Shown: in pieces, positions 1 through 64,000 of the stretch | How the letters are laid out: each line of letters starts with the position of its first letter | How positions within the stretch are numbered: position 1 is the first letter of the stretch | Assembly: GCF_000626635.1 (NCBI RefSeq) | Contig: NZ_CP007451.1 | Coordinates: forward strand, 1,674,001 to 1,738,000 | Reading direction: 5' to 3' | DNA length: 64,000 bases | Source: Draconibacterium orientale | Lineage (GTDB): Bacteria; Bacteroidota; Bacteroidia; Bacteroidales; Prolixibacteraceae | Notes under the pieces: generated by a model | The model's database searches: none | What the model was told of the DNA's origin: nothing | What the model saw: the letters and a program-made list of their open reading frames with translations, nothing else | Position numbers and translations under genes: made by a program

Positions 1-1
1 T

Positions 2-3000
2 ATCACTAAATTCAATTCGCCAATGGATTGTCATTTCTGTCGAATCACAACAATTGTCCTTGAGCGAGGTAAGATCGAGCGACGTATCCTCAGCATAGAG
101 CGTGCGGTAATCGACCGGGAATTTTTCCAGATTTGGATCTGTATGGTTAAATACAGGATTTGGATTCGAGGGATTATAAACAGCCCAGTGCAAGGGGTCG
201 ACACAATCTTCGTACGGATCAGCATCGAGTGTTGGCGGTTCTTTGTCGGTCACAATAACCTCGTAAGAACACTCATCGAAACCCGATATATTTTTAACAT
301 ACCAGTGAATCGTTGAGGTGCCGGTCTCAAAAGGATAATCAGGAATTGCAGGTGGCCCGGGATTAGCAGCGCTCCCCACAAACGGAGTTGCACTGTTTGT
401 TGCCCCAACAGTGCCATCCGGATTATAAATCGTCCAGATCCAGGTTATTGGCTGAACACCTTCGTCTAAAGTTGGTAATCCGTAATCATCTGAACTTCGG
501 GTAGCCGTACAAACTCCCGGATCGGTTGTGGTTTCATAAACTGGCGGACAAGTAATATCTGGTGGCCCGGTTACGGTTACTGTGAATGAACAATCGTCAG
601 TCAAACCTGAAGAATCAGTAATTTTATAGGTAATTGTTGTTACGCCAACATAATATCGCCCCGGATTAGGTATAAAATTAATACCTGTTGAGCCGCTTTG
701 CGTAGTTGTTCCATCCGGTTCTACACGGGTCCACTCAACAATCGGGTCAGGACAGTTATCGGCATAAGTCGGATCGTCCAACGTAACGTTATCTTTGTAA
801 TCTACATTTTCATCAGCAAAAAAGGTGTAGTCATCCGGGCAGTCGATGGTTGGCGGAAGATCTTCCACAATCACTTCCTGCACACAGGTATAAGTTTTAC
901 CCGAATTATCAGTTATTGTCCAGTTTACAGTTGTTGTTCCTACCGGGTACGAATCCGAAGCATCATCGGTGTGGTTAAAGTCGTTAATAATAGTATAGTT
1001 CGTTGTTGCACACGGATCGTTAATAACAGGAGCATCTACAGTTACCGGGGCAAAACAAGTGCCGGCCACAGCCGTTACCGGATCGGGGCTGTCCGGGCAT
1101 ATAATTACCGCCGGAGGGATGGACAAACGCTCGATGGTTACTGTAAATGAACACTCGGCCGTGTTATTATTTACATCGGTTACCGTATAAGTAACAGTGG
1201 TAACACCAATATTAAATACCTGATAAGAAGGCACTACTCCCATACCACTGCCCGTTGTTGCCCCGGATAACACATACGACAATTCCGCATTGGGACAATT
1301 GTCACGGTATTCAGGCGGATCAATTGTTACCCCGGTTTTCGAACACTCATTTGCTGCTATCTCTTCACTAACATCGGCAGGACAAGTAATTTGCGGACCT
1401 AAATCATCCACAATTACTGTTACATCGCAGGTTTTAATATTGCCCGAAACATCGCGAATATACCAAGAGAAATTTGTTGTTCCCACCGGATAATCGCCGC
1501 TGGCATCGGAAGGGTCGCTGCTATAGGGCGAATCGTGCCAAATGCTTTCAATTTCATTACATTGATCATCTAATTCAACTTTATCTAAAGCAACCGTTTT
1601 ATAGCATACGTAGGTATCCGGAGCCCCGGCATTTACAGTAGCAGGCGGACAACTGTAAACTGTTGGATCAAGCTCCAGGTGCTTAGCCAATACGGTGAAA
1701 GTACACGAATCTTTATTGCCTGCCGTGTCTTCAATTTTATATTTTACGGTGGTTAATCCAACATTAAAGTCAACCTGACCATTAACCGAACCCGTTCCGC
1801 TACCGGTAGTTGCTCCACTTAGTTCGTAGGTCAGTGTTGTGGTACAAAAACCATCCATCAGCGGCTCTTCAATGTTGCTAAATGTAATGGCACAGGAAGC
1901 CGGATCTACAAAATCCTCCACATCATCAGGACAATTCAGCGTTGGAGGAGGAGGATTAGGTATGGTTGCGGTAAAAGTAGCTGCCGAGCAGCCATTGGCA
2001 TCGGTTACCAAAACGGTATAGGTTCCGGCTGCCAGGTTCGAAGCGGTGGCCGTTCGTTGATCTCCTGTTGCTGCATCCCAGATAAAGGTATAAGGCGGTG
2101 TTCCTCCTGTTACTTCCATGGTTGCCGATCCATCGTTTGCACCGTAGCACGATGGGGCTGCAATTATTGGAGAAATTTTTGAAATCACAAAAAGATCGGG
2201 CTCGTCAACAATAACCTCTTCACTCGCCGTACAGCCATTGGCATCGGTTACCGTAACCGTATAAGTACCTGCTGATAAATTGTTGGCAATTGGGGTCGTT
2301 TGTCCATCGCTCCATAAATAGGTGTATGGTTCAACAGTAGTTACCGAAACCGTTGCTGTTGCCGTACCGGTTGCCCATCCATGGCAGTCTGGTATTGTTG
2401 ACGATGTGGTAATTTCAAGCGAATTATGAATGGTAATATAAAGTGTATCTTTGTGGGCTTCGCAAACCCCGGTTGGATCGTCTGTACTCAAAATCAGTTC
2501 GGCAATACCGGCGTCAATTTCGGCCTGACTTAAAGTATAAGTAGCATTTAGGGTATTGGCATCGGGATTAAACGTTCCTCCACTGCCTGTCCAATAACCC
2601 GATGTAGCCGAACCTCCAATTGTACCATTTAAATTTACTACCGGATTGGCGGTACATACAAAATCGTCGGGTCCGGCGTTGGCAATTGGCGCCTCATTGA
2701 AAGGTACAGTAGTAGAATCAGGCAGGATTTCGCAACCATAACCATCCAGTGCTTCTAATTTATATTTTCCGGCATTTGCTGAACTAAAATTCGGAATAAA
2801 AGGATTTGGCTCGTTTGAAGTCCAGCCATTGGGGCCGGTCCACGAATAAGTAATGGGTTCTTTGCCATATTGCGAATTGGAATACAAAAAGAGTGTATCT
2901 CCTTCACAAACATCATCAAAAGCCACATCAATTTCCAGTGGGAACGGATCGAAGGTACCAAAGGAGATATCATCCAAAGCAAAATCATTACCCCCTGCTG

Positions 3001-6000
3001 CCGGCTCTACGTTTCTGATGCGCACTGTTATTGGTCCGCTTACATTCCCTGAATTCCAGTTGGGCTCGCTGTAAAACCGAACCCATCCATTATTACTGTT
3101 GTCTCCTACACCTCGATTTAAACGGGCCAAAGAACCCACCAAAACCCCATTTACTTCAAATTGCAATACCGCATCATTTCCCGCGCTATTTAAACTCATG
3201 GCCCAGGCCGAGAAATAATAATTGGTATTGGGCTGAACATTAACCGTTTGCTCCCAAATTGGAGTACCGGCATTAACGTTACCGTTCACAATCATAAAAT
3301 ATCCACTTCCCGAAGTGTGGTCTTGTCTTCCCCAGAAATTCGTGTGGTAATGACGCGCATTTGTTCCTACCCCATATAAACCTTCAGGCCATAAAGAACT
3401 CCAGGGAGTTCCGTCTCTTGGAGCATCGCTTGGAGGGTTATTTAAGTAGGGTTCTACAAATCCATAATCGGAGCTAAAACCGGTATTGCCTGCTTCAAAA
3501 TCGCCATTAATTATAAGTTCATTCGAAACGGTTAATTGTGTTGTCGCCGAACAGCCATTGGGATTGGTTATTGTAAGGGTATATACATCTACAATATCAA
3601 CAATTAACTCCTTATCGGTGCCGACCACATCGCCGTTCGAATCTACCCATGAGTAACTGGCCCCGTCGGCACCTCCATAGGCCGTCAAGAGCACCCTGCC
3701 CTCGTAAGCACAATAATCAGGCGCAATTACCGGATCGGGTGTTTCGCAAATATCAACAAATACGGTATCGCGCCCCGGGCAATTGGTATCCGGATCAACA
3801 TAAGTAACCACAAATTGAGTGGTATCAGTTATGGTAACATTTGTTGGATTAGCTACATTTGAAGTAAAACCTGCCGGTATCGATTCCCAACTTACATCAA
3901 CCGCTGTGCCGGTGCTGGTTCCGGTTACAGTTACGTTATCGATGGCCCAAAAATAATCATAAGTAGCATAATACCTGAAACGAATATATAAAGTCGGTTG
4001 TCCAATGTAGGCAGTTAAATCAATTGTTTCATGTCTGAAATTTGTTGAACTTCCCCTATCCGAATTAAATTGCTGAACTTGTGTCCAGTTTGCCCCATCG
4101 GTAGAAACCTCAATGTTTGCATAATCTCCTCCGTTATCTTCATAATAATGATAAAAATCCAACTCCAAGGAATTATATCCAACGGTACTAAATGCCGGGC
4201 TTTCAAGTGTTGTTCTAGTATAATCACTCCACCATTCCTGATCATCACTATTAGATAAATAAAACTGTGAATCATCATTCGAACTAAACCTTACTTCCCC
4301 CCAATATGCAGAATACCTATAACCCTCCGGCCTTAATGTCCATGCGGCCGCGGCTGGATCTCCCCCTGATGAGTTATTGGTTGTTCTCCAGCCACTGGCA
4401 CTGCCGTTAAAATCTTCAGACAGGAGCGTTCCCGGCAATGGAGTACCACCAGAAATATCAGAAGATGAATACAGGTTAAACGTTCCACCCGGACAAACAC
4501 AATTCACATCGACACTTGCTGTAACCTCAGGTGCAGGAGTTACCACTACAACTACCGGATAGGTAGCCGGGTTTACACAATCATTGGAAGTTAAGGTATA
4601 TTCGTAAGTAACCGCAACAGGATTATCGGTAGTATTAACAAGTACTTCGTTAATATCGCCGGTTCCCGAAGCTGCCGGATTACTTATTCCTGCCACCGCA
4701 GCCCGGGTCCATGGGAAAGTGGTTTCCGAAACATCGCTGGTTGGAGTATAAGAAAACAGGCTTTCACTACAAACACCATCAGGATTTAAGGTACTGGTTA
4801 ATGATGGTGCTGGGGTTACCATTACCACCACATCTTGTGTGTTGGTGCAACCATCAGCTTCCAATGTATAGGTATATACAACCGGAATTGGGGCCTTTGT
4901 GGTGTTTATCAGATACTCGTCTATTGCATCCGTTCCTGTTTCTGCAGGATTATCAATACCGGCAATGGCTGCTCTGCTCCAGCTAAATGTTGTTCCCGTA
5001 GTTGCACTTGCGGGGGTATATGCAAATGCATTGTTACTACAAACACCCGTAGGTGTTAAGGTGCTGCTTAAATATGGTTTAGGACTTACAGTAACCGTTG
5101 CGGTTTCGTTAAACAGATGGGTACATCCACCCGCTTCGTAAACACTTACAAGCTTGTAGGTAAAATCGCCATCGGTATCGGTGGGCACGGGCACATCAAT
5201 TGTATTTCCCGCATTGAGTTCCACATCCTGATTGGCCCCGTCGTTAATGGTGTAGGTAAAAATATATGGTGCAGTTCCGCCATTAACGGTAAAAGTAATA
5301 TTTGGTTCCTGGTCTTCCTGGCAAACGATTGTATCTTTTTCAATGCCTGCAGTAAGGCCCGGTTTAACTTTCACTACAATATCCATGGCAGCACCAGGGC
5401 AGTCGCCATTTTCAGCATAAATTCGGTAGGTAACTGTTGCCTCACTGAAAGTATTATTTACCAATGTTTGTGTAATGGTATTTGTGCTTTCATTCACTCC
5501 GTCGGCCACTCCACTCACACTTCCGGCAGGATCTACTGTTGCAGTCCAGTTAAAGGTAGAGCCTGCCAAATTACTTCCCAAAAGAATGGCTGTTTCTTCA
5601 CCCGAACAAATGGTTTGGAAAAGCGGAGAAGCCGAAACACTGGGTGTAGGATTTACGGTTATCTCAACATTTAAAGGCTCGCCCGGGCAGCCATTATAAA
5701 CCGGGGTTATGGTAACAATTCTGGTACCTGCATTTGCTGTAAACGATGGAATTTCAGTAACATTATTTTTATTAAACAGCCCGATATCCTGCCCCCCTGT
5801 TATATTGAAGGTAACCGCCGCTCCCAGGTTACTGCTTAGCGCAACAGCCGGAGTGGTTTCGCCCTCACAGTATTCCATTGCCGCTATGGGATTAACTGTT
5901 GCAACCGGGTTTACATCTACTAAATAGCTGGCCGTTGCCGTATTATTTCCACATGCGTTGTTTCCGGTAACTGTTAAGGTTAAAGTAACCGTATTTCCGG

Positions 6001-9000
6001 CATCGGCAAGCACCGAAGTATAGCTGGGACTTAATGAATTACTATTGGTTAAGGTACCATTTCCATCGTGTGTCCATTCAATTGTTCCGTTATTGGCATT
6101 TGCTCCGCTAACGGTATGCGTTTCGTCGATACAAATTGTTGCACTTCCACCGGCCGATGCTGTAGGTGGCAGATTATCGGTTACGGTTACAACAGCAGGA
6201 CAACTTGACGGATTTCCATTATTATCGGTTACGGTAAGCGTTACGGCATTTGTACCCAAATCGGCACAGGTAAAATCATAGCGATCTAAATCACGGCTTG
6301 CAATACCACAGGCATCATACGAACCGTTATCAATATCAGCAGCAGTAATACTTGCATTTCCGGTTTCATCTAATTGAACCGTAAAATTTTTACAAATTGC
6401 TATGGGCTTAGTTTTATCTTCAACGGTAACAGTTCCCTCGCAGGTCGAGGAATTTCCGGAAGCATCGGTAACGGTTAAGGTAACGGTATTCGTCCCTACA
6501 TCTTCACAGCTGAAAATAGTTTTATCAATAGTAACACTTTTAATAGAACAGTTATCCGAACTTCCGTAGTCAATGTCAGAAGCAGCGATAACCGCTGTTC
6601 CACTTGAGTTAAGCTGTATGGTAATTTCGCGGCAACTGGCTGTTGGGTTGATGTCATCAACGATTTCAACAGTTGCAAAACAAGTATTTGAGTTGCCATG
6701 CTCATCAGTAACCGTTAATGTTACGGTATTGGATCCCACATCGTCACAGGTAAAATCAGTTTTATCCAGAGCGAATACCAGGTTGGCTTCCTCAGTACAA
6801 TTATCGGTACTCCCGTTATCGATATCGGATGTTGTAATTGAAGCGTTGCCTGTAGCATCTAATTGGATCGTTAGGGGTTTACAGATGGGGGTTGGATCCT
6901 GATCATCGATGACTGTTACATCAAACGTACAATCAATGGTACGCGAGTTAGCATCGGTTGCCTCGGCCCGAACCGTAGTCGTTCCTACTGGAAACTGGTA
7001 AGGGAATGTGATTTCTGTGGCGCCTATATAATATTTGATATCGCTTACTGAACAGTTGTCGGTCGCTGTTGCTACAAAACTCTGCGTTGAGTAACATTCT
7101 CCCGCGTCTGTATCGTAAGAGGCAAGTACCGTTGGACAAGTAATTACTGGATCCTGATCATCGACGACTGTTACATCAAACGTACAAGTGGCAGTGTTTG
7201 ATGCGTTATCTGTAATTGTCCAAACTACCGTGGTTGTTCCCAGCGGGAAAACTGCGCCGGCCAATGTCGAGCCTGAGTTAAAGTCGTTCAACACACTCGC
7301 GATGCCGCAGTTATCGCCTGTCGCAGTTGGATCAAACTCTGTGCCTACAACTGTATAGTTACATGTTCCGGCATCTGAATCTTTTGACCGGTTGGCCACG
7401 CAGCTAATCGTTGGATTTTCATTATCAGTTACGGTTATATCAAAACTACAATCCACACTACCACAAACATTAATAGCAGTAACCGTAACCGTAGTAGTAC
7501 CCAAATTAAACGAAGATCCGGAGCCGGTACCATTACCACTTCCTATAGTTTCTCCTGAGAAAGAATAAGTTAAATCAGGTGCTGGAGTACCAGTCGCTGC
7601 AACGGTATAATTTACATTTGCTGCACAGGTTCCTACTATTGTGTTGGCCAATATATCTGTTGTCTGACAAGTAGTAAATGTAGGAGGTGTATTTACGGTA
7701 ATAGTAACAGTAGCATTTGCAATAAACCCATTACCATCAGTAGCTATAACCTTATAATCTCCGGCATCGGCTGTTGTTGCGTTTGAACGTGTTGGGTTTT
7801 GATCTGTGGATGAAAAACTATTAGGCCCAGTCCAAGCATAAGTAAATGGTGCATCGCCGGTTGGGTTAGAAGTTAAATTTATTGCATCACCTGTGCAAAC
7901 TGTATTTTGAACAGCTCCTGCAATTACCGTTGGATCATCAGCCGTAATTCCCGAAATATTAAGATCCCCGGTTAAGCCATTAAATGTAACTGTATTTCCT
8001 TCGGCTACATCTCCTTTTATCCAGCCCGTTTCGTTCCATGCTCCAGCCTTGATTTCAGACTCTGTTCCTACAATATCGGCCGGACGATAGTCTGCACTAA
8101 TGTTATAAACAGGATATGTAATTCCTGTTAGTTCCACGGTCCAGTAGCGTGAAAGGTAATTTGAGCTACTAAGGTTGTCTGCAAACTTGCCATCGGTAGT
8201 GGTAACTTTAATGGAAGCATTTGAAGAGTATGAAGTAGCAGAAATTGTAATCTCAACAGGGATTTCATTCCCGGCACCGTCAGCCAGAATAAAAGAGTAA
8301 GTACCGTTAGTACTAATTGTTCGGGTAATTTCGAGTTCAGCGTTGTTGGCGGTTGTGATATTTGGAAGATCAATAGCACTAATAATTTGGTAGGTATTAG
8401 CTGTTCCATCTCCAAAATGAAATACTCCGTTGGTAATTGCTTTTGTTCCATCACCGGAGACTTCAGCAATACCTAAATCTATGGCTGTACCACTTGTACT
8501 ATTGGCATGAATTATATTTATCGTGCCTGCTGCAAAATCAAACGCACCCTGTTGGGTAACGTTTAAAGCTCCTGTACTCGAAAGTCCATTGCCAACAGTG
8601 GCCAGGTTGATTGTACCTCCTGAAATATTGATCCCTGAAGGGATGCCAGTGGCCAGCGTTCCTCCTGCCGAATTATGCAAACGCCCAGCTATATTCACAG
8701 TTCCACCCGACACTATAAATGCTCCATCGGTTGACGTTTCGATTGAATTTCCAGCACTATTTCCGAAATTAGCAGTTCCGGAAGATACCTGAATTAATCC
8801 CTGATTACCGATTGTAAAGTCTCCGGTATTTAGCGTAGCACCATTCACATGTATTCCCCCTTTCTGGGGAAGATCAAACGCATCACTTAGAGTGTAACTA
8901 CCAGTTGATAACACCAAAAGCCCACTACTAAATGTATAGCTACCCAGTGAAACTGCTCCTACTGAATTTATTTCAAGTGAGCTGGAAACATCTGAACCTT

Positions 9001-11044
9001 TATTCAAGATAAAATTATTGAAGCTAGTAGTTGAACTTCCACCGATAACTGCATCTGCAGAACCTGTAAATTCAATCGTTCCGCTTCCGGATGAATAGAT
9101 ACCGTTATTGGTCCAGTTGCCATATACCTGCAGTGTAGTTGCGCCACTGTGATCTAAAGTTCCACCAGTCTCGATTGTAATATTATTACATTCTGCAGCT
9201 GCATCAACTGTTACTGTAAAACCTGAAGGAATTATAACATCATCCTCAAAATCAGGTACACAGTTGCAGTCCCAGGTAGAGGCAAGGTTCCAATCACCTG
9301 TTGCTCGTGCAGTAATCGTTCCAGCTGTTCCGGCTCCCGATTTCAAAACAACCTCTCCCGCTTCAACAGTAATTAAATGTTCGGCATATCCTCTGTTCCC
9401 ATTTATATCCGTAATCTCATAGGTTCGGGTAAGGGTGTAGGGGCAATCCGGATTGCTTTTCGATTCGGAAGCCAAACGGAAACTTGAATAATAAATTCGA
9501 CAGTTATCCCATACAGCGCCTCCTGCATTTGCAAATTCCGACCAAATGGAATAAGCAGCCGGTATGGTTTGCCCACAATCCAGCGTAATATTTTCGGGTG
9601 CGGTAATATGAGGTGCTTCATTATCAGAAACTAAAATACTAAAATCGAATTCCAACAAAAGATCTCCATCCTCAAAAATCCTTACAGTATATTCTCCATC
9701 ACTCAAAGTTGTTTGATCTTTACGGCCCTGAACAATTCCGTTTCCATTACTCGTTAACCAAACGTAACTTAGTGCACCACTTGTACCACTAACTATTAAC
9801 TTAACAGTTCCATCATTTCCGCCTTTACATGTAACATCGGTTTTTAAAAAGGCAATTTCTGCTTGATTAACCGCTCCTGCCTTTAAAAGTAATTGCGATT
9901 CTTCGGCCTTTTCTTTGGTTTCAGAAACCATACTTTCACCTAGTACTTTAATTACGTGTTTTACTTCGGTAACATTTCCACTAACATCGGCAATGCTGTA
10001 GGTACGGGTAATGGTATAGGGGCACCGGATAGCACTGGCTATTTGCCTGACATAACGGAAGCTTTCGAAATCGACAGCACAGTTATCACTTACTTTTCCA
10101 CCGGCTTGCTCAAACTGTTTCCAGGAAGTAAAGGCATCTTCAACTTCTTCGCCACACACAACAACAATGGTTTCAGGTGCGGTTAATTCCGGGGCTTCGC
10201 GGTCAACCACCGTTACTAAAAAGCTATGGATTGTTTCATTTAAACCATCACTAATGCGGTATTCCACATTGGTTTCTCCAACCGGGAATTCATCACCCGG
10301 TTTGTAATTCGACTTACTAATTAAATTTTCTGTAGCTACGCAATTGTCGGTCACGATGGGTTCGGTCCAGTTTACGCGGGCGTAGCATTTTCCGGTGCTA
10401 TTGGAAACCGTAATATTTCCCGGAGAAAAAACCAGCCGGGGTGCCTGGTTATCGCGAACAGTAAGCGTAAATGTACAGTAGATAGGGTTGTTGTTTCGGG
10501 TTGTGCCCTGGTAGGTAATCCGGGTTGTTCCTTTGTTAAAAACATAAGAACTAAGCTGATTAACTCCGCTGCCGGGCGACTGCGCATTGGTAGCGCCCTC
10601 CATTTGCCAACGTAAGGTAGATATAATATTTTCAGGATCGGGTAGACTTAATCCGGATGTTACGAGCGCATCGCAAGAGTTGAGATCGGTGGTTACAAAA
10701 GTATTTTTGGGATAAACAAATGCTGCGGTATCCTGATCGGGCATAGCCAGTGGCACAGCACTATTCCTTTGACTGGTATTGGCGTCAACAGCATTATTAT
10801 TGGCTGTTTCCAACATTTCAGGCAAAGTATTACACAAAGATGCAAGTACAAAATTGTTTGATTGTTTGTAAGGAAAATGCGCAGAAGAAAGAGCCTCAGA
10901 AGCCAATAAATTGCTGGTGACAGGCTTGGACACGACAATAGCATTGACACATTCTGCCGAATCTATCTCCATATTGTGTAGGAAGATTGTTGAAGCAAAT
11001 AACAACAATATCTTCCTTATTGAGTTATAGTAACATTTCGTCAC
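2..11044 (-). CDS. Giant secreted HYR/Ig/SprB-type surface protein, N-terminal part (3' end outside window)
   Basis: One reading frame runs unbroken from a GTG at 11044 to the window edge, 3681 codons without a stop. An in-frame TGA lies about 50 bases upstream of the GTG. The start MTKCYYNSIRKILLLF looks like a signal peptide, and GGGGGAA stands 7 bases before the GTG. Going along the protein: HYR-like modules (about 10460-9950 and 9630-9390) around a SprB-like repeat (9850-9640); a 'DWNLASTWDC' region of beta-helix style (9300-8100); a PKD/Ig-like module (7950-7690); a block of HYR modules (7690-6170); PKD-like modules (6170-4500); a concanavalin-like domain (4470-3900); a carbohydrate-binding-like domain (3530-2970); SprB/Ig modules (2950-1960) and a second HYR block to the edge. 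Many aspartates and single Cys pairs per module are typical. Such proteins are normally exported by type IX secretion and stay on the surface; the sorting domain would be off-window, so that is inference. It could serve adhesion or gliding. Confidence 0.88.
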   Translation of the reverse strand, partial: MTKCYYNSIRKILLLFASTIFLHNMEIDSAECVNAIVVSKPVTSNLLASEALSSAHFPYKQSNNFVLASLCNTLPEMLETANNNAVDANTSQRNSAVPLAMPDQDTAAFVYPKNTFVTTDLNSCDALVTSGLSLPDPENIISTLRWQMEGATNAQSPGSGVNQLSSYVFNKGTTRITYQGTTRNNNPIYCTFTLTVRDNQAPRLVFSPGNITVSNSTGKCYARVNWTEPIVTDNCVATENLISKSNYKPGDEFPVGETNVEYRISDGLNETIHSFLVTVVDREAPELTAPETIVVVCGEEVEDAFTSWKQFEQAGGKVSDNCAVDFESFRYVRQIASAIRCPYTITRTYSIADVSGNVTEVKHVIKVLGESMVSETKEKAEESQLLLKAGAVNQAEIAFLKTDVTCKGGNDGTVKLIVSGTSGALSYVWLTSNGNGIVQGRKDQTTLSDGEYTVRIFEDGDLLLEFDFSILVSDNEAPHITAPENITLDCGQTIPAAYSIWSEFANAGGAVWDNCRIYYSSFRLASESKSNPDCPYTLTRTYEITDINGNRGYAEHLITVEAGEVVLKSGAGTAGTITARATGDWNLASTWDCNCVPDFEDDVIIPSGFTVTVDAAAECNNITIETGGTLDHSGATTLQVYGNWTNNGIYSSGSGTIEFTGSADAVIGGSSTTSFNNFILNKGSDVSSSLEINSVGAVSLGSYTFSSGLLVLSTGSYTLSDAFDLPQKGGIHVNGATLNTGDFTIGNQGLIQVSSGTANFGNSAGNSIETSTDGAFIVSGGTVNIAGRLHNSAGGTLATGIPSGINISGGTINLATVGNGLSSTGALNVTQQGAFDFAAGTINIIHANSTSGTAIDLGIAEVSGDGTKAITNGVFHFGDGTANTYQIISAIDLPNITTANNAELEITRTISTNGTYSFILADGAGNEIPVEITISATSYSSNASIKVTTTDGKFADNLSSSNYLSRYWTVELTGITYPVYNISADYRPADIVGTESEIKAGAWNETGWIKGDVAEGNTVTFNGLTGDLNISGITADDPTVIAGAVQNTVCTGDAINLTSNPTGDAPFTYAWTGPNSFSSTDQNPTRSNATTADAGDYKVIATDGNGFIANATVTITVNTPPTFTTCQTTDILANTIVGTCAANVNYTVAATGTPAPDLTYSFSGETIGSGNGTGSGSSFNLGTTTVTVTAINVCGSVDCSFDITVTDNENPTISCVANRSKDSDAGTCNYTVVGTEFDPTATGDNCGIASVLNDFNSGSTLAGAVFPLGTTTVVWTITDNASNTATCTFDVTVVDDQDPVITCPTVLASYDTDAGECYSTQSFVATATDNCSVSDIKYYIGATEITFPYQFPVGTTTVRAEATDANSRTIDCTFDVTVIDDQDPTPICKPLTIQLDATGNASITTSDIDNGSTDNCTEEANLVFALDKTDFTCDDVGSNTVTLTVTDEHGNSNTCFATVEIVDDINPTASCREITIQLNSSGTAVIAASDIDYGSSDNCSIKSVTIDKTIFSCEDVGTNTVTLTVTDASGNSSTCEGTVTVEDKTKPIAICKNFTVQLDETGNASITAADIDNGSYDACGIASRDLDRYDFTCADLGTNAVTLTVTDNNGNPSSCPAVVTVTDNLPPTASAGGSATICIDETHTVSGANANNGTIEWTHDGNGTLTNSNSLSPSYTSVLADAGNTVTLTLTVTGNNACGNNTATASYLVDVNPVATVNPIAAMEYCEGETTPAVALSSNLGAAVTFNITGGQDIGLFNKNNVTEIPSFTANAGTRIVTITPVYNGCPGEPLNVEITVNPTPSVSASPLFQTICSGEETAILLGSNLAGSTFNWTATVDPAGSVSGVADGVNESTNTITQTLVNNTFSEATVTYRIYAENGDCPGAAMDIVVKVKPGLTAGIEKDTIVCQEDQEPNITFTVNGGTAPYIFTYTINDGANQDVELNAGNTIDVPVPTDTDGDFTYKLVSVYEAGGCTHLFNETATVTVSPKPYLSSTLTPTGVCSNNAFAYTPASATTGTTFSWSRAAIAGIDNPAETGTDAIDEYLINTTKAPIPVVYTYTLEADGCTNTQDVVVMVTPAPSLTSTLNPDGVCSESLFSYTPTSDVSETTFPWTRAAVAGISNPAASGTGDINEVLVNTTDNPVAVTYEYTLTSNDCVNPATYPVVVVVTPAPEVTASVDVNCVCPGGTFNLYSSSDISGGTPLPGTLLSEDFNGSASGWRTTNNSSGGDPAAAAWTLRPEGYRYSAYWGEVRFSSNDDSQFYLSNSDDQEWWSDYTRTTLESPAFSTVGYNSLELDFYHYYEDNGGDYANIEVSTDGANWTQVQQFNSDRGSSTNFRHETIDLTAYIGQPTLYIRFRYYATYDYFWAIDNVTVTGTSTGTAVDVSWESIPAGFTSNVANPTNVTITDTTQFVVTYVDPDTNCPGRDTVFVDICETPDPVIAPDYCAYEGRVLLTAYGGADGASYSWVDSNGDVVGTDKELIVDIVDVYTLTITNPNGCSATTQLTVSNELIINGDFEAGNTGFSSDYGFVEPYLNNPPSDAPRDGTPWSSLWPEGLYGVGTNARHYHTNFWGRQDHTSGSGYFMIVNGNVNAGTPIWEQTVNVQPNTNYYFSAWAMSLNSAGNDAVLQFEVNGVLVGSLARLNRGVGDNSNNGWVRFYSEPNWNSGNVSGPITVRIRNVEPAAGGNDFALDDISFGTFDPFPLEIDVAFDDVCEGDTLFLYSNSQYGKEPITYSWTGPNGWTSNEPNPFIPNFSSANAGKYKLEALDGYGCEILPDSTTVPFNEAPIANAGPDDFVCTANPVVNLNGTIGGSATSGYWTGSGGTFNPDANTLNATYTLSQAEIDAGIAELILSTDDPTGVCEAHKDTLYITIHNSLEITTSSTIPDCHGWATGTATATVSVTTVEPYTYLWSDGQTTPIANNLSAGTYTVTVTDANGCTASEEVIVDEPDLFVISKISPIIAAPSCYGANDGSATMEVTGGTPPYTFIWDAATGDQRTATASNLAAGTYTVLVTDANGCSAATFTATIPNPPPPTLNCPDDVEDFVDPASCAITFSNIEEPLMDGFCTTTLTYELSGATTGSGTGSVNGQVDFNVGLTTVKYKIEDTAGNKDSCTFTVLAKHLELDPTVYSCPPATVNAGAPDTYVCYKTVALDKVELDDQCNEIESIWHDSPYSSDPSDASGDYPVGTTNFSWYIRDVSGNIKTCDVTVIVDDLGPQITCPADVSEEIAANECSKTGVTIDPPEYRDNCPNAELSYVLSGATTGSGMGVVPSYQVFNIGVTTVTYTVTDVNNNTAECSFTVTIERLSIPPAVIICPDSPDPVTAVAGTCFAPVTVDAPVINDPCATTNYTIINDFNHTDDASDSYPVGTTTVNWTITDNSGKTYTCVQEVIVEDLPPTIDCPDDYTFFADENVDYKDNVTLDDPTYADNCPDPIVEWTRVEPDGTTTQSGSTGINFIPNPGRYYVGVTTITYKITDSSGLTDDCSFTVTVTGPPDITCPPVYETTTDPGVCTATRSSDDYGLPTLDEGVQPITWIWTIYNPDGTVGATNSATPFVGSAANPGPPAIPDYPFETGTSTIHWYVKNISGFDECSYEVIVTDKEPPTLDADPYEDCVDPLHWAVYNPSNPNPVFNHTDPNLEKFPVDYRTLYAEDTSLDLTSLKDNCCDSTEMTIHWRIEFSD
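6894..7187. repeat. Near-identical 39-bp direct repeat inside the giant gene
   Basis: The 39 bases at 6894-6932 recur at 7149-7187 with one mismatch (GATGACTG versus GACGACTG). They are exactly 255 bases apart, or 85 codons, the length of one HYR module. Neighbouring modules are far more diverged at DNA level, so this points to recent module duplication or gene conversion. Confidence 0.85.
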
Positions 11045-11582
11045 CAACGCTTCCCCCGGGTTAATCTTATTTCCTGTGTTTTCTGCTGAAAAAGATCAAT
11101 CTAAAACACAACCTCTTTCACTAACAAAATACACTATCCTTATAAAAGCTCTAAATGTAACTAAAATTGTATTCTTAACAACAACATATATTCTGTAATT
11201 AACTTTTCTGAAGCAGGATCAATAATTTAAAATGCCGTTTGTATTTATTTATGCCTCATTAATTTTCACCTCTGTTTTCGGTTAACCAAACCTGTATAAT
11301 AAGCTTAAGATTGAATGAAATTCAAAAAAAATAAAGAACTAAGGAGTTATGAATAATGAGTAGAGAAAAAAAGCAAAATCAGTCTCAATACTCAAATCTC
11401 TGTACTCAAATCTACTTCCTTTTATAATGGAAATTTATAGAAACTAAAGTAGCTGCAATGAATTGAAAATCGCTGAAAGCAAATTTCAGGAGGCTTATCA
11501 CTAACCAGAAAATAAAATGGGTTACCAGGTAGCTATCTGGCTGTATTCTACAACACTCAGCTAATGCAAAACCGGTAACCTG
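11045..11582. other. Intergenic region, AT-rich, no gene seen
   Basis: This 538-bp gap lies upstream of the giant gene and downstream of the dipeptidase gene, both read leftward. It has no plausible coding frame and no RNA gene that I recognise. The promoter of the giant gene must be here, but I see no perfect TAnnTTTG box; TATTTTG on the minus strand near 11130 is one base short. Confidence 0.6.
11526..11578 (-). terminator. Possible terminator of the dipeptidase gene
   Basis: On the minus strand, a few bases after the dipeptidase stop, GGTTACC pairs with GGTAACC across about 40 bases. A near-perfect 16-bp palindrome (CCAGGTAGCTATCTGG on the plus strand) is nested at the far end and a T-rich stretch follows. 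The loop is long, so this is only a candidate. Confidence 0.4.
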
Positions 11583-12797
11583 TTATTGTCTATTCTTAAC
11601 CACTTCGGCAAATACACGCAAAAAATTACCGCCCCAAACTTTAGCAATTTCCTCCTCGGTGTAACCACGTTTCAGCATTTCGGCGGTAATGTTAGGCATC
11701 TGGCTCACATCGGCACAATCGGCCAGTCCGCCACCGCCATCAAAATCCGATCCAATACCCACGTAATCAACTCCTACCAGATTTTTTACATAGTCGATAT
11801 GATCTACACAATCGGCAACCGTTGGCAATTGCTTGGGGTATTTCTCATCCAGTTCGCGCCAGTGTTTCCGAACTTCTGCCTGCTCCTCTTCGCTCATTTT
11901 TGCAAAGCGGGTATTGAAAATATTCCTTATTTCCTGTTCTTTCTGGTAACGAACAGTGGTAGTATCGGGATCTTTAATATAGTCGTCGAGTAAACAAATT
12001 TGAATTACACCGCCATTTTTGGCCAGTGCTTTTATCATATCATCCGTCATGTTTCGCTTATGATGTGCAATAGCACGCACGCTGGAGTGCGAAGCAAAAA
12101 CCGGCACCTTGCTCATTTCCACCACATCGTAAAACGATTTGTCTGAAATATGCGAAACATCGATTAACATTCCAAGGCGGTTCATTTCTTGCACTACTTC
12201 TTTTCCAAAAGTACTCAATCCATCATGTTCGGGGCCTTTTCTATCGGTTGAAGAATCGCATACATCGTTATTCGACGAGTGACAAAGCGTGATGTAACGA
12301 ACACCTTTATTGTAAAACTCCTCTACCCTGTCGAGCTTCTGCCCCAACGGAAAACCATTTTCCATTCCGATGTAGATAGCGCGTTTTCCTTGTTTTTTAA
12401 GACGAGCAACATCTTCCGGAGCAGTGGCCACCTCGGCCATATTATTATATTTTTGACATACCTCCTTGGTTTTCTCAATCATCTTATTCGCCATTTCATA
12501 AGCATTCTGCGTATTCTCTTCGGTGCGAGGGCGCTGGCTGGTAAATGCTGCAAAAAAAATGGCATCCAAGCCACCTTCTTCCATTCGCGGAAAATCAACG
12601 CGGCTACCCGGTGCTTCGTTTTTTTCACCTACATCCAGTCCTCTGTCTAACAGCGCCATTGGTGTATCACAATGTGTATCAATTGTTATTATACGTTTAT
12701 GAACTTCCATTGCTTTTCCATCTTTACCTTCACAAAATCCATTTAATCCGGCTAACAGTCCCCCAACCATCAGCAAAAAAGAACAAGCCTTACCCAT
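11583..12797 (-). CDS. Membrane dipeptidase-like protein (peptidase family M19), exported
   Basis: A 404-residue protein of the renal dipeptidase family, which hydrolyses dipeptides with a two-zinc site. The N-terminus (about 23 residues, hydrophobic, ending near GFCEG) is a signal peptide. The cysteine is not in a good lipobox, so a periplasmic rather than lipid-anchored enzyme is more likely. Visible family residues are HCDTP (zinc His-x-Asp) near residue 42, the bridging Glu in GMENGF near 145, LCHSSN near 172, DVSHIS near 214 and ASHSSVRAI near 236 (zinc His), and GIGSDFDGG near 349 (catalytic-site Asp). Length and motif order are normal for the family. It is a single gene transcribed divergently from the DUF3810 gene, with a perfect -7 box 40 bases upstream. 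Confidence 0.93.
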   Translation of the reverse strand: MGKACSFLLMVGGLLAGLNGFCEGKDGKAMEVHKRIITIDTHCDTPMALLDRGLDVGEKNEAPGSRVDFPRMEEGGLDAIFFAAFTSQRPRTEENTQNAYEMANKMIEKTKEVCQKYNNMAEVATAPEDVARLKKQGKRAIYIGMENGFPLGQKLDRVEEFYNKGVRYITLCHSSNNDVCDSSTDRKGPEHDGLSTFGKEVVQEMNRLGMLIDVSHISDKSFYDVVEMSKVPVFASHSSVRAIAHHKRNMTDDMIKALAKNGGVIQICLLDDYIKDPDTTTVRYQKEQEIRNIFNTRFAKMSEEEQAEVRKHWRELDEKYPKQLPTVADCVDHIDYVKNLVGVDYVGIGSDFDGGGGLADCADVSQMPNITAEMLKRGYTEEEIAKVWGGNFLRVFAEVVKNRQ

Positions 12798-12836
12798 TAT
12801 GAAATGTTTTTGATTTTAAACTGAAAACAATATTAA

Positions 12837-12844
12837 CAAATGTA
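12837..12844 (-). promoter_or_regulatory. Bacteroidota -7 promoter box for the dipeptidase gene
   Basis: TACATTTG on the minus strand matches TAnnTTTG exactly and lies 40 bases before the ATG. A TTTG lies 23 bases further upstream, slightly farther than the usual -33 spacing. Confidence 0.6.
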
Positions 12845-12984
12845 TTTTAAAACAGGCCCTACTCTATCAAAAAGAACCTCTCTTAGCATTAAAATACAAA
12901 CTTTGTTAATACCACTCCTCATCACAACTGCAACAGACAAACACCAGTTTTGATCGTCAGCCCTTAAAATCTTTAAATTTTGTC

Positions 12985-14082
12985 TTGTATATTTACCCGA
13001 AAAAATTGCGAATAAACAGAAAATATAAATGGCTCCTTCTTCCGTGTTTAGCGGGAATTATTTTTGCCCTTACCCTTCTTCTTCGCCAGTTTCCCAACCT
13101 TGTTGAAACCTGGTATGCACAGCGACTCTATCCATTTATAGCTTCGTTACTTTCAACCCTTTCTTTTATTTTTCCCTTTTCGCTTGCTGATATTTTTTAT
13201 GCGGCATTGTTTTTACTCCCTTTAATCCTGCTTGTTCTGGTTTTCACCAAACGGATAAAATGGAAAGCTGCCGGAAAATTTTTGCTGAATGTTCTGGCCA
13301 CAGTATATATCCTGTTTTATGTGCTTTGGGGTTTCAATTATTTCCGTTTGCCCTTACCCGACCGGCTTGGAATAAACGACCGCGAACCCGATACCGAAGA
13401 ATTTGTGCAATTTATTCACCGGTACACCTCCGAATTAAACCGGCTACATTGCGATTTTGACAGCATTGACAAGACTGAAACCGACCGCTTAATTGAAGAA
13501 TCGTACCAACAACTGGCACCGGTTTTACAGTTTGAGTACCCCATGGGCAAGCGCCCCGACAAAAAAATTACTTTCAGCAGCTTTTATGCAAAATCAGGAA
13601 TCACCGGTTACTTCGGGCCATTTTTTAACGAAGTGCATGTGAACAAAATGATTTTGCCCATTGAATACCCTTTTGTTCTGGCGCACGAAAAAGCACATCA
13701 GCTGGGTGTTACAAGCGAGGCCGAAGCCAACTTTTACGCGTGGCTGGTTTGCACACACAGTTCGTCGCAACAAATCAGGTATTCGGCGAAACTGTTTATT
13801 TCATTTCATTTTTTCAGACAGGCTAGAGGTTTGGAAGAGTATAAACAGCTTGTTGCTGAAATCTCGCCCGAAGTGCAGGCCGACATCAACAGAATAAGTG
13901 AACATTGGAACCAACTGCGCAATGCAACCATGGACAAAACAGCATCAAAACTCAACGATGCCTACCTGAAACACAACAATATAAAGTCGGGGATAAAAGA
14001 TTACACCGGCGTGGTTGACCATGTTATGAACTTTACGTTAGATTCAGCTTTTCAGCAACGCCACGGACTTGCGCCCCATTAA
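12985..14082 (+). CDS. DUF3810 membrane protein with HExxH-type motif
   Basis: A 365-residue protein of the Bacteroidota family known as DUF3810, function not established. The first 130 residues hold three hydrophobic stretches (about 16-32, 50-85 and 97-116), followed by a soluble domain. That domain carries HEKAHQLG near residue 232 and then EAEANFYAW about 10 residues later. This is an HExxH zinc site with a downstream Glu, as in gluzincin metallopeptidases, so a membrane-bound peptidase is a reasonable inference. The frame opens with a TTG at 12985 and has no early ATG; a second TTG at 13006 is an alternative start. A near-match promoter (TTTTG at 12948, TAAATTTTG at 12974) would put transcription start close to 12985 and so favours the later TTG. 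Confidence 0.75.
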   Translation: MYIYPKKLRINRKYKWLLLPCLAGIIFALTLLLRQFPNLVETWYAQRLYPFIASLLSTLSFIFPFSLADIFYAALFLLPLILLVLVFTKRIKWKAAGKFLLNVLATVYILFYVLWGFNYFRLPLPDRLGINDREPDTEEFVQFIHRYTSELNRLHCDFDSIDKTETDRLIEESYQQLAPVLQFEYPMGKRPDKKITFSSFYAKSGITGYFGPFFNEVHVNKMILPIEYPFVLAHEKAHQLGVTSEAEANFYAWLVCTHSSSQQIRYSAKLFISFHFFRQARGLEEYKQLVAEISPEVQADINRISEHWNQLRNATMDKTASKLNDAYLKHNNIKSGIKDYTGVVDHVMNFTLDSAFQQRHGLAPH

Positions 14083-14166
14083 AATCATTTATTTTTACAG
14101 CGATTAACAAAAGTTGGAAAAGGAAATGAAGTAAAAACCTCCTGTTTCCGACTTCAAACTTTTTAT

Positions 14167-15003
14167 ATGAAGCTAACACCGATTTCTGCCGGTCATTTTC
14201 ATTGCGATGGAGGAGCCCTGTTTGGCGCCATTCCAAAAGTATTGTGGAACAAAGTTTACCCGTGCAACGACGATAATTTTACCCGATTAACTTTGCGTTG
14301 CTTGCTAGTTGAAACCGGTGAACGCAAAATATTGATCGAAGCCGGAATTGGAAACCACTATCCCGAAAAACACCTCCGAAATAATGGCGTAACTTCGGTT
14401 GATGCGTTGGAAAAATCATTAGCCGAAAAAGGTTATTCAGCTACCGATATTACTGATATATTTTTTACGCATCTGCACTGGGACCACTGCACCGGAGCCG
14501 TTAAAACTATTGACGGCAAACTGGAATTAGTATTCGCGAATGCCACTTTGTGGAGCAGCAAAACACAGTGGGAACATGCCAAAATTTCGAATCCGCGTGA
14601 ACGGGCAGCTTTCCATCGCCCGGTGCTGGACTTTATGATGGAATCGGGAAAATTAAAGCTGATTGAAAAAGAAGGTGAATGGCTCCCCGGCTTTGAGATA
14701 AGACTATTCGATGGCCACACCCCGGGGCAAATGCTGCCCATCCTTCACACCGAAAAACACGTTTTTGTTTACACTTCAGATTTAATTACCACTGCGGCAA
14801 ACATTCCTCTGCTTTGGATTTCCGCTTACGATCTTGATCCGGTGAAAGTGATGGAAGAGAAAGGCAAATTTCTGAAAGAAGCTGCTGAAAAAGACTACAT
14901 CCTGTTTTTTGAGCATGATTATTATACCGAATGTGCCTCGGTGCAGGAGACCGAAAAAGGTGTGCAACTGAAAGAGAAGTTTAGCTTAGCAGAATTGGGT
15001 TAA
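14167..15003 (+). CDS. MBL-fold metallo-hydrolase (lactonase-like)
   Basis: A 278-residue soluble protein without a signal peptide. It shows the metallo-beta-lactamase zinc motif THLHWDHCTG (HxHxDH) near residue 101, GHTPGQM near 184 (zinc His), an Asp in YTSDLI near 206 and a final His in FEHDYY near 252. This full set of ligands predicts an active binuclear hydrolase. The closest recognisable group is the AiiA-like/glyoxalase II-like branch that cleaves lactones or thioesters, but the substrate cannot be told from sequence. It lies 84 bases after the DUF3810 gene on the same strand and converges on rlmN. Confidence 0.85.
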   Translation: MKLTPISAGHFHCDGGALFGAIPKVLWNKVYPCNDDNFTRLTLRCLLVETGERKILIEAGIGNHYPEKHLRNNGVTSVDALEKSLAEKGYSATDITDIFFTHLHWDHCTGAVKTIDGKLELVFANATLWSSKTQWEHAKISNPRERAAFHRPVLDFMMESGKLKLIEKEGEWLPGFEIRLFDGHTPGQMLPILHTEKHVFVYTSDLITTAANIPLLWISAYDLDPVKVMEEKGKFLKEAAEKDYILFFEHDYYTECASVQETEKGVQLKEKFSLAELG

Positions 15004-15056
15004 AACAAATTTAGAACTCAGAAAGCAGTTTTCTGCGATCATCTGTTAAATCAGTG

Positions 15057-16088
15057 TCATCTGCGTTCAGTCTTCACCAGTTCCTTAGTAGAAAGCAAAC
15101 CACAGGCCGCATAAATATCCTGGCCACGCGACGCACGAACAGTGGTAAGAATTCCCTTTTTATTCAGTGCATCTTTAAATCGCTGAATGGTTTCTTCACC
15201 CGGACTTTTTAACGGTGTTCCCGGCACGGGGTGAAAACGAATCAGGTTGATGCGGCATTTTAACCCACTAAGCAGGCGGGCCAGTTCATCAACATGCTTT
15301 TGTGAATCATTCAGGTCTTCGAACAAAATATACTCGAACGACACGCGGCGCTGACGGCCAAAATCCCAGCTTTTAATTTCGTCAATCACCTCTTCAATCG
15401 GGTAAGCCACCTGAACCGGCATAATTTTCTGACGCTCTTCGTGGAATGGAGTATGCAAACTCACGGCCAGGTGCGCCTCGCTTTTTTCAAGGAAAGTCAG
15501 CATGCCCGGAATAATACCGATAGTTGAGACGGTTATCCGTCGAGGACTCATGGCAAAACCCCATTCCGAAGTCAGGATTTCAAGGCTTTTCAACACTTCC
15601 TCAAGGTTATCGAAAGGTTCGCCCATGCCCATGTACACGATGTTGCTTACCTCTTCTACTTCATCGATACTTTTTATCTGATTGATGATTTCGCCGGCCG
15701 AAAGTTGCCCCTGAAAACCCTGTTTGGCCGTAAAACAAAACAGGCAACCCATTTTACAACCTACCTGCGAACTCACACAAACGGTTTTGCGGTCGCGCTC
15801 CGGAATCATCGCCGTTTCGATAAATTTATTCTGGATCGTAGGGAACAGGTATTTGCGTGTACCATCAATACTGGCACTTACTTTTGTATAAGGCGTTAAG
15901 CCAAATTCAAAACGTTCGCTGAGCAATTCACGGGCTTTTTTCGAGAGATTTGTCATCTCCTCAATCGAGCTGATCTGCTTTTTATACAGCCAATCGGTGA
16001 TTTGTTTTGCCGTAAATTTTGGCAGCCCCAGCTCTACTACCAGCTCCTGTAACTCCCCTAATGTTTTCCCGAATAAACGCTCCTTCAT
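15057..16088 (-). CDS. rlmN: 23S rRNA (adenine2503-C2)-methyltransferase RlmN
   Basis: A radical SAM enzyme that methylates C2 of A2503 in 23S rRNA, and in some bacteria A37 of tRNA. The radical SAM cluster motif CKMGCLFC is near residue 113 of the 343-residue product. The family signatures GMGEPFDN and SLHTPFHEERQ are present, as is the C-terminal Cys in YAACGLLS that takes part in catalysis. I place the start at the ATG at 16088. A longer frame begins at 16118, but its first ten codons (RYLCSKF) run through a perfect -7 promoter box at 16105-16112, so they cannot be in the mRNA. It converges with the MBL hydrolase gene. Confidence 0.95.
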   Translation of the reverse strand: MKERLFGKTLGELQELVVELGLPKFTAKQITDWLYKKQISSIEEMTNLSKKARELLSERFEFGLTPYTKVSASIDGTRKYLFPTIQNKFIETAMIPERDRKTVCVSSQVGCKMGCLFCFTAKQGFQGQLSAGEIINQIKSIDEVEEVSNIVYMGMGEPFDNLEEVLKSLEILTSEWGFAMSPRRITVSTIGIIPGMLTFLEKSEAHLAVSLHTPFHEERQKIMPVQVAYPIEEVIDEIKSWDFGRQRRVSFEYILFEDLNDSQKHVDELARLLSGLKCRINLIRFHPVPGTPLKSPGEETIQRFKDALNKKGILTTVRASRGQDIYAACGLLSTKELVKTERR

Positions 16089-16104
16089 ACCTGTAAATTT
16101 GCTG

Positions 16105-16112
16105 CAAAGATA
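16105..16112 (-). promoter_or_regulatory. -7 promoter box that fixes the rlmN start
   Basis: TATCTTTG on the minus strand matches TAnnTTTG exactly. TTG lies 16 bases upstream of it. Transcription would begin about 10 bases before the ATG at 16088, giving a very short leader and excluding the upstream ATG at 16118. Confidence 0.7.
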
Positions 16113-16366
16113 ACGCAAAAATTTTTTGCAAGATTTCCCTCAATGAATTCGATACTTGTATCACCGCCTTAAAAGACGGTGCAAAGAATACTATTCGCTA
16201 AAGTTGATTACTGCTATCCAATGCAAGTTTCTTAAACAACAAATTTGAAGAAGAGTTTTATCCCATCAGCGATTTTTTAAAATCCAATGGGCAATTCGTC
16301 AACAAATCCCATGGGCTTCCTAACCTTCGGATTTCTATTCACAAAAGAGCCAAGGTGACATGGCAA

Positions 16367-17350
16367 TCAGAAATTAGTGCTGATCCATTCAACAGCCTTT
16401 TCAATATCAATGTCTTCCATACATTTAAAATGCTTTTTGGGGCATTTCTGGTGGCCTAACTTGGAACAGGGCCGGCACCTCAAACCGGTTACCTGCATTA
16501 CCTCCGACGACCCGCCGGGTTGGTAGGGCGTCATTCCAAACTCGGGAATGGTATTTCCCCAAAACGAATAGATCTTCTTTTTAAAAGCTGCTGCAATGTG
16601 CATCAATCCGGTGTCGTTCGTTAATACGAGGCGCGAATCGCGCAACAATGAAGCAGACTGGTTCAGCGAAATTTTTCCGGCAAAATTCAGCACATTCCCC
16701 TTCGACTGCGAAAGTACCTTTTCGCCTTCGTCGTATTCATTTTTACCGCCCAGCAATATTACCGGGTACGGAATCTGCTGGCATATTTCGCTCACCTTAT
16801 GAACGGGCAGCTTCTTGGTGAAATAAGTTCCGGCAATTACAAAGGCCACATACCCGTTCTGAAAAGGTTCGGGCAGATCATCCTGTTTAAACGAAGTTGT
16901 TTCATCGATAAAATAATCGAGCCCTTTGTTGTCTTTTTTTACATCAAAAACCGTAACCGTTTCCAGGTAACGATCCACAATGTGCACATCGGGCAGGCGA
17001 TTCATTTTTAACCGAATCATCAGAAACTTCTCCCAGTTGATTTTATTCACCGCAAACGACTGCATTTTTAGCCGGCGTTTTATTTTGTTGCTTCTGAAAT
17101 TATTATGGAGATCGATGATATAATCGTAATTCTCTTTCGCCAAATCGTGAATTAGCGCGCCAATATTATCCTCGAGGAAATGGATTTTATCGATATAAGG
17201 ATTGGAGTACACCAGGCAGGCAAATTTCTTTTTGGTAACAAAATGCACTTCGGCATTCTCTACCTGCTGCTTCAAACCACGCACAACCGGCGTTGTAAGA
17301 ACAATATCGCCAATGGAGCTAAAACGTATTACCAGAAATTTGACCTTCAT
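16367..17350 (-). CDS. Glycosyltransferase family 9 (heptosyltransferase-like)
   Basis: A 327-residue protein that begins with the typical GT9 start VIRFSSIGDIVLTTPV (a glycine-rich loop after strand 1). The second half has NFAGKISL near residue 209 and TNDTGLMHIAAA near 240, the conserved nucleotide-sugar-binding part of ADP-heptose:LPS heptosyltransferases. It probably adds a sugar to the lipopolysaccharide core or another envelope glycan on the cytoplasmic face. The C-terminus has a Cys-rich stretch (GLRCRPCSKLGHQKCPKKHF), common in Bacteroidota members. It stands alone between rlmN and atpC, so the exact donor and acceptor are open. Confidence 0.88.
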   Translation of the reverse strand: MKVKFLVIRFSSIGDIVLTTPVVRGLKQQVENAEVHFVTKKKFACLVYSNPYIDKIHFLEDNIGALIHDLAKENYDYIIDLHNNFRSNKIKRRLKMQSFAVNKINWEKFLMIRLKMNRLPDVHIVDRYLETVTVFDVKKDNKGLDYFIDETTSFKQDDLPEPFQNGYVAFVIAGTYFTKKLPVHKVSEICQQIPYPVILLGGKNEYDEGEKVLSQSKGNVLNFAGKISLNQSASLLRDSRLVLTNDTGLMHIAAAFKKKIYSFWGNTIPEFGMTPYQPGGSSEVMQVTGLRCRPCSKLGHQKCPKKHFKCMEDIDIEKAVEWISTNF

Positions 17351-17408
17351 TTTTTACAAAGTATCTAAGATATCATAATTTTGGAGAACTTGAATTGGAG
17401 ACACAAAA

Positions 17409-17437
17409 AATCCCCGCAGAAGATTTCTACGGGGATT
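17409..17437 (-). terminator. Terminator of the atpDC operon
   Basis: AATCCCCG pairs with CGGGGATT around a 13-base loop. On the minus strand the stem is followed by six T, 25 bases after the atpC stop. It is a good rho-independent terminator. Confidence 0.85.
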
Positions 17438-17462
17438 CTTTAACTAGCTTATCTTTATCGTA

Positions 17463-17705
17463 CTATGTCGATTCAACCAACACAATAATTTTATTTGCTT
17501 TATTTTCAATTACACCACCATCAACTTCAAAATGCTGCTCTACGCCACTGGTTTCTACAATTTTAAGTACTCCTTTTTCCAATGTTGAAATAATGGGAGC
17601 ATGGTTTTTAAGTATTTCAAAGCCACCTTTGCTTCCCGGAAGCTGAATAAGCTTTACATCGCCCTCAAAAACTTTTTTATCCGGTGTAATTATTTCTAAA
17701 TGCAT
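17463..17705 (-). CDS. atpC: F1 ATP synthase epsilon subunit
   Basis: An 80-residue protein that matches the N-terminal beta-sandwich of the epsilon subunit (LEIITPDKKVFEGDV, the LPGSKGGFEIL loop and the ending GGVIENKANKIIVLVE). It links the catalytic head to the rotor and regulates ATP hydrolysis. It lacks the C-terminal two-helix domain found in longer homologues such as that of Escherichia coli, as is usual in Bacteroidota. It follows atpD by 17 bases and the pair ends at a strong terminator. Confidence 0.95.
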   Translation of the reverse strand: MHLEIITPDKKVFEGDVKLIQLPGSKGGFEILKNHAPIISTLEKGVLKIVETSGVEQHFEVDGGVIENKANKIIVLVEST

Positions 17706-17722
17706 GGTTTTCCTTTCCGATT

Positions 17723-19234
<1,512 letters not shown>

Positions 19235-19286
19235 TTAGATTTAAGTCCGGTTGAAACCGTTTTTCGTTAAAATTTTTTAAACCCAA

Positions 19287-19316
19287 CAAATTTAGCATTG
19301 TTTTGTTTTTATGCAA
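19287..19316 (-). promoter_or_regulatory. Promoter of atpDC
   Basis: On the minus strand TAAATTTG (19287-19294) is an exact -7 box, and a TTG at 19314-19316 stands 19 bases upstream, the right place for the -33 element. The leader is about 50 bases. Confidence 0.7.
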
Positions 19317-19362
19317 GATTGCGCCGGGCATTTGTTCGATAAATTAACTTCATCAAAAGACT

Positions 19363-20346
19363 TTAATGCTTACGTGTAAGCATTTTGTGCGCAAGATTCC
19401 GAAGTGGCTGTTTTACAACATCCTGCACATTTAAATCATCTAAAATGCGGATAGCACGATTGAAAAAGTCATTTACTTTTTCTTCGGCAATATTTTTTAC
19501 TCCAATCGATTGATACAATCCGGTAACAGCAGCTATTTTTTCTTTCGGATCAAAGTCTGTTTTTTCGATCCAGCTTATTAGCGCTGCTTTCTCATTTTCA
19601 GAAGCTTTTGCCAGTGCGTTAATCAGTAAAAATGTTTTTTTATTAGCCAGAATATCGCCGCCGATTTGCTTGCCAAATACCGCCTGATCGCCAAAAGTAT
19701 CCAGCAGATCATCCTGCAACTGGAAAGCCAGTCCCAGGTTAATTCCAAAATCGTAAAGCTGATTCGCCAGGTTTTCGGGCGCGTTGGCCAAAAGTGCACC
19801 AACTTTTAAGCTGCATGCCAACAAAACGGCTGTTTTCAGCCGGATCATTTCCAGGTATTCCGCTTCGGTAACATCCATACGCTGTTCAAAATCCATATCG
19901 AATTGCTGGCCTTCGCACACTTCTATTGCTGTTTTACTGAATACCTCCAGCACTTCGGGCAGCGCTTCCGAGCGTTGTTCAAGGAAATACCGATACGATT
20001 GAAAAGCCATGGCATCGCCGGACAAAATAGCTGCATTTTCGCTGAATTGTTTATGAACAGTCGGGCGGCTTCTGCGCACATCCGCTTTGTCCATTATATC
20101 ATCGTGAAGCAGCGTAAAATTGTGGAAGACTTCAATACCAACTGCTGCCGGAATTGCCTTTTCAATAGCTTCGGAAAACATATTGAAAGCCAGTAAAACC
20201 AACACCGGGCGCAAACGTTTTCCGCCCATATCGAGCGAATACTTTATAGGCGCATACAATTCAACCGGTTGATTACGGAGCAGTTCTTTCGAGCGCTTTT
20301 CAATTTCGGCACTCACGCTGTTTTGAAGTTCTTCTACGGTGTACAT
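19363..20346 (-). CDS. Polyprenyl (E-type) diphosphate synthase
   Basis: A 327-residue trans-prenyltransferase that condenses isopentenyl diphosphate units in the cytosol. The first Asp-rich motif is LLHDDIMD near residue 78 with the RRSRPTVH arginine pair after it, and the second is FQLQDDLLD near 212. The GGKRLRP substrate loop is near 40. Chain length cannot be read safely. The start is the ATG at 20346, whose A is also the last base of the upstream gene's TGA (TGATG). A GTG one codon earlier is a weaker alternative. The overlap implies translational coupling to the RND exporter. Confidence 0.93.
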   Translation of the reverse strand: MYTVEELQNSVSAEIEKRSKELLRNQPVELYAPIKYSLDMGGKRLRPVLVLLAFNMFSEAIEKAIPAAVGIEVFHNFTLLHDDIMDKADVRRSRPTVHKQFSENAAILSGDAMAFQSYRYFLEQRSEALPEVLEVFSKTAIEVCEGQQFDMDFEQRMDVTEAEYLEMIRLKTAVLLACSLKVGALLANAPENLANQLYDFGINLGLAFQLQDDLLDTFGDQAVFGKQIGGDILANKKTFLLINALAKASENEKAALISWIEKTDFDPKEKIAAVTGLYQSIGVKNIAEEKVNDFFNRAIRILDDLNVQDVVKQPLRNLAHKMLTRKH

Positions 20347-22748
20347 CACTTTCCCAGGTTTAATTCGTCATCAGGAACAATTTCCAGGTCATCGAGTTCA
20401 ATATCTTCTTCTTCATCGTAAATATGAAGCAATGGTTCTTTAAAGGCTTCGGTTGTTGTAAGCCGCTCGAGGCCCGACAATAACGATGGCAGCAATATCA
20501 GGTTTGAGGTTACAGCAACCAACAAGGTTAACGAAACCAAAATTCCCATGGCCTGTGTTCCGCCGAAATTTGAAATAGTAAAAATTCCGAAACCAAAGAA
20601 CAGCACCACCGAAGTATACAACATACTAACACCGGTTTCTTTTAAGGCAATTACCACCGATTTCCGGATGTCCCAGTTGGTCATATTCAGCTCCTGCCGG
20701 TATTTGGCCAAAAAGTGAATCGTATTATCAACCGAAATACCAAAGGCAATACTAAATACCAGAATGGTTGAGGCCTTTATCGGAATTCCCGTAAATCCCA
20801 TTACCGCCGCCGTAAATATCAGCGGAATAATGTTCGGTGTCAGCGATAAAATCACCATTCTCCACGACGAGAACATAATGGCCATAAATGTGGATATCAA
20901 TAAAATAGCCAGGCCCAAACTCGAAAAAAGGTTCTTTAATAGATACTGGTTTCCTTTAAACGCAATAATACTCGATCCGCTAATGGTTACATCGTATTTG
21001 TCGGTAGTAAATATCGAGTCGATATCGGCATTAAACTGCGTATATAATTCTTCCATTCGTTTGGTGCCCACATCTTTTACGCGAATGCTGATACGCGTAA
21101 TTTGCCGCGTGCTATCCATAAACGAATGTAACAATCCGGCATTCTCTTCGCCCGTTGCGGCATATTGCAGAATAAAGTTTTTTTCGCGGTTATTGGGCAC
21201 ACTGTAGTAGCGCTCGTGGCCATTATAAAAGGCTTGCTTGGCAAACTTTAACAGATTAAGCAAGGAGATGGATGCCGACAATTCAGGATATTCGGCCAGG
21301 CGTTCTTCCAACTGCTCTATTTTCTGGAAAGTGCTGAGCTGCATTACGCCCTGTGGCTTTTTGGTGTCCACCATAATTTCCAAAGGCATCAGGCCGTTAA
21401 AGTTGCTTTCAAAAAATTTCAGATCGACATACACTGGATCATCTTCCGGGATATCATCGAGCATATAACCCGAACTTTTCATCAGGGTAATTCCGTAAAT
21501 GCTTACCACAATTATACCGATGGTAGCAAAATAAACCACCTGACGGTAATTTTGGGTAATGTGCATCAGTTTACGGATTATCGAGGTAACAAGCTTATTA
21601 TCGAGGTGACCAACGTGGCGCGACGAAGGCGGTCCGATAAAACTGAATATAATTGGAATAAGCAGCAACGAAAGGATAAAAAGCCCCAAAATATTCAGCG
21701 AGGCAATGATACCAAACTGACGCAAAATATCGCTCTTTACAATAATAAATGTAGCAAATCCCGAAGCCGTGGTGAGGTTGGTTAAAAAGGTAGCGTTACC
21801 AATTTTAATGATCACCCGCTGCAGCGCTTTTATTTTATTTCCGTGGCTAACGTATTCGTGGTGGAATTTATTCAGCATGTAAATACTGTTCGGAATTCCG
21901 ATAACAATTAGCAAAGGCGGTATCATTCCGCTTAACAGGGTAATTTTGTAGCCAAACAGCGACAACATTCCCATGGCCCAGATAACACCAACGATTACAA
22001 TAAGCACCGGAACAAAAACAGCTTTAAACGACCGGAAAAACAGGAACAAAACCACGATACAAATCAACAGCGCCAGCCCACTGAACATATACAGCTCGCG
22101 CTTAATTTTTACCGAGTTTACTACCCTAATGTAGGGCATACCCGAATAATGAAGCTTCACATCTTCTTTCTGCTCGAAATTATGGCAAACCTCCTGAATT
22201 CCGGCAACCAGCTCTTCGCGCTCCTTACTTGCCATTTTATCTTTGTTTACCGTAATGGCCAGCAGATAGGTGTCGGTTTCGTCGTTATAAACCAGCTTGC
22301 GGTAAAAGGGCAGCCGCTTAAATTCGGCCACGCAAGCATCCAGTTCTTCCTGCGTTGAAATCGTATCCGGAAAGGTGTTTACAACTTCAAACTTCTTTTC
22401 GTCCTTGTTTTTTTCAAGGTTATAGGTGTTTGATACCGAAAGCAAATTTTCAACGCCATCCACCTTTTTCAAATCATTACACAGCGATTTCCATGCATTA
22501 AAATGATCGAGGCGAAAAAAATTCGTGTCCTGCACTCCAACAATGATCAGGTTCCCCTCCTGACCAAATACTTTTACAAAATTCTGATAATCTTTATAGG
22601 CTTGATCTTTCTTGGGCAGCAATGACGCATACTCGTACGACATTTCCACCTTTCGGGCATGATAGCCCAAAAAGACAGTAATAACAGCCAAAACTGAAAG
22701 AAAGAGGATCCGATTCCTAAGGATTACTCTGGATAGTTTAATCCACAT
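20346..22748 (-). CDS. RND/MMPL-family exporter (Patched/HpnN-like)
   Basis: An 800-residue inner-membrane protein with the RND layout: a helix at about 13-30, a periplasmic domain to about 215, five helices at about 217-380 with the sterol-sensing-like part (GIPNSIYMLNKF), a helix near 408, a second periplasmic domain, and a final helix bundle at about 620-765 (FGISVDNTIHFLAKYR). This is the MMPL/Patched branch, which moves lipids or other hydrophobic molecules, not the AcrB-type drug pumps. The C-terminus is an acidic tail (EEEDIELDDLEIVPDDELNLGK). The TGATG coupling to a prenyl synthase suggests an isoprenoid-linked cargo, by inference only. Confidence 0.9.
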   Translation of the reverse strand: MWIKLSRVILRNRILFLSVLAVITVFLGYHARKVEMSYEYASLLPKKDQAYKDYQNFVKVFGQEGNLIIVGVQDTNFFRLDHFNAWKSLCNDLKKVDGVENLLSVSNTYNLEKNKDEKKFEVVNTFPDTISTQEELDACVAEFKRLPFYRKLVYNDETDTYLLAITVNKDKMASKEREELVAGIQEVCHNFEQKEDVKLHYSGMPYIRVVNSVKIKRELYMFSGLALLICIVVLFLFFRSFKAVFVPVLIVIVGVIWAMGMLSLFGYKITLLSGMIPPLLIVIGIPNSIYMLNKFHHEYVSHGNKIKALQRVIIKIGNATFLTNLTTASGFATFIIVKSDILRQFGIIASLNILGLFILSLLLIPIIFSFIGPPSSRHVGHLDNKLVTSIIRKLMHITQNYRQVVYFATIGIIVVSIYGITLMKSSGYMLDDIPEDDPVYVDLKFFESNFNGLMPLEIMVDTKKPQGVMQLSTFQKIEQLEERLAEYPELSASISLLNLLKFAKQAFYNGHERYYSVPNNREKNFILQYAATGEENAGLLHSFMDSTRQITRISIRVKDVGTKRMEELYTQFNADIDSIFTTDKYDVTISGSSIIAFKGNQYLLKNLFSSLGLAILLISTFMAIMFSSWRMVILSLTPNIIPLIFTAAVMGFTGIPIKASTILVFSIAFGISVDNTIHFLAKYRQELNMTNWDIRKSVVIALKETGVSMLYTSVVLFFGFGIFTISNFGGTQAMGILVSLTLLVAVTSNLILLPSLLSGLERLTTTEAFKEPLLHIYDEEEDIELDDLEIVPDDELNLGK

Positions 22749-23258
22749 GTTTAAATTTCTAAATAAGCGACGAAAGTATATAAATTCCTGAGTTTTGAAA
22801 AATGCTTTAATCCAAGGTTAAGCGAATTTAAAACTTTTTAAAATTCATCATTCCATTTCAGAAATAGCAATGACACTTTCGGCCGTTCGGAATAAAAGGT
22901 AGCCCCCGGCAATGGCCGGTGTCGAAATCGCGGTCTGTTCCAATTTATTCGTTGCTAAAAATTATACCCAAACCATTTTACAACTCTCATTTTGCCTTTG
23001 CTAATTTAGTGAAAGTTGACCGTTCTTAAAACTTTGATTTTTAATTTTTACGGCATGCATTTTAATCTTTCCTAACCGGGAAGCAATTTGTATATGGCAA
23101 TCGGAAAGAAAACCATAATCATTTGTGGATCACCTGCTGAAACCCCTACCCGGCATTTTGGGTATAAAGACATGAAACCAAAATACTGGAAAACCAACTA
23201 CCCATTGTTTGCATACAATTGATGAATTCCGGCTAAAAACTAATCGAGAACTAATAGC
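22749..23258. other. Intergenic region with a gene remnant
   Basis: This 510-bp stretch separates the RND exporter (minus) from the propeller protein gene (plus). It holds the C-terminal remnant of a PQQ-propeller gene (22848-22961) and otherwise AT-rich DNA. A 42-codon ATG frame at 23094-23222 has no features that support it. Confidence 0.6.
22848..22961 (-). pseudogene. C-terminal remnant of a PQQ-type beta-propeller protein
   Basis: On the minus strand the frame ending at the TGA 22850-22848 reads LATNKLEQTAISTPAIAGG followed by YLLFRTAESVIAISEME. This is the characteristic last blade of outer-membrane PQQ-like (BamB/quinoprotein-type) propellers, which end in 'TPA.AG..L..RT...L..I'. It is cut off upstream by an in-frame TAA about 37 codons back and has no start codon. 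Only the last blade survives, so it is a decayed gene. Confidence 0.6.
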
Positions 23259-24440
23259 ATGCGAAAAACACTGATCTACACCATTGTTTTTTATTTTGCC
23301 AGCCTCGCTTTCTCGTTTGCGCAAATACCCGAACCTCAGTGGCAAAAACAATCGGGCGCCAGGGGCTGCGACTTCTATACCGATATTATTGAAGATGCCA
23401 ACAAAGGTTACGCTGTTACAGGCGCAATAAAAGTTTCGGGTCGTTCCTTCGATTTTCAGCTGATTCGTTTTGCAGAAAACGGCGATACGCTTTGGACAAA
23501 AACCATCGGAACAGAAAAAAAGGAAATTCCGAAGCGCCTAACACAGCTCACCGACAAAAGCTATGTTTTGCTGGGCACTTCTTACGAGGGCGAAAAGCAA
23601 AGTTGCCTTTTGGTGCGGCTGGATGAAAACGGAACGAAGCTATGGGAAAAAACATTAGCCCCACAATACCTGTCGGTTGACGATATTATTTCGCTGCCTG
23701 AAAACCGCTTTGCCATTGCCGGCTCGAAAAGCGAAAACCCCGACGATCCTAAGGTTTTAATGGCCACGCTGAACGAAAATGGAGAAATAACTATGGAGCA
23801 ATTATTCATGACCAACATGTCGGGGTGTGCGCGGGCAATAAAAAAACTTCCCAACGGCGATTATGCCCTGGCTGCACAAATTAGCGAAACCGGCAAAAAC
23901 AATTGCGATATAGTGGCTATACGCGTTAGTAATGCAGGAAAAGCAAAATGGTTTTCGTGGATTAAAACGCCCGACCAAAAGGTATGGCCCGAATGTATTT
24001 GCTGCTCGCCCGACAGTGCTTTAATGATTGTTGGCTGGAACGGGAAATGTTTAAACGACATTAACTCGGCCGATCCCATTTTTGATTACGATCTGGTTTT
24101 GAACAAAATCGATGCAAGCGGCGAAATTTTGTGGACCAAAAGTGTTGATCGCGAAGGCTCGGAAGGCGGAAATGCCCTTACCATTCGGCCCGATGGCTCT
24201 TTTATGGTTGCCGGAATTAAAGCCACATCGTTTCTCGGAAAAGTTGGGCCTTGGTTATTAAACATCGATCCGGATGGCAACGAGCTAAACGAAAAATTAC
24301 TGAACCTGCATTTTAATAACGATAACGCTTCGCGAATTATAAACAGCTCCGACGGTGGTTTTGTAGTAATTGGCCCGGGGCTGCAAGACGAAACCAACAC
24401 CCGAAGCGACGGCTGGATTATAAAGTTTGGTGCTTTGTAA
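23259..24440 (+). CDS. Secreted beta-propeller-like repeat protein, function unknown
   Basis: A 393-residue protein with a clear signal peptide (MRKTLIYTIVFYFASLAFSF, then AQ). The mature part consists of about seven imperfect repeats of the type 'D/GGY.VTG....G..D..L.R....G..LW.K'. Examples are DTLWTKTIG near residue 83, TKLWEKTL near 129, ILWTKSVD near 289 and DGGFVVIGPG near 365. This pattern folds as a propeller in many secreted Bacteroidota proteins of unknown role. I see no enzyme motif and no type IX sorting domain at the C-terminus. It lies close to a remnant of another propeller gene and converges on the HEAT-repeat gene. Confidence 0.7.
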   Translation: MRKTLIYTIVFYFASLAFSFAQIPEPQWQKQSGARGCDFYTDIIEDANKGYAVTGAIKVSGRSFDFQLIRFAENGDTLWTKTIGTEKKEIPKRLTQLTDKSYVLLGTSYEGEKQSCLLVRLDENGTKLWEKTLAPQYLSVDDIISLPENRFAIAGSKSENPDDPKVLMATLNENGEITMEQLFMTNMSGCARAIKKLPNGDYALAAQISETGKNNCDIVAIRVSNAGKAKWFSWIKTPDQKVWPECICCSPDSALMIVGWNGKCLNDINSADPIFDYDLVLNKIDASGEILWTKSVDREGSEGGNALTIRPDGSFMVAGIKATSFLGKVGPWLLNIDPDGNELNEKLLNLHFNNDNASRIINSSDGGFVVIGPGLQDETNTRSDGWIIKFGAL

Positions 24441-24470
24441 CAAGAACTTATACCAATTCTTTTTACACCA

Positions 24471-25403
24471 TCAATAGGAATTATTTAACTCCCGGATTAC
24501 CCAACGGGCATTGTTCCGCACCACCTCCGCTGAATCGTTTTGTAAAACCACCAGTTGTTTCAGCACCTCCTCTTTATTCAACTTTGTTAGCGCTATGGCG
24601 CTTTCAGTGCGAACCAGCCAACTTTCACTTTTCAAAGCCTCGCAAAAAAACGGAATGTTAGCTGAATTGATTCGCTGAGACAATACATAAACAATTCGCC
24701 ACTGCACTTCTTCATCAATATCGGGCAAATAATAAACCGACAATAAAAGATCGGCATTTAGCGACGACGCGCTTATTAAACTGTCGATTGCCAAATTGGC
24801 TGTCATCCAATCCTCGCCCTGCAATGCGTTCAGGTACCAGTTGGTTGATTCGCCGGGACGAAGAAATGCGAGTTTTTGCAAGGCATTCCGCTGAATATGT
24901 CCATCCTGCGTTTGATAAAGTTCGTAAAAAGCACGGTAAGCCATGGCCGTATCGGCACTAAGAAGCAGATGGGCAATATTCGATTTGTAAAATTGATTTT
25001 CGAAGCCGGAGAACAACTCCCACAATTTAGTATTTACATGCGATAAGTCGAAACCCGATAATCCGGCAGTTGTCCGGTTTCTGATTTCCGGCGCTTCATT
25101 CTCATCGAATAAAATTTCAAGAGCAGGCTCCACCCACTGTTCCGAATGAATCGTATTAAGCGTTGTCATTATAATTCGCCGGTTCCACAGACTCAGGCTT
25201 GTATCCCGGGCATTTTCAATAAGAGCCGCCACGGCTGGTTCACCAATTTTAATTAAAGGTTCTGCATAAGTATTCCACTCCCTTCCGGCCGTTCGCATTT
25301 TATTTACCAACGAATCGATTTCAGATTGTTGATTTTGTGCCCGAATATTTAGTGAAAAAATCAGAAGTACTGCACTTATTGCGGTTATCACACCCTTTTT
25401 CAT
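24471..25403 (-). CDS. Exported HEAT-repeat protein, function unknown
   Basis: A 310-residue protein. I place the start at the ATG at 25403, which gives MKKGVITAISAVLLIFSLNI followed by RAQ, a good signal peptide. An ATG 17 codons further upstream would bury the signal behind a charged stretch and overlap the previous gene. The rest is helical, with HEAT-like repeats (for example PAVAALIEN, EIRNRTTAGLSG, LVRTESAIALTKL and EVVRNNARWVIREL near the end). Such repeats make protein-binding scaffolds. It starts one base after the stop of the upstream gene, so the two are co-translated. Confidence 0.7.
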   Translation of the reverse strand: MKKGVITAISAVLLIFSLNIRAQNQQSEIDSLVNKMRTAGREWNTYAEPLIKIGEPAVAALIENARDTSLSLWNRRIIMTTLNTIHSEQWVEPALEILFDENEAPEIRNRTTAGLSGFDLSHVNTKLWELFSGFENQFYKSNIAHLLLSADTAMAYRAFYELYQTQDGHIQRNALQKLAFLRPGESTNWYLNALQGEDWMTANLAIDSLISASSLNADLLLSVYYLPDIDEEVQWRIVYVLSQRINSANIPFFCEALKSESWLVRTESAIALTKLNKEEVLKQLVVLQNDSAEVVRNNARWVIRELNNSY

Positions 25404-25404
25404 T

Positions 25405-26415
25405 TTACTCCGGATTTTCGGTGAAGTGCGCAATGAAGTATCCGTATAAATCACCGTTGGCAGATTGGTGAAGTTCGTTAATCGATTTTAAGCCAAACAA
25501 AGAAGCAACTGTAACCGGATCAACCCGATATTCGTTATGGCCTTCGTAAAACCCGTAGCGGTTAATGTAAAACAACACCATCTCTCCGGTGTGCAAATAC
25601 GAGAGTTCTTTTTTTAGCTGTTTCATTTGTTCGGCTGATAAGTACTTGTATTTCTCGTTCAGAAATTCCTGTTCCTCATCAGTAAGTTCACGCCATATTT
25701 CCAAGTGTCCTGTTCCAAGAATCTCATCGTTAAAAATCGATTCCTGCCAGCCCCTGCTTCCCTGAACCTTAAATTCCAACTCTTTTCCGTTGTAAAAAAA
25801 CGATGCCAACTGCAAGCAGGAATCTGGTTCTTGTTCCGCGTTGTATTGCTCCTGATAGTGCATGGCATTCCAGAAATGAAACAATGGTCGGGCCATATCG
25901 GGATGTGTAAGCCCAAGTTTTTCCACCGTTTGATTATCCGCCCATATCACCGACATTATGGTTTCATCGTCTGCAACAAAACCAACACCCGACGATCCCC
26001 AGGGCCGCGCATCAACGGTTATCTTTGCCACCGATAATCCGGTAATCGTTTTTGCATTGGCCAACTCTTCAGTAGTATGAATTCCTGTTTCGGCAAAATG
26101 AGGAAAGTCTTCGCCATCCGCTTTTAACTGGTTACCCTTTCCAGATAATCCTTGTTTATAATCGAAAGGCTCTCCGTTTTCAACCGTCACATCCATGCAA
26201 GTGTATTTGTTTGCAGCTGTTTTAAATAGTATAAACTCTCGGCTGCCATCCGAAACAACCGGCGAGGGCAAGTCTGGCTTTTCGTTTACACAGGCCGGCG
26301 CTTTAATCAGTTTTTCAGAACTTACTGTCGGAAGTTGGTGCTTATACGAATGCTGTGCCTGCAAGAAACAAACAGCCGGCAGCAGCATAACAAGGGTCAA
26401 AATGGTCTTTGTCAT
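25405..26415 (-). CDS. Exported protein of unknown function
   Basis: A 336-residue protein with a signal peptide (MTKTILTLVMLLPAVCFLQ, then AQ). I do not recognise the family. The sequence has recurring aromatic and charged residues (HFWNAMHYQEQ near 186, FINRYGFYEGHNEYRVDP-type segment near 288) and no Cys-based or metal-site motif that I can name. It sits between the secreted methyltransferase gene (24 bases upstream) and the HEAT-repeat gene (1 base downstream). All three products are exported, and the spacing indicates one transcript. Confidence 0.65.
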   Translation of the reverse strand: MTKTILTLVMLLPAVCFLQAQHSYKHQLPTVSSEKLIKAPACVNEKPDLPSPVVSDGSREFILFKTAANKYTCMDVTVENGEPFDYKQGLSGKGNQLKADGEDFPHFAETGIHTTEELANAKTITGLSVAKITVDARPWGSSGVGFVADDETIMSVIWADNQTVEKLGLTHPDMARPLFHFWNAMHYQEQYNAEQEPDSCLQLASFFYNGKELEFKVQGSRGWQESIFNDEILGTGHLEIWRELTDEEQEFLNEKYKYLSAEQMKQLKKELSYLHTGEMVLFYINRYGFYEGHNEYRVDPVTVASLFGLKSINELHQSANGDLYGYFIAHFTENPE

Positions 26416-26439
26416 TTTAATTAAGGATTAATTATTCCA

Positions 26440-27141
26440 CTAATACTTTGCCCCCCGCTCATCAAGCATCGGCACAAAACGCACAGGTAACACATCTTTC
26501 TTCCTTATCTTTCCTTTCTTTTTCTGCAGCAGAACCAGCTTTTGGATGTTGCCGGCTCCCACCGGAATAATCATACTCCCTCCTTCAGCCAGTTGCTCCT
26601 GCAAAGGTTCGGGCACGTGCGAGGGCGAACAAGTTACAATTATGGCATCGAAAGGCGCTTTTTCGGGCCAGCCCAAATAGCCATCGCCAACCCTACTATA
26701 TATATTGTTGTATTCCAGTTTACGGAAAACCTTTGTTGCCGATTTGCTTAACTCTTCAAAAAGTTCGATGGTAAACACCGAATCGCACAATTGCGCCAAA
26801 ATAGCTGCCTGGTAGCCCGAGCCGGTTCCAATTTCCAAAACCTGGTCTGACCGTTTAAGTTCTAAAATCTCTGTCATGTAGGCAACAACATAGGGCTGCG
26901 AAATGGTTTGCCCTTCGTTTATTGGCAAAGGCCCATCGGCGTAGGACCATTTCTTATACTCGGGCAAAACAAATTCGTGCCGCGGAACCAGTTGAAATGC
27001 ACTTAAAACCATATCGTTGCTAATTCCCCGGTTTTTAAGCTGCACTTCCACCATTTTTTGCCGCTCGTAAAAAAATGCATCGTTTTGCGCACTACATTCC
27101 ACTGCTGTTATTAAGCCTACAATTAAAACCAGTAACCTCAT
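26440..27141 (-). CDS. pcm: Protein-L-isoaspartate O-methyltransferase with signal peptide
   Basis: A 233-residue protein whose body is a standard PIMT. It has VPRHEFVLPEY near residue 52, ISQPYVVAYMTE near 80, the SAM-binding loop EIGTGSGYQAAILAQL near 101 and DAIIVTCSP near 166. These enzymes use S-adenosylmethionine to repair isoaspartyl residues. Unusually, the first 19 residues (MRLLVLIVGLITAVECSAQ) form a signal peptide, so the enzyme should work outside the cytoplasm, where SAM is not normally available. It heads a set of three genes for exported proteins. The methyltransferase assignment is firm; the location is inferred from the leader. Confidence 0.9.
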   Translation of the reverse strand: MRLLVLIVGLITAVECSAQNDAFFYERQKMVEVQLKNRGISNDMVLSAFQLVPRHEFVLPEYKKWSYADGPLPINEGQTISQPYVVAYMTEILELKRSDQVLEIGTGSGYQAAILAQLCDSVFTIELFEELSKSATKVFRKLEYNNIYSRVGDGYLGWPEKAPFDAIIVTCSPSHVPEPLQEQLAEGGSMIIPVGAGNIQKLVLLQKKKGKIRKKDVLPVRFVPMLDERGAKY

Positions 27142-27325
27142 CGTATAAACTATCTGTCACAGCCTCAAATTATTAACGAAAGCGGTTTTATGAAGGTTAC
27201 TGCTGAATGACTATTCCTGTCATTTTTCAATGTAAACTAATCGTTAATCAGAAGTTGTTTTTTTAGCAAAAATTAACAAATCTGACATTAGTCATGATTC
27301 GTGAATTTTTTCTTTATTTATCCTT

Positions 27326-27346
27326 GTCCTATCTTTTCTATAGGAC
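27326..27346 (+). promoter_or_regulatory. Perfect inverted repeat over the yceI promoter
   Basis: GTCCTAT and ATAGGAC form a perfect 7-bp inverted repeat around a 7-base centre. The left arm overlaps TATCTTTT, one base from the -7 consensus, 28 bases before the yceI ATG. It is a good operator candidate. The Rrf2 regulator encoded downstream in the same cluster is the obvious suspect, which is inference. Confidence 0.5.
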
Positions 27347-27373
27347 TTATAGTTTTAGTAGTCACGAAAAAAA

Positions 27374-27970
27374 ATGAAAACGTACCACAAATTGATTATA
27401 AGCCTATTTGCTATCCTTTTAGCAAGTAACTTATCGGTAGCTCAAGTAAGCTACCAGGAAAATGAGAGCAACAGTAAACTAATGGTTACCGGAACTTCAT
27501 CGATCCACGACTGGGAAATGGCGGTTGAAGATTACGACTGTTTAGTATCGGCTTCGGCAAATGAAAATCAGGAAATTTCGATCGAATCCATCAAATTTTC
27601 GTGCTTAGCCGAGAGTATTATAGCCCATAACAAAATTATGGACAACAAAGCGCACAAAGCACTCGATTCTGACAACCATCCGAAGATCAGTTTTAGTGCT
27701 GGCGGAACTGTTTCGGCAACAGCCAACTCGGTTACCAAAACAAAAGGAAAACTTCAGATTGCGGGTAAAGAAAAAGAAGTTGAGTTGGAGTTTACCTTAG
27801 CTGAAGCACAAGCCGACCAGTTTAAAGTTAGCGGAAAAATCCCGGTAAAAATGAGGGATTTTGGCATTGAACCGCCAACCGCGATGATGGGAACCCTTAA
27901 AACCGGCGACGAAGTAGTTATCCATTTCGACATTGTTTTACAAAACATGCCAACCGGTAACGCAAAGTAA
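27374..27970 (+). CDS. YceI-family lipid-binding protein (periplasmic)
   Basis: A 198-residue protein with a signal peptide ending SNLSVAQ. The mature part has the YceI lipocalin-like features GTSSIHDWEM near residue 37, HKALDSDNHPKISF near 93, GKLQIAGKEKEVEL near 126 and the ending MRDFGIEPPTAMMGTLKTGD near 159. YceI proteins bind amphiphilic or isoprenoid ligands in the periplasm. It is followed by a porin-like gene and by a second, frameshifted YceI gene, with an Rrf2 regulator at the end. This suggests one regulated envelope or redox cluster. The exact ligand is unknown. Confidence 0.9.
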   Translation: MKTYHKLIISLFAILLASNLSVAQVSYQENESNSKLMVTGTSSIHDWEMAVEDYDCLVSASANENQEISIESIKFSCLAESIIAHNKIMDNKAHKALDSDNHPKISFSAGGTVSATANSVTKTKGKLQIAGKEKEVELEFTLAEAQADQFKVSGKIPVKMRDFGIEPPTAMMGTLKTGDEVVIHFDIVLQNMPTGNAK

Positions 27971-28022
27971 CACCACACCACATATTTTATTGATATATAA
28001 CCATTTAAAATTTAATTAGAAA

Positions 28023-29186
28023 ATGAAAAAGTTAGCATTATTATTAACAGTCTTCCTGATTGGATCTGTGGCTTACGGACAATTTGAAAAAGCCAAACTT
28101 GATCCTACGACTTTCGAAGAAGTGAAAGTTAAAGTTGGAGGCGATTTTGCTATTCAGTTGCAGATGCTCGATCATGAAGCCGATGTGGAATTGATCGACC
28201 TGAAACATAACTTCAATTTACCAACTGCAAACCTGAGCATCACTACCGATTTGGCTCCTGGTATTCAGCTGTACATTAACAACTACATGTCGTCTCGCCA
28301 CCACAACGAGGCCTGGGTTGAAGGTGGATACCTGATTATTGATTACATGCCTTTCCTGAAAGGCAGTGAGAAACTGATGCAATACCTGACCATTAAAGCA
28401 GGTGTTATGATGCCGGATTATGGCGATGCACACTATTTCCGCAGTAACAACGGTAATGTAATTAACAACCCTTTTGTGGGTAACTGGATTATGGATGCTT
28501 TTACCAGCAATCCGGGAATGGAATTCATGTTCAGAAAAGACGGTTTTATTGCCGTTGCAGGCGTAAACAACGGACGTATGAACTACGGACGTGCTAACGA
28601 CATTGGCGAAGATCTTGCCTTTAACTGGAAACTGGCGTACGACAAAAACATTAACGACGATTTACGCGTTCGTGCCTCACTTTCAGGATTCCACGCTCCA
28701 GACGGACACAGTGGCGCTTACCTATGGGATGGCGACCGTGCCGGTGCACGTTACTACAACGTAATGCAAACAGCTGCAGCCGAAGGCGACAATTTCCGTT
28801 CAGGACGATGGAGCCCGGGCAGTGGCCAAACGGAACTGAACAGCTACATGGCCAACGTATTCGTACAATACAAAGGACTTGAGGTATTTGGTATTTACGA
28901 AACCATGAACGGCGTAAAACAAAATGCCGACCAGGATTTTACACAAACAGCTATTCAGGCCTTATACCGCATAGGAAGCTTTTACGTTGGAACACGCTAC
29001 AACCACGTTTCTGATGGTCTTGACTCGGAAGTTAACCGCACCAACATTGGTGGTGGCTGGTTTATGACTCCCAACGTAGTTGTAAAACTCGACTATGTGA
29101 ATCAAAAATATGATGGACCTGCTCACGGAGAGATTGATGGAGGGAAATTTAATGGCCTTGTATTAGAAGCAGCCATTTCATTTTAA
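28023..29186 (+). CDS. Outer-membrane porin-like beta-barrel protein
   Basis: A 387-residue protein with a signal peptide (MKKLALLLTVFLIGSVAYGQ). It has the alternating aromatic and polar pattern of an outer-membrane barrel and ends in Phe (EAAISF), the usual barrel C-terminus. Segments such as PGIQLYINNYMSSRHHNEAW, IKAGVMMPDYGDAHYFRSNNG and FYVGTRYNHVSDGL resemble phosphate-selective-porin-like and maltoporin-like barrels of Bacteroidota. It lies 52 bases after yceI and is followed by a hairpin, so the pair is probably one transcript. Substrate is not predictable. Confidence 0.75.
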   Translation: MKKLALLLTVFLIGSVAYGQFEKAKLDPTTFEEVKVKVGGDFAIQLQMLDHEADVELIDLKHNFNLPTANLSITTDLAPGIQLYINNYMSSRHHNEAWVEGGYLIIDYMPFLKGSEKLMQYLTIKAGVMMPDYGDAHYFRSNNGNVINNPFVGNWIMDAFTSNPGMEFMFRKDGFIAVAGVNNGRMNYGRANDIGEDLAFNWKLAYDKNINDDLRVRASLSGFHAPDGHSGAYLWDGDRAGARYYNVMQTAAAEGDNFRSGRWSPGSGQTELNSYMANVFVQYKGLEVFGIYETMNGVKQNADQDFTQTAIQALYRIGSFYVGTRYNHVSDGLDSEVNRTNIGGGWFMTPNVVVKLDYVNQKYDGPAHGEIDGGKFNGLVLEAAISF

Positions 29187-29209
29187 ACTGAACCGTTTGA
29201 GAAAAAATT

Positions 29210-29237
29210 GGAATGCCCGTATTGTTGCGGGCATTCC
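29210..29237 (+). terminator. Hairpin after the porin gene
   Basis: GGAATGCCCG pairs perfectly with CGGGCATTCC around an 8-base loop, 24 bases after the porin stop. No T tract follows on the plus strand, while A6 precedes it. It may be a partial terminator or a processing stem between the porin and the next gene. Confidence 0.6.
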
Positions 29238-29249
29238 TAAACTCCTTAC

Positions 29250-29844
29250 ATGAATAAAACGTCACTTACATATTATCTTTTTTCGCTTTTCCTGATTTTC
29301 TCCATTGCCGGGGTTTCAGCCTCGGACAACCCGAATGGAAAGACACCTGAAAATTGCAGCAATTTCGTTCTTATTCAGGGCTCATCAAACATCAACCGTT
29401 TCGAATTTATACACGAAACACCCCGGCTGATAAGCAACAAACAACAATCCAACCGCTTTAACTGGCAGCAGGAAGTTATTGTTCCGGTAAAAGAATTTAC
29501 AGGCGGAAACCAACATATGCGCAAAGATTTTCTGGAATTGTTAAAGGCCACCGAATATCCTGTTATACAAATTGACATTGAACCCAAAAACACAGAAGCA
29601 ATTTCCAGCCCTGCTGAAAAAAAGGGATCTGAATGCAACAATTACACTGGCCGGGCATACCCATAAATATGTTGTTCCGTGCAAAATAAGTGCATGCGAT
29701 TCTTCCGAAATCCTGATAAATGGATCGCTAAAAGTCAACCTAACCGATTTTAATATTGAGCCGCCTAAAAAAGTATTAGGAACCATCAAAGTGAATGATG
29801 AAGTTTTTATTACATTTGCTTTTAAACATGAGTTCGTAAGATAA
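29250..29844 (+). pseudogene. Second YceI-family gene, frameshifted at an A7 run
   Basis: Two overlapping frames encode the halves of one YceI protein. The first (29250-29666) starts MNKTSLTYYLFSLFLIFSIA, a signal peptide, and reads correctly to about EAISSPAEK. The second carries DLNATITLAGHTHKYVVPCK and ends with the YceI hallmark LTDFNIEPPKKVLGTIKVND, stopping at 29844. The frames join at seven A (29617-29623); removing one A gives a 197-residue product, the length of the intact YceI at 27374. A +1 change is needed. Possible causes are a recent mutation, a homopolymer sequencing error, or slippage of RNA polymerase on A7. Without correction the first frame gives a 138-residue truncated protein. 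Confidence 0.8.
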
Positions 29845-29856
29845 AAACCAAAAACC

Positions 29857-30285
29857 TTGAAATTTAGCACTAAAACGAGATATGGTGTGCGGGCTATTCT
29901 TGAAATAGCTCAGAGCGATCCTGAAATCGGAATCTACCAGAAAGATATTTCTGCTAACCAAAACATTTCGTACAAGTATCTCGATCACATTATAAATTCG
30001 CTAAAAGTTGCCGGTTTAGTAAGCAAAGCCGGCGGAAGACGCAGTGGCTACATTTTAACCCGCAAACCCGAAGACATTACGATTTACGATATTCATAATG
30101 CATTTGAGCCCGGTATTTGTGTTGTTGACTGTTTGTCGCACAACTACACCTGCAAACGAAAAGGTATTTGTGCATCGCGCGGATTTTGGGGCGAACTGAA
30201 CAACCAAATCATTGCTTACCTGAAATCGACCACAATTGCCGACCTGATAAACAACCAGGCAAAACTCGATGATGTTGTAGGCTGA
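29857..30285 (+). CDS. Rrf2-family transcriptional regulator, likely Fe-S sensor
   Basis: A 142-residue regulator starting at a TTG (29857). The family start KFSTKTRYGVRAILEIA begins right after it, so the TTG is well supported. The winged helix has the recognition region NISYKYLDHIINSLK near residue 35 and the wing AGGRRSGYILTRKP near 58. Three cysteines near 90-105 (DCLSHNYTCKRKGICASRG) match the Rrf2/IscR/NsrR cluster ligands, so it probably binds a [2Fe-2S] or [4Fe-4S] cluster and responds to redox, NO or iron. It follows the broken YceI gene by 12 bases and may control this cluster. Confidence 0.9.
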   Translation: MKFSTKTRYGVRAILEIAQSDPEIGIYQKDISANQNISYKYLDHIINSLKVAGLVSKAGGRRSGYILTRKPEDITIYDIHNAFEPGICVVDCLSHNYTCKRKGICASRGFWGELNNQIIAYLKSTTIADLINNQAKLDDVVG

Positions 30286-30306
30286 AGCAAACGGTTTGCT
30301 ACCTTC

Positions 30307-31704
30307 TTACTGCGGCGTTAATTTTATTACCGTTCCCGGATTATTCAACACTACATAAATAGCGCCTTCCGGCCCGGTTGACACATCGCGTACACGTCCC
30401 TGATTTTTTACAATTACCTCCTGGTGAACAACCTTATCGCCTTCAATTTGCAACAAACGCACTTCTTCGTATTTTAAAGCACCAACCAGCAGTTTATTTT
30501 TCCACTTGCTGAAAAGATCTCCGCGATAAAAATCGAGGCCGCAAACAGCTATCGATGGCCGCCAGTACAAATTAGGTTGTTCCATTCCCGGTTTATGCGT
30601 TTCTTCGGTTATAACGGTTCCGTTGTAGTTTTTTCCGTAGGTAATGGTTTCCCAACCATAGTTTTTACCCCACTCAATCCGGTTCAATTCATCGCCTCCC
30701 ATTGGGCCATGCTCGGTTACCCAAAGTTCTCCGGTTTGCGGATGAACGGCCATTCCCTGAATATTTCGATTACCCAGCGAAAACAGCGACTTCACTGCAC
30801 CTTCTTCATGAACAAACGGATTATCGGCGGGAATACTTCCGTCTTTATAAATGCGGTGCACTTTCCCGTTTGGCAGCGTAAAATCCTGTGCCTGGTATCC
30901 GGCACCACGATCGCCAATGGCAAAAAACAGGTGTCCCCACGGATCGAAAACAATTCGGCAACCATAGTGGTGGCGCGTGGTTCGATAGCTATCGTGCGAG
31001 GCTTCAAACAATACCTCTTCACTTGTCCAGCTGTTATTTTCAATTTTGCCACGCACAATTCGTGTCATCGCCGGTGGCCGGTTTCCATCGTATTCGCTTG
31101 CTAACACATGACTGTAGGCGAGGTAAACCCAGCCATTTTTATCATAATCCGGATCAATTGCAACATCCAGCAAACCGCCCTGCCCTTCGTTTAAAACTTT
31201 TGGCGTGTTTTTCACCGGCTCATCCAGCAATTTCCCGTTCTGCACAACCCGCAACCTTCCCGGACGCTCGGTAATCAATGCCGTATTTTCGTCAATAAAA
31301 TCGATTGCCCACGGAACTTCCAGTCCTTCGGCAAAAATCTCTACATCTATTTTATAATCCAGCGTCTCAATTTCTTTGGCAATCGGTGGCTTCTTCGCCC
31401 CTACTTTATTCTCCGATTCACGGATATAAGAAATGATGGCGTTAATCTCTCCGTCGCTAAGTGTAGCTTCGTACGAAGGCATTCCCAAATGTGCAATTCC
31501 AAATTTTATATTCCGGAAAACATAACCATCTTCGGCTCCAAACTGCCAGATTCCGTCAACCAAACTTGCTGCATTTCCGCCACCTAAATTGGCACCGTGG
31601 CACGAAGCACAATTTTGCCCGTACAGTAGCGCACCATCCTGTGCATTTGCTGAAAATGTATGAAAGAGAAATAAACAGGTAAAAGTTAAAATTATCCGAT
31701 TCAT
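30307..31704 (-). CDS. Cytochrome c-PQQ-dependent aldose dehydrogenase fusion
   Basis: A 465-residue exported protein (signal peptide ending SANAQ). Residues about 25-95 are a class I cytochrome c domain with the haem motif NCASCHG and the distal Met in LGMPSYEAT. From about 118 (VPWAIDFIDENTALITERPG) comes a six-bladed glucose/sorbosone dehydrogenase domain of the soluble aldose dehydrogenase (Asd/YliI) type with the PQQ-site region RHHYGCRIVFDPWGHLFFAIGDRG and WVTEHGPMGGDELNRI. It should oxidise aldose sugars in the periplasm and pass electrons to its own haem. Such fusions are known. It converges with the Rrf2 gene. Confidence 0.9.
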   Translation of the reverse strand: MNRIILTFTCLFLFHTFSANAQDGALLYGQNCASCHGANLGGGNAASLVDGIWQFGAEDGYVFRNIKFGIAHLGMPSYEATLSDGEINAIISYIRESENKVGAKKPPIAKEIETLDYKIDVEIFAEGLEVPWAIDFIDENTALITERPGRLRVVQNGKLLDEPVKNTPKVLNEGQGGLLDVAIDPDYDKNGWVYLAYSHVLASEYDGNRPPAMTRIVRGKIENNSWTSEEVLFEASHDSYRTTRHHYGCRIVFDPWGHLFFAIGDRGAGYQAQDFTLPNGKVHRIYKDGSIPADNPFVHEEGAVKSLFSLGNRNIQGMAVHPQTGELWVTEHGPMGGDELNRIEWGKNYGWETITYGKNYNGTVITEETHKPGMEQPNLYWRPSIAVCGLDFYRGDLFSKWKNKLLVGALKYEEVRLLQIEGDKVVHQEVIVKNQGRVRDVSTGPEGAIYVVLNNPGTVIKLTPQ

Positions 31705-31835
31705 TGTTGTTGATTTACATTTTATTACACATGAAAAGATAAGGAAAATTTACCGATTTTGTTCATTCAGATTCAGTAAGCTCATTTAACATTTATTAAG
31801 ATATTTCTGCATATAAACAGGAATTTTCAGACCTT

Positions 31836-31843
31836 TAGCTTTG
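31836..31843 (+). promoter_or_regulatory. -7 promoter box for the SDR operon
   Basis: TAGCTTTG matches TAnnTTTG exactly, 52 bases before the SDR start. No clear -33 TTTG is seen at the right distance. Confidence 0.5.
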
Positions 31844-31895
31844 TTATACAGAATAACTTTAAACATTCATTAAACAGAAAAATAGTTACTAAAAG

Positions 31896-32675
31896 ATGAA
31901 AAATGTTGCATTAATAACCGGTGCATCTACCGGAATTGGCCGCGAGCTGGCCCACATTCATGCTGAAAAAGGAGGCGACCTCGCGATTGTTGCCCGTAGT
32001 AAAGACAAGCTGGAAGCACTAAAAACGGAGCTGGAAAAAAAACACGGCATAAAGGTTTATGTAATTGCCAAAGATTTGGGTTTGCCCGAATCGCCAAAAG
32101 AGATTTACAGTGAAATTAAACAGGCAGGTATCGAAATTGAGATTCTGATTAACAATGCCGGCTTTGGTGGAGTCGGTATTTTCCACGAACTGGATTACGA
32201 ACAACACATGGCCATGATTAACCTGAATGTTACTTCGCTAACCGCGATGACCCGCCTGTTCCTGCCCGATTTTGTAGCGCGCAATTCCGGTAAAATACTA
32301 AACACCTCATCAACCGCCAGTTTAATGCCCGGCCCTTTGCAAGCCGTTTATTTTGCCACAAAGGCTTACGTAACTTCTTTCAGCAATGCGCTTTCGGAGG
32401 AGCTTGCCCATACCAACGTTACCGTTACCAACCTGATGCCCGGTGCCACCGAAACCGAATTTGGCGCCTCATCGGGAATGGACAAAACAGCGATGTTTAA
32501 GAAAACCGCAAGCGCGCGCAAAGTTGCCGAAGCCGGTTACAACGCCATGCAAAAAGGAAAAATCGACGTGGTTTCAGGATTAACAACGGCGCAAAAAATA
32601 ATGACTTCATTTATTCCTTTTATACCCAAAAAGCTTCTTTTGAAAACGGTAAAAAGCATGCAACAAACCCAATAG
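31896..32675 (+). CDS. Short-chain dehydrogenase/reductase
   Basis: A 259-residue classical SDR. The dinucleotide loop TGASTGIG is near residue 8, NNAGFGGVG near 86, the catalytic Ser in NTSSTASLM near 137 and the Tyr/Lys pair in YFATKAYV near 151. The Arg after the first beta strand (ARSKDK) suggests NADP(H). The C-terminal KIMTSFIPFIPKKLLLKTVK is typical of the DltE/YqjQ-type group that acts on lipid or ketone substrates; the true substrate is unknown. It begins a three-gene set with a phosphoesterase 16 bases downstream. Confidence 0.88.
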   Translation: MKNVALITGASTGIGRELAHIHAEKGGDLAIVARSKDKLEALKTELEKKHGIKVYVIAKDLGLPESPKEIYSEIKQAGIEIEILINNAGFGGVGIFHELDYEQHMAMINLNVTSLTAMTRLFLPDFVARNSGKILNTSSTASLMPGPLQAVYFATKAYVTSFSNALSEELAHTNVTVTNLMPGATETEFGASSGMDKTAMFKKTASARKVAEAGYNAMQKGKIDVVSGLTTAQKIMTSFIPFIPKKLLLKTVKSMQQTQ

Positions 32676-32691
32676 TATCAGCACGAAAACT

Positions 32692-33798
32692 ATGAGACAG
32701 ATTATTCCCTGGTTAATTTTAATCGCATTTCTCGCATTTCTGGTTGGGGCAAATATGTACCTCGCCAAACGATTCACCTTTTATTTCGACATTCGAAAAG
32801 CCCGCTACTTGTATATAACTTTTGGCGCCTTAACTGCTTTTATGATTGCCGGCATCGCTACAACCACCAATGCACAGGCGGCTTTTGGCAATATGGTTTA
32901 CATTGCGGCGTCGATAATTATGGGCTTTTTACTCTACCTTTTGCTTTCGGTGGCAGTTGTCGATCTGGTGAATGTTTTTACAAAATCAGTTCCCCGCTTA
33001 TTGGGAATTTCAGCTCTTTCGCTGGCTGTTTTTGTTACCGCAGCCGGAATTATAAACGCACAGTACCGAAGGATTAGTGAAGTAGAAATTCCGATGAAAG
33101 GGCTAACGAGCGAAATTAAGATTGCCCACCTTTCGGATGTTCATATCGGGCATTTCTGGGGGCCAAAAACCCTGCAGAGAATAGTAGACAAAACCAATGC
33201 CCAACACCCGGATGTGGTATTTATCACCGGCGACCTTTTTGATGGGAAAATCCGTTTGAATAGTAAAAGCCTGGAGCCACTGAAACAACTAAATGCCCCG
33301 GTTTATTTTGTGGAAGGAAACCATGATGGTTACTCGGGCGCCGAAGAAATAAAGGAAAACCTGCGCGAAATTGGCGTTACCGTGCTGGAAAACGAGGTCA
33401 CGCATTTTAACCAGATACAAATTATCGGGCTCGACCACATGCGAGCCGACAACAGCCAGCACGAAAATCCCGAAAGAAGAAAACGGCCAAGCGTCCGTTC
33501 GGTTCTTGATGAGCTAAACCTCTTCCCCGGAAAACCAACGGTTTTGCTGCATCACAGCCCCGATGGTATTGAGTTTGCCAATCAACACGGAGTTGACCTT
33601 TACCTTGCCGGGCACACGCACAACGGCCAGTTATTTCCGTTCAACTTTGTAGTGGGAATGGTTTACAAATACAATAAAGGACTGGGCGATTATAAGGGAA
33701 CCCGCATTTATACCTCGCAGGGAGTGGGCACTTTTGGCCCGCCAATGCGTGTAGGAACAAAAAGCGAAATTGTGATTTTGAAACTAAAACCCGAATAA
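32692..33798 (+). CDS. Membrane-anchored metallophosphoesterase (YkuE/YaeI-like)
   Basis: A 368-residue protein with four hydrophobic segments in the first 125 residues, then a calcineurin-like phosphoesterase domain. All metal ligands are visible: LSDVHIG near 146, FITGDLFDG near 178, VEGNHDG near 206, LLHHSPDG near 286 and AGHTHNGQ near 306. Homologues include YkuE/YaeI, which act on UDP-diacylglucosamine or related membrane lipids. It lies between an SDR and an NAD-binding protein with 16- and 1-base gaps, so all three are one operon. Confidence 0.9.
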   Translation: MRQIIPWLILIAFLAFLVGANMYLAKRFTFYFDIRKARYLYITFGALTAFMIAGIATTTNAQAAFGNMVYIAASIIMGFLLYLLLSVAVVDLVNVFTKSVPRLLGISALSLAVFVTAAGIINAQYRRISEVEIPMKGLTSEIKIAHLSDVHIGHFWGPKTLQRIVDKTNAQHPDVVFITGDLFDGKIRLNSKSLEPLKQLNAPVYFVEGNHDGYSGAEEIKENLREIGVTVLENEVTHFNQIQIIGLDHMRADNSQHENPERRKRPSVRSVLDELNLFPGKPTVLLHHSPDGIEFANQHGVDLYLAGHTHNGQLFPFNFVVGMVYKYNKGLGDYKGTRIYTSQGVGTFGPPMRVGTKSEIVILKLKPE

Positions 33799-33799
33799 T

Positions 33800-34465
33800 A
33801 TGAACGTTATTATTACAGGTGCCACCGGAATGGTGGGAAAAGGCGTTTTACTCGAATGTCTCGATCATGAGTCGGTTGAAAAAGTATTGGTAATTGGAAG
33901 AAATCCGGTTCATATTTCACATCCGAAACTGGAAGAACTTATTCACAACGATTTCTCCGATTTTTCAACTGTTAAAGAGCAACTCGCCGGTTACGACGCT
34001 TGTTTCCAGTGCATGGGCATCAGTTCGGTTGGTATGAAAGAAAACGATTTTAAAAGGGTCACCTACGATTATACGCTTGCGCTTGCCCGCGAATTACTTC
34101 CGCTAAATCCGAAGATGACCATTACTTATGTTTCGGGCGAAGGAACGGATTCTTCGGAAAAAGGCAGAGTGATGTGGGCACGGGTAAAAGGAAAAACCGA
34201 AAACGACCTGATCAAACTCGGTTTTAAACAGGCTTTTATGTTCCGCCCGGGATTGATCATTCCTTTGCGCGGAATAAAGTCACGAACCAAAGCCTACCAG
34301 TTTGTTTACGACTATTTTATGTGGCTGGTACGCTTGTTTAAAGCCGTAGCGCCTAACGCTGTAGTAAACACCACGCAACTTGGCAAAGCAATGATCAATG
34401 CGGCGTTGTACGGCTACAACTCTGCAATTATAAAACCCAAAGACATTATTCAACTGGCTGAATAA
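33800..34465 (+). CDS. NAD(P)-binding Rossmann-fold protein (atypical SDR)
   Basis: A 221-residue protein with the N-terminal loop ITGATGMVGKGVL, CMGISSVG near residue 73 and TYVSGEGTD near 113, where a classical SDR would have its catalytic Ser and Tyr region. The YxxxK pair is not clear. It resembles small NAD(P)H-binding epimerase-like proteins of unknown substrate. The start lies one base after the stop of the phosphoesterase gene, so it is translated from the same message. Confidence 0.8.
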   Translation: MNVIITGATGMVGKGVLLECLDHESVEKVLVIGRNPVHISHPKLEELIHNDFSDFSTVKEQLAGYDACFQCMGISSVGMKENDFKRVTYDYTLALARELLPLNPKMTITYVSGEGTDSSEKGRVMWARVKGKTENDLIKLGFKQAFMFRPGLIIPLRGIKSRTKAYQFVYDYFMWLVRLFKAVAPNAVVNTTQLGKAMINAALYGYNSAIIKPKDIIQLAE

Positions 34466-34568
34466 TAAAAATCAGCTCATTTTTCATTCATTCTGAGTAA
34501 ATGTCTTTTGTTATGGCAAATGCAGAAGTCGTTTGTTTCAACAGCAACAGGTAGATAATTTTTTTTAC

Positions 34569-34601
34569 TAGCTTTGCTATATTATTAAAATATTTTAATA
34601 A
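34569..34601 (+). promoter_or_regulatory. Promoter and 20-bp palindrome before the transglutaminase-PNGase pair
   Basis: TAGCTTTG (34569-34576) is an exact -7 box. Five bases after it, 34582-34601 is a perfect 20-bp palindrome, TTATTAAAATATTTTAATAA, placed over the expected transcription start and ending 7 bases before the ATG. It could be an operator or a leader hairpin. Confidence 0.5.
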
Positions 34602-34608
34602 CTATAAA

Positions 34609-35904
34609 ATGAACAAACTTTATCTCATTGGTCTACTACTGCTTTTTGCCTGGTCATGTAAAACCAATTACCCCGACATTCCAAAACAGTATCATTCGCT
34701 TTTAGACTCAGCGCTGATAAAAGCCGGCGCCAATGCTCCGGAACTGGAAAAAGCGCTGGCAGAATCGGCTAAAAACCAAAAAGAAGGGATGGCATTTTTG
34801 ATCAGTTATATGCCGGAACGTGACCTTACAACACTAAACGCCGACTTTCTGCTCGAAAATGTTGATTACGCCTACAAGGCTCGCGAGAAATTCAGCTGGT
34901 GCGCCCACCTCCCGGATTCTGTGTTTTTTAACGAGGTACTTCCGTACGCCAACATCTCTGAAGATCGTGATGCGTGGCGGAAAGACTTTTACGAGCGTTT
35001 TGCTGCCTACACCGACAACTCGGACAATGTGATTGAGGCGATCATGTCGATTGCCCGCAATATAAAAGACGAAGTGAATGTGGAATACAATACCAAACGC
35101 TCGAAGGTAGATATCAGCCCTTTGCAAGCCATGAAAGAACACATGGCCACATGCACAGGATTGTCGATTTTGCTTACCGATGCCTACCGCGCTGTTGGAA
35201 TCCCTTCGCGCCTTGCCGGCACTGCCATGTGGACCAACTACAAAGGCAATCACACCTGGAGCGAAGTTTGGATAGATGGCGAATGGCAGTTTATTGAATA
35301 TTACCCTGACACCTTAAACCAGTCGTGGTTTGTTGCCGACGCCGGAAAAGCCGATCCTGATAATATGTTGCACTGGATTTACGCAGCATCATACAAACCA
35401 ACCGGACTGCCTTACTATGCCGCAGTTGATGCTCCGTACATTATGCAGGTGGTTGATACCAATAAACTCCCCGAACAAATGCGGCCTCGTTTTGAAGAAA
35501 TGAAAAATGAAGCAACAAACGCAGAGCCTTACATTTGGGGCCATAACGTAACGCAGCGCTACATCGACATTTACCAGGAATCTATAAAAAACAGTAAATT
35601 GAATGAGGATGAAATGATGGCCAACATCGTTGTTTTTGCTGATGAGAATACAGCTGTCAGTGAATCACGTTTGAGTTGTCGGGTTGATGTTTTTGAAGGC
35701 GATAAAAACATTAACTTCGGTTATTCGCCGCGAAAAACCGACGATATGAATCAGTTTCTTCAGTTAAAGCTGAAAAAGGAATCCAACTACCGGTTTGTTG
35801 TTTCGAATCCGGAAAAACAGATCAAACAAGAATTTACGTTGGCTACAGAAAACAAGCCCACACAAGATATTCAACTTATTTTAACGAACCAGTTAAACAA
35901 TTAA
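34609..35904 (+). CDS. Transglutaminase-fold lipoprotein
   Basis: A 431-residue protein. The N-terminus MNKLYLIGLLLLFAWSC is a lipoprotein-type signal with Cys 17, though the Trp before Ser is not classical. The central domain has the transglutaminase-like triad: Cys in HMATCTGLS near 182, His in GNHTWSEVW near 215 and Asp in EYYPD near 234. These residues fit a cysteine protease or amidase of the transglutaminase superfamily rather than a cross-linking enzyme. The C-terminal 130 residues look like a small beta domain. It is followed after 3 bases by a PNGase F homologue. The pairing suggests work on glycoproteins or peptides outside the cell. Confidence 0.85.
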   Translation: MNKLYLIGLLLLFAWSCKTNYPDIPKQYHSLLDSALIKAGANAPELEKALAESAKNQKEGMAFLISYMPERDLTTLNADFLLENVDYAYKAREKFSWCAHLPDSVFFNEVLPYANISEDRDAWRKDFYERFAAYTDNSDNVIEAIMSIARNIKDEVNVEYNTKRSKVDISPLQAMKEHMATCTGLSILLTDAYRAVGIPSRLAGTAMWTNYKGNHTWSEVWIDGEWQFIEYYPDTLNQSWFVADAGKADPDNMLHWIYAASYKPTGLPYYAAVDAPYIMQVVDTNKLPEQMRPRFEEMKNEATNAEPYIWGHNVTQRYIDIYQESIKNSKLNEDEMMANIVVFADENTAVSESRLSCRVDVFEGDKNINFGYSPRKTDDMNQFLQLKLKKESNYRFVVSNPEKQIKQEFTLATENKPTQDIQLILTNQLNN

Positions 35905-35907
35905 TTC

Positions 35908-37833
35908 ATGAAAAAACTAATTGTATTTCTAACGCTACTCATAGCAGCTCAGCAATTGCCGGCACAAACCACAAACGTGGTTACACACAATAAAGTCCTC
36001 ATCAATACCGATCCGGCACAAGGCGTTAAAAGCTTTGTAAAGTGGGGCGATTTTCCTTCAGCCGACAAAGAGATCAGAAGAATTGTTATGAACCTGACAC
36101 TTGCCTATCCGGAAGATCGTGCCATTGCCCACTGGGATTATATGGACCGCGTAAAGATTTTGCGAAAAGGCGGAGTTAACGGCGAAATGATTAATTACGA
36201 GATTGGCCGCATGCTGACTCCGTACGGAAGTAATTTTAAAGAAGGCTGGAGTTACACCTGGAGCATTGATGTTACCGATTTTCAGGCTTTTTTGCGCGAC
36301 AGTGTCGAGATTGAATACATTCACTCGGGGTACGAATCGCCCGATTTGGGCTGGGATCTCACACTTGATTTCGATATTACTTTTGGCCCGCAGGTAGCCG
36401 ATTTTATTTCGGTTGAAAAAATGTGGGATGGCAATTTTCGTTACGGCGATCCGGCTGATCCCATTGAAGAACAGCTTTCGCCAAAATCGGTTACGACTGC
36501 GGAGCATGCCAGCTTTGCACGATTTCGCATTCAACATACCGGGCACGGAATGGATGAACCCAGCGGTTGTAGCGAATTTTGCAGCCGTTGGCGCGAGTTA
36601 AAATTCGACGGAGAAGTTGTTGATCATCGCGACATGTGGAAAGACTGCGGCAATAATCCGCTGTATCCGCAGGGCGGAACCTGGATTTTCGACCGTGCCT
36701 ACTGGTGCCCCGGCGATTTGCAAGTGCCCGATGTAGTTGATATTCCAGTAAAAAAAGGAAGTCACGAAATCGACCTCGACATGGAACCGTTTACAGCAAC
36801 CAACAAAGATCAGCCACACGAGCAGATCACGTCGTACCTGTTCCAATATGCCGCACCAAACAACGAAAACGATGTAATTATTGAAGAAATTATTGCACCC
36901 AACCTGAAAGACAACTACAACCGTTTTAATCCTCGCGGTTTCAGTCCGCTCATCAAAATACGGAACCTGGGCAGCCGCGATTTAAAAAAGCTGAAAATCA
37001 TCTATTCAACCAAAGGGTTTGAAGAGAAAACATTTCAATGGAAAGGCAACCTCGGTTTTTACGAAGCTGCCATTATTTCGCTTCCGGGAGAAATTGACAT
37101 GAACGAAGGCATAAATACTTTTTCGGTGATTTTGGAAGAACCCAACGGAAAAGAAGACGAATGGGATGGGGATAACAATATGAACGTTGAATTTGAAAGT
37201 ATTCCAACCATCCCGTCGAAATTTGTGGTAGAATTTATGACCAACAACAAACCCGAAGACAACTGGGTACATATTGTTAACAGCAGCTACGACACACTGT
37301 ACACCCAAACACCCGAAACGCTCGATTCGGCAACAACTTACATCGACACACTTGAACTGGAAGAAGGCAATTATTTTCTGAATTTGGTGGATACTGCCGG
37401 CGAAGGACTGGAATTCTGGTTTTTGGCCGATGCCGGCTACGGGCGTTTACGCCTGAAAGACACTGAAGGCAACCTCATTCATTTATTTGAGAGCGATTGC
37501 GGAAACGGGCAGTTCTATGCCTTCAGAACCGATGACGATTTTAAAGTGGACACTAGCATCGCGCACCTTTCGGTAAATATTTACCCGCGCATGGTAAAAG
37601 ATTATGCCACCATTTATACCACTACCAATAAACCATCGACGCTAAAAGTACGCATTACAAAAGATGGCGAATACATTGAAACACACGAGTACACCAACAT
37701 TAAAGATGCGCAAACGGGGCTCGACCTGCGGCATTTGGAGGAAGGGCGTTATGTGATGGAAATATATGTTGATGGCGAACACAAAATGAACCGGCGCTTC
37801 AACAAAGTTCCACAAAGCGGATTCAGGAATTAA
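35908..37833 (+). CDS. PNGase F-like peptide-N-glycosidase
   Basis: A 641-residue exported protein (signal peptide ending QQLPAQ). Residues about 30-330 match the two eight-stranded PNGase F domains. They include AHWDYMDR near 76 (the Asp is the likely catalytic residue, equivalent to Asp60 of the Elizabethkingia enzyme), EIEYIHSGYE near 132 and GHGMDEPSGCSEFCSR near 212, with paired Cys. PNGase F removes N-linked glycans from proteins by cleaving the Asn-GlcNAc amide. The remaining 300 residues are extra beta domains. The last 80 (SVNIYPRMVKDYATI ... LDLRHLEEGRYVMEIYVDG) resemble a degenerate type IX secretion sorting domain. Confidence 0.85.
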   Translation: MKKLIVFLTLLIAAQQLPAQTTNVVTHNKVLINTDPAQGVKSFVKWGDFPSADKEIRRIVMNLTLAYPEDRAIAHWDYMDRVKILRKGGVNGEMINYEIGRMLTPYGSNFKEGWSYTWSIDVTDFQAFLRDSVEIEYIHSGYESPDLGWDLTLDFDITFGPQVADFISVEKMWDGNFRYGDPADPIEEQLSPKSVTTAEHASFARFRIQHTGHGMDEPSGCSEFCSRWRELKFDGEVVDHRDMWKDCGNNPLYPQGGTWIFDRAYWCPGDLQVPDVVDIPVKKGSHEIDLDMEPFTATNKDQPHEQITSYLFQYAAPNNENDVIIEEIIAPNLKDNYNRFNPRGFSPLIKIRNLGSRDLKKLKIIYSTKGFEEKTFQWKGNLGFYEAAIISLPGEIDMNEGINTFSVILEEPNGKEDEWDGDNNMNVEFESIPTIPSKFVVEFMTNNKPEDNWVHIVNSSYDTLYTQTPETLDSATTYIDTLELEEGNYFLNLVDTAGEGLEFWFLADAGYGRLRLKDTEGNLIHLFESDCGNGQFYAFRTDDDFKVDTSIAHLSVNIYPRMVKDYATIYTTTNKPSTLKVRITKDGEYIETHEYTNIKDAQTGLDLRHLEEGRYVMEIYVDGEHKMNRRFNKVPQSGFRN

Positions 37834-37851
37834 AAATACATTCTAAGAAAA

Positions 37852-37890
37852 AGAAAGAGTGATTGATACTACTGCTCAATCACTCTTTCT
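37852..37890. terminator. Bidirectional terminator between PNGase and rhamnosidase genes
   Basis: AGAAAGAGTGATTGA pairs perfectly over 15 bp with TCAATCACTCTTTCT around a 9-base loop, between the two convergent stops. It is very stable and should serve both genes. Confidence 0.85.
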
Positions 37891-37912
37891 GCAACGCTTA
37901 AACACTTTGCAC

Positions 37913-40639
37913 TTAATTGCTAAACTGATAGTTGCCGGCCCCTACCTTAATAATCAATTCGTCTTCTTTTTGTGAAACAAGCTGCACCTCAGCAACCTTT
38001 TCCATGGCTTTTCCGTCAGCCAAAAAATGGCCACCTGGCAAAATCACTGTTGCGGTACAGCCCACCGGCACAGTAACACCAACAGATAGTTTCCCTTCAG
38101 TCTGCTGCCATTTTATTCCGGCTTTACCGTATGGCGTTTTATTAAAATACTCAGCAAACTCCAGCTCCTTAATCGGCTGCGGATGAAAAATGATATGCCG
38201 GTATCCCGGATTTTTCTCATCGGCCTGCATTCCTGCCAACTTACGATATAGCCAAACCAGTCCGCCACCAAACATCGGGTGATTATGCGAACCATCGGTG
38301 TTCCAGTTCTCCCAGCTGGTGGTAGCCCCCAACGTTAACCAGCGGCCATAGCCCGGCTCCTCTTTTTTGTTCATCGCTTCGTAAGCCAACTCGTGCAAGC
38401 CGTTTTCACTAAGCACTTCAAAGAAAAACTGCGTACCAAATATTCCGGTATCCAAATGCCCTTTGTTCTTTTTAATATTTGCTTTCAGCGCATTTATCAC
38501 GCGTTGATATTCATTTTCGGGCACGCCCATTTTCAATGCAAAAATATTGGCTCCGGCGTTTCCGTACGTTCCTTTTTCCGCATCGAAAAAACATTTATGA
38601 AAAGCGCTTTGGGTTGTTTCGGCCAATTCGCGATTCCTTTTAGCCTCCTTCCTTTTTCCCAGGATTTCAGCCGTTTTTGCAGTAATGTCAGCGCAGCGCC
38701 AGAAATAGAAAGTATGTACCAGGCTATCAGGCGGAAGATCGCCGGGAGTAACCCATTCGCCCAAATTAAACCATTGTAAAACGTTGCCGTCGAGCCCCAC
38801 ACGTTGCGAGTTCATTATCCCCTCGTTGTTCACCCAGGTTTGCATGTAACGAACGTATTCTTTCATCGGCTCGTAAGCCTCCTCCAGCATATCAACCGCA
38901 CCGTAATGCACGTAAAATTCCCAGGGGATAATATTTATTGCTGCGCCCCAGGCTACTCCGCCGCCACATCCAGGCTGCCACGGCGCTCCGTTGGGCACAT
39001 AACCGGTTTTCACATTCTGCGCCCCAATCATGTCGTGAATCCACTTGTAGTAGAAGTTTTGTGCATCGAAATTATGCATTACCGTAACACAAGCCACCTG
39101 CCCGTCGCCGGTGTAGGGCGAACGTTCGCGGTGCGGGCAATCGCTGGCAATGCCTCCGTGCATGTTATCGGTTTGGCTACGTTTCCAAATCTTGTTCACC
39201 TGGTTAAAAAGCGGATTTGATGTTTCGAAATGAGCCGATTCCTCGATGTAGGTGTTGATTGCTTCGGCGCAAATATTCTCGGGCGCCAGCACACCCGGCC
39301 AGTTTTCTATTTCCACTTCACGAAAAACAAACCAGTTAAAGCGGGCCGCATAATTCTCTTTGCCTTCGCCTTTAAAAATGTAGGAATTATCGCCCGAATA
39401 ATTATTCGATAAATAATTGATTTTAACTTTATGGCCCTCGGGGCCTTCCACATTTTTCAGCCGTACCCAGCCCGAGATTTCTTCGCCAAAATCGACTTTA
39501 TAGTTGCCGTTGTACATTTTCTCAATCCGCACGGGCTGAAGCGTTTCATACACTTTGTCGGGGTGTGCAGTGTGTGCCACCAGCTTTCCTTCGGGCGCTT
39601 TTCTTAAAATGGCATTTTCCCAGGCCGAGTCGTCGAAACCTGCAGAACACCAGCCATCTTGTTCCAAACGTGCATCGTAATGCTCGCCGTAATACACCAT
39701 GTCCATTAAAATCGGGCTCTTAGAAACTTTCCAGCTTTCATCGCTTACGATTAGCTCCTCGGTACCGTCGGTGTAGGCTACATGAACCTGCACCAACAAA
39801 CGAGGTGTTCCATAACCCAATGCCCAATGTTTGGAAGGATTATAAAATCCGTTACCGAGTATCGCCCCAAAAGTGTTTGCACCGGAAACCAGTTGATCCG
39901 AAATATCATAAGCCAGGTACATCACTTTGTATTCTTTGAAATTATCGTCAAGTGGAATGTATTGTTGCGTGAGAGCCGGTCGCTTCCCATAGTTGGTTTG
40001 ATTGGGAACCAGCACATCATCGCCAACTTTTTCACCGTTCAGATAAAGCTCGAAGTACCCCAGTCCGGTGACATAAGCTACAGCTTTTTCAACCTGCTTT
40101 GTGGCATTAAATTCTTTACGGAACAGCGGCGCCGGCGGCGGTAATTCGCCTGGTAAAGTTGCTGCCGGCGAAGCTGGTTTTGGCAAGGTTTCCTCACCCT
40201 GCCAGGGTACACCTATCCAATTTGCCGTCCAGTCATTCTCGTTGAGCAAACCCATATGCCAGTATGCCGGCTCGCTCCATTCCGAAACTTCGTTGTTTTT
40301 ATCCCACACGCGCACCTGCCACCAGCAATCCTGGCGCGAAACCAGCTTTTCACCATCGTATTTAACGCGTATAGATGCATCATCTTTCACTTTGCCACTA
40401 TCCCACAAATCGGCATTCTCAAGCTTTTCTTTTAAACTGGCTACCCGAATCTGATAGGCGGTTTGCTCCTGCCCCCGCTCGCCCGCATCGGCTACATTTA
40501 TCCAGGCCAAACGAGGCTGCAGCACGTCGACTACAGAAGGATTTTTAAGGTATTCGCAAGTAAGTTGTGTTGGTTTGATTTTAGCATTAGATAGAAAGCC
40601 AATTGCTAAAAAGCATAGACACAGCAATAGTTTTTTCAT
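37913..40639 (-). CDS. Alpha-L-rhamnosidase (GH78), exported
   Basis: A 908-residue protein with a signal peptide ending FLSNA. The layout is that of GH78: an N-terminal beta-sandwich (PTQLTCEYLKNPSVVD, WQVRVWDKNNEVSEWS), a rhamnosidase N-domain (NGFYNPSKHWALGYG near 266), then the (alpha/alpha)6 catalytic barrel with SDCPHRERSPYTGDGQ near 508 holding the conserved acidic residues, and a C-terminal beta-sandwich. It releases terminal alpha-L-rhamnose from plant or algal polysaccharides or glycosides. It is alone, with no SusC/SusD pair in the window. Confidence 0.93.
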   Translation of the reverse strand: MKKLLLCLCFLAIGFLSNAKIKPTQLTCEYLKNPSVVDVLQPRLAWINVADAGERGQEQTAYQIRVASLKEKLENADLWDSGKVKDDASIRVKYDGEKLVSRQDCWWQVRVWDKNNEVSEWSEPAYWHMGLLNENDWTANWIGVPWQGEETLPKPASPAATLPGELPPPAPLFRKEFNATKQVEKAVAYVTGLGYFELYLNGEKVGDDVLVPNQTNYGKRPALTQQYIPLDDNFKEYKVMYLAYDISDQLVSGANTFGAILGNGFYNPSKHWALGYGTPRLLVQVHVAYTDGTEELIVSDESWKVSKSPILMDMVYYGEHYDARLEQDGWCSAGFDDSAWENAILRKAPEGKLVAHTAHPDKVYETLQPVRIEKMYNGNYKVDFGEEISGWVRLKNVEGPEGHKVKINYLSNNYSGDNSYIFKGEGKENYAARFNWFVFREVEIENWPGVLAPENICAEAINTYIEESAHFETSNPLFNQVNKIWKRSQTDNMHGGIASDCPHRERSPYTGDGQVACVTVMHNFDAQNFYYKWIHDMIGAQNVKTGYVPNGAPWQPGCGGGVAWGAAINIIPWEFYVHYGAVDMLEEAYEPMKEYVRYMQTWVNNEGIMNSQRVGLDGNVLQWFNLGEWVTPGDLPPDSLVHTFYFWRCADITAKTAEILGKRKEAKRNRELAETTQSAFHKCFFDAEKGTYGNAGANIFALKMGVPENEYQRVINALKANIKKNKGHLDTGIFGTQFFFEVLSENGLHELAYEAMNKKEEPGYGRWLTLGATTSWENWNTDGSHNHPMFGGGLVWLYRKLAGMQADEKNPGYRHIIFHPQPIKELEFAEYFNKTPYGKAGIKWQQTEGKLSVGVTVPVGCTATVILPGGHFLADGKAMEKVAEVQLVSQKEDELIIKVGAGNYQFSN

Positions 40640-40716
40640 AGTTTTAGGTTTTGTTGAAATCGCTTAAAGTTATCAATTTGTTTATAATCCTAATTTTAAG
40701 ATTTAAAAAATTTCGC

Positions 40717-40745
40717 TTGTTTTATGTCTGCATTTTCTACATTTG
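40717..40745 (+). promoter_or_regulatory. Promoter of the cysteate-synthase-like gene
   Basis: TACATTTG (40738-40745) is an exact -7 box and TTG (40717-40719) lies 18 bases upstream. The ATG is 27 bases downstream. Confidence 0.65.
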
Positions 40746-40772
40746 TCCTTCGCAAAATAAAACAGACGTGTA

Positions 40773-42071
40773 ATGAGCAAAGATTTTTCGCCCACAAAAT
40801 ACATCCTGAAATCGTTTAAAACAGGTAAGGAATTTAATGATGAAGGCTGGATGCTTGACGCTCCGGGAGAGGCCGAGCCAACATTAATTCGTGCTATTTA
40901 CGATAAAAAACAAATTGACGTAAAAGACGATTCGTGGGGCTTGTACAAATTTGCCGACTGGTTACCCATTGGACGAATGCTGGAAGGATCGTCGGCACCG
41001 GTGACCTACAAAAGCGAAGGTTTAGCAAAAGAATTGGGGCTCAAAAATCTTTGGATTACCTTTAGTGGCTACTGGCCCGAAAAAGGCACCAACATGAAAA
41101 CAGCTTCGTTTAAAGAAACCGAAGCTTACTCGGTTTGCGGGCGTATGACCGAAGATATGAAACACACCTTGGTTGTTGCTTCAGCCGGAAATACTTCGCG
41201 TGCTTTTGCCAGAGTTTGCTCTGAAAATAATATTCCGTTATTAATCTGTGTCCCTGAAGATAATATAGATGCACTTTGGTTCGACTCACCGATTAACGAC
41301 TGCGTAAAACTGATTTGCAGCAAATCGGGCAGCGATTATTTTGATGCCATCCACCTGTCGAATATCGTAGCCGGTATGGAAGGTTTTGTTGCTGAAGGTG
41401 GTGCCAAAAATGTTGCCCGCCGCGATGGAATGGCAACTACAATGCTTTCGGCGACTACAACCATTGGCGAAATCCCTGATTACTATTTCCAGGCAATCGG
41501 TAGCGGAACCGGAGCCATTGCAGCCTGGGAAGCTAACCTGCGTTTGATAGAAGACGGACGATTTGGCAACAAAAAAATGAAACTGATGGTTTCGCAGAAT
41601 GCTCCGTTTACACCCATTCACGATGCATGGAAAGCCGATTCGCGTGCCATGCTGTCGTTAGATGATAACCTGGCCCGCGAGCAGGTAGAAGCGATTGTGG
41701 CAAAAGTATTATCGAACCGCAAGCCACCGTACCCAATTGCCGGAGGATTGTACGACGCCATGAAAGATGCCGGCGGCGATGTATTGCTGGCCTCAAACGA
41801 ACAAGCCGCACTGGCTGGCGAATTGTTCCTGAAAACCGAAGGAAACGATATTCACCCGGCATCGGCCATTGCAACTGCTACATTAATTGAAGCAGCCAAA
41901 AACGGAACAGTAAAAAAAGATGACCTGATTATGCTGAATATTACAGGTGGCGGCGAAGAAAAATTCAAAGCAGAAAATGAGCTGTTCTACTTAAAACCTG
42001 AAATCGTTTTTGATATTAATCCGAACGAAGAAGAGGTAAAAGAAAAAGTGGCAAAGCTGTTTTCGAAATAA
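40773..42071 (+). CDS. Cysteate synthase-like PLP enzyme (threonine synthase family)
   Basis: A 432-residue fold-type II PLP enzyme. The Lys that binds PLP is in TASFKETEAY near residue 115, ASAGNTSRAFA near 137 holds the substrate loop, and GSGTGAIAAWEA near 243 binds the phosphate. The segment SGYWPEKGTNMKTASFKE and the N-terminal TLIRAIY...FADWLPIGRML fit cysteate synthase better than true threonine synthase. Cysteate synthase makes L-cysteate from O-phosphoserine and sulfite. In Bacteroidota cysteate feeds sulfonolipid (capnine) synthesis. The acyltransferase and reductase of that pathway are not in the window. A threonine synthase paralogue remains possible. Confidence 0.7.
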   Translation: MSKDFSPTKYILKSFKTGKEFNDEGWMLDAPGEAEPTLIRAIYDKKQIDVKDDSWGLYKFADWLPIGRMLEGSSAPVTYKSEGLAKELGLKNLWITFSGYWPEKGTNMKTASFKETEAYSVCGRMTEDMKHTLVVASAGNTSRAFARVCSENNIPLLICVPEDNIDALWFDSPINDCVKLICSKSGSDYFDAIHLSNIVAGMEGFVAEGGAKNVARRDGMATTMLSATTTIGEIPDYYFQAIGSGTGAIAAWEANLRLIEDGRFGNKKMKLMVSQNAPFTPIHDAWKADSRAMLSLDDNLAREQVEAIVAKVLSNRKPPYPIAGGLYDAMKDAGGDVLLASNEQAALAGELFLKTEGNDIHPASAIATATLIEAAKNGTVKKDDLIMLNITGGGEEKFKAENELFYLKPEIVFDINPNEEEVKEKVAKLFSK

Positions 42072-42101
42072 ATCCAAAAACATAAATAAGCTATAAAAAA
42101 C

Positions 42102-42130
42102 AAACCCGTATATGATCAGTATACGGGTTT
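42102..42130 (+). terminator. Terminator after the cysteate-synthase-like gene
   Basis: AAACCCGTATA pairs perfectly with TATACGGGTTT around a 7-base loop, followed by TCTATTCTT, 30 bases after the stop. Confidence 0.85.
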
Positions 42131-42555
42131 TCTATTCTTATATGGATATTTATCAGTAATTTCACATAAACGTCCATTCCTGTATCGTATCGATAAAAAA
42201 AGGTATAACGACGCAGTAAAAACAGGAGTAAACTTCTGGCTATAAACCCATTGCTTCCCTCCCAAAAAGCAACAATACAGAGTACAAGATATTTAAGTCT
42301 TTCTTTTCAGAAACACAACCCCCTGACCAACAACTAATTACGAGACTATATTAATTCCTACTTGTTTTATTTAAGGATTTTTTTCTCTATTAAAACATTT
42401 AATAAATATTTAATAAATATTTCTACATACTCATTTTCTGCATTTTACAACATTTTTCCGATTAGAATATTCGGTTTAAAGATTTGAATAAAGAAATTTT
42501 TCGCTATTAAACACCGTTTCTAACGAAAATCATGCAATTAATATCTGAAAGGATT

Positions 42556-42563
42556 TAATTTTG
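42556..42563 (+). promoter_or_regulatory. -7 promoter box of the carboxyltransferase operon
   Basis: TAATTTTG matches TAnnTTTG exactly, 48 bases before the ATG at 42611. No clear -33 element is visible. Confidence 0.55.
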
Positions 42564-42610
42564 CCCCTGAAAAAAATATTTGAGAAGCAATTTATAGATA
42601 AAACAGTGTG

Positions 42611-44167
42611 ATGAAAGTGTCAGAAAAGATTGAGTTGTTAAAGAAAAAACGCGAAGAAGTCCGCAAAATGGGTGGAGAAAATCGCGTTGCGAAACAACAC
42701 GAGAAAGGAAAACTTAGCGCTCGTGAGCGATTGGATCTACTTTTTGATGAAAACAGCTTCAGAGAGGTAGATATGTTTGTTGAACACCGTTCAGTAAACT
42801 TCGGACTTGATAAAGTTGAAGTACCTTCTGATGGTGTTATTGTTGGACATGGACTGGTAAACGGAAGACCGGTATTTGCCTATTCGCAGGATTTTACTTC
42901 GCGTGGAGGATCGTTAGGCGAAATGCACGCGGCAAAAATCTGTAAGATTATGGACCTTGCCGTTAAAGCAGGAGCGCCGGTTGTTGGATTAAACGACTCG
43001 GGCGGTGCTCGTGTTGAAGAAGGCGTTGACGCATTAAAAGGCTATGGCGAAATTTTTATGCGTAACTCGCGTGCTTCGGGTGTGGTGCCGCAAATTTCGG
43101 CAATTATGGGGCCTTGTGCCGGTGGTGCTGTTTATTCACCAGCAATGACCGACTTCGTTTTTATGGTAAAAAAACAAAGCCACATGTTTATTACCAGCCC
43201 TTATGTAATTAAAACCGTTACCGGAGAAGAAACCTCTTTCGAAGAGCTTGGTGGTGCAATGGTTCACAATACAAAAAGTGGCAATGCACATTTTGCATGC
43301 GAAAGCGACGAAGACACTATTGAAGCGATTAAGGAATTATTGGAGTTCTTACCCAATAACAACCTAGAGGAAGCTCCTAAAATTCCGATGGGCGACGATC
43401 CGGCACGTTTATGCGAAGAGCTGGACACTATTATTCCCGACGATTCGAAAGTACCTTATAACATGGTTGACATTATTGAATCGGTTCTCGATAATGGCGA
43501 GTTTATGCAGGTACACGAACATTATGCCGAGAATGCCATTGTTGGTTTCGGCCACCTGAATAACCGCTCGGTAGGTATTATTGCCAACCAGCCAATGATT
43601 CAGGCCGGATGCCTCGACATTGATGCTTCGGATAAAATCAGCCGCTTTGTTCGTACCTGCGATGCGTTTAATATTCCAATGATAACCTTTGTTGACGTTC
43701 CCGGATATCTGCCTGGTGTTCAGCAGGAATGGGATGGAATTATCCGCCACGGTGCAAAACTACTTTGGGCTTATGCCGAAGCAACTGTTCCGAAATTTAC
43801 CGTTGTAACACGTAAAGACTATGGCGGTGCGTACCTTGCTATGTGTTCGAAACCATTGGGTGCCGACATGGTATTTGCCTGGCCATCGGCCGAAATTGCA
43901 GTGATGGGTGCCAAAGGTGCGGTTGAAGTAATTTCTACCTACCGCAAACAAATTGCTGAAGCAGAAGACAGAAAGGCAATGACCGAAGCTAAAATTCAGG
44001 AATACGAAAATGCCTTTAATGTGCCTTACCTGGCCGCAAAACGAGGCTATATCGACGATGTAATTTTACCAAACGAAACAAGGCTTCGTTTAATTGATGC
44101 CATGGAAATTATGTCGACAAAAACAGAAGTTCTTCCACCGAAAAAACACGGAAACATACCATTATAA
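42611..44167 (+). CDS. mmdA: Acyl-CoA carboxyltransferase subunit (methylmalonyl-/propionyl-CoA type)
   Basis: A 518-residue carboxyltransferase of the PccB/MmdA/12S family. Both crotonase-like halves are present: LSARERLDLLFDE near 37, DFTSRGGSLGE near 94, LNDSGGARVEEGVDALKGYG near 124, GPCAGGAVYSPAMTDF near 163, then FVDVPGYLPG near 358, TRKDYGGAYLAM near 396 and AVMGAKGAVEV near 430. It transfers carboxyl from biotin to propionyl-CoA or the reverse. The start is the ATG at 42611; the GTG directly before it is less likely. It is followed by a small gene and a pyruvate-carboxyltransferase/biotin carrier fusion. Confidence 0.95.
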   Translation: MKVSEKIELLKKKREEVRKMGGENRVAKQHEKGKLSARERLDLLFDENSFREVDMFVEHRSVNFGLDKVEVPSDGVIVGHGLVNGRPVFAYSQDFTSRGGSLGEMHAAKICKIMDLAVKAGAPVVGLNDSGGARVEEGVDALKGYGEIFMRNSRASGVVPQISAIMGPCAGGAVYSPAMTDFVFMVKKQSHMFITSPYVIKTVTGEETSFEELGGAMVHNTKSGNAHFACESDEDTIEAIKELLEFLPNNNLEEAPKIPMGDDPARLCEELDTIIPDDSKVPYNMVDIIESVLDNGEFMQVHEHYAENAIVGFGHLNNRSVGIIANQPMIQAGCLDIDASDKISRFVRTCDAFNIPMITFVDVPGYLPGVQQEWDGIIRHGAKLLWAYAEATVPKFTVVTRKDYGGAYLAMCSKPLGADMVFAWPSAEIAVMGAKGAVEVISTYRKQIAEAEDRKAMTEAKIQEYENAFNVPYLAAKRGYIDDVILPNETRLRLIDAMEIMSTKTEVLPPKKHGNIPL

Positions 44168-44178
44168 AACAATTGATT

Positions 44179-44364
44179 ATGACAGCCAGAGAAAAAAAGA
44201 GAAAAGCTGCTATGATTGCAGTTGCCTATTACCTGGAACAGGAAGCAGCTAAAAACAACATTGAAGAAAACGAGCACAAAGCATGGGCAGCGGCCGGAAA
44301 AGAGCTGATTATGGATAACCGCCAAATGGTTCAACGCCATGGCCGCCTCAGAAAACGTGCATAA
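44179..44364 (+). CDS. Small accessory protein of the carboxyltransferase operon
   Basis: A 61-residue basic, helical protein starting at the ATG at 44179; a TTG two codons upstream is less likely. It lies 11 bases after mmdA and 41 before the biotin protein gene, so it belongs to the operon. The pattern RKAAMIAVAYYLEQEA ... AWAAAGKELIMDNRQ recalls the soluble C-terminal part of OadG/MmdD-type gamma subunits and the small epsilon subunit of some acyl-CoA carboxylases, but it has no membrane segment. A structural linker in the complex is a guess. Confidence 0.7.
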   Translation: MTAREKKRKAAMIAVAYYLEQEAAKNNIEENEHKAWAAAGKELIMDNRQMVQRHGRLRKRA

Positions 44365-44405
44365 TTTTTTTTGATTACTACTTACAACAGAAAAGAAAAA
44401 CAGAG

Positions 44406-46313
44406 ATGAATTACGATAAACATGGTGTGTTGGAAATGTCGCCGCTTGAGTTTGGGCCCGACAGAACAAAAGCATCCAATCCGATTAAAATTAACGACGT
44501 AAGTTTGCGCGACGGACACCAGTCGCTTTTTGCAACACGCGGTCGTACCGAAGACATGTTGCCGGTTGCAGAAATGATCGACAACGCCGGTTATAACGCT
44601 GTTGAAACCTGGGGTGGTGCAACGTTCGATACCATGCACCGTTTCCTTGCAGAAGATCCGTGGGAACGTTTACGCACGCTAAAAAAACATATGCCTAAAA
44701 CGCCATTTTCAATGCTGCTTCGCGGCCAGAATGTGGTAGGTTACAGAAACTATGCCGACGATGTGGTTAAAGCATTCGTTCAGCGTGCCATCGATAACGG
44801 AATGGATATTTTCCGCTGTTTTGATGCACTGAACGACTACCGCAACTTTGAAACGGCTGCACAGGTTATTAAAGACAACGGAAAGCATTTTCAGGGCGTA
44901 GTGTGTTACACCTTGAACCAACCGCGTTTGGGTGGCGATGTGTACAACATGGAATACTACCTGAACAAGGTAAAAGAACTGGAGAAATTTGGCGTTGATT
45001 CGATTTGTATTAAAGACATGGCCGGATTAATTGCGCCTTACGATATTTACAACCTGGTACGCGAAATCAAAAAAATTACCGATACGCCAATCAATCTGCA
45101 TACCCACTTTACTTCGGGAATGGGCGACTTGTCAATCTTCAAAGCAATTGAAGCCGGTGTTGACATTGTAGATACCTGTATCGGTCCATACGCATACCGC
45201 ACTTCTCATGCTGCAGTTGAGCCAATTATCATGTCGCTGCTGGGTACTAACCGCGACTCGGGAATGGACATCAACCAGATTACAGCTATTGCCGAAGAAA
45301 TGGAAAAATACATTCCGAAGTACAAGCACCTGGATAACAGTCCGAAATATTCTACTACCGATATCAATGTATTGCTTCACCAAACTCCGGGTGGAATGTT
45401 GTCGAACCTGGTGAACCAGTTAAAGGCAATGGATGCACTGGATAAACTTCCTGAAGTTTTCCGCCTGCTACCTAAAGTTCGTAAAGATCTTGGGAACATT
45501 CCTTTGGTAACACCAACTTCGCAAATTGTTGGTGTACAAACAGTAAACAATGTATTGTTCGACTCGTACGAAGGCGAATACGCGCAAATTACCAAAGAAG
45601 TAAAAGACCTTTGCTTCGGGCTATATGGCAAAACTACTGAGCCAATTAACCCTGAAGTTCAGAAAAAAGCGTTAAAAGATTATCCGCGTGGCGAAGAGCC
45701 AATTACAGTTCGCCCCGGTTCAATCCTTCAGCCGGAAATGGAAGAAGTTAAAACACAATTCTCCGATCTTGCAAAAGATATTGATGATGAAGTATTGTGT
45801 GCGCTTTACCCGGTTACCGGAAAACGCTTCCTGAAGTGGAAGTACGGACAAGAAGAAGTGCCTGCCGAGTTCAAGGCAAAAACAATGGAGCAGGTAGAAA
45901 AAGAACAAGAATTGATTCGTAAAGCCCTTTCAGGAGAGCTCACCTCGAAAGGCAAAGGCGGTGCCACACGCGAATTAGAAGTAAAAGTTGATGGAGAGGT
46001 ATTTACTGTTGAAATCAACGATCCGAATGCCGCCGCTGCTGCACCTCGTTTGCGCCGTGTGAAAAATAATGGAGCTAAAGAAGTAGCCGCAGAAGGAAGC
46101 ATCCCTGCTCCTATTCCGGGAATGATTTTGGAATACAAAAAGAAACCCGGCGATAAAGTAACTGTTGGAGAAACCGTAGTTATACTTGAGGCGATGAAAA
46201 TGATGAACAATCTCGACTCAACAGTAAACGGCGTTGTTAAAGAAGTTAAGTTCGAACAGGGCGATTCGGTTGCCAAAGGCGATATACTGATGGTAATCGA
46301 ACCGGTTGAATAA
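44406..46313 (+). CDS. Pyruvate/oxaloacetate carboxyltransferase fused to biotin carrier domain
   Basis: A 635-residue protein. Residues about 28-300 form the DRE-TIM carboxyltransferase barrel (SLRDGHQSLFATR near 35 with the metal Asp, ETWGGATFD near 68, CIKDMAGL with the carboxylated-Lys region near 202, HTHFTSGMGD metal His near 233). A conserved PYC-OADA domain follows to about 470. The last 70 residues are a biotinyl domain with EAMKMMNN near 596, whose Lys carries biotin. This equals the 5S plus 1.3S parts of transcarboxylase, or pyruvate carboxylase subunit B / oxaloacetate decarboxylase alpha. No biotin carboxylase or membrane pump subunit is adjacent. Confidence 0.93.
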   Translation: MNYDKHGVLEMSPLEFGPDRTKASNPIKINDVSLRDGHQSLFATRGRTEDMLPVAEMIDNAGYNAVETWGGATFDTMHRFLAEDPWERLRTLKKHMPKTPFSMLLRGQNVVGYRNYADDVVKAFVQRAIDNGMDIFRCFDALNDYRNFETAAQVIKDNGKHFQGVVCYTLNQPRLGGDVYNMEYYLNKVKELEKFGVDSICIKDMAGLIAPYDIYNLVREIKKITDTPINLHTHFTSGMGDLSIFKAIEAGVDIVDTCIGPYAYRTSHAAVEPIIMSLLGTNRDSGMDINQITAIAEEMEKYIPKYKHLDNSPKYSTTDINVLLHQTPGGMLSNLVNQLKAMDALDKLPEVFRLLPKVRKDLGNIPLVTPTSQIVGVQTVNNVLFDSYEGEYAQITKEVKDLCFGLYGKTTEPINPEVQKKALKDYPRGEEPITVRPGSILQPEMEEVKTQFSDLAKDIDDEVLCALYPVTGKRFLKWKYGQEEVPAEFKAKTMEQVEKEQELIRKALSGELTSKGKGGATRELEVKVDGEVFTVEINDPNAAAAAPRLRRVKNNGAKEVAAEGSIPAPIPGMILEYKKKPGDKVTVGETVVILEAMKMMNNLDSTVNGVVKEVKFEQGDSVAKGDILMVIEPVE

Positions 46314-46339
46314 AATAGAATTTCTAAAAAAAAGAAAAG

Positions 46340-46371
46340 GCTGTCCGAAAAAATCGGACAGCTTTTTTTTT
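46340..46371 (+). terminator. Terminator of the carboxyltransferase operon
   Basis: GCTGTCCGA and TCGGACAGC form a perfect 9-bp stem with an A5 loop, followed by nine T. It is the strongest intrinsic terminator in the window. Confidence 0.95.
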
Positions 46372-46490
46372 ATCCCCACCCCACAACAATCAAAATTATA
46401 TTTTCGTTTTAATCCTTCCCGACTCTGATTTTGACCGTTTTGTTATACATTTTTGCATGTTTTGTTACAATAGAAAGTAGGTACAAAAGC

Positions 46491-46498
46491 TATATTTG
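46491..46498 (+). promoter_or_regulatory. -7 promoter box of the beta-galactosidase gene
   Basis: TATATTTG matches TAnnTTTG exactly, 43 bases before the ATG. A TTTTG lies upstream but about 5 bases too far. Confidence 0.55.
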
Positions 46499-46514
46499 CT
46501 GTCACATTAAGTAG

Positions 46515-49739
<3,225 letters not shown>

Positions 49740-49762
49740 AAAAGTATAGTTTTACCAGAATA

Positions 49763-49801
49763 AAAGGCGCAGCGACAAAATGATCGTTGCGTCTTTATTT
49801 T
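49763..49801 (+). terminator. Terminator after the beta-galactosidase gene
   Basis: AAAGGCGCAGCGA pairs with TCGTTGCGTCTTT (13 bp with two G-U pairs) around an 8-base loop, followed by ATTTTTA, 24 bases after the stop. Confidence 0.85.
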
Positions 49802-49815
49802 TACGACAAATCCAA

Positions 49816-49823
49816 TACCTTTG
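49816..49823 (+). promoter_or_regulatory. -7 promoter box that fixes the lycopene cyclase start
   Basis: TACCTTTG matches TAnnTTTG exactly and lies 16 bases before the ATG at 49840. A longer frame from 49780 would translate through this box (YLCSKF), so the ATG at 49840 is the real start. Confidence 0.7.
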
Positions 49824-49839
49824 CTCAAAATTCAGAAAA

Positions 49840-50529
49840 ATGGAAATTCAAAACCTGTCGTACCTGTTGCTACTGCTGATCTACCTGGTAATTCCGGTGG
49901 CACTCTGCTTTCAAAAAAAGGTGCGGTTTGTTTTCAGGCTAAGGTATATTTTGCCTGCCATAATTTTTGCCGGGGCTATTTTTATTATGTGGGATCTCCG
50001 GTTTACCCAAATGAGAATCTGGACCTTTAACCCGGATTACCTTACCGGAATTGAACTGCTCCGGCTACCCATCGAGGAATGGCTGGCATTTTTAATCATT
50101 CCGCTGTCATCCATTTACATTTACGAGTGGCTGAAAATTCGTTTCGAGGATTTTGAAAAGCCCAATGTTTTTGTGATTATCAGCCTTGTGCTTTTGCTTG
50201 CAACAGGAGTTTTAGCCTATGTTTTCCGCACCCGCATTTTTAGCTTCTTTACCTTCTTCCTGTCGGCAATATACCTGGGGTACACCGTTTTTCGCAACCG
50301 TTTCAGAAAATATTACACCAAATTTTACCTGGCGCTGGCCATCTCATTAATACCCTTTTTAATTGTCTCGGCACTGTTAAATTCGTTGCCGGCAATTGTT
50401 TACGATTCGGCCCACACCATGGGATTAGCCGTATTCGGCGTTCCCGTTGAAAAGATTGGTTACCTGTTTTTACTACTACTCATTAACGTAACCATCTACG
50501 AATATTTGAGCAACCGAAAGCAACAATAA
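49840..50529 (+). CDS. Lycopene cyclase-domain membrane protein (CrtYcd type)
   Basis: A 229-residue, very hydrophobic protein with six or seven membrane helices. It has two related halves, each with the hallmark of the heterodimeric CrtYc/CrtYd lycopene cyclases: PIEEWLAFLIIPL near residue 88 and PVEKIGYLFLLLL near 205. In the fused family these act on the ends of lycopene to form beta rings. No other carotenoid gene is near, apart from a polyprenyl synthase 30 kb away. The start follows from the promoter box inside the longer frame. It lies 11 bases before waaA, so the two share a transcript. Confidence 0.85.
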   Translation: MEIQNLSYLLLLLIYLVIPVALCFQKKVRFVFRLRYILPAIIFAGAIFIMWDLRFTQMRIWTFNPDYLTGIELLRLPIEEWLAFLIIPLSSIYIYEWLKIRFEDFEKPNVFVIISLVLLLATGVLAYVFRTRIFSFFTFFLSAIYLGYTVFRNRFRKYYTKFYLALAISLIPFLIVSALLNSLPAIVYDSAHTMGLAVFGVPVEKIGYLFLLLLINVTIYEYLSNRKQQ

Positions 50530-50540
50530 TTCAGAAAACG

Positions 50541-51779
50541 ATGAGCTTACTTTACAACCTTGGAATTTTGTTTTACGGATTCTTTATCCGTGTTGCAGCT
50601 TTATTTAATGAGAAAGCAAAACTGTTTGTTGACGGACGTAAAAACTGGAAAAAGAAGCTCGGTTCGGCTGTTGATAAAAACGCCTCGTACATTTGGTTTC
50701 ATTGTGCATCGCTGGGCGAGTTTGAGCAGGGCCGGCCGGTACTGGAGGAAATAAAAAAACAGTATCCGCAATGCAAAATCGCACTCACTTTCTATTCGCC
50801 TTCGGGTTACGAAATCCGAAAGAATTATGAAGTTGCCGATATCGTGGCCTATTTACCCATCGACACCAAAAAGAATGCGCAGGAGTTTATTCGCCTGATT
50901 CACCCCGAAAAAGTATTCTTTGTGAAATACGAATTCTGGTACAACTACATTACCGAACTCAAACGCCAACAAATTCCGCTTTATATTATCTCAGCTATTT
51001 TCCGCGAGAACCAGCAGTTTTTCAAATCAACGCCCTGGGGCAAATGGTATAGAAAAATGCTTCACAGCTTCGAGCATATTTTTATACAGAACGAAACTTC
51101 AGCCCAACTGCTTGAGCAGATTGGCATCAAAGACTATACGATTTCAGGCGACACACGCTTCGATCGGGTGGCCGAAATTGCCCGTGGTGCAAAAAAGTTT
51201 GAAATTGTGGAAAAGTTTAGAGGTAATAATGTAACCCTGATTGCCGGAAGCACCTGGAAGCCTGATGAGGAGCTGCTTGCAGCGTTTATTAACAACAGCA
51301 GCGATGTAAAAGTCATAATCGCGCCACACGAGGTTGCACCCGCAAATATTAACAGAATTCAGGAATTGTTTAAAAAACCGGCCATTTGTTTCAGCAAAGC
51401 CGATATTTCCGATATCGACAACTACAATGTGTTAATAATTGACTCCATCGGAATTTTATCATCACTGTACCAATACGGAAACATAGCATATATAGGCGGT
51501 GGCTTTGGTGTTGGCATTCACAATATTTTGGAAGCAGCCACTTTTAAACTGCCCGTTTTGTTCGGACCAAACTATTTAAAATTTAAAGAAGCGGTTGACC
51601 TGGTAAACGAAAAAGGAGCCTTCCCCATACAAAATTCTACCGGTCTGAAAGCTACACTTAACAAGCTCATCAACGATAAAACAAGCCTGCAAAATGCCTC
51701 CGGAATTTGCAAAAAATATATAGAAAAAAACGTGGGCTCAACAACACTTATCATCAATAAAGTTTTTAACAAAAAATAA
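50541..51779 (+). CDS. waaA: 3-deoxy-D-manno-octulosonic acid (Kdo) transferase
   Basis: A 412-residue GT30 enzyme that adds Kdo from CMP-Kdo to the lipid A precursor at the inner membrane. It has an N-terminal membrane anchor (MSLLYNLGILFYGFFIRVA), the family motif FHCASLGEFEQGRPV with the catalytic-base Glu near residue 60, FYSPSGYE near 95, FFVKYEFWYN near 131 and the CMP-Kdo site GGGFGVGIHNILEAA near 319. Length is normal. It follows the lycopene cyclase gene closely, an odd partner. Confidence 0.95.
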   Translation: MSLLYNLGILFYGFFIRVAALFNEKAKLFVDGRKNWKKKLGSAVDKNASYIWFHCASLGEFEQGRPVLEEIKKQYPQCKIALTFYSPSGYEIRKNYEVADIVAYLPIDTKKNAQEFIRLIHPEKVFFVKYEFWYNYITELKRQQIPLYIISAIFRENQQFFKSTPWGKWYRKMLHSFEHIFIQNETSAQLLEQIGIKDYTISGDTRFDRVAEIARGAKKFEIVEKFRGNNVTLIAGSTWKPDEELLAAFINNSSDVKVIIAPHEVAPANINRIQELFKKPAICFSKADISDIDNYNVLIIDSIGILSSLYQYGNIAYIGGGFGVGIHNILEAATFKLPVLFGPNYLKFKEAVDLVNEKGAFPIQNSTGLKATLNKLINDKTSLQNASGICKKYIEKNVGSTTLIINKVFNKK

Positions 51780-52094
51780 AAAACTGCACGCTTTTTGTTA
51801 GCAAATAATTATTCGAAAAATTGAATTTTTACAAGTAATATTCCGTTAACAAAAATCTTCATCAGCTAATATAAATTTTCAGTTTTGGTAAACTTTTCTC
51901 AACTATCAAACACATAACTATCTATACCTCTGCTATATAACAATTTAAAGTTGATAACTTTTAATTAATTAGCTCCCGAAAAAATTCCAAATATTTGTTT
52001 TCTATTCTATCTTGCATTACACAATTTGTTGTGATTGACATCTAAGAAAATCGAATATACATTCTTATAACTTTTAATACACTTACAGAAAAAA
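51780..52094. other. AT-rich leader region of the ribonucleotide reductase gene
   Basis: A 315-bp gap with no coding sequence. It contains two palindromic sites, described separately, but no cobalamin-riboswitch B12 box and no exact TAnnTTTG box. Confidence 0.6.
51985..52034 (+). promoter_or_regulatory. Candidate NrdR boxes upstream of the ribonucleotide reductase gene
   Basis: ACACAATTTGTTGTGA at 52019-52034 matches the NrdR-box consensus acaCwAtATaTwGtgt at about 13 of 16 positions. A second palindrome, CAAATATTTG, is centred 34 bases upstream and shares the CwA...TwG ends. NrdR normally binds such tandem boxes at 30-32 bases, so the spacing is a little long. No nrdR gene is in the window. 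Confidence 0.4.
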
Positions 52095-54647
52095 ATGGCA
52101 GTAAACGAAGTATCTGTAAAGGCCCCGGCGGGCAAAAAAATTTACGCTCAGGAAGAAGCAGTAAATGCCTCGCTCGAGTACTTCAAAGGAGACGATTTGG
52201 CAGCAAGAGTTTGGGTGAACAAGTACGCCCTTAAAGATTCGTACGGAAATATCTTTGAGCGAACACCGGACGACATGCACAAACGCCTTGCAAAAGAAAT
52301 CGCACGCATTGAAGAACGTTACCCAAATCCATTAACCGAAGAGGAAATCTACAGCGTCCTTAAAGATTTCAAGTACATAGTTCCGCAGGGAGGACCAATG
52401 ACCGGTATTGGAAACGACTATCAAATCGCGTCACTATCCAACTGTTTTGTAGTTGGCAACGATGGCGACTCCGATTCGTATGGCGGAATTATGAAAATTG
52501 ACCAGGAACAGGTGCAATTAATGAAACGCCGCGGAGGCGTGGGACACGACCTGTCGCACATCCGCCCAAAAGGCTCTCCGGTAAAAAACTCGGCATTAAC
52601 ATCAACCGGTATTGTGCCGTTTATGGAACGCTACTCCAACTCAACACGCGAAGTTGCGCAAGACGGACGCCGCGGTGCATTGATGCTTTCGGTATCGATT
52701 AAACACCCCGACTCGGAAAGTTTTATCGACGCAAAAATGGAGCAAGGCAAAGTAACCGGAGCCAACGTATCGGTAAAAATACAAGATGATTTTATGCAGG
52801 CTGTTGAATCGGGAACGCCTTACACGCAGCAATACCCGATTAACGGAAAAGCCCTGTACACCAAAAATACCGACGCCGGTAAAATCTGGAAAAAGATTGT
52901 AAAAAATGCATGGAAATCAGCCGAGCCGGGCATTCTGTTCTGGGATACCATTATTAAAGAATCGGTACCCGATTGTTATGCCGACCTGGGTTACCGCACG
53001 GTTTCTACCAACCCTTGCGGAGAAATTCCGTTGTGCCCTTACGATAGCTGCCGCCTGTTAGCCATTAACTTATACTCGTACGTAGAAAACCCGTTTACCA
53101 AAGACGCAAAGTTCAATTTCGAATTGTTTAAAGAGCACATCCACTACGCGCAACGCATTATGGACGACATTATCGATCTTGAGCTGGAAAAAATTGATGC
53201 CATTTTAGAGAAAGTTAAGGAAGATCCGGAAGCTGAAGAAATTAAATTCACCGAAAGAAACCTTTGGGAAAGCATTCGCCGGAAAGCAAAAGAAGGCCGT
53301 CGTACCGGAATTGGTATTACTGCCGAAGGCGACATGCTGGCTGCATTAGGATTACGCTACGGAAGCGACAATGCAACTGATTTCTCGGAAGAAATTCATA
53401 AAACAATTGCCGTTGAAGCATACCGCTCGTCGGTACACCTGGCAAAAGACCGTGGTGCATTTACCATTTACGATGCCGAGCGCGAAAAAAACAATCCGCT
53501 TATCAACCGTATTAAAGATGCCGATAATGGCCTTTACGAAAAAATGGTAAAATACGGCCGTAGAAATATTGCGCTGTTAACCATTGCTCCAACCGGAACA
53601 ACCAGCCTGATGACACAAACAACATCAGGTATCGAACCGGTTTTCCTGCCGGTTTACAAACGCCGCCGCAAAGTAAATCCGAACGACAAAGATGTTCGTG
53701 TTGATTTTATTGACGAAGTTGGCGACTCGTGGGAAGAGTACACCGTTTTCCATCACCATTTTAAAACATGGATGAAAACAAATGGTTACGATACCTCTGT
53801 TGAATATTCGCAGGAAGATCTGGACAAAATGGTAAAAGACTCGCCTTATTTCAAAGCTACATCAAACGATGTTGACTGGCTGAATAAAGTGCGTATGCAA
53901 GGCAGAATACAGAAATGGGTTGACCACTCGATTTCGGTAACCATTAACCTGCCTGCCGATGTTAAAGAAGAGTTGGTTGGCGACTTGTATTTCGAAGCCT
54001 GGAAAAGCGGTTGTAAAGGTGTTACCGTTTATCGCGACGGATCGCGCTCGGGCGTGCTGATTTCGAACGACGACAACAAGAAAAAAACCGAAGACGGTGC
54101 ATTCCCGCTGAAACGCCCTGAAAAACTGGAAGCCGACGTTGTACGTTTCCAAAACAACAAGGAAAAATGGATTGCATTTATCGGTTTAATGGATGGCAAA
54201 CCTTACGAGATTTTCACTGGTTTGCACGACGATGAAGACGGAATTCTGCTGCCTCGCTCGATAACAAAAGGTAATATCATTAAAAGCTGGGAAGGCGAAG
54301 AGTCGCGTTACGATTTCCAATACGCCAACAAACGTGGCTACAAAACCACTATTGAAGGATTGTCGCACAAGTTCAACCCGGTATACTGGAACTACGCCAA
54401 GTTAATTTCGGGAACATTGCGCCACGGTATGCCAATTCATAAAATTGTTGAGCTGGTAACCAGTCTGCAACTGGATAATGATACCATTAACTCGTGGAAA
54501 GCGGGTGTGGCACGCGCACTGAAGAAATACATTCCGGACGGAACGATTGCCGATGATGCCAAGTGTGGCGAATGCGGATCGGACGATGTAGTTTATCAGG
54601 AAGGCTGTTTAACCTGCCTCTCATGCGGATGCTCGAAATGCGGATAA
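52095..54647 (+). CDS. nrdJ: Adenosylcobalamin-dependent (class II) ribonucleotide reductase
   Basis: An 850-residue class II enzyme that reduces ribonucleotides using a B12-derived radical. Motifs include SLSNCFVVG near residue 115 (first redox Cys), RRGGVGHDLSHIRP near 142, the active-site NPCGEIPLCPYDSCRL near 306 (radical Cys with Asn and Glu) and APTGTTSLMTQTTSGIEP near 497. The C-terminus has six Cys (CGECGSDD...CLTCLSCGCSKCG) that form a zinc-ribbon-like tail and probably the thiol shuttle. There is no class I R2 subunit. It works with or without oxygen, as expected for an organism of changing oxygen supply. Confidence 0.96.
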   Translation: MAVNEVSVKAPAGKKIYAQEEAVNASLEYFKGDDLAARVWVNKYALKDSYGNIFERTPDDMHKRLAKEIARIEERYPNPLTEEEIYSVLKDFKYIVPQGGPMTGIGNDYQIASLSNCFVVGNDGDSDSYGGIMKIDQEQVQLMKRRGGVGHDLSHIRPKGSPVKNSALTSTGIVPFMERYSNSTREVAQDGRRGALMLSVSIKHPDSESFIDAKMEQGKVTGANVSVKIQDDFMQAVESGTPYTQQYPINGKALYTKNTDAGKIWKKIVKNAWKSAEPGILFWDTIIKESVPDCYADLGYRTVSTNPCGEIPLCPYDSCRLLAINLYSYVENPFTKDAKFNFELFKEHIHYAQRIMDDIIDLELEKIDAILEKVKEDPEAEEIKFTERNLWESIRRKAKEGRRTGIGITAEGDMLAALGLRYGSDNATDFSEEIHKTIAVEAYRSSVHLAKDRGAFTIYDAEREKNNPLINRIKDADNGLYEKMVKYGRRNIALLTIAPTGTTSLMTQTTSGIEPVFLPVYKRRRKVNPNDKDVRVDFIDEVGDSWEEYTVFHHHFKTWMKTNGYDTSVEYSQEDLDKMVKDSPYFKATSNDVDWLNKVRMQGRIQKWVDHSISVTINLPADVKEELVGDLYFEAWKSGCKGVTVYRDGSRSGVLISNDDNKKKTEDGAFPLKRPEKLEADVVRFQNNKEKWIAFIGLMDGKPYEIFTGLHDDEDGILLPRSITKGNIIKSWEGEESRYDFQYANKRGYKTTIEGLSHKFNPVYWNYAKLISGTLRHGMPIHKIVELVTSLQLDNDTINSWKAGVARALKKYIPDGTIADDAKCGECGSDDVVYQEGCLTCLSCGCSKCG

Positions 54648-54671
54648 TTATTAATTCGACTATACTAAAAG

Positions 54672-54702
54672 AGCCGGGATCAATTTTGATTCCGGCTTTT
54701 TT
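54672..54702 (+). terminator. Terminator of nrdJ
   Basis: AGCCGGGATCAA pairs with TTGATTCCGGCT (12 bp with one G-U) and is followed by T tract, 25 bases after the stop. Confidence 0.9.
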
Positions 54703-54990
54703 AATGAAAGTCTCCATCTTTTTATGTGTATTGCCTTCTGAGTTTCGTCCGGGAAAACCATCTGGCTTCGATCTGCTTTCTTAACCGGACGATTTCGCTT
54801 TGGTCATTTCGCCCCGGCGCTACGTACCAGGCTACCTGCCTGTCATCAGACAGGTTCACATTCAACGCTTTCAGCGCCATAAATAGTTTTTGATGTGTCG
54901 TAAATGCGCTTAGCGGGTTGAAACCGCTTAGCGCTTGTAAATTTGCAGAATCGTAACGCAAAAGCGATCAATTTTGATTCCGGCTTTTTT
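54678..54990. repeat. 25-bp direct repeat flanking a 288-bp palindrome-bearing unit
   Basis: The 25 bases at 54678-54702 (3' part of the nrdJ terminator) recur exactly at 54966-54990, 288 bases later. The second copy lacks the left stem arm. Between them lie the palindromes CCTGTC-ATCA-GACAGG (54839-54854) and GCGCTTAGCGG/CCGCTTAGCGC (54906-54934), features common in REP-like or MITE-like elements. It looks like an insertion or duplication event. Confidence 0.65.
54918..54945 (+). promoter_or_regulatory. Promoter-like site reading into the 42-bp array
   Basis: TAAATTTG (54938-54945) is an exact -7 box on the plus strand, with TTG at 54918-54920, 17 bases upstream. No gene follows it on this strand; transcription would cross the array and meet the hairpin at 55326. 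Confidence 0.35.
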
Positions 54991-55017
54991 GTGCAAAACA
55001 ACAAACCAATAGCGCAC

Positions 55018-55279
55018 AAACATTTGTTAATAGCCCACTTTTTGCTTGCTGATAACGCAAACATTTGTTTATGCCCTTAATTTGTTATCGGGAATGGCAT
55101 AAACAAATGTTCAAGCCCCCAATTTTTATTTTTTGATGTCGCAAACAAATGTTTAACACATGAATTACGAGTAAAACAAGCCTTGAACAAATGTTTAAGG
55201 ACCGAAAAAATGTTTTTTCAAGGCTTAAACATTTGTTTGAGGGAGCAAAAAGTATTTTTTAGTGACTTAAACATTTGTT
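55018..55279. repeat. Seven-copy 11-bp motif array with 42-bp period
   Basis: The motif AAACATTTGTT or its complement occurs at 55018, 55059, 55102, 55144, 55186, 55227 and 55269. Centre-to-centre steps are 41, 43, 42, 42, 41 and 42 bases. Orientation is + + - - - + +. Copies 1, 2, 4, 5, 6 and 7 are exact over at least ten bases; copy 3 has one end change. The motif is a palindrome around a TT/AA centre (AACA..TGTT). The 30-32 base spacers differ but have A/T tracts in the middle. Copies 2 and 3 form a 16-bp perfect stem (AACATTTGTTTATGCC), and copies 5 and 6 a 14-bp one. A weak eighth site (AACAATGG) is near 55311. Confidence 0.9.
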
Positions 55280-55325
55280 AATACCTGAAAATGACAGGAG
55301 GAGCTTATCAAACAATGGCACAAAA

Positions 55326-55356
55326 AAATGCCCCATCGAAAAACGATGAGGCATTT
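55326..55356 (-). terminator. Terminator of gcvH, probably bidirectional
   Basis: AAATGCCCCATCG and CGATGAGGCATTT form a 13-bp stem with one mismatch and a 5-base loop. On the minus strand a T tract follows; on the plus strand ATTTTAT follows. It lies 20 bases after the gcvH stop. Confidence 0.88.
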
Positions 55357-55375
55357 ATTTTATGCTGTAAATCTT

Positions 55376-55756
55376 TTAAGCTTCAATCATTGCTTTGTAA
55401 GCGTCAGCGTCCATCAGGTCGTCCAACTCTGCAGCATCGGCAATATTCACTTTAATCATCCATCCTTTTCCGTAAGGATCTTTGTTTACCAATTCAGGAT
55501 CGTCAGCCAGGTCTTCGTTAAACTCGGCAACTTCACCTCCAACTGGCATAAACAGGTCAGAAACGGTTTTCACTGCCTCAACTGTACCAAAAGTTTCACC
55601 TTTATCAAGTGTTTCACCTTCAGTTTCAATTTCAACAAACACAACATCACCCAGTTCTCCCTGGGCAAAATCGGTAACACCTACAACAGCTACATCTCCC
55701 TCAACGCGTACCCATTCGTGGTCTTGCGTATATTTCAAATCAGCTGGAATATTCAT
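55376..55756 (-). CDS. gcvH: Glycine cleavage system H protein
   Basis: A 126-residue lipoyl carrier protein. It shows the H-protein start [13 protein letters not shown]-like segment (here YTQDHEW near residue 10), the lipoylation site ETVKTVSDL-like (here [12 protein letters not shown], Lys near 63) and the C-terminal [15 protein letters not shown] near 92. It shuttles the aminomethyl group between the P, T and L proteins of glycine cleavage, and in many bacteria also serves lipoate relay. No gcvP, gcvT or lipoyl ligase gene lies beside it. It is monocistronic with a clear terminator. Confidence 0.96.
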
Positions 55757-55988
55757 ATTTTTAGTTTTAAATTATTTAAATCAAATCGATTGAAAACCAC
55801 CTTCTAAATCTATCGTTTTACAAATTCGCCGGGTGCATTTTCATTAAAGATATTTGCCAAAATTAAAACATTTTAATGAAAAACAACCCCCTTACACCCA
55901 TGCATTTCTCTGATTTTTATCGCATTTTATCTCACGGGGTACAAAATATGTGGTGCTTTTTGTATAATTGCAAAAATTGTAGAAAGAA

Positions 55989-56411
55989 ATGTATTCAAAA
56001 AAGATCAATTCGCCCAACGATCTCGAAATTGCTGCAAAGGAGCTAATTACAGCATTTAGCAACGACCGCGTTTTTGCATTTTACGGCAAAATGGGTGCAG
56101 GAAAAACAACTTTTATCCAGTCGGTTTGCCGTGCATTAGGATCAGACGATAATGTTACAAGCCCCACTTTTGCGCTGATAAACGAATACAATACTGCCGA
56201 TCTTGATTCAATTTTTCATTTCGATTTTTACCGGATAAAAGACATCGAGGAAGCTTACGACCTGGGCTACGAAGACTACATTTACAGCGGAAGTTACTGT
56301 TTGATTGAGTGGCCGGAAATGATCGAATCGCTGCTGCCCGAAAAAATGGTGGAGGTAAAAATCGAAGTCCTGGAAGATAATACCCGCCTGATTACCGCAC
56401 AGGAAATATAG
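55989..56411 (+). CDS. tsaE: tRNA threonylcarbamoyladenosine biosynthesis ATPase TsaE
   Basis: A 140-residue P-loop ATPase needed with TsaB, TsaC and TsaD to make t6A37 in tRNAs. The Walker A motif GKMGAGKTTFIQ is near residue 33, SPTFALINEY near 57, FHFDFYRIKD near 75 and the C-terminal LIEWPEM near 106, all typical. Length is normal. TsaD and TsaB genes are not in the window. It is followed after 107 bases by alanine dehydrogenase. Confidence 0.95.
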   Translation: MYSKKINSPNDLEIAAKELITAFSNDRVFAFYGKMGAGKTTFIQSVCRALGSDDNVTSPTFALINEYNTADLDSIFHFDFYRIKDIEEAYDLGYEDYIYSGSYCLIEWPEMIESLLPEKMVEVKIEVLEDNTRLITAQEI

Positions 56412-56518
56412 CCAGCCAATATCGCTTTCTACTTCCCGCTTAATTTTCTTTGAAAACTCCCCTTTTGCTTGTAAATTGCTGCTGTTGATTTCGTCAGGTA
56501 AATTCATTAAGTTCAACT

Positions 56519-57730
56519 ATGGAAAAAGCAAAAGAAAAGGTATCGATACCAAAAACCATGCTTCTGCCCAAAGAGGAGATGTTGGAGGTAAAAAAGAAGG
56601 GCCAGAAAATAAAAATTGGCGTTCCTTCTGATCTGTCGAAAGTTGAATACCGGGTACCTTTATCGCCGCAAGCCGTTGATTTACTGGTTTCGTACGGGCA
56701 CGAAATACTGATCGAACGCAATGCCGGCAAAGCGGCCAGTTACAGCAACGAAGATTACCAAAAAGCCGGCGCTACCATTGTTGAAACCAAAGAAGAAACT
56801 TTTCAGTGCGATATCATTTTACGCATTGCGCCATTTGATTGCGACGAAATAGATGCTTTGCGTGGCAACCAATTTATTATTTCAAACATGCAGATTCAGG
56901 CTCATTGCACTGAATCGATTCAGAAAATGATGCAAAAAAAGGTAACCACCATTGCCTTTGAATACCTCGAAAACGAAGATGGTTTTCTTCCTTTTGTGCA
57001 TCAAATGAGCCAGATTGCAGGCGTTACTTCCATTACCATTGCCAGCGAATACCTGAGTAATTCGCGCAACGGAAAAGGTGTTCTGTTTGGCGAAGTTACC
57101 GGTGTTACACCTGCCGAACTGGTAATAATTGGCACCAGTACAGCGGCTGAATATGCAGCACGCGCAGCACTCGGACTGGGGATTTTCGTGAAGGTTTTTG
57201 ATACTTCGGTTTACGAACTCAGCAAACTGGAAGAGAAATTGGGCCGGCGCATTTTTACGTCGGTATTCTACCCCAAGGTTTTGCGCAAAGCACTTATTTC
57301 GGCCGATGCGGTTATTGGAGCCACCTCCTTTAACACGCCGCCCAAATTTAAAGTGTCGGAAGATTTGGTAAAACAGATGAAAGAGGGTTCGGTAATTATC
57401 GATCTGAACGTGAGCCAGGGAGGCTGTTTCGAAACCTCAAAATGTACCGATTTCAACAACCCAACTTACACCAAACATGGCGTTGTACACTACTGTGTTC
57501 CGAATACTCCGGCTATGGTAGCCCGAACTGCTTCCATTTCGTTGAGTAATATTTTAATTCCAATTTTGCTTGCCATTGGCAACAACGGCGGAGTTGAAAA
57601 CTACATAAAAGTGTCGAAGGGATTCCGGAAAGGCGTGTACATCTACCACGGCATTCTCACCAACCACGATGTTGGCCGCATGTTCAACATCCCGTCGAAA
57701 GATATCGATCTCCTATTGGCAGTTTTTTAA
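56519..57730 (+). CDS. ald: Alanine dehydrogenase
   Basis: A 403-residue enzyme of the alanine dehydrogenase/pyridine nucleotide transhydrogenase family. It interconverts alanine with pyruvate plus ammonia using NAD. The N-terminal domain has the substrate-binding EYRVPLSP (Arg near 43) and the central FEYLENEDGFLPFVHQMSQIAG near 142. The NAD fold carries VIIGTSTAAEYAARAALGLG near 201 (GxSxA in place of the usual GxGxxG) and VGAT-like VIGATSFN near 262. A 30-residue N-terminal extension precedes the family start, as in other Bacteroidota members. A LytTR regulator gene begins 16 bases after it. Confidence 0.88.
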   Translation: MEKAKEKVSIPKTMLLPKEEMLEVKKKGQKIKIGVPSDLSKVEYRVPLSPQAVDLLVSYGHEILIERNAGKAASYSNEDYQKAGATIVETKEETFQCDIILRIAPFDCDEIDALRGNQFIISNMQIQAHCTESIQKMMQKKVTTIAFEYLENEDGFLPFVHQMSQIAGVTSITIASEYLSNSRNGKGVLFGEVTGVTPAELVIIGTSTAAEYAARAALGLGIFVKVFDTSVYELSKLEEKLGRRIFTSVFYPKVLRKALISADAVIGATSFNTPPKFKVSEDLVKQMKEGSVIIDLNVSQGGCFETSKCTDFNNPTYTKHGVVHYCVPNTPAMVARTASISLSNILIPILLAIGNNGGVENYIKVSKGFRKGVYIYHGILTNHDVGRMFNIPSKDIDLLLAVF

Positions 57731-57746
57731 ACAAGAAAAATATATT

Positions 57747-58595
57747 ATGCTATACTCGCTAAACAAAAAATATCCGTTTAACGACAATTTAAAGGTAAAT
57801 ACGCGCTCCATATCATCCGTGAGCCTGGGCATTTTTTTGTTTCTTTTGTTCTTTCAGCCCTTCGAAATTCAAAATCCCGATTTCAACAACCGCCTCATCA
57901 TTCTTGCAACATTTGGCGCAATAACCCTGGTGCTGCTCACTATTTTCAGGGTGGTTATCCCTTCCATTTTCATCACCGCATTTTCCGAAAGCCGCTGGAC
58001 CATACTAAAAGAAATCATCATCGATTTTCTTTTTGTAATTTGCAACTCGGTAGCCTTTGCATTTTTTGCACGTTATGTTGGGCGCCTCCCCATTACTTTC
58101 CCCATTGCAATCAATATCGTCATCATTTCAATAACGGCGTCAGTAGTTGTGGTAATTACCAACCAGTTTTACTTGTTGAAAAAGAAAGTACAAAAGCTGG
58201 AGCCTGCCGCGGAAGAAGTGATTAATAATGAGTTGATGGAAACTCCGAAAGAAATTGAGTTTGAATCGGAGAATAAAACAGAATATTTCACGCTTTTTCT
58301 CGAACAGCTTATTCTTATAAAGTCGGCCAACAATTACATTGAAGTGATTTACAAACACAACGATGAGATTAAGAAAAAACTGATCCGGAATACAATGAAA
58401 ACCACCGAGAACCTGTTACAAAAATACCCCGAGATCATTCGTTGTCATCGCTCGTGCATGGTAAATAAAAACTACATCAAAAAAGTGTCGCGGGGCTCCG
58501 ATGGTTTGGTGCTGAATCTTTTCGATTACCCGCAGGAAATTCACGTTTCCAGGCAATATGTGCTTCGTTTAAAAGAAGCATTAAAAGCATCCTGA
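57747..58595 (+). CDS. Membrane-bound LytTR-family DNA-binding regulator
   Basis: A 282-residue protein. The start is the ATG at 57747, which gives MLYSLNKKYPFNDNLK; a longer frame from 57669 would overlap the alanine dehydrogenase gene by 60 bases with an unnatural leader. Four membrane helices fill about residues 25-145. The C-terminal 95 residues are a LytTR DNA-binding domain (ILIKSANNYIEVIY, LIRNTMKTTENLLQKYPEIIRCHRSCMVN-type region, QEIHVSRQYVLRLKEAL). It is therefore a regulator held at the membrane without a receiver domain. It may control ald or the gene at 58810; no evidence fixes the target. Confidence 0.88.
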   Translation: MLYSLNKKYPFNDNLKVNTRSISSVSLGIFLFLLFFQPFEIQNPDFNNRLIILATFGAITLVLLTIFRVVIPSIFITAFSESRWTILKEIIIDFLFVICNSVAFAFFARYVGRLPITFPIAINIVIISITASVVVVITNQFYLLKKKVQKLEPAAEEVINNELMETPKEIEFESENKTEYFTLFLEQLILIKSANNYIEVIYKHNDEIKKKLIRNTMKTTENLLQKYPEIIRCHRSCMVNKNYIKKVSRGSDGLVLNLFDYPQEIHVSRQYVLRLKEALKAS

Positions 58596-58658
58596 TACGA
58601 ATAAACAACCCCTTACAAACGTATAAAAACCTTCCGGATTGCCTATTAATAAGGCAAT

Positions 58659-58745
58659 TTGGGATTACTGCCGCTTATCCCTGATAAATGACAGAAATCC
58701 CAAAAACTCGTAAATTATCACTTTTAAAAGCAGAAAATCCCAAAA
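58659..58745. repeat. Three copies of AATCCCAAA upstream of the B12-domain gene
   Basis: AATCCCAAA occurs on the plus strand at 58696-58704 and 58736-58744, and as its complement TTTGGGATT at 58658-58666. Centres are 38 and 40 bases apart, all within 152 bases of the next ATG. They may be operator sites. Confidence 0.5.
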
Positions 58746-58809
58746 GCTTTTTTTTCGAATAAAATGGCCGTTTATTTGAAAAACTGAAAACAATGTAAAT
58801 TTTATTGCC

Positions 58810-59322
58810 ATGAATATACTACTGATTTATCCGGAAAAAGAGAACAATTCGAAAGGATTTGAGGCCTTCTTTCAAAAGCTTTTTAACAAGACAACCGAAG
58901 ATCCATTGGAGCTGATTGAAATTTCTATTCAGCTGCCAATTACCTGGGAAAGAAAGCTGCGCGACCTGAACCAAAAAACATTAAACTCCAAAGATCTGGA
59001 ATGGGCAGATTATGTCATAATCAAAGCAGAACCAAAACAGCGCACTTCAACGGTAAAACTTATTGAAAAATGCAAAAGTGCAGGGAAAAAGATAATAGCT
59101 GAAGGAGCATTGTTTGATTCTCAACCGGCCGACTTTGAAAATGTAGATCACCTGATTCTGAACCAGGCGACATTTGATCCGTTTGTACGGGATATGGAAG
59201 ACAATACTACTCAACGCATTTACAACGCTGACTACCGGAAAGAGAAATTACGCAAAACCGCGTATTCATTGTTGGGATTTTCAGATTACTTATCGCGAAA
59301 CATTCACCCGTTTTCGGCGTGA
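58810..59322 (+). CDS. Orphan B12-binding-like domain protein, function unknown
   Basis: A 170-residue soluble protein. It resembles the N-terminal cobalamin-binding domain of B12-dependent radical SAM proteins: MNILLIYPEKE at the start, DLEWADYVIIKAE near residue 61, IEKCKSAGKKIIAEGALF near 82 and VDHLILNQA near 109. The radical SAM domain that normally follows (with CxxxCxxC) is missing. The final 40 residues (DYRKEKLRKTAYSLLGFSDYL) are different. It may be a reduced gene that has gained another role, or a decaying fragment, but the frame is intact. Its 3' end overlaps the pullulanase stop by 19 bases (convergent). Confidence 0.6.
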   Translation: MNILLIYPEKENNSKGFEAFFQKLFNKTTEDPLELIEISIQLPITWERKLRDLNQKTLNSKDLEWADYVIIKAEPKQRTSTVKLIEKCKSAGKKIIAEGALFDSQPADFENVDHLILNQATFDPFVRDMEDNTTQRIYNADYRKEKLRKTAYSLLGFSDYLSRNIHPFSA

Positions 59323-61250
59323 ACAAGGATTTTTAACGAGATAGGTTCCACCACAACCGTGTCTTCAACAACTTTTACCCCCTCCTCATTAATACTGTTG
59401 GCATCGGCTACAACTTTGTAGCGGCCTTCGGGTAAGGGCAATTCAACTTCCTCTTCGTTCCCATTAAAAATGAGGAATACTTTCGACCAACTGTCGCCAG
59501 CCGCCTTTCCATCCAGACAATAGGAAACCACCCCTATTTTATACTCGGCACAAAAATTCAAATCCCGCCTTATTGCATCGGCCGAAGTCATACGAAAAGC
59601 CGGATGATTTTTCCTCAGCTGAATCAGTTTCTGAAAGTATTCAAAAACATCGAGGTATTCATTTTTGCGGCTCCAGTCGATCTGATTTACCGAGTCGGGC
59701 GATTTATAGGAATTTCCGTTTCCTCCTTTTGTACGGCAAAAATCAACACCGGCATGTAACAGCGGCACTCCCTGCGAGGTTAAAACCAATGCTCCGGCTA
59801 ATTTTACACGTTTGCGCAAGTCCTCATCCGTCGCTTTTGGCAAACTTTGTTTCAGTTTGTCCCAAAGCGTGTAATTATCGTGGCACGACACGTAGTTGAT
59901 ACACTGATCGGGTTCGGCAGCCCAGGCAGTTTCAACGGTATCGATATATCCGTAATTTACCTGCGGATGATAAACGGCTGCAGTAATTCCAAACTTTATA
60001 GCCTCCTCGCGCAGGTTTAGCCCGCTTATAAAACCTTTCGATTTTTTATCGCCATGGTTCCCTTTCAGGGCATCGCGAAAATCGTCGTTAAAGCTGGCTA
60101 TTCTTCGCATTGCCGAAGTATTCTTTTTAACGGCCCGTTTCGATTCCGGCATCGGACTTTGATCGGCAGCCCAGCCTTCGCCATAAAGGAACAATCCGCG
60201 GTCGATCTTATCCAGCGACTTCCGGATTTCCTGCATGGTTTTCAAATCGTGAATTCCCATCAAATCAAAACGAAAACCATCAACATGAAATTCCTCCACC
60301 CAGTAGTTAAGCGTGTCGATAATGTATTTACGCACCATCTCGCGCTCCGAAGCCACCTCGTTGCCACATCCCGATGCATTTGAGAACGAGCCATCTTCTT
60401 TCTGACGGTAGAAGTACCCGGGCACGATTTGGTTAAAAACCGACTCTTTGGCGTAATAAGTATGGTTGAAAACCACATCCAGAATTACTCCAATTCCGTT
60501 GGCATGCAGGGCTTTTACCAACTTTTTAAATTCTACAATTCGTTTGCGTCCGTCGTAAGGATCGGTTGCATACGAACCTTCCAGCGCATTATAATGCATG
60601 GGATCGTAACCCCAGTTGTATTTTTCAAGTGGCTTTTCTTCGTCAACGGTTACAAAATCGTTCACCGGCAGCAAATGCACATGCGTAACTCCCAACTCTT
60701 TTAAATGATCGATACCCGTTTTTACTCCCTCCGGCGGGCGTGTTCCTTCTTCGGTAAATCCCAGGAACTTTCCTTTGTTTTCAATGCCTGAATTTTCGGC
60801 GATGGAAAAATCGCGCACATGGGTTTCGTAAATCACCGCATAAGTAAAACTGTTGTAGCGCGGGCCATTATCGAAAACCCACTCTTCCGGATTAGTGGTG
60901 TTCGGATTATAAATCATTCCGCGCAGACCGTTGGCGCCAACACAGCGGGCATAAATTCCGGCAACCTCATCCAGCCATTCACCATCGTTCACTCTGAAAG
61001 TATAGAATTTACCTTCGTAATCACCGGTAAGAATTGTTCCCCAGGTGCCGTTCTCTTTTTTCTGCAGATTCGTTTTATAATAGGATTCACCATGCACACC
61101 ATCTTTGTACAGGCGCAGTTCAACCATCTGAGCTGTAGGTGCCCAAATTTTGAAGGTCGTTTTTTCGGGCGACCAAAAAACACCTAAATCCTTACCCGAA
61201 TAACCGGGATAAGTTGAAAAATCGATATGGTTAAATTTCCAGTTTCGCAT
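59304..61250 (-). CDS. pulA: Type I pullulanase (GH13), cytoplasmic
   Basis: A 648-residue alpha-1,6-glucan debranching enzyme. It begins with a CBM48-type domain (VFWSPEKTTFKIWAPTAQMVELRLY near residue 24), has the type I pullulanase signature YNWGYDP near 216, the conserved GH13 regions VVFNHTY near 262, DGFRFDLMG near 325 (nucleophile Asp), LYGEGWAAD near 356 (acid/base Glu) and SCHDNYTLWD near 445, and a C-terminal beta domain. There is no signal peptide, so it should act on storage glycogen or imported oligosaccharides inside the cell. Its ATG overlaps the stop of the preceding gene (TAATG), which couples translation. Confidence 0.95.
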   Translation of the reverse strand: MRNWKFNHIDFSTYPGYSGKDLGVFWSPEKTTFKIWAPTAQMVELRLYKDGVHGESYYKTNLQKKENGTWGTILTGDYEGKFYTFRVNDGEWLDEVAGIYARCVGANGLRGMIYNPNTTNPEEWVFDNGPRYNSFTYAVIYETHVRDFSIAENSGIENKGKFLGFTEEGTRPPEGVKTGIDHLKELGVTHVHLLPVNDFVTVDEEKPLEKYNWGYDPMHYNALEGSYATDPYDGRKRIVEFKKLVKALHANGIGVILDVVFNHTYYAKESVFNQIVPGYFYRQKEDGSFSNASGCGNEVASEREMVRKYIIDTLNYWVEEFHVDGFRFDLMGIHDLKTMQEIRKSLDKIDRGLFLYGEGWAADQSPMPESKRAVKKNTSAMRRIASFNDDFRDALKGNHGDKKSKGFISGLNLREEAIKFGITAAVYHPQVNYGYIDTVETAWAAEPDQCINYVSCHDNYTLWDKLKQSLPKATDEDLRKRVKLAGALVLTSQGVPLLHAGVDFCRTKGGNGNSYKSPDSVNQIDWSRKNEYLDVFEYFQKLIQLRKNHPAFRMTSADAIRRDLNFCAEYKIGVVSYCLDGKAAGDSWSKVFLIFNGNEEEVELPLPEGRYKVVADANSINEEGVKVVEDTVVVEPISLKILVHAENG

Positions 61251-61798
61251 TAAAATTTAACTAATGTTTTGCGTAAAAAAACAGCTTTGCTTCCTAGCTT
61301 TTTACCTGTCACATCTTTCAGATAAATTTTTGTTTTTGGATATTTCTTCAACGATTTATCGTGCGAATAAAACCGATTCAGATCAATCGTTAACTGATGC
61401 GATTTCCCGCCCTCGAGAAACAAGGGATAAAAACTGTAATTATCCATTCCTTTGAGCTTGAACTTTCGCTTCATCCAAAAATTATCGAATACTAAAAGCG
61501 GCTGATCAAGATCGATAGCCGTTGAGCCGGTATTTTTTACCGTAAGAACTAATTCACCGGGATAGAATTTTGTATCCTTCTCGAGTTTAATACTTAGCTT
61601 CCTCAGTTTTAAAAACGGCTGGCGCTCCTTCTTCGATTTCTTGTTAAAAGAACGGCCGCTAATAATAAAAACCGCGGTAACAGCAGCCAGAAACAGAAAT
61701 ACCCACAACAGTTTATGTCCTTCGGGGCCTACCTCGTTTTGGGCAAAAAGCCACAACGAATTCAATAATAAAACCGCAAGAATACTTCCCTTCTTCAT
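61250..61798 (-). CDS. Exported/membrane protein of unknown function
   Basis: A 182-residue protein. It begins with a signal-like segment (MKKGSILAVLLLNSLWLFAQ), then a second hydrophobic stretch at about residues 30-46 (LLWVFLFLAAVTAVFII), then a basic linker and a beta-rich domain (KFYPGELVLTVKNTGSTAIDL near 78) that resembles an Ig-like fold. I do not recognise the family. The stop overlaps the pullulanase start, so both are produced together even though one is an envelope protein and the other cytosolic. A perfect -7 box precedes it. Confidence 0.7.
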   Translation of the reverse strand: MKKGSILAVLLLNSLWLFAQNEVGPEGHKLLWVFLFLAAVTAVFIISGRSFNKKSKKERQPFLKLRKLSIKLEKDTKFYPGELVLTVKNTGSTAIDLDQPLLVFDNFWMKRKFKLKGMDNYSFYPLFLEGGKSHQLTIDLNRFYSHDKSLKKYPKTKIYLKDVTGKKLGSKAVFLRKTLVKF

Positions 61799-61814
61799 TG
61801 TTGCTAATTTGAGG

Positions 61815-61822
61815 CAAAAGTA
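61815..61822 (-). promoter_or_regulatory. -7 promoter box of the 61250-61798/pullulanase operon
   Basis: On the minus strand TACTTTTG matches TAnnTTTG exactly, 16 bases before the ATG at 61798. As with rlmN and the lycopene cyclase gene, the leader would be very short. Confidence 0.6.
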
Positions 61823-61847
61823 AAGTTTTTATTGATTTAAGATCGAT

Positions 61848-61905
61848 GATGCTTACTGGTTTCACGAGAATACGTTTCATCCTTAACATGAAACCGGTAA
61901 GCATC
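61848..61905. terminator. Long hairpin downstream of pepP
   Basis: GATGCTTACTGGTTTCA pairs with TGAAACCGGTAAGCATC (17 bp with one G-U) around a 24-base loop, 7 bases after the pepP stop. No T tract follows on the minus strand. It is a very stable stem, perhaps a terminator or transcript-protecting structure. Confidence 0.65.
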
Positions 61906-61911
61906 AACACC

Positions 61912-63282
61912 TTATCCTCTAAGTGCTTCTACATCCTTAATGGTTTTTGGCTTTGGTTTGCCGAGTAACTGCACACCGTTTTCGGTCATTACAAAATCTT
62001 CTTCGTTGCGTATTCCGCCGAAGTTACGGTAGCTGTCAACTTTTTCCCAGTTAATAAAATCGTTGAATTTGCCTTGTCCGCGCCACAGATCGATCAATTC
62101 AGGAATAAAATAAACTCCCGGCTCGATGGTAAATACATGACCGGCTTTTAGCGATTTTGCCAGGCGTAGCGATTTTAATCCGAACTGTGTACTTTTTGGC
62201 TGGCCGTCGTAACCCACCCAAACTTCACCCAAATCTTCCATATCGTGCACATCCATGCCCATCATGTGGCCGGTTCCGCATGGGAAAAACAAAGCGTGTG
62301 CCCCCGCCTCAAATGCATCCATGGCATTTCCTTTTGTAAAGCCCATAGCTTTTAGCCCGTCGAAAATGGTGGTAGCCGCGGCAATGTGCGCATTTTTATA
62401 GGGCTTGTTCAACTCAAGCGCGCTGATGGCAGCTTCGTGTGCAGCCAATGAAATTTCATAGATCTCTTTTTGCTCAGGCGTGAATTTTTTGCTTACCGGA
62501 AAAGTACTCGACAAATCGCCCGAGTAGCATAATTCATTTTCGTAACCGGCATCTACCAAAAACAGGTCACCTTCTTTTATGGTATTTCCATGAAAATGAT
62601 TGTGCAATGTTTGCCCGTTTTTCGTAGCAATTATCGGGAAAGCAATATTACCACCGGCAGCCAGTGCCACTTTATGAATTTCGGCGGTTACCTGTGCTTC
62701 CGTCATTCCCGGACGTGCAAATTTCATGGCTGCAACATGCATATCAACCGACACATTCACCGCCTGATGCAGCTGTTCAATCTCTTCTTTTGATTTGATC
62801 TCGCGCTGACTAACAACAGCTTTTACCAAATCAAGCGAGTAAGTATTCGCTACATCTTTGGGCGCTACATCAATCAGCTCCATCAACTTAATTTTGTTCT
62901 CGGGGCGGTAAAGCGGCAGGAAATGAATCTTTCTGCTTTTCTCCACCACCGAAGCCAGTTTTTTCGTCGGAAAAACCGCTGAAACGCCACATTTAGCAGC
63001 ACGTTCAGCAATCGTTGGCTGTGGCCCCATCCACACAATATCGTCGATGGTGTAATCATTTCCGAAAATAATCTCCTTGTTGTTATCAATATCGATTACC
63101 GCAGCCAGCCCCGGATGCTGAATTCCAAAGTAGTACAAAAAGGTGCTGTCTTGCCTGAAATGGTAGGTGTTATCCGCATAATTCATCGATGATTCGTCGT
63201 TACCAAACAACAAAATCAATCCTTCCCCAACCTTCTCTTTAAGAACTTTTCTTCGTTCGATGTAAATCTCTTTCTGAAACAT
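61912..63282 (-). CDS. pepP: Xaa-Pro aminopeptidase (M24B)
   Basis: A 456-residue enzyme that removes N-terminal residues before proline. It has an N-terminal creatinase-like domain (YADNTYHFRQDSTFLYYFG near residue 35) and a C-terminal pita-bread domain with two-metal ligands: Asp in LVDAGYENELCYSGDLSSTFP near 238-252, His in GTGHMMGMDVHD near 334, Glu in TIEPGVYF near 383 and Glu in GGIRNEEDFVMTE near 421. Length and order fit PepP-type enzymes. No signal peptide, so cytosolic. It lies upstream of the long hairpin and downstream of an AT-rich gap. Confidence 0.95.
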   Translation of the reverse strand: MFQKEIYIERRKVLKEKVGEGLILLFGNDESSMNYADNTYHFRQDSTFLYYFGIQHPGLAAVIDIDNNKEIIFGNDYTIDDIVWMGPQPTIAERAAKCGVSAVFPTKKLASVVEKSRKIHFLPLYRPENKIKLMELIDVAPKDVANTYSLDLVKAVVSQREIKSKEEIEQLHQAVNVSVDMHVAAMKFARPGMTEAQVTAEIHKVALAAGGNIAFPIIATKNGQTLHNHFHGNTIKEGDLFLVDAGYENELCYSGDLSSTFPVSKKFTPEQKEIYEISLAAHEAAISALELNKPYKNAHIAAATTIFDGLKAMGFTKGNAMDAFEAGAHALFFPCGTGHMMGMDVHDMEDLGEVWVGYDGQPKSTQFGLKSLRLAKSLKAGHVFTIEPGVYFIPELIDLWRGQGKFNDFINWEKVDSYRNFGGIRNEEDFVMTENGVQLLGKPKPKTIKDVEALRG

Positions 63283-63707
63283 TTATGCAATTTTTTTATG
63301 AGAACGTGAATGTAATAAATTCTCAAATTCGCACTATGACAAATGTTCGTAATGCTTTTACAAGGTTCAGCGCGAAAAGTATTTTGGGCGAGACCTAAGG
63401 TATTTTTTGTAAGAAACAGGTGTTGCAGCAACAAAATTAATAAGCCACGCAACCTTTAGCGCACATTGTCCATCTGTTAACTAAACAAAAGAAAATAAGA
63501 GTTCAGTACTTTTTCCTGCTTAGCTTGTTTTTGCCGGCTTTTGTTTTATAAATAGGGTAGAATCAGTTGCGGTTTCCTAACCAATTCGAATATAAAAAGA
63601 GCCTTACTTGTCTGAAAAGATCAATGTAAGGCTCTTTTGCTTTTATATGCAAAACGCTAATAAATTTATTCCTTCAGGTTATACCAAATTGACCACAAAA
63701 TACCGCA
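63283..63707. other. Intergenic region, no gene seen
   Basis: A 425-bp stretch upstream of pepP and downstream of the S15 peptidase gene, both read leftward. It has the terminator at 63595 and the pepP promoter, for which only a near match (GAATTTG) is visible. GACAAATGTTCG near 63339-63350 resembles one unit of the array at 55018. Confidence 0.55.
63595..63638 (-). terminator. Terminator of the S15 peptidase gene
   Basis: AAAAGAGCCTTAC pairs perfectly over 13 bp with GTAAGGCTCTTTT around an 18-base loop. On the minus strand it ends in TTTT followed by TATA, 70 bases after the stop. Confidence 0.8.
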
Positions 63708-64000
63708 TTATTGAATGGCATTTTTGTAAGCTTCTATTCCGCCAACAACCGGGATTTCGATGCTTGTTCCGTTCAAATCGACTGTTAATTCTGTTCCGGG
63801 TTTTGGCCGAAGTGTAAAATCGCGGTCGCTCGACAAGATCATGAGCCCGATTTGTTGTCCGGCTTTAATCACCTGGTCATCGGGTTGCAGTTCGAAAGTC
63901 ATTTCGTAAAACTTACCCGGTTCCAGCGGTTCACTCTCGCGTAACGTTTTATAATTCTGCAAATCGGCCCAACCACGGGTTATCAGATTATCGGTAATTT
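63708..64000 (-). CDS. X-Pro dipeptidyl-peptidase-like S15 protein, C-terminal end only
   Basis: The frame enters from the right edge and ends at the TAA at 63708. It reads ITDNLITRGWADLQNYKTL, then SEPLEPGKFYEMTFELQPDD near the middle and IGLMILSSDRDFTLRPKPGT, the conserved C-terminal jelly-roll of S15/CocE-type X-Pro dipeptidyl-peptidases. About 96 codons are in the window; the catalytic alpha/beta hydrolase part is outside. An ATG is not to be expected in this fragment. Substrate preference (X-Pro peptides) is family knowledge. Confidence 0.85.
   Translation of the reverse strand, partial: ITDNLITRGWADLQNYKTLRESEPLEPGKFYEMTFELQPDDQVIKAGQQIGLMILSSDRDFTLRPKPGTELTVDLNGTSIEIPVVGGIEAYKNAIQ

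Follow-up and report, generated by a model that had tools for sequence, protein, structure and literature searches.

Phased palindromic arrays accompany DUF6261 genes in Bacteroidota, with an orphan copy between convergent genes of Draconibacterium orientale

Here we describe an array of seven palindromic AACAWWTGTT sites phased at about 42 bp in a 64,000-nucleotide stretch of the Draconibacterium orientale genome (the window), which looks like an orphan, that is, a detached copy of an array linked to a gene of the DUF6261 family (PF19775) about 1 Mb away. Arrays of this layout stand upstream of most DUF6261 genes, and in this genome orphan arrays repeat both the motif and the spacing of gene-linked ones, having been copied as whole units. 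From these patterns we infer the identity of the binder, its oligomerisation and every chromosomal consequence discussed below: with a probability of about 0.6, DUF6261 would be the DNA-binding partner, with the window array among its targets. DUF6261 gains a concrete partner, and the DNA predicted as the target of most members stands in their own upstream region.

The array occupies window positions 55019 to 55279 (C1:1729019-1729279 in genome coordinates), has no strand of its own and consists of seven sites and six spacers of 31-32 bp. The exact 10-mers start at 55019, 55060, 55102, 55144, 55186, 55228 and 55270, giving start-to-start distances of 41, 42, 42, 42, 42 and 42 bp. An earlier note on this DNA had reported seven palindromic sites between nrdJ and gcvH, and all seven were located as exact matches. 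Its phasing of about 42 bp stands as well, and the distances that it gave (41, 43, 42, 42, 41 and 42) describe the same array measured with an 11-mer on two strands. The site order + + - - - + + is borne out by the site centres (TTT, TTT, AAA, AAA, AAA, TTT, TTT), and the central A/T tracts that had been seen in the spacers are present as A-tract/T-tract centres. The cores are each embedded centrally in a longer palindrome, such as CCTTGAACAAATGTTTAAGG (55181-55200) and AAGGCTTAAACATTTGTTTGAGG (55220-55242), which were detected as inverted repeats; in this unstranded example (55181-55242) an A-tract/T-tract lies in the spacer between the two. The whole window holds eight exact motifs against 0.90 expected, a number reached by none of 100 shuffles, so that a chance origin of the array was rejected. 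Genome-wide, single exact motifs are mildly over-represented (84 versus 55 in a reversed control), and phased pairs number 7 versus 0 in the control. When up to three mismatches were allowed, pairs exactly 42 bp apart were found at 29 places in the genome versus 16 in the control; all 15 places with at most two mismatches are confined to the three arrays described below, and the other 14 have three mismatches. A search of the window region for known RNA families gave three sub-threshold matches, none of which overlaps the array.

AACAWWTGTT arrays occur three times on one contig of the D. orientale genome, at 0.71 Mb (C1:713434-713694), 1.73 Mb (the window array) and 2.13 Mb (C1:2131442-2131702). 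In all three the sites lie at 0, 42, 84, 126, 168, 210 and 251, a phasing of five times 42 plus 41 bp with no indels. Between arrays the 18-bp sites are 81-83% identical against 59-67% for the spacers, and spacers of the same rank match at a mean of 14.2-16.2 of 24 positions against 10.5-11.0 for spacers of other ranks. This likeness by rank points to copying of the array as a whole, and local slippage at the window site was rejected for the same reason; the possibility raised in the earlier note, that the phasing is chance or simple tandem duplication, is thereby refuted. Judged by this pattern, the array is one that was moved or duplicated as a whole, its sites and phasing kept and its spacers drifted. 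A CRISPR array does not fit either: its acquired spacers would be unrelated, whereas here equal-rank spacers resemble one another across the three arrays. The suggestion of an origin-like iteron array was also rejected, because no initiator was recognised by eye among the ORFs at 52000-58500 and three arrays of this motif stand on one contig. The 713-kb array lies directly upstream of a DUF6261 gene (C1:713825-714544, by Pfam scan), and the window array shares the seven sites and the phasing of this gene-linked array (L033), which places it among the DUF6261-linked phased arrays.

The surroundings of the window array vary between relatives. To its left lies nrdJ (an 850-aa ORF, 52095..54647, plus strand), followed by a terminator-like hairpin (54672..54702, plus strand; GCCGG..CCGGC with a T run) that was recognised by eye and is absent from the terminator scan. 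To its right lies gcvH (a 126-aa ORF, 55376..55756, minus strand), and a terminator-like hairpin found by the scan (55326..55356, minus strand) separates this gene from the array. Both ORFs carry the names given in the earlier note, and they do converge on the array as it had stated. A gcvH match was found in 37 of 37 genomes of the genus, and nrdJ and gcvH are adjacent in 28 of the 30 genus loci examined, D. orientale included. An array whose position relative to nrdJ and gcvH is kept, as the note had envisaged, was not found: across the 28 loci the array is present in D. orientale only, with a remnant in one relative. Thus, the lack of conserved spacing in related genomes that the note had named as grounds for refutation applies at this locus and does not apply to the arrays generally. 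Nine of the 28 gaps between nrdJ and gcvH measure only 118-144 bp, and one that was read (L268, genome G070) has two terminator-like hairpins. Twelve measure 817-880 bp, and the two that were read (L263, L269) hold a LytTR-like ORF by eye. The remnant, in genome G064 (L267), is a decayed stretch of about one unit. In genome G039 (L264) the gap holds a different 42-bp array, with the unit CGATGAAAGC...CTTTCATCAAC and flanks that appear similar by eye; its motif was seen by eye in none of the five G039 DUF6261 genes examined, out of six. A 25-bp half terminator, GATCAATTTTGATTCCGGCTTTTTT, which is the 3' half of the nrdJ hairpin, is repeated exactly in the window (54678-54702 and 54966-54990, 288 bp apart). 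The two copies flank a segment with a 79-aa ORF (54722-54961, minus strand) that has no Pfam match, and this segment is absent from the short gap of G070 (L268).

The D. orientale genome has ten DUF6261 genes, and 41-42 bp arrays stand upstream of all ten, with repeats that differ. DUF6261 loci gathered in different ways were pooled, 176 in all with 144 distinct genes; of the 140 genes that have at least 700 bp upstream, 129 showed an upstream tandem array with a unit of 30-60 bp, in 128 cases at 40-43 bp (periods of 40, 41, 42, 43 and 54 bp in 4, 53, 68, 3 and 1 arrays, respectively). The period is 41 or 42 bp in 121 of the 129 arrays despite very different sequences, which fits the proposal in the earlier note of an oligomeric protein on one face of the helix; what its reader had no means of seeing is the matching array linked to a DUF6261 gene at a distance of about 1 Mb. 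These arrays hold 2-19 units, with a median of 5.1 copies, and stand a median of 172 bp before the start codon. The 11 genes of 140 that have no array are L170, L172, L234, L245, L250, L256, L259, L323, L365, L374 and L375, among which L172 and L250 have doubtful start codons, with predicted proteins of 51 and 97 aa. Among 175 control ORFs (150 aa or longer, other than DUF6261), nine had an upstream array of 40-43 bp (14 at 30-60 bp); locus L343 of genome G064 entered only this control and an ORF scan. Three of the nine are from genome G106, three are in loci with a DUF6261 gene as well (L199, L337, L338), two are the window array and the G039 array, and the last (L286) found no explanation in the part of the locus that was read. 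Within the window, two of 39 ORFs had an upstream array, one being the window array itself.

The arrays upstream of L156 and L157 end 43 and 25 bp before the start codon and, given these distances, may be transcribed. A shared leader (AAACATA..TATGTTT) seemed by eye to be common to four D. orientale loci; as a strict pattern it was found in three of 113 upstream regions (duplicates included, two of the three being orthologues) and in none of 175 controls. In our first palindrome-chain test z>3 was reached by 42 of the 84 upstream regions, with chains that mixed real sites and noise. In the D. orientale genome, Acido-Lenti-1 RNA (RF01687) was matched above the gathering score at L165:2518-2563, L160:2350-2395 and L032:8550-8595; two of these three matches lie about 280-500 bp downstream of DUF6261 genes, and none was found in 20 other DUF6261 loci.

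Repeat unit and protein change together. Pairwise comparison of unit and protein identity among 76 DUF6261 genes, with the 99% null as cut-off, showed a shared unit in 33 of 34 pairs above 80% protein identity, in 39% of 31 pairs at 70-80%, in 35% of 20 at 60-70% and in 26% of 50 at 50-60%, falling to 2-3% of pairs below 40%. Linkage of each gene to its array could by itself produce this correlation, which therefore does not prove binding; unlinked arrays offer the better test. The D. orientale genome was searched for orphans with three of the ten paralogue motifs. AACAWWTGTT has one linked array and two orphans (in the window and at 2.13 Mb), all at 42 bp. For TTTCCGCNNNNGCGGAAA, six units at exactly 42 bp form the linked array, and there are at least three orphans, all with 42-bp spacing: one of 5 units at 0.42 Mb and two of 4 units, at 1.40 and 4.73 Mb. 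TCCGAAAAACCGGAG has a linked array of six units at 41 bp and one orphan of seven sites at 2.94 Mb, again at 41 bp. TTTCCGC is the motif of the paralogue at C1:1540288 and TCCGAAAAACCGGAG that of the paralogue at C1:4178051. For each motif, a gene-linked array is thus accompanied by at least one to three unlinked arrays with the same palindrome and spacing, and on this pattern the orphans are copies of both the palindrome and the family-specific spacing of the linked array.

Five of six orphans among the matches listed (4-7 units each) lie between convergent genes and one between two plus-strand genes, with orientation taken from ORF-based calls that disregard ORFs spanning the arrays; for comparison, five of the 37 neighbouring ORF pairs in the window are convergent. 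The preference for convergent gaps is a finding for D. orientale only, since three AACAAATGTT arrays in genome G106 lie between co-directional ORFs. G106 has these three arrays, yet the only DUF6261 gene detected in its assembly, which is 85% complete, has another motif. A column-by-column scan for residues associated with motif choice gave weak signals, the best r being 0.30 at residue 7, a rough figure from non-independent pairs. Among pairs with different motifs, identity in the first 25 residues against the rest is 0.60 versus 0.74 for L156/L157 and 0.96 versus 0.77 for L159/L191, and in L161/L164 the N-terminus differs most. The N-terminus, or residue 7, is a lead only as a putative specificity determinant.

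The units are palindromic well beyond expectation. Perfect arms of at least 7 nt were found in 36 of 129 unit consensus sequences against 4 of 129 after shuffling, and arms of at least 6 nt in 69 against 14; tested one by one, p<=0.05 for palindromy is attained by 33 of the 129 units, and by 21 of 129 in a gapless test. Such symmetry could belong to DNA or to RNA, and RNA stems should favour G-T over A-C mismatches. G-T mismatches numbered 23 (23.8 expected) and A-C mismatches 38 (25.1 expected) in the 22 arrays that contain three or more strong palindromes; the first version of this count, in 24 arrays, gave 33 (24.0 expected) and 36 (28.4 expected). As G-T shows no excess over A-C, RNA stems fit poorly and were rejected, and we conclude from the mismatch pattern that double-stranded DNA would be the functional form of the arrays, each site most likely taking a dimer and all facing the same side of the helix. 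The same counts bear on the idea that the arrays encode an RNA antitoxin processed unit by unit, with DUF6261 as the toxin, an arrangement for which type III toxin-antitoxin systems (ToxIN, CptIN, TenpIN) provide a close parallel: according to the part of the source consulted, their tandem repeats stand upstream of the gene and track the protein, related toxins having related repeats (PMC5086642). Our arrays share with these the small gene preceded by tandem repeats, whose units are of similar length. However, besides the lack of a G-T excess, the arms of 29 of the 69 strong palindromes are only 0-2 nt apart, which in their present form leaves no room for a hairpin loop, orphan arrays occur without a DUF6261 gene in the stretches read, and no antitoxin Rfam family was matched, whether at E<=0.1 (14 loci) or at the gathering score (20 loci). 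A Pfam scan of six DUF6261 members gave no ToxN match. The comparison sets palindromic DNA sites, orphan arrays and an all-helical protein modelled at low confidence against pseudoknot RNA, and we consider a type III-like system very improbable.

DUF6261 proteins are about 240 aa long, predicted to be all-helical and mostly acidic; nine of the ten D. orientale paralogues have a pI of 4.8-5.2 and one a pI of 9.9. No DNA-binding domain was recognised in them. The Pfam scan of the six members returned only PF19775 and one sub-threshold CDPS match, with no transposase or nuclease family, and a profile search against PDB gave no clear relative (best E 0.039). Two AF2 models, built from alignments of 5 and 4 sequences, were poor (pLDDT 52 and 60), and a Foldseek search with one of them yielded 566 matches with E<=10, only to helical bundles and other helical proteins, of which not one reached E<=0.001. 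Searches of 47 members against NCBIfam, PADLOC and PHROGs gave only weak matches to single members.

We propose that each DUF6261 paralogue would recognise its own palindrome and that the product of C1:713825-714544 would bind the seven window sites, about 1 Mb from its own gene. The two-fold symmetry of the site suggests that DUF6261 probably binds as a dimer, and several dimers placed four helical turns apart on one face of DNA bent by A/T tracts could then oligomerise. At a linked array the protein may regulate the promoter of its own gene; orphan arrays, mostly between convergent genes, would form distant nucleoprotein nodes able to pair with the linked array, in an architectural role, by titration or both. 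The sequence patterns suggest many parallel pairs of protein and DNA site in Bacteroidota. A broader version, which we put forward only tentatively and hold to be clearly the less probable, is that DUF6261 represents a Bacteroidota-wide class of sequence-specific array binders, with one to dozens of pairs per genome (44 seen), private palindromes and a 41-42 bp phase, whose linked and orphan arrays would be joined to organise the chromosome and whose pairs would each be horizontally mobile and evolve separately. If binding is true, Bacteroidota of the gut, mouth and sea would carry many private chromosome-binding systems, which could be of use for studying shifts of DNA specificity between close paralogues and as separate DNA-binding parts.

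Two further readings leave DUF6261 without this role or give it another. The arrays might be read by a general host protein, such as a nucleoid protein or gyrase, that senses phased A-tract bending, with DUF6261 a passenger benefiting from regions of this kind. A/T tracts do recur by eye in AACA-clade units while the palindrome changes, and supercoil stress is to be expected between convergent genes. A single general protein would not, however, explain why each paralogue has a private palindrome that is matched at unlinked orphans for the three motifs tested, and we regard it as improbable. Somewhat less improbable, and still unlikely, is a selfish or mobile cassette, in which DUF6261 mobilises the array as a miniature non-autonomous element, or array and gene move as one unit in the manner of REPs and RAYT, with convergent gaps as harmless landing places. 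The patchy occurrence of DUF6261 (1-14 copies in 75 of 140 family genomes, 44 in one metagenome-assembled genome), the copying of arrays as wholes and the state of the nrdJ-gcvH gap in relatives (short in nine of 28, a remnant in G064, and in G039 another array in its stead between seemingly similar flanks) all agree with it. Against it stand the lack of any transposase or nuclease family in the six members scanned and the constraint on sites and phasing despite spacers of 59-67% identity, a constraint for which a dead cargo copy would have no use. Binding by DUF6261 is also compatible with arrays that arose as mobile or selfish elements.

Known systems offer partial likenesses to the proposed pairing of DUF6261 with its arrays. 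In plasmid centromeres such as ParR-parC and TubR-tubC, a row of sites in front of the gene for the binding protein doubles as operator and partner complex, and our arrays likewise stand upstream of the gene for the putative binder. They differ from these centromeres in that no motor gene was noticed beside the arrays whose neighbours were read, and in that many different pairs and orphan arrays occur here on one chromosome. REP/BIME elements with RAYT (REPtrons) also combine a gene with adjoining palindromic repeats and dispersed copies, of several types per genome and often between convergent ORFs, as described in the available part of the source (PMC3733652). The gene there is an HUH tyrosine transposase and here DUF6261, in which the Pfam scan of six members found no Y1 transposase, so REP/RAYT fits poorly. 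Nor do the arrays consist of a short palindrome of 20-40 bp standing singly or in pairs: gene-linked ones have 2-19 units (median 5) at 40-43 bp, orphans have 4-7 among the matches listed, and the array is copied as a whole. A 42-bp array layout is not described for PINSR, the 188-bp Prevotella intergenic repeat, in the part of PMC4755523 available to us, nor is this layout in the corresponding part of a paper on Porphyromonas gingivalis repeats (PMC5771137). No description of a DUF6261-array pairing was found in the open-access literature searched; the nearest published kind is REP/RAYT (PMC3733652), whose defining transposase is absent.

DUF6261 was found in five of 247 phylum-sample genomes (D. 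orientale included) and in none of 14 control genomes. By comparison, all 12 genomes picked for AACANNTGTT arrays encode DUF6261, four of them already known to do so; only Bacteroidota were chosen for this set, and their genera may differ in how often DUF6261 occurs. In these genomes 27 of 30 DUF6261 genes inspected have upstream arrays of 38-45 bp, including records from Prevotella, Segatella, Tannerella, Parabacteroides, Capnocytophaga and Labilibaculum. Linked arrays of Prevotella illustrans and Segatella baroniae (L349, L359; L348, L360) hold 2, 2, 2 and 3 exact AACANNTGTT sites, and exact sites also occur in unlinked arrays of both species. The gene of the AACA type (at least 90% identity) is present in two of 37 genus genomes, and the same two have phased AACAWWTGTT pairs; the sole phased pair of one of them (G042) is its linked array, so that this co-occurrence adds little. 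Copy number can be extreme: 44 DUF6261 matches were found in a 3.1-Mb metagenome-assembled genome (G388, the genome of L063) and 33 in one of 2.1 Mb (G396, the genome of L053). In viral contigs a single-protein search gave 17 pattern matches, none confirmed, three stretches with the array pattern held no DUF6261 match, and plasmids gave no match.

A contig-wide scan for phased arrays returned at least 106 stretches, with many coding repeats and unrelated taxa among them. Of 113 array loci among the matches listed, seven from our numbered G genomes, 38 lie in ORFs, 32 in tandem, 21 in edge, 13 in divergent and 9 in convergent settings. Several arrays with a AACANNTGTT-type core have a half period of 21 bp, or two helical turns (L050, L066, L067, L113, L122, L123, L126, L127), and a DUF6261 profile search gave no match within these stretches. 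In one viral contig (L345:380-640) GAACATNTGTTC-like palindromes are clustered, in places at a distance of about 14 bp, so that the stretch resembles a multi-operator region. In Sulfurovum and other Campylobacterota, four TGAACANNTGTTCA-type sites at 42-43 bp stand next to a gene start, and similar sites occur in L056, L062, L076, L079, L106, L117 and L118. These arrays have the same spacing and a similar core but belong to another phylum and another protein, as a separate multi-operator array. In L054, L078, L093 and L108 the array ends 9-27 bp before an ORF, and the gene downstream in L108 (1301-1954) resembles a TetR-family regulator by eye.
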